Part shown: one piece after another, positions 1 through 34,585 of the stretch
How positions within the stretch are numbered: position 1 is the stretch's first letter
Layout of the letters: every line of letters starts with the position of its first letter
NCBI GenBank assembly: GCA_016931955.1
Contig: JAFGDV010000037.1
Coordinates: 1-34,585, forward strand
Source: Candidatus Altarchaeota archaeon
GTDB taxonomy: Archaea > Altiarchaeota > Altiarchaeia > IMC4 > QMZM01
Length of the DNA stretch: 34,585 bases
Reading direction: 5' to 3'
Made by a program: the position numbers and the translations under genes
The notes under the pieces: generated by a model
Databases searched by the model: none
Told to the model about the DNA's origin: nothing
The model's input: only the letters and a program-made list of their open reading frames with translations

Positions 1-1
1 C

Positions 2-394
2 CCTGTTGCTTGGGAGTCTCTGCCTGTGGATGATGTTTTATCGATTGGTTTGGTGAATGAGAGCCGTGTCCTTGATCCTGGTAAAGTATTGAGGTTCTTG
101 GACATTATGGAGAATGAAACATGCACTGATACCCTCATTAATCCCTGCTATAATGCGTCTGATTCAGATACATTTGATATCACCAAGTATGAGTGTAATA
201 AGCACTTTATGGGGGTCGGCGATTATGAGTTCTATTTCACGGTGACGGACTTGGATGATAATATACTGTCTCTGGGGGGCGTTAATTGTTCGACTGGAAT
301 CTCTCCCATGGACTATGACTATTTAACGAATATGAAGAGGTCTGCGGTGTTAGGTGACGATGTAGTAAAGATCTCATTTATGGTGTGGACGTAG
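2..394 (+). CDS. C-terminal part of a secreted/pilin-like surface protein, truncated by the window start
   Basis: Frame is open to the window edge (PVAWESLPVDDV...). C-terminus '...RSAVLGDDVVKISFMVWT' resembles the C-termini of the two VWA proteins downstream (RSLWGPIRVKLELWT, RSLWGPVAVKLVVWM). Stop is 3 nt before the next start. Confidence 0.6.
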   Translation, partial: PVAWESLPVDDVLSIGLVNESRVLDPGKVLRFLDIMENETCTDTLINPCYNASDSDTFDITKYECNKHFMGVGDYEFYFTVTDLDDNILSLGGVNCSTGISPMDYDYLTNMKRSAVLGDDVVKISFMVWT

Positions 395-397
395 AAG

Positions 398-3300
398 ATG
401 AAAAATAAAGGTTACGCTATCATGATTGATGCGTTGGTCGCGGTTGTTTTTTTGTTGATTATGGTAACCGCCGTCTTCACTGTTGAGCTGTCTAAGACGT
501 CTAAGACCGAAGTAATGTCTTTTAAGGAGCTTCATTATGTCTCTGAGGATGTTCTTGATGTCTTGAACAAGAACGGCGTATTGGATGAGATTGCTACGTT
601 GTGGGCGGCCAACTCGACGCCTGGCTCTGAGGAGATGGAGAATGCGTCGATGATAGCTAAAGACTACTTGGAGAAGACGCTTCCTCCACATGTTGGCTAT
701 AGGTTGATTATTGAGGAGGGTTTGAATTCTGTTGTGGTCAACAGCTCTGATGAGTCCCGTATTTCATGGAATGATTCCTCTACTTCTACTCATTCTACAA
801 GGATCTTGGTCGGCTTTGGGAGTGGTCTGCCGACTTTCGCTCATATCTCGTCCGCTTCTTTGGATTCGTTGACGAGTAAGTCTGGCTCGGATTATGCCTA
901 CTTTGGCGGCTTCGTCGGTCAGGGTAATATCTCCCGCTTCATTGACCTGCCCTCTGACGCTAACATAACGAGGGTGTATTTGGAGCTTAACCCTGGGGAA
1001 GACTTTAAGCTGTACATAAATAACATCCAGTGCCCTGGGCCGGGGCCTGGGGGGATCTTTGACGGCATGGGCTTGGATCTGAGCGCCAGCAAATGGGATC
1101 TGACTTCTTGTAAGAACCTGTTTTCTGCTGGTCGGAATTGGGTTAGCATCAACTTCACCTCCACTAATGAGTATGATTTCGTCGGCGGCGGCTTTCTTAA
1201 GGTGGATTATATTACTGGTGAATGGGATAGGATTCCTGACTTCACCACCTACTGGTTTCCCGGCATCAAGGGTTTGATCAATGTCTACTCTGGATTCTAT
1301 GTCCCTGGGAACCTGAATGATATTGAGGTCTACCTGCACTACTTCCATGATCTGCCTGACGTCAACACATATTTCACCATCGCCGATAAAACAATCTACG
1401 AATCTGATACATTGGGTGAAGTGAACGTTACACTCGATTGGCTTTACTTATCTAACAAATTTGGCGGTCCTGGGCTGCTCGTGTCTGCTCTCAGTAATAA
1501 GACGGTGCCTTTGAAGTGGGGCACTGACGAATTCGCCGTGATGGCCTCAGGTAAAGGAACAGCCGACGCAGTACTGATCACCGACGTGTCGGGGAGCATG
1601 TTTGCTTATGCCTGGAGTTGCGACGTTATCGCTTCATCGTCATGTGATTGTAGCCAGGCTAGTAATGGGAAATATTGTTTTGCTCCTTGCTGTAGGAAAA
1701 GAATCAACGTTGCTATGGATGTTGATAAGGAATTCGTCGAGCAGATACTGAATACGTCTGGGACCAGCGTGGGTCTGGTTTCGTATAACGACAAAGTGAG
1801 GTCTTCGCATTCGTTAAGCATAGACAAAGTATCGTTGTTTACTCAGATAGATGGTTATGATGATTTCCCAGATAGGGCCACATGTATTTCTTGTGGGATA
1901 AATCAGGCAACGGCTATTCTAAAGCCCGTGACGGTGGTTTCTTATAATTTTGTCTCTGAGGGGAGTGTTTGGCGTTATTCTGTTGATTACCCGATTGGTG
2001 AGCCTCCGCTTGATGCTGAAGGGGATCCTTGGACGAATATCACTTATAATGATTCAGACTGGAGTGAAGGCGATGCGATTCTTGGTTTTGAAAGCATCCC
2101 TTATGCTCCAAACGTCGACACTGATATAGGAAATAACTTGAATGTTCTCCGCCCTAATCTCTGGGATATAGCTGCTGACCTGCCTCAGCCAGTTGACTTC
2201 ACTTCTGGATTGAATTCCTCAGGCAACACCTTCGGCCCGGATGCGGGAGACGACGGCTGGGACAATGAGACGGGAGTATATGGTGGCACGGGGACGAATG
2301 TTATCTTTACTAGTAATCAGTATCTAAGGGTAGACGCTTATGGGCGTACTGGAGGTGTTGGAAGAGCTGCTAGCGGAGCCTATGGAGTCCAGTTCAACAT
2401 AACTCAGGCCATGCTTGATACTCTCCAAGGCGGCGGAACTGCAGAGTTTTCCTTCAGGTGGCGCGCTGACCAGGCAGGGCTTTCAGGAGGTGAATGGTAC
2501 ACCATACATGCTAGATTTGGTAATAGTAGCGTTATGAACGATTTTATCTTGTATGGTCCAGGTAATGGAGATAATCTGGCTTGGACTACTTGGAGCGTTG
2601 ATGTTGGAAACCACATACAGGGTGTGGGATCGTATTATCTGGATTTTGGCGTCTATATAACCAGTTGTGGTAATAATTTAGACCATGTAGCGGTCGACTT
2701 CGACGACGTCGACTTGGTTATAACGAATGAGACTGGGAACTATTTCTTCCGCAAGGAGTTTAATGTGAGTAATGCGAAAAAGATCGTCAAGGCGAAACTG
2801 CATGTGCTCTCAGATGACCGAGCAGATGTGTACCTGAATGGCAGGCTCATAGACAGCGACTCGACAGAACATAATGCTGTATACTGGAACAGGGGCCCCA
2901 TAGAGGTTAATAAGACATATTTCGTCACAGGGAACAACGTGTTAGCGGTTAAACTATACAACAACGACCCAATTGCTGCGAAATTCGACCTAAAACTCAA
3001 CTACACAAACGACACAAAGAAAAAAGCCATGCTCGTGATGAGCGATGGAATAGCTAATACCCTACTTGACGGAACACGGATTTTGGTTGAGGGTTGTGAT
3101 AAACCTGCTTCAGTGGAAGCAGTAAACAAGGCATGCGAAGCCCGACAATACGGCATTGACGTCTATTCGGTAGCATTCGGATCCGGCGCGGATCCGTGCA
3201 CACTGAAGAAGATAGCGTGCTGGAATTGCAGCGCATGTGTCCCGACAGCCAACCCGAATAATCCTAACTGCTGGCTTTCAGGTGAAAGCTATACTACTTG

Positions 3301-4183
3301 TTCTCGTTTTTACAGTAGTAATGATGCGGATGAGCTTAAGAAGATCTATGGAGAGATCGCTAACAAGATAGCGAATGCCACCATTGAGTTGCAGATGATC
3401 AAAATAACCTTCGGCGAAGTCTCATTGGAGAACATACTCTACCCGGACTCGTACATAAAATACAGGGTAGGGGTTCCGCCGATGCTGAAGCCAGGAGAGA
3501 CATTGATCAACCTGGAAAGCACGAGATTCGGTAACACGATAAGCACTGGATCATTCACTGTGCCCGCCAAGACAAGGCCGATAGAGGCGAAGGTCACATC
3601 ATATTCAGGACCCTATTGGACCAAAAGCCTGAGGATCAATAGTTCAAGTACGTCAGGCTGGCATGAGGTCTACAACCTGACAGATGAATACGGCAACGAC
3701 TACATAACATTAGGCGACCCCTACATGATAAACATCCCAGCAAGCGACGTAGGAGTTGGAGACAACTTAGTGGAGATAAAAACAGGCGCCAACAGCAGCC
3801 ATGACGCCGGAGGCTCAGTAGATGACAAAGTTCTCTACTCCATAGCCATGAATACCTACACGGGCGTCGGAGAACCGAAGCCAAGCTCAGTCGGCTGCAA
3901 CTGGACGGTGGAGTTCTTCGACGGAACAAATGCTACCCTGATGGCCCCCTACAACTACAATGGACTGAAAAGATGCAACTACACCAGCCACAACATCTCC
4001 TACGACAAAACAAGCTCCGTGGATGATGCAGTTTATCGGCTGTTCACCCAACTGGATGAAGACGGCGACCATATGTTAGACGTGAAATTCGACCCAAACA
4101 GTGTCATAGTAGACACGAGAACCATTGGGGGCATAAGGTCTCTGTGGGGTCCTATACGGGTTAAACTGGAGCTATGGACCTAA
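398..4183 (+). CDS. VWA (MIDAS) domain surface protein with pilin-like N-terminus, paralog A1
   Basis: N-terminus MKNKGYAIMIDALVAVVFLLIMVTAVFTVE = short basic leader plus hydrophobic helix. MIDAS elements DVSGS, T (RATCISC) and D (VMSDG). Many NxS/T sequons and Cys. Paralog of 6056-8776. Confidence 0.85.
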   Translation: MKNKGYAIMIDALVAVVFLLIMVTAVFTVELSKTSKTEVMSFKELHYVSEDVLDVLNKNGVLDEIATLWAANSTPGSEEMENASMIAKDYLEKTLPPHVGYRLIIEEGLNSVVVNSSDESRISWNDSSTSTHSTRILVGFGSGLPTFAHISSASLDSLTSKSGSDYAYFGGFVGQGNISRFIDLPSDANITRVYLELNPGEDFKLYINNIQCPGPGPGGIFDGMGLDLSASKWDLTSCKNLFSAGRNWVSINFTSTNEYDFVGGGFLKVDYITGEWDRIPDFTTYWFPGIKGLINVYSGFYVPGNLNDIEVYLHYFHDLPDVNTYFTIADKTIYESDTLGEVNVTLDWLYLSNKFGGPGLLVSALSNKTVPLKWGTDEFAVMASGKGTADAVLITDVSGSMFAYAWSCDVIASSSCDCSQASNGKYCFAPCCRKRINVAMDVDKEFVEQILNTSGTSVGLVSYNDKVRSSHSLSIDKVSLFTQIDGYDDFPDRATCISCGINQATAILKPVTVVSYNFVSEGSVWRYSVDYPIGEPPLDAEGDPWTNITYNDSDWSEGDAILGFESIPYAPNVDTDIGNNLNVLRPNLWDIAADLPQPVDFTSGLNSSGNTFGPDAGDDGWDNETGVYGGTGTNVIFTSNQYLRVDAYGRTGGVGRAASGAYGVQFNITQAMLDTLQGGGTAEFSFRWRADQAGLSGGEWYTIHARFGNSSVMNDFILYGPGNGDNLAWTTWSVDVGNHIQGVGSYYLDFGVYITSCGNNLDHVAVDFDDVDLVITNETGNYFFRKEFNVSNAKKIVKAKLHVLSDDRADVYLNGRLIDSDSTEHNAVYWNRGPIEVNKTYFVTGNNVLAVKLYNNDPIAAKFDLKLNYTNDTKKKAMLVMSDGIANTLLDGTRILVEGCDKPASVEAVNKACEARQYGIDVYSVAFGSGADPCTLKKIACWNCSACVPTANPNNPNCWLSGESYTTCSRFYSSNDADELKKIYGEIANKIANATIELQMIKITFGEVSLENILYPDSYIKYRVGVPPMLKPGETLINLESTRFGNTISTGSFTVPAKTRPIEAKVTSYSGPYWTKSLRINSSSTSGWHEVYNLTDEYGNDYITLGDPYMINIPASDVGVGDNLVEIKTGANSSHDAGGSVDDKVLYSIAMNTYTGVGEPKPSSVGCNWTVEFFDGTNATLMAPYNYNGLKRCNYTSHNISYDKTSSVDDAVYRLFTQLDEDGDHMLDVKFDPNSVIVDTRTIGGIRSLWGPIRVKLELWT

Positions 4184-4185
4184 GA

Positions 4186-6045
4186 ATGATACGAATAAAA
4201 AACAGGAGCGGGTATCTGTTCACGATATCGACGATAATCCTGATAATACCACTAGTGTATCTTATCTCCTATTATGGCGGCGTTCAAGAAACCCAGTTAG
4301 ACGATACCTTGGGCAGGATAAGATGTGATGAACTCCACTACTACGTCGAAGATGTTAAAAGGGATATGGGGCGTGCAGTGGAGATATTCGGTAGGAGGGC
4401 GGCAAGTTACGCAATAGACAACGTCGTCAACTCATTTGAGGGTCTTGAGGATTACAAGTTTAATTGCACATCCCGGTGCGGAGTCGACTGCAGTGAGTTC
4501 TCCTTCGAAACAAACGGTTCAGAGGCCGCGATAGCCGAACTGATACTCTGCGGAACACTCCACGGCAGAAATGTGTCTGCCATGGTCAACCACACCCTCC
4601 CCCTCTGGATAGAAAAGATGAGGGAAGAAGGGGCGCGGATGAACTTCGAAGTCGATATCTCAGCTAAAGAGATCCACATAATCCCAATAGATGCCTGGAA
4701 TTTCGCGGTCATGGTAGACAACAAAGTAAGCGTCAGAGACAGAAAAGGACTATGCTATTACACGGAAAACATAATCACAGTCCACTCCAACTCCTCGATC
4801 ATAGGCCTACCAGACCCACAATACGTCCTAAATACGAAAGGAAACAGAAGACCAATACAAAACTGCACAAAATCCTCTTTTGGAGTTTTAGAGAATCTAG
4901 TAGGCTCTGCATCTGCGAGCGGTGAGGGAAGCGCTTCAGGTACTACATTCATCTACAGCAGCAATATAGGCAATGTTGCCCAATTGATAAACTACTGTAA
5001 TACTAAGGACCCTGATGAATTAAGCCAAGAAATTTTTGTTATGGATATTGCAGGTGGAATAGTCTGCAACAGCCCTTTATGGCGGGCCTGTTTTAACGCA
5101 ACCTCTCCAAGACACTTTGCAGCTGTGATAGACTATGGTCCAGCAAACACATGTGATATGTGTCCTGGGATGGTACCTCGTATCTGTGATACGGGCAGTC
5201 TTAATCTGCCTAATGGGGATTGTATTATGATAATAAGCAATGATACGTGTGTTCCTCCGATTCATGCGGTTGTTATGGGTCTGGATTTTGATTCACTCAA
5301 CACGTCCTGTTATTATGTCAGCGACGTCAGCGGAAACTATGATGGGGATTGTGGGTTTGATACCCCCAATGGGGGGTCGTTCTTCGACCGCCTTGACGGG
5401 AACATGAATCTCTCAGAGAAATACGTGAACCAATCCCTTAAGTATTTTAACAACCCGCTCATCGGCATGGAATCCTTCGTAAGCCTGCACGATCTGAGTA
5501 GTCTAAAGGGGGGAGGACATGACGTTAAAGTGAACTTCAGCAGCACGTGGGTGGACTACCTCTACTGGCAGGACGTTGGAGGATGCGGGGTCATGGCCTT
5601 CTGCGGCGAAGAAGAGGAGAAATTCAAACTAGACTGTGCCCACGCACACGGCTACCGCATAGACACAAGCTGTGAAAGCGTCACCGGTTGCCCCCGATGC
5701 CCTGTGACTGCAGCTTTGATACGATGCGGTATGGAAAATCCGCCTGGCTCCGGAAACTATGATGTAAAATTCACTCTTCAGATTACTGATGTGTGGGCTA
5801 CTTCAATGGATCTATTAGAAAATCCTGTGATGGGATTAGAGATAAATGGCAATCCTTCATCTTTTACTATGGATAAAGTAGTTGGTGAAACAGGTAAATA
5901 CGAGCACATAGAGACAGGTCTTGCAGGGAATGATAGAGTAAAAGGTAATGTAACTATAAGGGAGATAATCTGTCCTTTGGTTGAAAACTCAACAGATAAT
6001 AGTCGGATAACACAGCCGGGTTTCAATCACCCATCGTGTCCATAG
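4186..6045 (+). CDS. Cys-rich secreted/pilin-like partner protein, paralog B1
   Basis: MIRIKNRSGYLFTISTIILIIPLVYLISYY N-terminal helix; colinear similarity to 8778-10730 (RCDELHYYVEDVKRDM, FFDRLDGN, WVDYLYWQ). The 4174 start in the ORF track overlaps A1; the ATG at 4186 follows the A1 stop. Confidence 0.8.
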   Translation: MIRIKNRSGYLFTISTIILIIPLVYLISYYGGVQETQLDDTLGRIRCDELHYYVEDVKRDMGRAVEIFGRRAASYAIDNVVNSFEGLEDYKFNCTSRCGVDCSEFSFETNGSEAAIAELILCGTLHGRNVSAMVNHTLPLWIEKMREEGARMNFEVDISAKEIHIIPIDAWNFAVMVDNKVSVRDRKGLCYYTENIITVHSNSSIIGLPDPQYVLNTKGNRRPIQNCTKSSFGVLENLVGSASASGEGSASGTTFIYSSNIGNVAQLINYCNTKDPDELSQEIFVMDIAGGIVCNSPLWRACFNATSPRHFAAVIDYGPANTCDMCPGMVPRICDTGSLNLPNGDCIMIISNDTCVPPIHAVVMGLDFDSLNTSCYYVSDVSGNYDGDCGFDTPNGGSFFDRLDGNMNLSEKYVNQSLKYFNNPLIGMESFVSLHDLSSLKGGGHDVKVNFSSTWVDYLYWQDVGGCGVMAFCGEEEEKFKLDCAHAHGYRIDTSCESVTGCPRCPVTAALIRCGMENPPGSGNYDVKFTLQITDVWATSMDLLENPVMGLEINGNPSSFTMDKVVGETGKYEHIETGLAGNDRVKGNVTIREIICPLVENSTDNSRITQPGFNHPSCP

Positions 6046-6055
6046 AAGACAAAGA

Positions 6056-8776
6056 ATGGAAAACCGTGGTTACGCTATTTTGTTGGATTCGCTGATGGCG
6101 TTGATCTTGATACTGATTGTGGCGTCGACGGTGATAACCATAGAGCATTCTAGGACCTCACGGACAGAATCGATGGAGTACACGAAACTGCACTACATGT
6201 CAGAGGATGCATTGGATGTGTTGAACAAGAACGGCATATTGGATGAGATAGCTACATTGTGGGCGGCTAATTCGACGCCTGGCTCAGAAGAGATGCAGAA
6301 CGCGTCAAATATATCCTCTTACTACCTAGAAAAAATCCTGCCACCCAATGCAGGCTACGCCCTCCTAATAGAAGGGGACGAGATAACCAACTCCAGCGGA
6401 GACCCTCAGAGAATAGTGGAACAAAAAACTTCATCGAAGACCAACTCAGTAAGGCTCCTAGTAGGATACGCCAGCGGACTCCCCACCCGCGGCCTAGTAG
6501 CGAGGGCGGCACTATCCAACATAAAAGAAAAAACGACCTCCAGCTTCCTATACTTTGGCGGATTCGTCGGACAAGGAAACATCTCACAGACGATGACGCT
6601 ACCAGAGAACATAACCATACAGGAAGCCTACATGGAACTCAATGTGGGAGACGGCTTCGACTTATACATAAACGGCAACTTCTGCAGAAACCTTCCAGCT
6701 CCAGGAGCAGTGGGTATGTCAGCTAACATAAAAGAAGACATAACAGCATGCAACGGCCTCATCGATCAAAGAGGGGAAAGCAGTCCAAACCTGTTCGAGA
6801 TAAGATTCACCGGAGACAACATAAGCAGGCAATATATTGGCGGAGGATTCATAGAAGTCAGATACAATACCTCAGAGATGGACACATCCCCTGAAACAGG
6901 ACATATGAGGTTCTATTTCCCCCAGATTGAGGGCATAATAAACTATTACTCATCGTTCTATGTTCCCGGCTGGGTTGATTCGATGACTTCAAACATAAGC
7001 TTCAAGAACAACTACACAACGTTCATGTATATAGGCGATAAACTGGTATTCAGCGTTAATGGAAGCAGCACAGCACAAACTGTTGAGAACTCATCCATTG
7101 AACTGTTGAATCTGCTTGGAGCGTCGGCGGTAAGCGAAAAAACCGTTCCCATAAGGATCGGCACAGGAGACCTCTACTATAGTGTGACAAGAGCATTAGG
7201 TGATGCAGACGTCATACTGATAACGGATCTATCTGGGAGCATGAGGTGGAGAATAGGCTACAATGACTCAACACAGGGCGTGCAGAGGAACTGCGACGAT
7301 CTGCAACTGTACGACAACGACACCAGACGGGTGAGCCTCGCTAAATGCTTGGACAAGGACTTCATTAATGCGATAATGAACACATCAGGGAATAGGGTGG
7401 GTTTGGTCGGCTTCTCAACCAACGTGGATAATTCCCATAACCTAAGCGACAATGAGAGCTCATTGATAGATCACATAAACAATTACTCTGACCTGCCCGT
7501 TGGAGGGACCTGCATATGTTGCGCGATAAACCAAGCAATAGAGCTGCTGCAGAACTCAACACCAACGCGTAGAAAATACATCATCGTTATGACGGATGGA
7601 GTTACAGGATACCATTGCGGCGGATGTTCTCTCACTGCTCCCTGCAACTGCGGCGGAGTCTGCAGCAATACCGTGGGAACGTATGAGTGCGATGGAAACC
7701 CAAGCGACTGTGATGGGACACAATGCGATACAGCCATAAACGATAGCATATGCAGTTCAAAGCGCGCACACGACGTCATGAATGCCACCGTCCATTCCAT
7801 AGGCTTTGGTCCGATAGCCACCGACTGCTCCAACGCAAACAAAACCCTCCTAAGAATAGCGGAGTGTGGTAATGGCTCCTATTATGGGAGTGAGAACGCG
7901 AGCGAGCTCGCTGAAATATATGCCAGCATTGCAGGTTATATCATAAACGCAAGCTACTATTCCCAGACAATAGCCCTCACAGGCACTGGGACAGAAAACC
8001 TGACAGGCTCAATCCTCTATGGATACCCTCAATCTTATCTGGACTTCACCTACACGGCGCCTAATGCTTCCAGGTATGGGCTGATATCGCTCACACAGAA
8101 ATCCGACAGATTCAATGATCCAATAAACTGCGTCGGCCACATCACGATACCAGAGAACGTGAACGTGTCGGAGATGAAGGTGACATCCTACTCAGCCGAG
8201 TTCTGGACAGACTACTTGAGGATAGATAACAGCCTGATCTCGCAGGAGGTCTACAAGCTATGGGAGCAGTATCCAGGGACTCCCTACCCCCTGCTCGGAG
8301 ACCCCTACGTGGTGAACGTACCTAACTCGGAGGTGGTCGTCAAAGCTGGTGTCAACGATCTGACTATCGGAACAGGAAACAGTGAAACGGAGCGCACAAA
8401 CTGCTCCATAGACGACAGGGCGATATATACCCTCTGGATAAGGTCCCTGGTAGGCTACGGCGACATCTACCCCTCCAGTGAAGGCTGCGTATGGGACATA
8501 GAATTCGAGGATGGGAGCTTAATAGATGACCTGCAGATCCCGGCAGGATACGTTGGAAGCAAAAACTGCAGCTATACTTCCTCCCTCATCGGAGGATACG
8601 AGAACGACTCCATAAATGATGCCGTCTATAGGCTGCTCTCCGGACTAGACTTAGATGATGATGGGATGGTTGACATACTCATAGACCCCTCCCTGATAGA
8701 GTTCAAGACGATGAGCACTGGAGGCGTCAGGTCCCTGTGGGGTCCGGTTGCAGTCAAACTTGTGGTCTGGATGTAA
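6056..8776 (+). CDS. VWA (MIDAS) domain surface protein with pilin-like N-terminus, paralog A2
   Basis: MENRGYAILLDSLMALILILIVASTVITIE; MIDAS DLSGS, T (GGTCICC), D (VMTDG); shared block EDALDVLNKNGILDEIATLWAANSTPGSEEM with A1. Confidence 0.85.
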   Translation: MENRGYAILLDSLMALILILIVASTVITIEHSRTSRTESMEYTKLHYMSEDALDVLNKNGILDEIATLWAANSTPGSEEMQNASNISSYYLEKILPPNAGYALLIEGDEITNSSGDPQRIVEQKTSSKTNSVRLLVGYASGLPTRGLVARAALSNIKEKTTSSFLYFGGFVGQGNISQTMTLPENITIQEAYMELNVGDGFDLYINGNFCRNLPAPGAVGMSANIKEDITACNGLIDQRGESSPNLFEIRFTGDNISRQYIGGGFIEVRYNTSEMDTSPETGHMRFYFPQIEGIINYYSSFYVPGWVDSMTSNISFKNNYTTFMYIGDKLVFSVNGSSTAQTVENSSIELLNLLGASAVSEKTVPIRIGTGDLYYSVTRALGDADVILITDLSGSMRWRIGYNDSTQGVQRNCDDLQLYDNDTRRVSLAKCLDKDFINAIMNTSGNRVGLVGFSTNVDNSHNLSDNESSLIDHINNYSDLPVGGTCICCAINQAIELLQNSTPTRRKYIIVMTDGVTGYHCGGCSLTAPCNCGGVCSNTVGTYECDGNPSDCDGTQCDTAINDSICSSKRAHDVMNATVHSIGFGPIATDCSNANKTLLRIAECGNGSYYGSENASELAEIYASIAGYIINASYYSQTIALTGTGTENLTGSILYGYPQSYLDFTYTAPNASRYGLISLTQKSDRFNDPINCVGHITIPENVNVSEMKVTSYSAEFWTDYLRIDNSLISQEVYKLWEQYPGTPYPLLGDPYVVNVPNSEVVVKAGVNDLTIGTGNSETERTNCSIDDRAIYTLWIRSLVGYGDIYPSSEGCVWDIEFEDGSLIDDLQIPAGYVGSKNCSYTSSLIGGYENDSINDAVYRLLSGLDLDDDGMVDILIDPSLIEFKTMSTGGVRSLWGPVAVKLVVWM

Positions 8777-8777
8777 G

Positions 8778-10730
8778 ATGAAAATCTCAAAGAACAAGAG
8801 AGGGTTTTTGTTGACGATAGCTACAATACTGTTGATTATTCCCCTGATACTGTTGATCTCCTATTACACTGGGATATCCGAGACAGGCAGCCAGGATGTT
8901 ATGGGCAAGATGAGATGTGATGAACTGCACTACTTCGTGGAAGACGTTAAAAGAGACATGCAGAGGTCTGTAACGATCTTCGGCAGAAGATCGGCAATAT
9001 ACGCCCTAGACCATCTAGTGGAAACTGGGCAGCCCTTTGAGGACTATGAATTCACATGCACCCCACAATGTGGAGTGGATTGCGGTGAATTCTTTTTCGA
9101 TGACCTGGGTTCAGAAGCAGCCATTGCCGAACTCACTATGTGCGGAACCCTTTATGGAGCGAATGTCACATACATGGTGAACCACACCATACCTGAGTGG
9201 ATCAGGAACATCGAATCCTATGCCGAAAAGATGCACTTCATATTGGATTTAAATGTTTCAGAGATCAAAGTGGTTCCAATGGATGCATGGGATTTTGCGC
9301 TCATAGTGGACTACAAGATCAGAGTACAAGATGAGGAGGGGATGTGCTATTATACTGAAAACATCATACAGGTGATATCCAACTCATCAATAATAGGCCT
9401 GGAAGACCCATTGTATGTGTTGCAGACAGATGGTCACATCTTGAAATACATAGTGAACTGCACAGTGGATCTGGACGTTAAGGCGACGGCGGGCTGCAGC
9501 AAAAGCAGTCTGGGGAATGGGGTGGCCACCGGCAGAATCGTCTACTACTCAGAGATTGACGGAGTAGCTAACTACTGTGATATCACGTCAGACATCAACG
9601 ACATAATACTCGTCATGGACAAGGCGATAGGCAGCTGCAATCAGTTTGGAGACGAATGCTGGAACATAAGCGCTGTAAACCATTTCGCGGGCGTGATAGA
9701 CTACGGCCCAAACAACATAAACAGCATAGTAAACAAATGCGACGTCAGCATCCCATGGGTATTGGATACAGGTAAATTAGATGACGGCGAAACTGGATTC
9801 GGGGGTGGATGGGCCAGGAACCCCGCCTGCGACGGAGGCGACATAAGCCGCGACGGCTGCGTAGTCATATACAATGACCCAATATGCGGGATATACGAGG
9901 TCAGGATAGGCTACGACAGCAATACAACAAACACCACCTGCTACTACGTGAGCGACATAGAGGAATACTACAACACAAAATGCGCAGTTAACTACTCAAA
10001 CGGGCCCTCCTTCTTCGACCGCCTTGACGGGAACCTGAATCTCTCAGAGAAATACGTGAGCCAGTCCATGGAATACTTCAACACGACCCTCATCGGGATA
10101 GAGACCCTCGTACAGCTCTATGAACTGGATTCATATCATTCGATTTATCCCAGCATACCGGTTTATGCAAATGCCACATGGGTTGACTACCTCTACTGGC
10201 AGGGCGTTGTAGGATGCGGGGTTATAAGCTCATGCGAGGTCGGCAAATTCAGATTAAACCTGGACTGTGCGCATTCATTCAAACATGGTGTAGGCACAGA
10301 CTGCGCATTTGTCTCAGAGTGTTACTACTGTGGAGACGGATCCTGCGACATAGGGGAGACATGCGTTAGCTGCCCAGCCGACTGCAGCTGCCCATCCTGT
10401 CCGACACAGGCAAGCCTGGAGATCTGCTCGACAGACATAGGCTCCAATAAATACGATGTCACCTTCACGTTGACTGTGACAAATGCGTCAGGAGGGTTCG
10501 ACCTCAGCGCCCTGCCAGAGATAAACGTCACCATAGAGGGTATCATCGCTGACCACACCATGAATCAGATAGGTGTTGGAACATACGAGTACACAGAGGC
10601 GGGCGTCGGCAAAAATGACCAAATAAAGGGTAATGTGACATTGATTCCGCCGCTTATCGGAGCCGGCTGCCCGACGCTGAGCGATGAGACACCATACGAT
10701 CAAGCAAAGTCTATCCCAGACACCTGCTGA
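8778..10730 (+). CDS. Cys-rich secreted/pilin-like partner protein, paralog B2
   Basis: Paralog of B1. Likely start is the ATG at 8778 (MKISKNKRGFLLTIATILL...), one nt after the A2 stop; the 8748 start in the ORF track would overlap A2. Confidence 0.8.
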   Translation: MKISKNKRGFLLTIATILLIIPLILLISYYTGISETGSQDVMGKMRCDELHYFVEDVKRDMQRSVTIFGRRSAIYALDHLVETGQPFEDYEFTCTPQCGVDCGEFFFDDLGSEAAIAELTMCGTLYGANVTYMVNHTIPEWIRNIESYAEKMHFILDLNVSEIKVVPMDAWDFALIVDYKIRVQDEEGMCYYTENIIQVISNSSIIGLEDPLYVLQTDGHILKYIVNCTVDLDVKATAGCSKSSLGNGVATGRIVYYSEIDGVANYCDITSDINDIILVMDKAIGSCNQFGDECWNISAVNHFAGVIDYGPNNINSIVNKCDVSIPWVLDTGKLDDGETGFGGGWARNPACDGGDISRDGCVVIYNDPICGIYEVRIGYDSNTTNTTCYYVSDIEEYYNTKCAVNYSNGPSFFDRLDGNLNLSEKYVSQSMEYFNTTLIGIETLVQLYELDSYHSIYPSIPVYANATWVDYLYWQGVVGCGVISSCEVGKFRLNLDCAHSFKHGVGTDCAFVSECYYCGDGSCDIGETCVSCPADCSCPSCPTQASLEICSTDIGSNKYDVTFTLTVTNASGGFDLSALPEINVTIEGIIADHTMNQIGVGTYEYTEAGVGKNDQIKGNVTLIPPLIGAGCPTLSDETPYDQAKSIPDTC

Positions 10731-10740
10731 GGCAGGTGTC
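10719..10740 (+). terminator. Perfect 9-bp hairpin GACACCTGC-TGAG-GCAGGTGTC followed by agccatattttta; possible terminator/attenuator
   Basis: Inverted repeat read directly. The stop codon of B2 (TGA 10728-10730) is in the loop. Confidence 0.5.
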
Positions 10741-10784
10741 AGCCATATTTTTAGTAAGCAATCATATAGATTACATTACATTGA

Positions 10785-11855
10785 GTGAAAGTGGAAAATG
10801 AGGAATCACCCTCGGTAGAGGAAGATAGGCTGATGAAGGAGCAGGCTGAGAAGGAAAAGAGGCTTGATAAACTCGTCAGGGACAAGATGGAGGCCCTCAG
10901 CAAGATACGCGGCCTAGTCAGCCAGCAAGCCGAACTGGAGAAGGAACTGGGGGGCATAGATGAGGGGGAGGGGGAGTTGGACAGCAACTTCAAAGACCTC
11001 AGGAGAAGGATAAAAGAGGTCTCGGCTGAATTGGATTCCGCAGCAGACGAGGAAGCGGAGCTGGAAATACACAAGAAAAAGATCCAGCTCATAGCGGAAA
11101 GCGCGAAAGTCGAAGAAGAACTCGACGAAATAACGAAGAAGAAGGTCGAAATACTCGACAAAGTGAAGGAGCTGACGAAGAACAGAGTAGAGCTCGAGGA
11201 ATCGCTTGACTCCGTGAAGGCGGAGGGGATAAAGGTCTCAAGGGAACTGGAAGAACTGAAGAAAACAACGTTTGAATACATGCACCAGATGAGCAAGGAA
11301 ATAGACGAACTCGACCGCGGCGGAAAGCCAACAGAGGCTCCGGTAGAACAGCCGCCTGCTGAGGCTCCTGTGGAAGCTCCTGTAGAGGCTCCTGTGGAAG
11401 CTCCTGTAGAGGCTCCTGTGGAAGCTCCTGTAGAGGCTCCGGTGGAAGCTCCTGTAGAACAGCCGCCTGTAACAGGAGAAGCGCCCAAGAAGGGGAAAAA
11501 AGGCCTCTTCGGGGGCGTATTCGGCAAGAAGAAACCCAAAGAAGAGATGAATATCGGCATGATTAAGGAGGTCCTTGGCATCATGGATAACCTGTTGGAG
11601 AAGCTCCCAGAAGACGTGATCAATGAATTCTCAGAGTCAGAGGAATCTAAGAGATACGAGAAACTCTACTCTGTAGTAAACGAATACAAGGGAGAAGAAG
11701 AGCAGAAGGACTACATAAAGAAAAACGCCAAAACAGTATTAACCAAGATCGATGAACTCCTTAAAAAACTCCCAGAGGACGCGCTTAATGAATTCTCTGA
11801 GTCAGAGGAGTTTGAGAGCTACAGCAGAGTACTGGAAGAGTACGGTATAAGGTGA
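10785..11855 (+). CDS. Cytosolic coiled-coil protein with EAPV repeat linker and two C-terminal LPEDxxNEFSESEE repeats
   Basis: GTG start; heptad/charged coiled coil, no signal peptide, P-rich repeat, then a duplicated ~38-aa helical motif. Confidence 0.7.
   Translation: MKVENEESPSVEEDRLMKEQAEKEKRLDKLVRDKMEALSKIRGLVSQQAELEKELGGIDEGEGELDSNFKDLRRRIKEVSAELDSAADEEAELEIHKKKIQLIAESAKVEEELDEITKKKVEILDKVKELTKNRVELEESLDSVKAEGIKVSRELEELKKTTFEYMHQMSKEIDELDRGGKPTEAPVEQPPAEAPVEAPVEAPVEAPVEAPVEAPVEAPVEAPVEQPPVTGEAPKKGKKGLFGGVFGKKKPKEEMNIGMIKEVLGIMDNLLEKLPEDVINEFSESEESKRYEKLYSVVNEYKGEEEQKDYIKKNAKTVLTKIDELLKKLPEDALNEFSESEEFESYSRVLEEYGIR
11361..11456 (+). repeat. 4 x 24-bp tandem repeat (gaggctcctgtggaagctcctgta) encoding (EAPVEAPV)n
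   Basis: Units at 11361, 11385, 11409, 11433; the last carries one substitution (ccg for cct). Confidence 0.95.
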
Positions 11856-11862
11856 TTAATAG

Positions 11863-12840
11863 ATGGGCCTGTTGGATAAGATAAAGAAAAAGAAGGAGGA
11901 GGGCGCTGAAGGTAAGGAGCTTCCATCCGGGAAACCCCTCACCGTTAAAAGCGAGGAAGAGTTCCTGGAGAAATGCAGGGGTTTGACGAAGGACTTCAGG
12001 GGTGTACTCTTACTATCTGGGGACGTTGAAGGCGAGCGTTACTCAGCCAGTCTGATAATCGACAAAGGCAGCATAATCGCTTCAACATTCGAGTTCGACG
12101 GCCTTATAATGTTCAGGGAGCAGGCCATAAACGAGATAACAGGTAAGCTCAAGGGGAGCAAGGGTATCTTGAACATATTCGAATTCGATGACGAGGACAT
12201 GCGACTCATCAGGGATACTAATAAATCCGCCTTCCTGAGCAGTCCAGTGCCTTTGAGCAGCCTAGGCCTTAAGATAAAGCTCCTAGTGGAGCAATGGGTT
12301 GAAAAACAAGAAGGTGAGGGTGCTAGACCGCTTAAACTCCCCGAGCTATTCAAGACCCGAGGCACATTCAATCTGCTTGAGCTTGCCCGAAGCCAGGAGA
12401 AGATCAAGGAAACAGGGAAGAAAGAGGAAAAAATAGGGGGATTAGAGGACGATAAACTTGGAGATATCGATCTTAGGGGAATAGAGAATCTGCTTGGAGG
12501 TGGTGGTGCAGCCGTCGATATCAGGAAGCTTGAGGAGCTTAAGAGGATAAAGGAGGAGAGGCAGAGAAAGATCGCAGAAAAACTGGCTGCAGTGAGAAAG
12601 GGGGAGGGTTCAAAAGAGAAACCGACTGAAGGTAAAAGGGTTCAGACAACAATAGACAAGTTATACAGTCTCGTGAGGAAATACAAGAAACTGAGGATAG
12701 ACGATAAGCTGGCGCACACCCTTGGAGTGAATAGGGCGCAGATCGAGGAATGGGCGGTGATCCTCGAAGAACATGATCTCATCGAACTACGTTATCCGAC
12801 TATTGGGGAACCAGAGATCCGGGTGAAAGGCGATAAATAG
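11863..12840 (+). CDS. DUF2226-like archaeal protein with C-terminal winged-helix-like segment
   Basis: N-terminal fold-like segment 'GVLLLSGDVEGERYSASLIIDKGSIIASTFEFDG', C-terminal 'KLYSLVRKYKKLRIDDKLAHTLGVNRAQIEEWAVILEEHDLIELRYPTIGEPEIRV'. Family name is from memory. Confidence 0.5.
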   Translation: MGLLDKIKKKKEEGAEGKELPSGKPLTVKSEEEFLEKCRGLTKDFRGVLLLSGDVEGERYSASLIIDKGSIIASTFEFDGLIMFREQAINEITGKLKGSKGILNIFEFDDEDMRLIRDTNKSAFLSSPVPLSSLGLKIKLLVEQWVEKQEGEGARPLKLPELFKTRGTFNLLELARSQEKIKETGKKEEKIGGLEDDKLGDIDLRGIENLLGGGGAAVDIRKLEELKRIKEERQRKIAEKLAAVRKGEGSKEKPTEGKRVQTTIDKLYSLVRKYKKLRIDDKLAHTLGVNRAQIEEWAVILEEHDLIELRYPTIGEPEIRVKGDK

Positions 12841-12897
12841 GTCTTCTTCTAGTCATGATGTGGATTTATAGTTCAGCGTGCTAATATCTATTCAGAT

Positions 12898-14490
12898 ATG
12901 GCTGAACAGGCTAATGGGAAAGAAGAGGAGGGCGCAGGGAGTGAGTTCTCAAAGGTTAAGGAGAAGGTACTGGAGAAAAAGGAACGCCTTGTAGAGTCCT
13001 ATAATGTTAGATGTGATGAAGTCGAGGTAGAAATAAGGATAGTGATAAAGAATTTCAAGCATACCTACAAGGTCATCGTCCCAGAGGTTAGCATAGCGAC
13101 TTCGGCCTTATTGGATGATATAAAGGAGAAACTGATCGGCGCCATTGAAGTCAATCCTACAGAGATATTCGACACAAAGCTGATGGATGAGTTGAAAACC
13201 GAGCTGAAGGATGATGCTGCGGTGCTCCTCAGTGAAGAACTCCCCGACCTTGGCGAGAAGACCAAGAATCAGTTTATACTGGATCTGATGAACGACCTGC
13301 TTGGCTTAGGCAATATTGAAATCTTCCTCAACGATGACCAGATAGAGGAGATCGTCATCAACTCGGCGAAGGAGCCAGTGAGGGTATACCATAAAAAATA
13401 CGGCTGGCTTGAGTCGAACATAACGTTGAAAAGTGAGGCCCAGATATCCAATTACGCGAACATAATAGCGAGGCGCATTGGGAGGGAGATAACAACATTG
13501 AATCCATTACTGGACGCCCATCTGATGACGAAGGACAGAGCCAACGCCATACTAACCCCGATATCGACGAAAGGCAATACGGTAACAATAAGAAAATTCG
13601 CTCGAGACCCGTGGACTGCCCCGGATTTTATAAAGAATAGGACAGCAAGCTCTGAGGTTCTGGCATTGATCTGGCTTTGCATCCAATACGAGATGAACAT
13701 CCTCATCTCTGGTGGAACAGGCTCTGGGAAGACTTCTTTGCTGAACGTCTGTATGCCGTTCATGCCACCCAACCATAGGATAATATCCATCGAGGATACT
13801 CGAGAGCTGCAGCTGCCGAAGTTCCTCTACTGGTGCCCGCTGACGACGAGGCCTGCAAACCCCGAAGGCAAGGGGGAGGTTACGATGCTTGACCTGGTCG
13901 TTAACTCCCTCAGGATGAGGCCTGACCGGATTATCATGGGCGAGATCCGTAAGCAAAGGGAAGCTGAGGTCCTCTTTGAGGCGATGCATACTGGCCACTC
14001 AGTGTACGGCACACTCCATGCGGACACATGCGCTCAGACCATTACGAGACTTGTTAATCCCCCGATAAACATACCAGAGAGCATGCTTGACTCAGTGCAC
14101 CTGAACGTTGTGATGTTCAGGGATCGGAGGCTGGGTGTAAGGAGGATCTTCGAGGTGGGTGAATTCCTTGAAGAGATAGACCCTAACACGAGGAGGCTGC
14201 ACTTTAATCCCAGCATACTCTACCGATGGGATCCGAGGACAGATGATATAGTCCCAGTCGAGAAGAGCGGCATAAGACTCTATGAGAAGATAGGATCACA
14301 TACTGGCCTATCAGCTGATGAGATCAGGGCAGACATAGACCTGAAGAAGAGGATCCTTGATTGGCTGGTCGAACACAACACTCGTTCCATAGAGGAAATG
14401 GGCACAGTGATGAACAGATACTACGTAGACAGAAACACGGTAATAGATATGGTGGAAAAGAATCAGGACCCTAAGGGGCTGTTTGAGTGA
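12898..14490 (+). CDS. Type II/IV secretion system (GspE/PilT/archaeal pilus) ATPase
   Basis: Walker A ISGGTGSGKTS, Asp box IISIEDTREL, Walker B RPDRIIMGEIR, His box GHSVYGTLHAD. Confidence 0.9.
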   Translation: MAEQANGKEEEGAGSEFSKVKEKVLEKKERLVESYNVRCDEVEVEIRIVIKNFKHTYKVIVPEVSIATSALLDDIKEKLIGAIEVNPTEIFDTKLMDELKTELKDDAAVLLSEELPDLGEKTKNQFILDLMNDLLGLGNIEIFLNDDQIEEIVINSAKEPVRVYHKKYGWLESNITLKSEAQISNYANIIARRIGREITTLNPLLDAHLMTKDRANAILTPISTKGNTVTIRKFARDPWTAPDFIKNRTASSEVLALIWLCIQYEMNILISGGTGSGKTSLLNVCMPFMPPNHRIISIEDTRELQLPKFLYWCPLTTRPANPEGKGEVTMLDLVVNSLRMRPDRIIMGEIRKQREAEVLFEAMHTGHSVYGTLHADTCAQTITRLVNPPINIPESMLDSVHLNVVMFRDRRLGVRRIFEVGEFLEEIDPNTRRLHFNPSILYRWDPRTDDIVPVEKSGIRLYEKIGSHTGLSADEIRADIDLKKRILDWLVEHNTRSIEEMGTVMNRYYVDRNTVIDMVEKNQDPKGLFE

Positions 14491-15573
14491 CTATAACCTG
14501 CCCTTGATGGTATGGAATCTTGCCGCCTCAAACACACTCTCAGGTGTTGTGTATCCAACAACTCTATCAGAGTCAACCACTAGCAGAAAATCACTTCCAA
14601 GGATTTTTCCAATAACCTTCTCCGCTTCAAGTCTCGCATCCATCACATTAAAGCCTCGCGTCATAATCCCTCTCACGTTTATCTTGTCAAGATCAGCTCG
14701 GCTCACTACCCTCAGGTCTTCGATACCAAGGATTCCAATGATGCGACCACTTCCCTCAGTTACTGGATAATAGTCTTGACCGGGTCTGGCGATGAGCCTG
14801 ATGAAGTCTCCTACGCTGGTGGATTCATTTACGTGGCGTATGTCTCTCACGGTTATGTTGCCGACGGTAAGCCCCCGCAGTGAATGTTTTATCTTCACTA
14901 TCTGAAGTTCACTGTTTCCTGCGTAGTAGAGGAATACGCCGATCAGGATAAGCCAGAGATGGGGCTGAAGCAAACCCACCATCACCATCATGAAGGCTAT
15001 GAACTGACCTACGTGGACTGCGATCTTAGTCGCATGTATGTAGTCCATCCACAGAGCCAGCATCGCCCTGAAGACCCTGCCGCCGTCCATGGGGAAACCC
15101 GGCACGGTATTGAATAAGCCAAGCATTAGGTTCACCCAGAGCATGCCGCTCAGGATAAAGGCAGGATTCGCGATCGTTGCACTGCCTGTTGAGAAGTTTT
15201 GGATAACAGTCCAGTAGCCCACCAGAGGAAGCTTCGTGAAAACAAGGATGGCATAGACGATGGCTGCCAGAACAAAGTTGGATAGCGGACCAGCTATTGA
15301 GATAACGATCTCTTTTTTCGGATCCTCTGGGACTTCGATGCTTGCGAGACCTCCAATGGGTGTCAGTACTATCCTTGGTACGGGTATGTCAAAGCCCATG
15401 GCAACAAGGGAGTGGCTGAATTCATGCATAAGTACGATCAGAAAGATGCTGATGAAGAAGATCAGGCTGGGCAGGCCGAGAACCGATATAAGGAGCAGAA
15501 AGAAGATGAACGTGATGTGTAATTCGACAGAAATGCCAAATAGTCTGAAGATCCTGTACGAATATTTCATCAT
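14491..15573 (-). CDS. Site-2 protease family (M50) zinc metalloprotease with C-terminal CBS domains
   Basis: HEFSH motif, second motif NTVPGFPMDGGRV, multiple TM segments, CBS-like C-terminus (ITVRDIRHVNESTSVGDFIRLI...). Confidence 0.85.
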   Translation of the reverse strand: MMKYSYRIFRLFGISVELHITFIFFLLLISVLGLPSLIFFISIFLIVLMHEFSHSLVAMGFDIPVPRIVLTPIGGLASIEVPEDPKKEIVISIAGPLSNFVLAAIVYAILVFTKLPLVGYWTVIQNFSTGSATIANPAFILSGMLWVNLMLGLFNTVPGFPMDGGRVFRAMLALWMDYIHATKIAVHVGQFIAFMMVMVGLLQPHLWLILIGVFLYYAGNSELQIVKIKHSLRGLTVGNITVRDIRHVNESTSVGDFIRLIARPGQDYYPVTEGSGRIIGILGIEDLRVVSRADLDKINVRGIMTRGFNVMDARLEAEKVIGKILGSDFLLVVDSDRVVGYTTPESVFEAARFHTIKGRL

Positions 15574-15575
15574 AA

Positions 15576-16055
15576 TCAACCGCGCGGCATCGCAGTAATC
15601 CCTGTTCGAGCGACTACCTTTATCCCTAAAACCTTCACTAGGTCGATGAACGCGTCTATCTTGTTCGAGTCGCCTGTTATCTCCACAGAGATTGTCTCAG
15701 GGCTTACGTCAACGACCCTGCCCCTGAAGACGTCGGCGTATTGCATCACCTGAGATTTATGTGACTCCTTTGGAGCGTTGACCTTTACTATGCAGAGCTC
15801 CCTGCACACGCATTCGTTGATTGAGTGGTCTGTGACCTTTATAACGTTAACTAGCTTGTTCATCTGTTTCTCTATCTGCTCGAGAATCTTGTCATCCCCT
15901 CTGGTGAGGATTGTCATCCTCGCAATACCGGGCTGCTCGGTTGATCCAACGGTTATGCTTTCTATATTGAATCTTCTTCTGGTGAACATTGATGCAACCC
16001 TCTGCAACACACCTGGTTTGTGTTCGACTAATGCGGTGAATATATGAGTCCTCAT
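15576..16055 (-). CDS. ilvN: Acetolactate synthase small (regulatory) subunit
   Basis: ACT domain [46 protein letters not shown]. Confidence 0.9.
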
Positions 16056-16136
16056 CTTCTGTTAGAATATTATTTTTTGCTTTTAAAACGCAGCCTCTTA
16101 TAAAGCCAACAATTAAAATAGTAATCCATACAAAAA

Positions 16137-16940
16137 ATGGCTGAAAGGGACTCTGAGAGATATCCGGAAGAAGGCGAACTGGTTATAGGAACCGTTGATA
16201 GCATATTCAAGCAGGGTGCGTTCATAAGCCTCGACGAATATGGCGACAAAAAGGGCATGCTCCACCTGTCTGAGATATCCCCTAAATGGGTTCGAAACAT
16301 TCGTGATTATGTGAAGGAGGGGCAGAAGGTAGTTCTCCTCGTACTTAAGGTTAATCTCGACAGGGGGCATATCGATTTATCACTCAGGAGGGTTACTGAC
16401 GCCCAGCGGAAAGAGAAACTGCAGGAGATTAAACAAAAACAACGCAGCGTGAAGCTTCTTGAACAACTGTCAAAGGAGCTTAAGCTCTCTGAGGAGGATG
16501 TGGCATCAATAAAGGAGAAGATCCTCAAAAACTACGATTCCTTGTATGCTGGTTTGGAGACTATAGTGGCAGACAACAGTGAGATGGACAAACTGGATAT
16601 AGAGAAGGGGTGGAAACCCCATTTCCTTGATCTGATCAATAGCAGCATAAAGGCACCGCTGGTGAATGTAACTGGTTATGTATGTTTTAGGAGCTACATG
16701 GGAGATGGGGTTGGTGACATAAAGGAATCATTGGTGAAGATAAGAGACTATGATCGTGATCATAACATAGAGGTTTCGTATATCTCCGCCCCAGTATACC
16801 GGATTAATGTCACTGCCGAGGACTATAAAACAGCGGAGAAGATACTCAAAAATTCCACTGAAGAGGGTATAAAGTATCTTGAAGAACACAACGGGATTGG
16901 AGAATTCCATAGAAAGCTCGCGGAGAAACCAGAAAAGTGA
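16137..16940 (+). CDS. eif2a: Translation initiation factor aIF2 alpha subunit
   Basis: S1 domain GELVIGTVDSIFKQGAFISLDEYGDKKGMLHLSEIS plus aIF2a helical and C-terminal domains; followed by nop10, a common archaeal gene order. Confidence 0.92.
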   Translation: MAERDSERYPEEGELVIGTVDSIFKQGAFISLDEYGDKKGMLHLSEISPKWVRNIRDYVKEGQKVVLLVLKVNLDRGHIDLSLRRVTDAQRKEKLQEIKQKQRSVKLLEQLSKELKLSEEDVASIKEKILKNYDSLYAGLETIVADNSEMDKLDIEKGWKPHFLDLINSSIKAPLVNVTGYVCFRSYMGDGVGDIKESLVKIRDYDRDHNIEVSYISAPVYRINVTAEDYKTAEKILKNSTEEGIKYLEEHNGIGEFHRKLAEKPEK

Positions 16941-17119
16941 AAATCAGGAAATGCCCTGTTTGCGGCACCTACTCCCTACAAGAAAGCTGCTCTGAATGTT
17001 TTTCCAGAACCGTTTCCCCCAGGCCTGCAAGATTTTCACCTATTGATCCCTACGGGGCATATAGGAGAGAGATGAAGAGGGGTATGCTTAAAGATGCTCA
17101 TAAAGAAAACAGCCCTTGA
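16937..17119 (+). CDS. nop10: H/ACA RNP component Nop10
   Basis: 60 aa, CPVCGTYSLQESCSEC zinc site, PARFSPIDPYGAYRR motif; GTGA overlap with aIF2a. Confidence 0.9.
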   Translation: MKIRKCPVCGTYSLQESCSECFSRTVSPRPARFSPIDPYGAYRREMKRGMLKDAHKENSP

Positions 17120-17465
17120 ATTCATCCTCGGTGTCTCGAGGAGCACACACCCCAAGGAGTTCACCGCATTGCTTCGCGGTAGCCCTGACGTAATCAAGGA
17201 GGTCCTCCTCATACCTGGCTCACTCTTTGGTGAAAACTTCGCAAGCATACGGTTTGATATGAAACCCTTTGATTCCACCATAGTAGGAAGCGTGCACTCT
17301 CATCCGTCGACCTCCTATGAGCCCTCCAACGCAGACCGAGGGTTTTTCTCTAAGACCGGTTTCATACACCTGATCGTTAAATACCCCTATAAAAGTATAA
17401 AAGACGTTGCAGCATATGATCTCCAGGGTAACAGAGTGGATCTTGGTGTGGAAGGGCAGCTATAG
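17094..17465 (+). CDS. JAB1/MPN/JAMM-family metalloprotease
   Basis: JAMM signature HSHPSTSYEPSNAD; overlaps the nop10 3' end. Confidence 0.8.
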   Translation: MLIKKTALEFILGVSRSTHPKEFTALLRGSPDVIKEVLLIPGSLFGENFASIRFDMKPFDSTIVGSVHSHPSTSYEPSNADRGFFSKTGFIHLIVKYPYKSIKDVAAYDLQGNRVDLGVEGQL

Positions 17466-17511
17466 GTATGTTTATATAGTCCAAAGATGAATAGATAACA
17501 CCAAACGCAAA

Positions 17512-17958
17512 ATGGATCTGAAAAGCATCCTCCTCTCACTTTTAATACTAGTCTTCATAGTCTCCGCAGAAGAAGGAAGTGGAAACCTATCCTCGTTTGA
17601 GGTCATCGACATAATGAATGCCTTCCTCATACTTGTCTGCTCAATATTCGTTTTTGCAATCGTTGGGACGCTGAGGAATCGAAGACTGCTTGAACTTGTA
17701 CGGTCCGCTCACTTCTTTAAGATAAAGAGGGTCATAACCGCATGGACGTTGTTTGGCTCTGCAGTGCTCCTCTATGCTCTAATCGAGATACTGTTCGCCT
17801 TTAAGGTAATAGACGACGTTGTCATCTACAAAGTCATGAAAACAATCTTCGGTGTTTTATTTGCTGCGGGATTGTTCATACAATATGTTGTGGTCTTGAA
17901 GTACGTAAAGCAGGCCGCTAGGAAAACAACAACTGAAGACAAAGAGAAGAAGGGCTGA
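17512..17958 (+). CDS. Small integral membrane protein, unknown function
   Basis: Several hydrophobic helices, basic C-terminus; TATA-like ttatata about 36 nt upstream. Confidence 0.6.
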   Translation: MDLKSILLSLLILVFIVSAEEGSGNLSSFEVIDIMNAFLILVCSIFVFAIVGTLRNRRLLELVRSAHFFKIKRVITAWTLFGSAVLLYALIEILFAFKVIDDVVIYKVMKTIFGVLFAAGLFIQYVVVLKYVKQAARKTTTEDKEKKG

Positions 17959-17960
17959 GC

Positions 17961-17972
17961 TAGTATATATCC
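17961..17972 (+). promoter_or_regulatory. TATA-type promoter for hisC (tagtatatatcc)
   Basis: AGTATATATCC about 30-35 nt upstream of the hisC ATG (17998); same word upstream of tRNA-Pro and the PAC2 gene. Confidence 0.6.
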
Positions 17973-17997
17973 TCTATTTCTAAAATACTTTACTGCA

Positions 17998-19032
17998 ATG
18001 GATTATGGTTATGTGAACCCCTGGATTGAGGACATAGAATCCTACATCCCCGGGCAGACAATCGAAGGATGCATCAAGCTGGCGTCCAACGAAAATAGCT
18101 ATGGTCCCTCCCCGAGGGTTCTGAAGGCGATAGCACAGGCCAGTTCTTCACTGAATAGGTATCCCTACAAGGATGATGCTGTTCGAGAAAAAACAGCTCA
18201 ATACTGTAATGTAAAGAGAGATAACATCATACTAGGGAACGGCTCAGACGAGTTGATCGACTTAGTGGTGAAGACATTCAAGGGAGCGATTCTCTCCGTT
18301 TATCCGACATTCGCCACCTACCGGATCTCTTCGCAGATATCCAACAGGGAATACATTGAAGTTAGGCTTAATCCTGATCTATCCTTCCCCCTAGAAGAAT
18401 TCATCTCGAATTCAAGGAAGGCTGACATACTCTTTGTCTGTTCCCCCAACAACCCGACTGGGATGGTTCTCCCTGAGAAGGGGCTCAGGGAAATACTGGA
18501 CGAGGGGAAGATAACAGTTATTGATGAAGCCTACTTTGAATTCTATGGTAAGACAGCTGTTAAACTGCTTGATGACTATGATAACCTCATCGTTTTAAGG
18601 ACATTCGCCAAGGCGTTTGCTTTAGCCGGCCTGAGGATGGGTTACATAGTCGCCAATCCCACAATCACAGGGTTGCTCTACAAGGTGAAGCCACCCTTTA
18701 ATGTGAACTCCCTCGCCCAGGAGGCTGCCCTAGCAGCCCTAGATGACACCCAATACATGAAGTCAACAGTCAACAAGATCGTCGAAGACAGGGAATTTAT
18801 CTATAATAAAATCTCTGAGATGTTCAAGGCCTTCAAATCCCACGCCAACTTCATCCTAGTAGATACTACCCCCCTAAGTTCGGATGAATTTTATGGGAGG
18901 CTTCTGGAGAAAAAAATCATAGTCCGCAACCTCAAAAGATTTACGGGCTTCAGGGGAGAATACTGTAGGATAAGCATAGGCACGACAGGAGAAAACAGAA
19001 AACTTATCAAAGCAGTAAGCGAACTCTGCTAG
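17998..19032 (+). CDS. hisC: Histidinol-phosphate aminotransferase
   Basis: Fold-type I aminotransferase: LASNENSYGPSP, GNGSDELIDLV, CSPNNPTGMVL, RTFAKAFALAGLRMGY. Confidence 0.9.
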   Translation: MDYGYVNPWIEDIESYIPGQTIEGCIKLASNENSYGPSPRVLKAIAQASSSLNRYPYKDDAVREKTAQYCNVKRDNIILGNGSDELIDLVVKTFKGAILSVYPTFATYRISSQISNREYIEVRLNPDLSFPLEEFISNSRKADILFVCSPNNPTGMVLPEKGLREILDEGKITVIDEAYFEFYGKTAVKLLDDYDNLIVLRTFAKAFALAGLRMGYIVANPTITGLLYKVKPPFNVNSLAQEAALAALDDTQYMKSTVNKIVEDREFIYNKISEMFKAFKSHANFILVDTTPLSSDEFYGRLLEKKIIVRNLKRFTGFRGEYCRISIGTTGENRKLIKAVSELC

Positions 19033-19042
19033 TATATATCCC
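19031..19042 (+). promoter_or_regulatory. TATA-type promoter for tRNA-Pro (agtatatatccc)
   Basis: About 35 nt upstream of the tRNA 5' end. Confidence 0.6.
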
Positions 19043-19071
19043 CCAGTTACCATATCCTTTATCGTCGATTT

Positions 19072-19146
19072 GGGACCGTAGGGTAGCTTGGCTTATCCTT
19101 CCAGCTTTGGGAGCTGGTGACCCGAGTTCGAATCTCGGCGGTCCCA
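19072..19146 (+). tRNA. tRNA-Pro (anticodon TGG)
   Basis: Hand fold: acceptor GGGACCG/CGGTCCC, anticodon stem CCAGC/GCTGG with loop TTTGGGA, T-arm CGAG-TTCGAAT-CTCG, discriminator A. Confidence 0.93.
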
Positions 19147-19592
19147 CTACCACCTTTTTCTTAGAAAGAAAAACGTGGACGAAAAAGAAAGGAATCTGCC
19201 GAAGGCAGATTCTTAGGGTTGATAAGGGCATACCTGCCCTTATGTGTCGAATCTCGGCGGTCCCATAGCCCTTTTCTCTAGGAAAGAAAAGTGCTATCAT
19301 CAGCAAGATGCTAAGCATCTTGTCTGAGTTGAGGCCAACAGACCTCATCATCCCCAAAGAAACGGAAATTCGCTTCGAGAATTCTTAGGGTTGATAAGGG
19401 CATTTGATGCCCTTATTTCGGGATCTCAGCGGTCCCATTGCCTTCAGCCTTTCTTTTCCGTGAGCGCAAAATCTCCGATTTTGGCGCCCAAAACTGCTAC
19501 AGCAGTTTGACGGAAAACGTGGACGAAAAAGAAAGGAATCTGCCGAAGGCAGATTCTTAGGGTTGATAAGGGCACAAGGTGCCCTTATGTTG
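19147..19592. repeat. tRNA-Pro-adjacent array of degenerate units: conserved core TTCTTAGGGTTGATAAGGGCA-N-TGCCCTTAT x3 (172-bp spacing), two extra tRNA 3'-end copies, many hairpins
   Basis: Core 'tcttagg' at 19211, 19383 and 19555; tRNA 3'-end copies at 19247-19265 (19/19 nt) and 19418-19437 (degenerate); hairpins read directly. Confidence 0.9.
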
Positions 19593-20630
19593 TTATCTAT
19601 TTGTCTCCTCGTTGTTTGTTATCTTTTGGATGTTCAGTCCCATGTAGACTGCGCATAGGAGCCCTATTATTAGGGGCAGCAGGAAGAGGCAGAATCTGTT
19701 TATTATTGTTGCTGCGGCTGCGGTGGCTTCAAGCATCTTTGGCTGTGCTATCAGTATGTATAATGCGGTGCTTGAACTCTCCCACACGCCTAATGCCCCG
19801 GGCATGAGCGGGAGAAAAGAGATGCCTGCGACAGTAGTTTCAACGATTAAAACAGTTGAGAACTCTATGGAGACACCAAGGGCAGTGAATATGAGGTATG
19901 TTCGCAGCATTCTCAGCCCCCAGACTATTAGCGACATTATGGTTCCAAAGAACAGGATGTAGTTATCTAACATATGCAATCTGACGGCTTCGTTGAATTT
20001 TCCAGACATCTGGTCGAACTCGGGCAGCACCTCTGTTATGTGTTTTTTCAGGAAATGGATTCCTGAAAGCAGGGTGGCGATCCTTTTCATGCTCTTCAGG
20101 AAGATGTCCTTCCTCGTAACCAGTGTTATTACGACAGCGAACAGAAGCAGCAATATCATGGCAATCGTGGCGAGGAAGAGGGCGAATAGCATCGAAACAC
20201 CCTTCACATATGTGAGGTATATGGCTATTCCGCTGAGTAGGAACATTGGGACGATCTCGAGGAAAAGATCCACGAGGACGCTTGATGCTGCAGTGGTTAA
20301 TGGTAGGTTATCTGTCTTCGAGATTATGTAGGCCTTAACTGGTTCACCCCCAGCAAGACCTATTGGTGTTATGCCATTCATGAAGTATCCTACGAATGTT
20401 GCTGGCAGCAGATTGCGCATTGAGACGTTCGAGTGCCTTAGGACGAGGCGCCATTTAAATGAGGATACGATATTAGAGGTTAACTGTATTGTCAGGATTA
20501 ATAAAAGGTAACCTGGAGAGATCTTTTTTAACTCCTCCAGAAACTGGTCGAAATCAACAAGGTATAGTGTCAGAAACACCAGCAGCAAGCCGATAAGTGA
20601 GAGGAGAATTGCTTTACGTCGCATTTTCAC
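19593..20630 (-). CDS. Flippase-like/LPG-synthase TM-domain (UPF0104-type) membrane protein
   Basis: Multi-TM; NIVSSFKWRLVLR, GYFMNGITPIGLAGGEPVKAYIIS, PGALGVWESS motifs typical of the family. Confidence 0.8.
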   Translation of the reverse strand: MKMRRKAILLSLIGLLLVFLTLYLVDFDQFLEELKKISPGYLLLILTIQLTSNIVSSFKWRLVLRHSNVSMRNLLPATFVGYFMNGITPIGLAGGEPVKAYIISKTDNLPLTTAASSVLVDLFLEIVPMFLLSGIAIYLTYVKGVSMLFALFLATIAMILLLLFAVVITLVTRKDIFLKSMKRIATLLSGIHFLKKHITEVLPEFDQMSGKFNEAVRLHMLDNYILFFGTIMSLIVWGLRMLRTYLIFTALGVSIEFSTVLIVETTVAGISFLPLMPGALGVWESSSTALYILIAQPKMLEATAAAATIINRFCLFLLPLIIGLLCAVYMGLNIQKITNNEETNR

Positions 20631-21679
20631 ATAAGGGATTCATAGATCTTGACTAGTTTTTCGACAGATTTGTTGATGTCCCTCTTCTTAACCTCCTCCA
20701 ATGATTTTTCGCCGATTTCCTCCCTGATTCCATTATTCTCAAAGAGGTATCTGGTCTGTTCTATGAGTTTTTCTACTGTGTTGCAGGCGATGCCGCCTGA
20801 GCCCACGACCTCCATGAGCACTGGATTGTCTGAAATCAATACGGGTTTTTTGAAGAGCATGGCTTCTTGAGCTACTAATCCCTCAGTCTCGATGAGTGAC
20901 GGCATTAGGAGCATTGAGCACTCATTGAATGCCGCCAACTTGTCTTCATGATCTAAAAACTTGTAGAAGTGTATGTTATCCTTCTCATGTATCCTCTTCT
21001 CGAGTGTTCCTTTACCCACTATGACGAATTCTCGGTCGGGTATTTTCTCTGCCGCTTCTATCACCCAATTGATCCTCTTTGAGGCGTCTATTCTCCCCAG
21101 GTAGAAGGCGAATTCTCCCTTTATGCCGTATTTTTCCTTGAAGTTTATCCTAGGCTTGAGGTTTTCTATTGATTCTGAGGAGTTCATTCCGTTGGGGACT
21201 ACTTCAGCCCGCGCTTTAAGCCCCCTTTCCCTGTACATCTCCTTGGTGGCGTTTGTCTGGCAGACTACGACGTCGAATCTGTTGAAGAAGGATAAAACGT
21301 ACCACCAAGCAAGGTTCTGGAAGACTCGTGGTTGTTTGTGGCCGAACACGCCCTCCAGTAGGTGGTAGGGATGCAGGTGTGTTGTAGTGACCTTCTTTGC
21401 ATTTAGGAATGAGGAGTAGAGGCCAAGGGAATAGGCGGTATGAACGTGCATGATGTCCGCATCAACTTTTCTGAAGGTCGGCAATATGATGTCGTAGTCC
21501 CTCTGAAAGGGTGCGGGTATGTTGGGGAGGGATTTCACAGGGAAACTGTATTCTCTCGTGACCCTCCCTGTTAGGACTTCAATGTCCATGTGCTTCTGTA
21601 GTAAAGGTACAATGCTTTTGATGTAGGTGGTAACGCCATTAAACTGCTCGAATGTATCAGAAACCCATACTACTTTCAT
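20627..21679 (-). CDS. Glycosyltransferase, GT4-like family
   Basis: GVTTYIKSIVPLL, FYLGRIDASKRINWVIEAAEKI, LLMPSLIETEGLVAQEAMLFKKPVL. Confidence 0.88.
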   Translation of the reverse strand: MKVVWVSDTFEQFNGVTTYIKSIVPLLQKHMDIEVLTGRVTREYSFPVKSLPNIPAPFQRDYDIILPTFRKVDADIMHVHTAYSLGLYSSFLNAKKVTTTHLHPYHLLEGVFGHKQPRVFQNLAWWYVLSFFNRFDVVVCQTNATKEMYRERGLKARAEVVPNGMNSSESIENLKPRINFKEKYGIKGEFAFYLGRIDASKRINWVIEAAEKIPDREFVIVGKGTLEKRIHEKDNIHFYKFLDHEDKLAAFNECSMLLMPSLIETEGLVAQEAMLFKKPVLISDNPVLMEVVGSGGIACNTVEKLIEQTRYLFENNGIREEIGEKSLEEVKKRDINKSVEKLVKIYESLM

Positions 21680-21684
21680 CCTGC

Positions 21685-22968
21685 CTACTCCTCTCCCCCT
21701 TCTTCAACCTCGATGTCTTCTACGACCGGCGTAAACATGAAGTATTTTTCTACATACTTGCGCATCTCGTCGTCGGAGATGCAGGATCTACGGTCTTCTT
21801 CGTCGTAGAGCCTGTGGATATCATGGTATATCCGCATTATCCTCGGATCCTTTTTTTCGATTTTAATTTGTACGCCCATAAGTTCCTCTGCTATATCCTC
21901 AACCTTCTTTCGTATTACCTCCGTGCCTGAGGAGTCGCCTATCATAAGCCTCCGCTCCCCTCCAACAGACTCTGGGGGGAATGGCTCATATATCAACGGG
22001 TTCTTTATCACAGCCGCTGTATGTATCCCTGATTCGTGGGCGAAGACGTTTTTTCCAACAACTGCTTTGTTTCTTGGGACGAAGATTCGGGCTTCTTTTT
22101 CCATGAACCTGGCGAATTCGACAAGGCATTCTGTGTTGTATCTATCGAAGCCCTTGACCCTGTTGACGAAGAAGACTATTATCTTCTCAAGTTCGCTGTT
22201 TCCTGCCCTCTCGCCTATCCCTAAGAATGTCAGATTCGACCAGTTTGCGCCATACCAGTAGGCTGCAAGTGAATTGGATACTCCCATGCCGAAGTCATCG
22301 TGGATGTGGCTTTCTATGTTTTTGACGCCAATCCCTCGCAGGCTTTTGACAATCTCTGGAATACCGTAGGGTAGGTCTACTTCTGGGAAGGGCATCCCCA
22401 AGCCGAGGGTGTCGCATATTCTTATTATCGTATTCTTGTCCCGGGAAATTATCTCTTTTACTAGGGGGATTGTGAAGCCCTTGAAGTCAGATCTTGTGAT
22501 GTCTTCCAGGTGGCATCGAGCCCTGAGGTCGTGGTCTAATGCATAGTCAAGGGCTTTCAAGTAGTGCTCCATCGCATCTTCTTTGCTTTTGAATTCAATC
22601 TTGTCGAACAGGTGTATGTCTGACACGGACATTAGGATGCCCGTTTCATCTATTCCATCGAATCCAAGTATGATGTCTATGTCTTTTGTATTCGCTCTCG
22701 CCCAGGCAGTAACCTCTGGGTATTTGTATCCCCTGTCAAGCATTTCCCTGGCTACTGCTTTATCCCTGTCCTTGTAGAGGAAGCATTCGATCTTTTCGAT
22801 CCCGATCTTGTGCAGGTATTCGTAGACTTGGAGTTTTGTCTTCTTTGTCATGATGACTCCCGGCATCTGTGCCCCGTCTCTGATAGTGCTGTCGCTTATC
22901 CTTATCTCCTGTTTTAAGGGCAGCTCTACTTTTGGCATGTCATCATAGCTTCTGAACATTTCGTTCAC
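21685..22968 (-). CDS. HMGL/DRE-TIM acyltransferase; most like Re-citrate synthase within the isopropylmalate/homocitrate synthase superfamily
   Basis: RISDSTIRDGAQMPG, CHLEDITRSDFKGF, RICDTLGLGMPFPEVDLP, HIHDDFGMGVSNSLAAYWYGA, FLGIGERAGNSELE, ESGIHTAAV. Confidence 0.7.
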   Translation of the reverse strand: MNEMFRSYDDMPKVELPLKQEIRISDSTIRDGAQMPGVIMTKKTKLQVYEYLHKIGIEKIECFLYKDRDKAVAREMLDRGYKYPEVTAWARANTKDIDIILGFDGIDETGILMSVSDIHLFDKIEFKSKEDAMEHYLKALDYALDHDLRARCHLEDITRSDFKGFTIPLVKEIISRDKNTIIRICDTLGLGMPFPEVDLPYGIPEIVKSLRGIGVKNIESHIHDDFGMGVSNSLAAYWYGANWSNLTFLGIGERAGNSELEKIIVFFVNRVKGFDRYNTECLVEFARFMEKEARIFVPRNKAVVGKNVFAHESGIHTAAVIKNPLIYEPFPPESVGGERRLMIGDSSGTEVIRKKVEDIAEELMGVQIKIEKKDPRIMRIYHDIHRLYDEEDRRSCISDDEMRKYVEKYFMFTPVVEDIEVEEGGEE

Positions 22969-23006
22969 CTTTACTACTATTAATAATTGAGGTTGATAAA
23001 CTACAA

Positions 23007-23873
23007 CTATCTTTCAACTATTTTGACGAAGGCGTCGAATAGTGGTGTGTCGGTAGTCACAGAGAGGAAATTAACCCCTGCGTCATCACAGATCTTCCTC
23101 ACCCCCCCCATGTGTTGCTTGATCTTCTTTAGATACTGCTTCTTGAATTCTGGGCTAAGGTAGGTCCTCTCGCTTTCTGAACTCTCCATGTCTTCGAATT
23201 TTATGTCATCTGTCCACTTTAGCGTTATCTCCCCCGGATCAAGGGTCTGGACTAGGATAGCTTCCTTTGAGTATTTTGCTATCCGGTATATGGCATATTC
23301 TAGGGACTCCATGGGCTCGATGAAGTCGGAGATTATGACGATAAAGGACCTGGATTTTATCATTTTAGTATACTGCTCTATGCATCTTTCAAGGTTTGTC
23401 TGTCCCCCCTGTTTTGACTTATCAAGTATCTCAACCAGCCTGAAGAATTGCATCTTTCCCTTCTTGGGTTGCATAATATCGGTCACTCTGTTAGAAAACA
23501 AGGCGGCACCGAATTTCTCGTACCTGGCCACTGCTAAGTAGGCGAAGCCTACGGCGATGCTTCCCGCATAATCAAATTTCCTCATCCCAGAAACAGCGAA
23601 ATCCATGCTCGCACTGGAGTCAACTAGCAGGTGCAATATGAGGTCTTTTTCTTCCTCGAAGCGTCTTATGTAGAGCCTTTCAGTTCTCGCGTATACCCTC
23701 CAATCAATGGACCTGAAGTCGTCTCCTGGATAATATTCCCTGTAGTCGGCTATCTCTATGCCTCTGCCCTGCCTTATTGAGCGTCTGCTCCCCATGTAGA
23801 TGCTTGAGACCTTCTTTCTAGCTAGTAGGTCAAGTCTTTTGAGCTGGTCTAAAAAGGTGGAATCGACAGCCAC
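23007..23873 (-). CDS. DUF58 family protein (VWA-like fold)
   Basis: RSIRQGRGIEIADYREYYPGDDFRSIDWRVYAR...RRFEEEKDLILHLLVDSSASMDF. Confidence 0.92.
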   Translation of the reverse strand: MAVDSTFLDQLKRLDLLARKKVSSIYMGSRRSIRQGRGIEIADYREYYPGDDFRSIDWRVYARTERLYIRRFEEEKDLILHLLVDSSASMDFAVSGMRKFDYAGSIAVGFAYLAVARYEKFGAALFSNRVTDIMQPKKGKMQFFRLVEILDKSKQGGQTNLERCIEQYTKMIKSRSFIVIISDFIEPMESLEYAIYRIAKYSKEAILVQTLDPGEITLKWTDDIKFEDMESSESERTYLSPEFKKQYLKKIKQHMGGVRKICDDAGVNFLSVTTDTPLFDAFVKIVER

Positions 23874-23874
23874 T

Positions 23875-24957
23875 CTACAACCCCTTCAACATCTCAGTTA
23901 TGACGTCGTCTGTCGTTACACCCTTACGCTCTGATTCGAAATTCAGTATCAGCCTATGGCGCAGAACCGGATAAGCCATAGCCTTTATGTCTTCCCGGCT
24001 GACGTAATTCCTGCCGTTGATTAGTGCCCTAGCCTTTGCTGCTAGAACCAAACCTATTGTAGCCCTTGGCGATGCCCCATAGTCCAGGTATTTCTTCGCG
24101 ACGTCGCCTGAAATGGGCCTGGTCTTTGTCACAATAGACAGGGCGTACCTTTTTATCTCATCAGCGATGGGGACCTTACGCGTTAGTTCTTGGATTAGCA
24201 GTAGTTTATCCTTGCTCAGCGCTTTTGTTATCGCAGGCGTTGATCCTCCGGTGTATAGGTCGAGGATTCTGCCTTCGTCTTCGGGCTTTGGGTAGCCTAC
24301 AAGGATTTTAAGCAGGAATCTGTCAACCTGTGCCTCAGGTAGTGGATATGTTCCCTCCATCTCAATGGGGTTCTGTGTTGCCAAAACGATGAATGGATTA
24401 TCCAGTGGATAGGTGGATGTACCAACTGAGACCTGTTTCTCCTGCATGGCCTCCAATAATGCCGACTGCGTTTTTGGGGTTGCCCGGTTTATCTCATCAG
24501 CCAGCAGGATGTTTGTGAAAACCGGCCCCTTCTCGAACTTAAACACCTTCCTACCGTCGCGTTCCTCCACAACATAGGTCCCAGTTATGTCGGAAGGCAT
24601 CAGGTCGGGTGTACACTGTACTCTCTTAAAGTCTAGATCCATTATCCTCGATAGTGTACTTATCATCAGCGTCTTCCCCAGTCCGGGGAATCCCTCAAGG
24701 AGCGCATGGTTTTTCGTGAATATGGCAATGAGTATCTGCTCTATTACCTCCTCCTGTCCTGCTATGACGTTTCTTACCTCTTTTCGGATCTCATCGTATA
24801 TGTCCTTCATCTTGTGGTAGACTTCCTTGACTTCGTGTCTTTCGGAGGGCACATCCAAGAGGTTTACTGGTCTCCCCTGTCTTTCTTGTTCCCCTCTTAT
24901 GCTCTCTATCTCCGACCATATGCTCCCACCTATCTTTGTTTGTTGTTTGTCTCTCAT
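23875..24957 (-). CDS. MoxR-family AAA+ ATPase
   Basis: NVIAGQEEVIEQ, LEGFPGLGKTLM, LADEINRATPKTQSALLEAMQEKQVS, ATQNPIEMEGTYPLPEAQVDRFLLK. Confidence 0.93.
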   Translation of the reverse strand: MRDKQQTKIGGSIWSEIESIRGEQERQGRPVNLLDVPSERHEVKEVYHKMKDIYDEIRKEVRNVIAGQEEVIEQILIAIFTKNHALLEGFPGLGKTLMISTLSRIMDLDFKRVQCTPDLMPSDITGTYVVEERDGRKVFKFEKGPVFTNILLADEINRATPKTQSALLEAMQEKQVSVGTSTYPLDNPFIVLATQNPIEMEGTYPLPEAQVDRFLLKILVGYPKPEDEGRILDLYTGGSTPAITKALSKDKLLLIQELTRKVPIADEIKRYALSIVTKTRPISGDVAKKYLDYGASPRATIGLVLAAKARALINGRNYVSREDIKAMAYPVLRHRLILNFESERKGVTTDDVITEMLKGL

Positions 24958-24959
24958 TT

Positions 24960-25877
24960 CTATTCCTGCGTTATTTTTTGTAGTGATTGGAAGTAGGCCT
25001 TGATCAATTCCCTATACTCTACGGGGTCTTGTTCCGGGATTTCAGCTGATTTGCCCTTGAGGTCGCCAGCGAACTCTCCTTTTAGTCTCTCTTCGCCGAC
25101 GTCTTTGATCTCGATCTCTCCGCCATATTCTGGATGCATCTCCATGTCCATGTTTTTCCCGGCTATCTTCGCAGAGGATTCTTCACCGTATATGTCTGAG
25201 CCGCCTTCTTCTCCCGTTCCTCCGCCGAATCCGGGAATCGGTCCCTCGTTGACGCCAGGTAACTCTCCTCCAATATCCCCACCAACCATCTCGTCTTCTA
25301 CCTTGTGTTTTGTCTCGAATCTTTCGTCTTCGCTCGCATGGAAGCTGTCGTCTGGTTGTATGTCGAAGCCGGTGAAGTCTTCTATCCTGTCTATGAGGTC
25401 CTTGTCTATGAATCCTCTGAGGTTGAACCCTAGGTCTTCGATGTTTATAAAGTTTATGGAGAGAAAGACAAAAACCAAGACGATCGCTATTATGGCCCTG
25501 GACATTAGCTCGTTCGTGTTGAGGAAGGATGAATACCTCACATCATCCATCTTCTTAGAGACCTCCTTTATGAGGCTGTCGACGATTACATTATGGGTCC
25601 TTCTATTATCGTATGCCGTTTGCAGTCTCTCATCTAGTGCTGGGTAGCTTTTTATCACGGAGTTGATGAGGTTCAACTTATGTAGGCGATACATTAAACC
25701 TATTATGGCGTAGATGATTGCTGGGCAGGCTGCTATGATCGCAGCTATCCCGAACAACCTTAGGATTACTGCAAACACAAGGAAGACTATGAGTGAGTTG
25801 AGGATGGTACCTAGCAGGTTTATCTTGAACGCTAGCCTCTTAACCTCTGTCAGCCTTAGGATTATCGGGTCTTTCAT
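24960..25877 (-). CDS. Membrane protein with Gly-rich extracytoplasmic C-terminal region, unknown function
   Basis: Two N-terminal TM segments and one central TM. The ORF-track start (25952) overlaps the upstream gene; the ATG at 25877 (MKDPIILRLTEVKRLAFK) abuts its stop. Confidence 0.65.
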   Translation of the reverse strand: MKDPIILRLTEVKRLAFKINLLGTILNSLIVFLVFAVILRLFGIAAIIAACPAIIYAIIGLMYRLHKLNLINSVIKSYPALDERLQTAYDNRRTHNVIVDSLIKEVSKKMDDVRYSSFLNTNELMSRAIIAIVLVFVFLSINFINIEDLGFNLRGFIDKDLIDRIEDFTGFDIQPDDSFHASEDERFETKHKVEDEMVGGDIGGELPGVNEGPIPGFGGGTGEEGGSDIYGEESSAKIAGKNMDMEMHPEYGGEIEIKDVGEERLKGEFAGDLKGKSAEIPEQDPVEYRELIKAYFQSLQKITQE

Positions 25878-25878
25878 C

Positions 25879-26535
25879 TTAGGTCTTGATTTTATCTGCT
25901 TCTTCTTCGAATTTGATGATAATTGTTTGGAGTTCTTGGATGAGTTCTTCAAGCTCGTCTTTTTCTCCTTCGCAGGTTAGTTCTCCGCAGTCCAAGTCTT
26001 CTAGGGCCGTCATTGTCTCCTCAAGCTTGGAGGTTATGTTTTCTACGTATGTTTTCAGGCCTGCTACAGATTTTTTGCATTCTATGACCTTATTTTTTTC
26101 ATTGTTTAGGTTCATCTCTAAGAGATCTGAATCTTTTTCGCATATCCCCAGTTCCTGTTTTGTTGTTAGGTAGTCTGTTCTCCATTTGTCTCTGTCCTCT
26201 ACAGTGTCTGAGAGTTGATCCTGCAGTCCTTCCTTCTCTGTCTTTACTGTGGTGTAGTATCCCTCTAGTGATGTTTCCTTCTGTTTGCTCAGGTTTAGCT
26301 CGTTTATGATCTCTATCAGTGAGTTCTCTTTCTCTTGTAGTTCTAGGTCTTTTGCTTCTATCTCGGACTTTGTCTGGTTTAACTGGTCTTGGGCTTGCTC
26401 GAACATGTTCTTGAATTCTAGGTATTGTGCGTTGACCTTATGGTAGGTGTAGTCGCTGTAGAGCATGGTGCCTACCATCGCAGTCAACAGCAGGATTAGT
26501 AGGCCGAAAAATATGAAGTTCACGTCTTTCTTCAT
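25879..26535 (-). CDS. Membrane-anchored coiled-coil protein, unknown function
   Basis: One N-terminal TM followed by about 190 aa of heptad-like charged sequence. Confidence 0.7.
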   Translation of the reverse strand: MKKDVNFIFFGLLILLLTAMVGTMLYSDYTYHKVNAQYLEFKNMFEQAQDQLNQTKSEIEAKDLELQEKENSLIEIINELNLSKQKETSLEGYYTTVKTEKEGLQDQLSDTVEDRDKWRTDYLTTKQELGICEKDSDLLEMNLNNEKNKVIECKKSVAGLKTYVENITSKLEETMTALEDLDCGELTCEGEKDELEELIQELQTIIIKFEEEADKIKT

Positions 26536-26574
26536 TGGTTAGTTATTCGCATTTCAGACTGAAATACTTATCTC

Positions 26575-27123
26575 CTATGGAGCGCAGCTGAACTGGTATA
26601 TGGAGAACGACCCCGCTCCTATGAACAGCCAGTTGGCTATCTCCATCGCCATCATCACGATGATCAAACCCACTATGGCGTGGATTATCGTCGTCTTAGC
26701 CTCTTTCCTCGTCTGAGGGTCCTCCATGGACCCAGACCACCTAACACCCGCAAGCACGATCTGAAAAGCTGCGACACCCGCAGAAACGCCCCACAAAGTA
26801 ATTGCGATATTACAGAGTGTTTCATTTACTATCGCGGCAGGACTTCCACAGCAGACGTAAAAAACAAAGGGAAGGTCTAGATTACATGCAGGCATACACA
26901 TGGTGTCATCAACCCCCATACAATCCGCTGTCCAGCAACAATTAAATTCGCAGCCAACATAGCCAGCATCTATACATTCCTGGTTGAGCGTTCTTCCATC
27001 AGCAGGTGTCGACAAAATTATATTGCCCGATTTGCAGTTGTGAATGGTGCCCATAACGTTTCCTGCAAAGATAAGTAAAAACAATGCCACGAATAGTGTT
27101 CTAGACTTCATTTTATAGTTCAC
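26575..27123 (-). CDS. Cys-rich secreted protein with C-terminal TrbC/VirB2-like (T4SS pilin-like) two-helix domain
   Basis: Signal peptide; about 11 Cys in the N-terminal half; C-terminal 'GVAAFQIVLAGVRWSGSMEDPQTRKEAKTTIIHAIVGLIIVMMAMEIANWLFIG'. Confidence 0.6.
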   Translation of the reverse strand: MNYKMKSRTLFVALFLLIFAGNVMGTIHNCKSGNIILSTPADGRTLNQECIDAGYVGCEFNCCWTADCMGVDDTMCMPACNLDLPFVFYVCCGSPAAIVNETLCNIAITLWGVSAGVAAFQIVLAGVRWSGSMEDPQTRKEAKTTIIHAIVGLIIVMMAMEIANWLFIGAGSFSIYQFSCAP

Positions 27124-27556
27124 CTCTTATGAATCGACCCTCTGAGCTTAATATTAGATTATTCCCAGATATGGTGTTAACGCATACCCATACACTCTTC
27201 GTTGTATTATCTGAGTTAGGGACAGTTATAGGGAGTGGTAGGTCCATTGCCACAAACCATATTCCACCGGATAGGTAGGTGGAGTTCACTGTTGCGTAGA
27301 GGTATTCTTTTTGTGCTATCTGTATTGCCTGTTCTTCTGTCATGGTTACTGGTTTATCCTCTGGTTTTGTCTCTTGGTTGCTGGGGGATAATAAGAGGAT
27401 AGTGATCAGGAATACTATCACAACTGCTCCGATCGCCATTATCCTCAGTGGTCCTTCTCTGAGGCGGTCTGTTATCTCGTCTAAGCCTATTTCAGTAAAG
27501 TACCTAAGCCATCCAATGAAGTCCTCTATTTTTTTGCGCAGGTCGCTGGCGTCCAT
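27113..27556 (-). CDS. Single-pass membrane protein, PepSY-like extracytoplasmic domain candidate
   Basis: TM IMAIGAVVIVFLITILLL, then 'MTEEQAIQIAQKEY...GGIWFVAMD...VWVCVNTISGNNL'. Confidence 0.5.
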   Translation of the reverse strand: MDASDLRKKIEDFIGWLRYFTEIGLDEITDRLREGPLRIMAIGAVVIVFLITILLLSPSNQETKPEDKPVTMTEEQAIQIAQKEYLYATVNSTYLSGGIWFVAMDLPLPITVPNSDNTTKSVWVCVNTISGNNLILSSEGRFIRGEL

Positions 27557-27602
27557 AGGGTGTCCTTTATTTATCTGATTCTGGGGATAAATACTTTATA
27601 CG

Positions 27603-28406
27603 ATGACTTCGAAGGTTGCGGTTAAGGATTACATGACCACCGGCGTTGATTCTCTGCCTTACAATATAAGTGTGGGCGAAGCCATTGAGTTGCTCCTGAA
27701 GTCCAAGCACGCCTATTTTCCAGTGACCAGGAACAATTATCTTGTTGGTGTGGTGAATGCTGCGGATCTGCTCAGACACTATAAGACGCCTGAGATGCCT
27801 ATCAAGGACATGACCGGTAGAAAGCTTATCGTCGCACGACCAGACGTCTTCTTGGACGATGCGGCGCGCATAATGTTCAGGAACGGCTTGAAGAGGCTGC
27901 CGGTAATCGATGAAAAAGGGAAATTGGTCGGCATCATAACCAACACCGACATAGTAAGGTCTCACATAGAGCGGGCCACCCCCCGAAAGGTGGACATGAT
28001 CAAGAACCTCATCGAAGGAGAGCATCGAGTGAAAGTCACAGTTGAAAGATATGATGTTCCCATAGATAAACTGCATCCGACGCAGGATACAATATATGCG
28101 GATGAGTTGGAGGGGAGGAAGTATGAGTTGAAGAGGGGTCTAGCTGAACCCCTCATCGTTGTGAAGAAGAGGAATTACTTTGTATTAGTTGATGGCCATC
28201 ATAGGGCGGTGGCGGCTCGCGGTCTGGACATGGATGAGTTGACTGCGCACGTTCTGGAGATGGACAAGGATGTTGAACTGGGCATGGAGAAGACAGCCCG
28301 AGAGAGAAATCTCATAACCTTGGATGATATCAAAATAATGGATTATGCTCAGCACCCACTGGTTGAGATAACCACTAAGTTGATTGAGAGAAAGCACCTC
28401 AAATAG
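27603..28406 (+). CDS. CBS-pair protein fused to ParB-like nuclease/N-terminal domain
   Basis: Two CBS motifs (VKDYMTTGVDSLPYNISVGEAIELL; RPDVFLDDAARIMFRNGLKRLPVIDEKGKLVGIITNTDI) followed by LVDGHHRAVAARGL. Confidence 0.85.
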   Translation: MTSKVAVKDYMTTGVDSLPYNISVGEAIELLLKSKHAYFPVTRNNYLVGVVNAADLLRHYKTPEMPIKDMTGRKLIVARPDVFLDDAARIMFRNGLKRLPVIDEKGKLVGIITNTDIVRSHIERATPRKVDMIKNLIEGEHRVKVTVERYDVPIDKLHPTQDTIYADELEGRKYELKRGLAEPLIVVKKRNYFVLVDGHHRAVAARGLDMDELTAHVLEMDKDVELGMEKTARERNLITLDDIKIMDYAQHPLVEITTKLIERKHLK

Positions 28407-28525
28407 CTAAGAAGATCAGAATCTAGAAGCCACGTTGTATGTTATTCAAATTCCGGGGAACTTGGAATTCTGCTTTTTATATCTATATTTGGAATATAAT
28501 TTTATTGGTTGGGTGAGTGAAAAAA

Positions 28526-28753
28526 TTGGCTGAATTACCACTGGCTCCTGTGGAACGAGTTATGCGGAATGCTGGCGCTGAACGTATTTCTATAGACGCT
28601 GTGAAGAGGGCGGCAGATGAGGCAGAGCTTGTTATAAAGAGGCTGACAGAGGATGCGCAGAAGATTGCGCACGGCGAGGGCAGGGCGACAATAACCTCTA
28701 AAGACATAACTCTTGCGTCCAAAAAGTTAGTGGCGGCTGAGGCTTACCCCTAA
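28526..28753 (+). CDS. Archaeal histone
   Basis: LAELPLAPVERVMRNAGAERISIDAVKRAADEAELVIKRLTEDAQKIAHGEGRATITSKDITLA. TTG at 28526 gives the canonical M-AELPLAPVER start; the ORF track uses GTG at 28517. Confidence 0.93.
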   Translation: MAELPLAPVERVMRNAGAERISIDAVKRAADEAELVIKRLTEDAQKIAHGEGRATITSKDITLASKKLVAAEAYP

Positions 28754-28767
28754 CGGGGTGGTAGGGT

Positions 28768-29160
28768 TTGAATTCGCTGATATTCAGGAAGGGCTTCAAG
28801 GACTGGAAGACAACCTATCGAGTTGAAATAGGTTTCGAGTACACTGCGGACCTAGAGAAGAAGCTGACCAATGTGATCCTGCATCAAATAGACAACAACC
28901 GCACTGTCTCAATACCCTGGAGCGTGCTTGAGACCTTCTTGAACGGTGGAAGAGAGGGTATATATGCTGACGCTTATGGGTTGGTCATAAGACCCATTGA
29001 TGATGGCATACTGGTCTCTGATTCGCGTTTTCTTAAAATAATCATCCATGGAGACCAGGTAGAGGCGATAAAGAGGGCTGCGAAGAACGTTGAAGAAGAC
29101 ATCTCCGAGTCTGTTGAAAGGATATTGAGAGATTTTAGCGCACACCGGGCAGCTTACTAG
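28768..29160 (+). CDS. Conserved-looking hypothetical protein
   Basis: TTG start after the histone gene; no domain recognised with confidence. Confidence 0.55.
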   Translation: MNSLIFRKGFKDWKTTYRVEIGFEYTADLEKKLTNVILHQIDNNRTVSIPWSVLETFLNGGREGIYADAYGLVIRPIDDGILVSDSRFLKIIIHGDQVEAIKRAAKNVEEDISESVERILRDFSAHRAAY

Positions 29161-29171
29161 TTTACTGAAAG

Positions 29172-29552
29172 ATGATGCGTGTTATCAACTGGCTTGAGGA
29201 GCATAAAAGGGCATGTTGGCTTCTCACCCTGGGCTACATGTCCCTCATATTCCTTCTCTCTTCGATGCCTCGCCTGCCTCAGCCCCTACCATTCACCACT
29301 TATTCACAGATAATAGAGCATGTGGGGGAGTATGCTGTACTGGGATTTTTGCTTTCCATGTCATTGAGGTCCAAGAGGGAGGGCGTTAAGAAAAAGACTC
29401 TTTTATTCGCAGTCCTCATAGCCTCTCTCTATGGTGTCTCAGATGAATTCCATCAGTTTTTTGTTCCTGGAAGAGTGGCCAGCGTATTTGATGTCTTCGC
29501 CGACGTTGTTGGTTCGATCCTGGGGGTGTTTTTTAGGAGGCGCTTAGGGTAG
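29172..29552 (+). CDS. VanZ-like membrane protein
   Basis: FLLSSMPRLPQP, HVGEYAVLGFLL, SDEFHQFFVPGRVASVFDVFADVVGSILG. Confidence 0.88.
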   Translation: MMRVINWLEEHKRACWLLTLGYMSLIFLLSSMPRLPQPLPFTTYSQIIEHVGEYAVLGFLLSMSLRSKREGVKKKTLLFAVLIASLYGVSDEFHQFFVPGRVASVFDVFADVVGSILGVFFRRRLG

Positions 29553-30425
29553 TATGTTAAGGCCTAGTTCCCTGCCAAAGTCAATGGCTTCTTGATATTC
29601 CACGTGGTTTAACCTTCTCTGAAGTTCCCCATATCCCATGGCCTTGTATTCCGGACGATATTGTCCCATCATGTTCACTGCAGGATTCTCCATGTTTTCT
29701 GAAATCCACTCTAGGATGGGTTTTGTGCAGCATTCAAGGTGTTCCGGTAGGATAAGATGCCTTATGATGACCTCGCATTGCTCTTCAGCCAGCTTGTGGT
29801 TTCTCTTTATTACCTCCGTATAATTTCTTGCATCTGAGAGCCTTTCAGCGCATTCGTCGTTGCCGTATTTGAAGTCTGTTAGATACACATCAATAACGCC
29901 ATCAAGCAACTTCATCGCCTCCTCTGTGAGGTACATGTTCGAGTTCCATATCTGCGGTATGTTCCCATCCAAGTTGTCCAAGACCTGCAGTATGTAGTGG
30001 ATGTTCGGCGTAGGATCCCCTCCAACCCAGTTCACGTTTATTCCCTCAGTTTTTGTGATCATTTCAGCTAACCTTTCTGGCTTTATGTAGATCCCTCCCC
30101 CAGGGTATTGGCTTATGTCCCAGTTCTGGCAGTAGACACACCTGAACGTGCAACCAGAGAAGAATATCGTATAGGAGGGGATCAGTTCGGCTTCCTCCCC
30201 CCAGTGCAGGAACTCTGACGTAATCCTTGACTCAAGAACCCTGCAGTAGCCCCTCTGCCCCATCAGACGATTGACGCCGCATCGCCTCTCACAGAATCTA
30301 CAAGCATGGAGTATGTCCTCAGCAGCGTTTATTTTCTCCCCCAGCTCAGTGCAGAGTAGATACCTTGATTTTTCCCTGCCTGCGAGAATCGATGAATATC
30401 TTTCCAGTGGCTTTTTAGTCATCAT
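29544..30425 (-). CDS. Radical SAM protein, PflA/PflX-like
   Basis: SGCTFRCVYCQNWDISQ (CxxxCxxC), N-terminal CRFCERRCGVNR...GQRGYC. Confidence 0.88.
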   Translation of the reverse strand: MMTKKPLERYSSILAGREKSRYLLCTELGEKINAAEDILHACRFCERRCGVNRLMGQRGYCRVLESRITSEFLHWGEEAELIPSYTIFFSGCTFRCVYCQNWDISQYPGGGIYIKPERLAEMITKTEGINVNWVGGDPTPNIHYILQVLDNLDGNIPQIWNSNMYLTEEAMKLLDGVIDVYLTDFKYGNDECAERLSDARNYTEVIKRNHKLAEEQCEVIIRHLILPEHLECCTKPILEWISENMENPAVNMMGQYRPEYKAMGYGELQRRLNHVEYQEAIDFGRELGLNILP

Positions 30426-30430
30426 GTCCT

Positions 30431-30445
30431 AGATAGTATATATCC
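30431..30445 (+). promoter_or_regulatory. TATA-type promoter for the PAC2 gene (agatagtatatatcc)
   Basis: Same AGTATATATCC word as at hisC and tRNA-Pro; 15-25 nt upstream of the ATG. Confidence 0.5.
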
Positions 30446-30459
30446 CTGATTCAAAAAAA

Positions 30460-31227
30460 ATGGAGAATGTTGTGGTAAAGATACTCAAGGAACCTAAGCT
30501 GAAGAATCCTATCCTAGTGGAGGGTCTGCCGGGTATCGGGTTAGTGGGAAAGCTGGCGGCGGACCACATGCTTGACGAGCTTAAGGCTAAAAAGTTCATA
30601 GAGATATATTCCCCATACCTTCCCCCTCAGGTTTTTATACAGGATGACGGTACCATCAGGCTGGTGAACATGGAATTCCACTACTGGAGGGGTAAGAAAA
30701 GCGACCTCATACTCCTCACAGGGGAGTTCCAGGGCATTACCCCTGACAGCCAGTATCAGCTATCAGAGAAGATCCTGGATATTGCCGAGCGATTTAATGT
30801 TTCGAAGATATTCACTCTAGGGGGTCTTGGCACTGGGGACATAACCACTAAGCCCCGCGTCTTCGGGGCCGTAACTAAGAAGGAGCTGATAGGTGAATTG
30901 GAAGGATCTGGGATAGTCTTTAAGGGCGGTGGTGCAATATTTGGGGCCTCCGGGCTTCTACTGGGCCTAGGTTTATTGCGGGGGATTCATGGGGCCTGCT
31001 TGATGGGCGAAACCCATGGCCAGATTATAGATGCTAAGTCTGCTGAGGCCGTGCTTAGGGTATTAACTAGGGTGCTTGGCATCGAAATCGATATGACCAA
31101 GCTTGCGGAAAAGGCGAAGGAGACGGAGAAACAGATAGGAAAGGTGAGCAGGGTCATATCCGAGCAGAAGAAGGCTCTTAAGAGGCAGCAGGAGTTTATC
31201 GACGAGACCCCCAGCTATATTCGTTAG
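30460..31227 (+). CDS. PAC2 family protein (proteasome assembly chaperone-like)
   Basis: PILVEGLPGIGLVGKLAADHML, GEFQGITPDSQYQLSEKILD, TLGGLGTGD. Confidence 0.88.
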   Translation: MENVVVKILKEPKLKNPILVEGLPGIGLVGKLAADHMLDELKAKKFIEIYSPYLPPQVFIQDDGTIRLVNMEFHYWRGKKSDLILLTGEFQGITPDSQYQLSEKILDIAERFNVSKIFTLGGLGTGDITTKPRVFGAVTKKELIGELEGSGIVFKGGGAIFGASGLLLGLGLLRGIHGACLMGETHGQIIDAKSAEAVLRVLTRVLGIEIDMTKLAEKAKETEKQIGKVSRVISEQKKALKRQQEFIDETPSYIR

Positions 31228-32120
31228 ATAAAACCTAGTTCCTGCTTTGTTGGAAGCCCTGTTCTCGCACCCAGTTTTTGTATGCATCGCGCAGCCATTC
31301 TGTTTCCAAGAATGCCTGATTCGTGGGTACTTTTTCCCGAGATCAGACCGTAGATAAAACCTGCTGAGAAGGCGTCGCCTGCACCGGTTGTGTCCACGAC
31401 CCTCACCCCCGCAGCCTTTACCTTGTGTTCTCCGTCCTGGTCTCGGAGGTAACAGCCTTTATCCCCTAATGTAACCGCCACCCTCTTGACCCCTTTTTCG
31501 ATTAATGTTTTACTACCGTTCCTATAATCCTCACCGGTCATCACCCTTATCTCTGACTCGTTCAGGAATACTATCGAACTCCTCTTCAATATGGGCAGCA
31601 TGGGAGACAATCCCTTTCTAGAGTACAATATGCCTGGGCTGAGGCTTATCTCTACCTTCTTTGGTAGCAGGTTAACGATTTTCTTCTGTAATCCAAATTG
31701 TCTGTCATCTACGAAAGAGCTCAGGTGCAGGTATCCGGTGTTCTTGGCGTATTCTAGGAGTTCCTCTTTGAATTCTAGCATGCTGTTGGCTCCTGGGTAG
31801 GGGTAAAGCGTCCTCTCCCCCCGGGAGTCTACAAAGCCTATGATGAATCCCGTTCTGCCTTTGAGTATGGATATCCCTCTTGTGTTAACCCCATAATCCT
31901 TGAAGTCTTCAAGCATAATCCTGCCTTCTGGATCGTCTCCTAATGCCCCGATGAAGCCTGTTCTCAGGCCCAGCCTTGCAAGTCCTGCTATGGTGTTCGC
32001 AGCCGATCCTCCTGGCAGTTCCTCGAAGTCAAGGATCTCCTGGTGTTCTCCCTCCTTTGCGAGATCTTTGACCCGATACAATCTGTCCAGGTTCAGTGCA
32101 CCAAAGCCGATAACATCCAT
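31224..32120 (-). CDS. PfkB-family carbohydrate kinase
   Basis: ELPGGSAANTIAGLARLG, GDDPEGR, DTTGAGDAFSAGFIYGL. Confidence 0.92.
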   Translation of the reverse strand: MDVIGFGALNLDRLYRVKDLAKEGEHQEILDFEELPGGSAANTIAGLARLGLRTGFIGALGDDPEGRIMLEDFKDYGVNTRGISILKGRTGFIIGFVDSRGERTLYPYPGANSMLEFKEELLEYAKNTGYLHLSSFVDDRQFGLQKKIVNLLPKKVEISLSPGILYSRKGLSPMLPILKRSSIVFLNESEIRVMTGEDYRNGSKTLIEKGVKRVAVTLGDKGCYLRDQDGEHKVKAAGVRVVDTTGAGDAFSAGFIYGLISGKSTHESGILGNRMAARCIQKLGARTGLPTKQELGFI

Positions 32121-32121
32121 T

Positions 32122-32463
32122 CTAACATGTTAAATGTAATGCGGCGATGACCTTCTTCTCACCGAACATCCTGTTGTATGTACTACAAGCCTTACCCGTT
32201 CTCTCCACTATCAACTCAACACCCCTAGATTCAATAAATTTTCTGGTTTCTGGTGGAACACTCATCATCCCAGAGTTGCCTGTGCCGATGATCAACAGGT
32301 CCGGTTTCCTTCCGATAATCTCTGAGATATCCCCGACCAATAGCCTATGTCCCTCCTTCCGCCACCAGTCTGATTCCACGTGATCCTCAAGCATTACTAC
32401 ATCGCTCGTATAGGCCTTACCGTCTATGACAATCCGGCCGAAGTCGTAGCTGTCTACCCTCAT
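32122..32463 (-). CDS. Mth938-like (DUF498/NDUFAF3-type) domain protein
   Basis: YDFGRIVIDGKAYTSDVVML, DLLIIGTGNSGMMSVPPETRKFIESRGVELIVERTGKACSTYNRM. Confidence 0.82.
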   Translation of the reverse strand: MRVDSYDFGRIVIDGKAYTSDVVMLEDHVESDWWRKEGHRLLVGDISEIIGRKPDLLIIGTGNSGMMSVPPETRKFIESRGVELIVERTGKACSTYNRMFGEKKVIAALHLTC

Positions 32464-32469
32464 TTTGGA

Positions 32470-34491
32470 TTATGCTACTTCACCCATTTCCAGTTCTATC
32501 TCAATCAACCTCTTCTGGTAGTCTTCCATTATCCCTTGATAGATGTCTGCACCCACTCTTCCCTGCCGGTACCTTTCCTCGAGGATCTGGATTTTGTGCT
32601 CTAGTTTGTCTTTTTCTTCCTTTAACTCCTGGAAGATATGATTCCCATCAATCCTCTTCTCTCTGCTGGTTTCTTCCGGTCCACCGGAAACGATCCTCTT
32701 CACTGTCCTGTAATCCTCATATTCCCCCTCTTTTTCATCTTTTCTTTCATCCTTATAGCTTAGCCTGAATCCCTCGTTGAGTTTTTTCACCATTGCATAT
32801 AAGTCCCTGTAGAGTTCCTTCTCTCCGCTGGAGTCCATAAGCTCTTCTGCGGATATCGCCCAAGGTATCAGGGTGGATTCCTGTTCTCGGATTGCTGTCA
32901 GAAAATCATCCATGGTGATGTCTCTCTCAGATGACTCGGATACTGCCTTTTTCCAGGGGATGCTTGCCGCATTATTGCAGATTTCATCGATGTCCGCTGC
33001 AGAGTAGCCCTCCGTTAATTCCGCCAGCTTTTCTAAGTCCACTTCAGGGGACAAGGGTTTCCCCAGCGTGCAAATCCCAAAGATTTCAATCCTTGAATGA
33101 AAATCTGGTGGGGGGATGAATATCCTCTTGCTGAATCTCCCAGACCTCCTTAGTGCGGGGTCAAGCTCCCAGGGTGTATCTGTTGCAGCTATAACCAATA
33201 CGTCTTCACTCAGCCCCTCCACGCCGCTCATGTCCATTAGAAACTGATTCAGTATTCTCTTCTTCGAGCTGTCAAGAGAACTCTTGCGGCTGCAGAGGGC
33301 ATCTATCTCGTCAAAGAATATGATCGCTGGCGCGTTTTTGCTTGCTTGTTCAAACACTCTATGTATCTCATCAGCACCCTCCCCTTTCTCTCCAACAATG
33401 TCGCTGATGTTTACGTTGAAGAAGGAAACACCGCACTCCCCAACAGCCGCTCTTGCAAGTTGAGTCTTCCCACATCCTGGAGGCCCATACAATAATATCC
33501 CTCCGCCGGTTTTCTTCCCGAATTTCTGGGATACTTTGGTGTGGGTTAGGGGGTAGATTATTGATTCAGTGATCTCCTTTTTTGCATTCTCCAACCCTCC
33601 AACGTCTGAAAAGGATATCGTCGATTTTTCGACTGGGGTGGAATCCATAACGCCGAGTTCAGTGCTCAGGGATATGGGTTTTAACCTAACCTCTGTTTCA
33701 TAATTCCTCTTCGCATTTTTACTGTTCTTGGAACATAGAGGAAAGTGTGAGACAACCTCCGCCCCTTGCCCTTCACAGTGTTCGCACAGGAGGTAGGGTA
33801 TATATATTATCGCATCGAGCATCACATCGCAGTTGGATAAATAGCGGATAACTCTTGCGATCTTCTCTATGGAATACTCTATCATACTTCGGTGATACGA
33901 GTTATCGACGGTGTCTGTAGTCTCTAAAAAATAGGACAGGTCATATCTTCTATCATCGAATTTCGGCAAGTAGTATGCTGGTTTAACATAGTACTCCCTG
34001 ATCTCGCTCTCATCTATGGCGATCCTCATTATGTTGAACAGGCTGTTGCTTTTTGGTTCAAAGACCATGACAAGACCATGTCTTGCGAGCTCAATCACCA
34101 TATCCTGGTCTAATTCAGTGCACTCCACGCTGCCTCTTTCAAGTATGTAGCTGAGGGTGTTCAGCATCCCGGAGGGTAGATCAATCACCTTCCTCAGTAT
34201 GTCTGTTTTCTCTACCTGTGGTTTTGTATGAACAACCCCTTTGTGGTACATGTGATACAGGTCTGCTGTTGAAAGGTCGACGTAGAGATTATTTCGTTTT
34301 ACATGGGTTATGGTGTTCCTGAAGAGAAGGCCTTTATCGACTTTTTTCAGCCTTGTTACCCCCAGCTTGGCTAACGGCAAGTACTTTTTATGCAGTCTTA
34401 CCCTCGGATTGCCTTCGGCGAAGTCTAATACATTCCTCTCGAATTTTTCCGAAATAGCGAAGGATAAAGTATCTACTTTATTGATTTTCAT
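32470..34491 (-). CDS. AAA+ ATPase (Cdc48/Vps4-like clade) with ~300-aa unassigned N-terminal region and C-terminal coiled coil
   Basis: SFSDVGGLENAKKEI, YGPPGCGKTQLA, IIFFDEIDAL, ATDTPWELDPALRRSGRF. Likely start MKINKVDTLSF (34491) rather than 34515. Confidence 0.85.
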   Translation of the reverse strand: MKINKVDTLSFAISEKFERNVLDFAEGNPRVRLHKKYLPLAKLGVTRLKKVDKGLLFRNTITHVKRNNLYVDLSTADLYHMYHKGVVHTKPQVEKTDILRKVIDLPSGMLNTLSYILERGSVECTELDQDMVIELARHGLVMVFEPKSNSLFNIMRIAIDESEIREYYVKPAYYLPKFDDRRYDLSYFLETTDTVDNSYHRSMIEYSIEKIARVIRYLSNCDVMLDAIIYIPYLLCEHCEGQGAEVVSHFPLCSKNSKNAKRNYETEVRLKPISLSTELGVMDSTPVEKSTISFSDVGGLENAKKEITESIIYPLTHTKVSQKFGKKTGGGILLYGPPGCGKTQLARAAVGECGVSFFNVNISDIVGEKGEGADEIHRVFEQASKNAPAIIFFDEIDALCSRKSSLDSSKKRILNQFLMDMSGVEGLSEDVLVIAATDTPWELDPALRRSGRFSKRIFIPPPDFHSRIEIFGICTLGKPLSPEVDLEKLAELTEGYSAADIDEICNNAASIPWKKAVSESSERDITMDDFLTAIREQESTLIPWAISAEELMDSSGEKELYRDLYAMVKKLNEGFRLSYKDERKDEKEGEYEDYRTVKRIVSGGPEETSREKRIDGNHIFQELKEEKDKLEHKIQILEERYRQGRVGADIYQGIMEDYQKRLIEIELEMGEVA

Positions 34492-34511
34492 TACAAACAC
34501 GCAAGGATACG

Positions 34512-34576
34512 ACAAATTGCCTTAGGCAATTTGTGTACAGCGACGAAGTCGCTTGTACTGCGTCCTTCAGGTCGCA
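34512..34576. repeat. Three back-to-back hairpins with no spacer
   Basis: ACAAATTGCC-tta-GGCAATTTGT (34512-34534); GTACAGCGAC-gaa-GTCGC(t)TGTAC (34535-34558); TGCGtCC-ttca-GGtCGCA (34559-34576). Confidence 0.85.
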
Positions 34577-34585
34577 GAGGAACAC

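Follow-up and report, generated by a model that had tools for sequence, protein, structure and literature searches.

A hairpin-ended unit array behind an altiarchaeal tRNA-Pro gene: a candidate family of very small mobile repeats in archaea

The array behind tRNA-Pro

Immediately downstream of a tRNA-Pro gene in an altiarchaeal contig lies a row of short non-coding units with a common terminal core, two of them followed by copies of the end of the tRNA gene, and the question is whether such units are insertions of a mobile element or repeats derived from the tRNA tail itself. Both readings were offered in an earlier note on the window (the whole stretch of 34,585 nucleotides that was analysed). 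The general layout that it described, tRNA-Pro followed by units with a common core, was confirmed by ARAGORN, Rfam and exact matching, and comprises the following features.

19072..19146, + strand: tRNA-Pro(TGG) gene, the putative insertion target (ARAGORN and Rfam RF00005)
19147..19243, + strand: unit 1, 97 nt; a 5' hairpin, then a GAATCTGCC-gaa-GGCAGATTC hairpin, then the terminal core
19216..19243, + strand: terminal hairpin core 1 (unit 1), GGGTTGATAAGGGCATACCTGCCCTTAT
19244..19265, + strand: target duplication 1; GTG, then the tRNA-Pro tail without mismatch over 19 nt (19247-19265)
19266..19416, + strand: unit 2, 151 nt; internal hairpin modules differ, terminal core the same
19388..19416, + strand: terminal hairpin core 2 (unit 2), GGGTTGATAAGGGCATTTGATGCCCTTAT
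19417..19437, + strand: target duplication 2; the tRNA-Pro tail in degenerate form, TTCGGGATCTCAGCGGTCCCA
19438..19588, + strand: unit 3, 151 nt; 61 identical nt in common with unit 1, strong folding (z -5.3)
19560..19588, + strand: terminal hairpin core 3 (unit 3), GGGTTGATAAGGGCACAAGGTGCCCTTAT
19589..19630, + strand: native sequence resumes after unit 3, being the 3' end of a minus-strand gene (19593-20630)

The tRNA-Pro(TGG) gene is called at 19072-19147 by ARAGORN and at 19072-19146 by Rfam RF00005 (55.7 bits), and its tail, TCGAATCTCGGCGGTCCCA, occupies 19128-19146. Only the tRNA scored above threshold in the Rfam search of the window region, and the units match no family. All three units end in one hairpin, GGGTTGATAAGGG-stem-CCCTTAT. 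The window has exactly three occurrences of TTAGGGTTGATAAGGGCA (19213, 19385 and 19557; chance expectation 0.03). The spacing of 172 and 172 bp first reported for the core is exact, the start coordinates reported with it being one base too high. A 172-bp period as the true repeat length was rejected: the units measure 97, 151 and 151 nt, and the equal spacing is a coincidence of lengths, arising because tail copy and unit together make 22 + 151 and 21 + 151 nt, where the cores measure 28 and 29 nt. Units 1 and 3 do have a flank in common, 61 identical nt (19170-19230 = 19514-19574), and the interior hairpin modules of unit 2 differ; the three unit regions fold with z scores of -5.5, -2.8 and -5.3 respectively. 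Also as first described, one copy of the 19-nt tail is perfect (19247-19265) and the second degenerate (19419-19437, 79% identity). No recognisable tRNA-Pro tail copy follows unit 3, which directly abuts native sequence.

From 19593 onward the native sequence aligns to an empty site in a genome of the same genus, G001, so that the search for such sites proposed in the earlier note found a tRNA-Pro gene without a unit. As in the window, tRNA-Pro there stands behind the same aminotransferase gene, and 46 nt after the tRNA comes the homologue of window 19593 onward. Gain in the window's own genome (G000) as against loss in G001 is something we infer, since G001 has diverged from G000 (about 66% identity) and no movement was observed.

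Distribution of the hairpin family

The core is not unique to this contig. When searched for in G000 and in relatives of the window, which belong to Altiarchaeota, the full hairpin was found 13 times as an exact copy in G000 and 18 times in the relative G008, and the core occurs 15 times in G000 if up to three mismatches are allowed; the match in G001 is locus L037, with identical contig coordinates. Mapping against tRNA genes placed about 10 of the 13 copies in G000 just downstream of a tRNA, which by our reading are Pro (three), Glu, Gln, Gly (two), Val, Trp and Leu (by tail), and we read the remaining copies as two at contig ends and one elsewhere. Four of the 13 exact copies (contigs C10, C14, C27 and C46) are no more than about 300 nt from a contig end; the repeats therefore probably break the assembly, and the copy number in G000 is a lower bound.

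An exact scan of the GTDB species genomes detected at least 109 stretches with the hairpin. Among the matches listed, most belong to Woesearchaeota, with others in Aenigmarchaeota, Pacearchaeota, other Nanoarchaeota, Altiarchaeota and Diapherotrites; Methanophagales and some bacterial bins are also present among them, and the Methanophagales matches, whose flanks are conserved between species, may be a separate matter. Since the hairpin was present in just 15 of a sample of 394 archaeal genomes, none of which contained the reversed control pattern, and within the Altiarchaeota phylum in 7 of 29 genomes, all 7 from a single family, its distribution is patchy. In the 27-nt cores the stem covaries, with 23 of 23 pairs and four pair types against a shuffled mean of 9.9. 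In the Woesearchaeota genome G067 (L028, L029, L073) the core forms part of a larger repeat element whose inverted arms are TATTTGTTTAGCT...AGCTAAACAAATA. A viral origin was considered and rejected, as IMG/VR gave only 5 matches, which we estimate to be about chance for so loose a pattern, and none had a clear flanking repeat. The literature searched held no description of these units, and the core sequence had no relevant match in paper text. The family is best filed as a kind of very small mobile repeat, real and patchily widespread.

Target duplications and targets

Flanking direct repeats with a score of at least 13 were present at 63 of 190 testable copies, compared to 2 in a null of reversed sequence, and in 46 of these 63 the repeat starts 0-6 nt from the 3' end of the hairpin (offset 0 in 27). 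About two thirds of the testable copies have no detectable duplication; these may be decayed, at contig ends, or of other origin. The duplicated piece is the target itself, whether a tRNA's own tail, 5S rRNA or the end of a protein gene. At 16 of the 29 copies linked to a tRNA, the right flank fits the tail of that tRNA better than it fits any other in the set, and in G000 a copy of a tRNA's own tail (at least 13/16) lies within 600 nt downstream for 7 of 18 tRNAs, versus 1 upstream. The suggestion that the units form a tRNA-tail-derived repeat family thus has no support: the tail copy is part of the target and not of the element, because its match changes with the site, from the adjacent tRNA's own tail to 5S rRNA or the end of a protein gene.

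A pristine tandem is seen at L151 in G008, where tRNA-Pro is followed by a 54-nt element, GTTCGAATCTCAGCGGTCCCA and the element again; exact tandem arrays also occur at L104, L074 and L225. At L103 the target is the 3' end of 5S rRNA, which was recognised by eye. Protein genes are hit at their 3' ends at L183, L276, L272 and L019, with the gene end whole in the left copy and reduced to a remnant in the right. At L111 and L066 the order is reversed, the right copy being the intact tRNA, and at L068 the insertion is in frame within a protein gene and both duplicate copies are coding. As a rule one gene copy is normally intact, as selection would enforce. The 3' half of tRNA genes is often hit, and several copies lie inside tRNA T-loops.

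Three further observations concern related sequences. In several archaea, reverse-orientation copies (L042, L052, L031, L071, L079 and L095) interrupt the tRNA T-loop (TTCGAA) with few duplicated bases at most; they may be non-canonical introns or pseudogenes, and no splice-type (BHB) structure was seen in the one example folded. At L171, a tRNA-Asn gene (1500-1646) has an intron holding a hairpin module, CAGCCTTTTAGGAAAAGGCTGGCGAAAAC, that is also found in intergenic units. G000 also contains a second unit type, ending in CGTGCACG...GGTGCTTCGCA or similar, which likewise duplicates its own tRNA tail (L161, L165, L166 and L172).

With these data in hand, the sequence argues that the array behind tRNA-Pro probably arose when a very small non-autonomous mobile element inserted three times in series. 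What defines the element is its 3'-terminal hairpin, GGGTTGATAAGGG-stem-CCCTTAT. Of the two readings first offered, this agrees with the one that invoked a tiny non-coding element inserted serially, and it is backed by the dispersed copies, the association with tRNAs, the tRNA-specific tails and the empty site in G001.

Element geometry and the search for an enzyme

The 3' junction of the elements is precise, usually within 0-6 nt, and the 5' junction variable, with a distance from left repeat to hairpin of 0 to 553 nt and a target duplication of about 11-57 nt or more. Where the repeat was verified, the right flank tends to begin with G and then T and to have G or C as its fourth base, and several targets start with GTTC or GTTG, like the element's own GTTGAT; a GTTC/GTTG-like target preference is suggestive only. 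The part of the element 5' of the terminal hairpin may be missing altogether or consist of up to about 150 nt of additional hairpins; rarely it reaches 400-550 nt. At L125, HicA and HicB toxin-antitoxin genes lie between tRNA-Phe and the hairpin within a duplication-bounded unit, the only copy with two small genes.

The units in the window are too short to encode an integrase, and no RVT_1, Y1_Tnp or Cas1 was found in G000. Among 19 carriers, RVT_1 was present in 5, Y1_Tnp in 9 and Cas1 in 2; RVT_1 was not found in G008 either, and the hairpin was not seen near any RT or Y1 locus that was sampled. Reverse transcriptase, Y1 and Cas1 were rejected as resident enzymes, being absent in G000 and inconsistent across carriers. 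The insertion could depend on a trans-acting enzyme, on one whose gene is lacking from incomplete bins, or on some activity of the host, and it is possible that a reverse transcriptase acts in trans from outside the bins.

Alternative explanations

The first alternative is that the units belong to the REP/RAYT or IS200/IS605 type, in which a single-strand hairpin is moved by a Y1 transposase. Long target duplications, such as are present here, are not expected from IS200/IS605 transposition. The units do resemble REP/REPIN sequences with RAYT in being palindromes of 20-40 nt in many copies, some in genes and often downstream of genes; they have a conserved 5' foot, GGGTTGAT, and a Y1 protein is encoded in nearly half of the carriers (9 of 19). 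The foot differs, however, from the tetranucleotide GTAG or CGTC that a passage of PMC3733652 gives for the foot of REP palindromes. There is moreover no Y1 gene in G000 with its 13 copies or in G070 with 12 exact hairpin matches, the Y1 loci examined lack the hairpin, and the long variable duplication, T-loop preference and archaeal hosts are further differences from REP/REPIN, making this explanation distinctly unlikely.

A second possibility is that nothing has moved, and that gene ends were duplicated in tandem around functional RNA hairpins, for example signals for the processing or termination of tRNA transcripts. Strong folding and covariation would fit, as would the position of units downstream of RNA genes and the exact tandems at L104, L074 and L225. 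Against this, the hairpin occurs at unrelated loci and genes, including inside coding sequence and tRNA T-loops, most archaea lack it (15 of 394 have it), and the tail copies decay; we regard a non-mobile origin as decidedly improbable.

It is very improbable that each unit is a stripped element of SSV or pNOB8 type, integrated at a tRNA att site through an attP carrying the tRNA tail. SSV1, pNOB8 and the Caldiarchaeum tRNA-Thr element, an example of a tRNA-integrating archaeal element (described in a passage of PMC3293823), are alike in targeting tRNAs, a fragment of which then remains as a direct repeat, and tRNA-tail copies exist in the array. Those elements encode integrases and use a fixed tRNA core, whereas the present units are non-coding, mostly about 30-150 nt long, and duplicate whatever piece of the target is present. 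One terminal hairpin stands beside many different tRNAs, each with its own tail, and 5S rRNA and protein-gene ends are also targets; rather than one attP core per tRNA with a constant duplication there are many targets and many lengths, for which a fixed attP core cannot account. The label 'att-like' in the integrase sense likewise has no support, given that duplication length varies and the targets have no common fixed core.

In a CRISPR- or casposon-like scheme, Cas1 would integrate the units and the tRNA tail would serve as the repeat that is duplicated. A polar array beside a fixed sequence duplicated at each insertion might suggest this, but Cas1 integration uses a fixed ruler, duplications here range over 11-57 nt or more, and Cas1 occurs in only 2 of the 19 carriers and not in G000, so that this explanation is largely refuted and extremely improbable. 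Integron-like cassettes with the hairpin as attC site, to which the arrays and the HicAB pair between tRNA-Phe and hairpin at L125 could point, are hardly conceivable and were rejected on the partner-box test, in which RYYYAAC showed no upstream enrichment (13 of 183 versus a shuffled mean of 21.3). The sequence GTTGATA also departs from the attC core GTTRRRY, and integron insertion is not known to duplicate its target.

Two further comparisons are informative. Cyanobacterial SDRs and Rickettsia palindromic elements are non-coding sequences of tens of nucleotides, sometimes in frame or in RNA genes, and no enzyme is known to mobilise them; the present units differ in having a conserved hairpin motif across archaeal groups and a clear target duplication. 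Eukaryotic SINEs and 5'-truncated LINEs, moved by target-primed reverse transcription, also have a conserved stem-loop at the 3' end with a precise junction there, and their 5' end and the length of the target duplication vary; the values recorded here (right junction 0-6 nt, left gap 0-553 nt, duplications 11-57 nt or more) have the geometry of a SINE or target-primed retroposon. Unlike these, however, the units are prokaryotic and tens of nucleotides long, and no partner reverse transcriptase was found, RVT_1 being present in 5 of the 19 carriers and in neither G000 nor G008.

A possible mechanism and its implications

For the serial insertion of a small mobile element, a mechanism can be sketched. 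In non-LTR elements, a precise 3' end, a variable 5' end and a variable duplication are the footprint of target-primed or nick-primed insertion, and we infer a TPRT-like mechanism here because precise 3' ends, variable 5' ends and target duplications of variable length occur together. A trans-acting enzyme would recognise the terminal hairpin and nick the target at a preferred site, either the tRNA T-loop or a GTTC/GTTG-like sequence, where the 3' end of the element would be joined. A second, less specific cut downstream would then give rise to the variable duplication, and re-use of the regenerated site beside the tRNA would produce arrays in which tail copies are more decayed farther from the gene. 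Nick-primed insertion taken by itself is a serious possibility that we hold tentatively. The fuller proposal of a prokaryotic analogue of SINEs, in which RNA hairpins of tens of nucleotides would be put into gene ends of DPANN-type and altiarchaeal genomes through target-primed reverse transcription by an enzyme that a host, virus or plasmid would provide in trans, is speculative and, as a whole, unlikely.

If serial insertion is the correct reading, distant and mostly uncultured archaea would have in common a mobile family aimed at the ends of tRNA and rRNA genes, which would spare the gene through duplication of its end and whose copies would break assemblies. As several copies lie inside T-loops, the family may also contribute to the disrupted tRNA genes of archaea, and its existence would point to a yet-unfound insertion enzyme.

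A separate feature of the window is the presence of large surface-type proteins (with a weak VWA match at 398-4183) and a type II/IV secretion ATPase (PF00437) encoded at 398-10730 and 12898-14490, a combination suggesting, by sequence resemblance, a pilus or adhesin locus.
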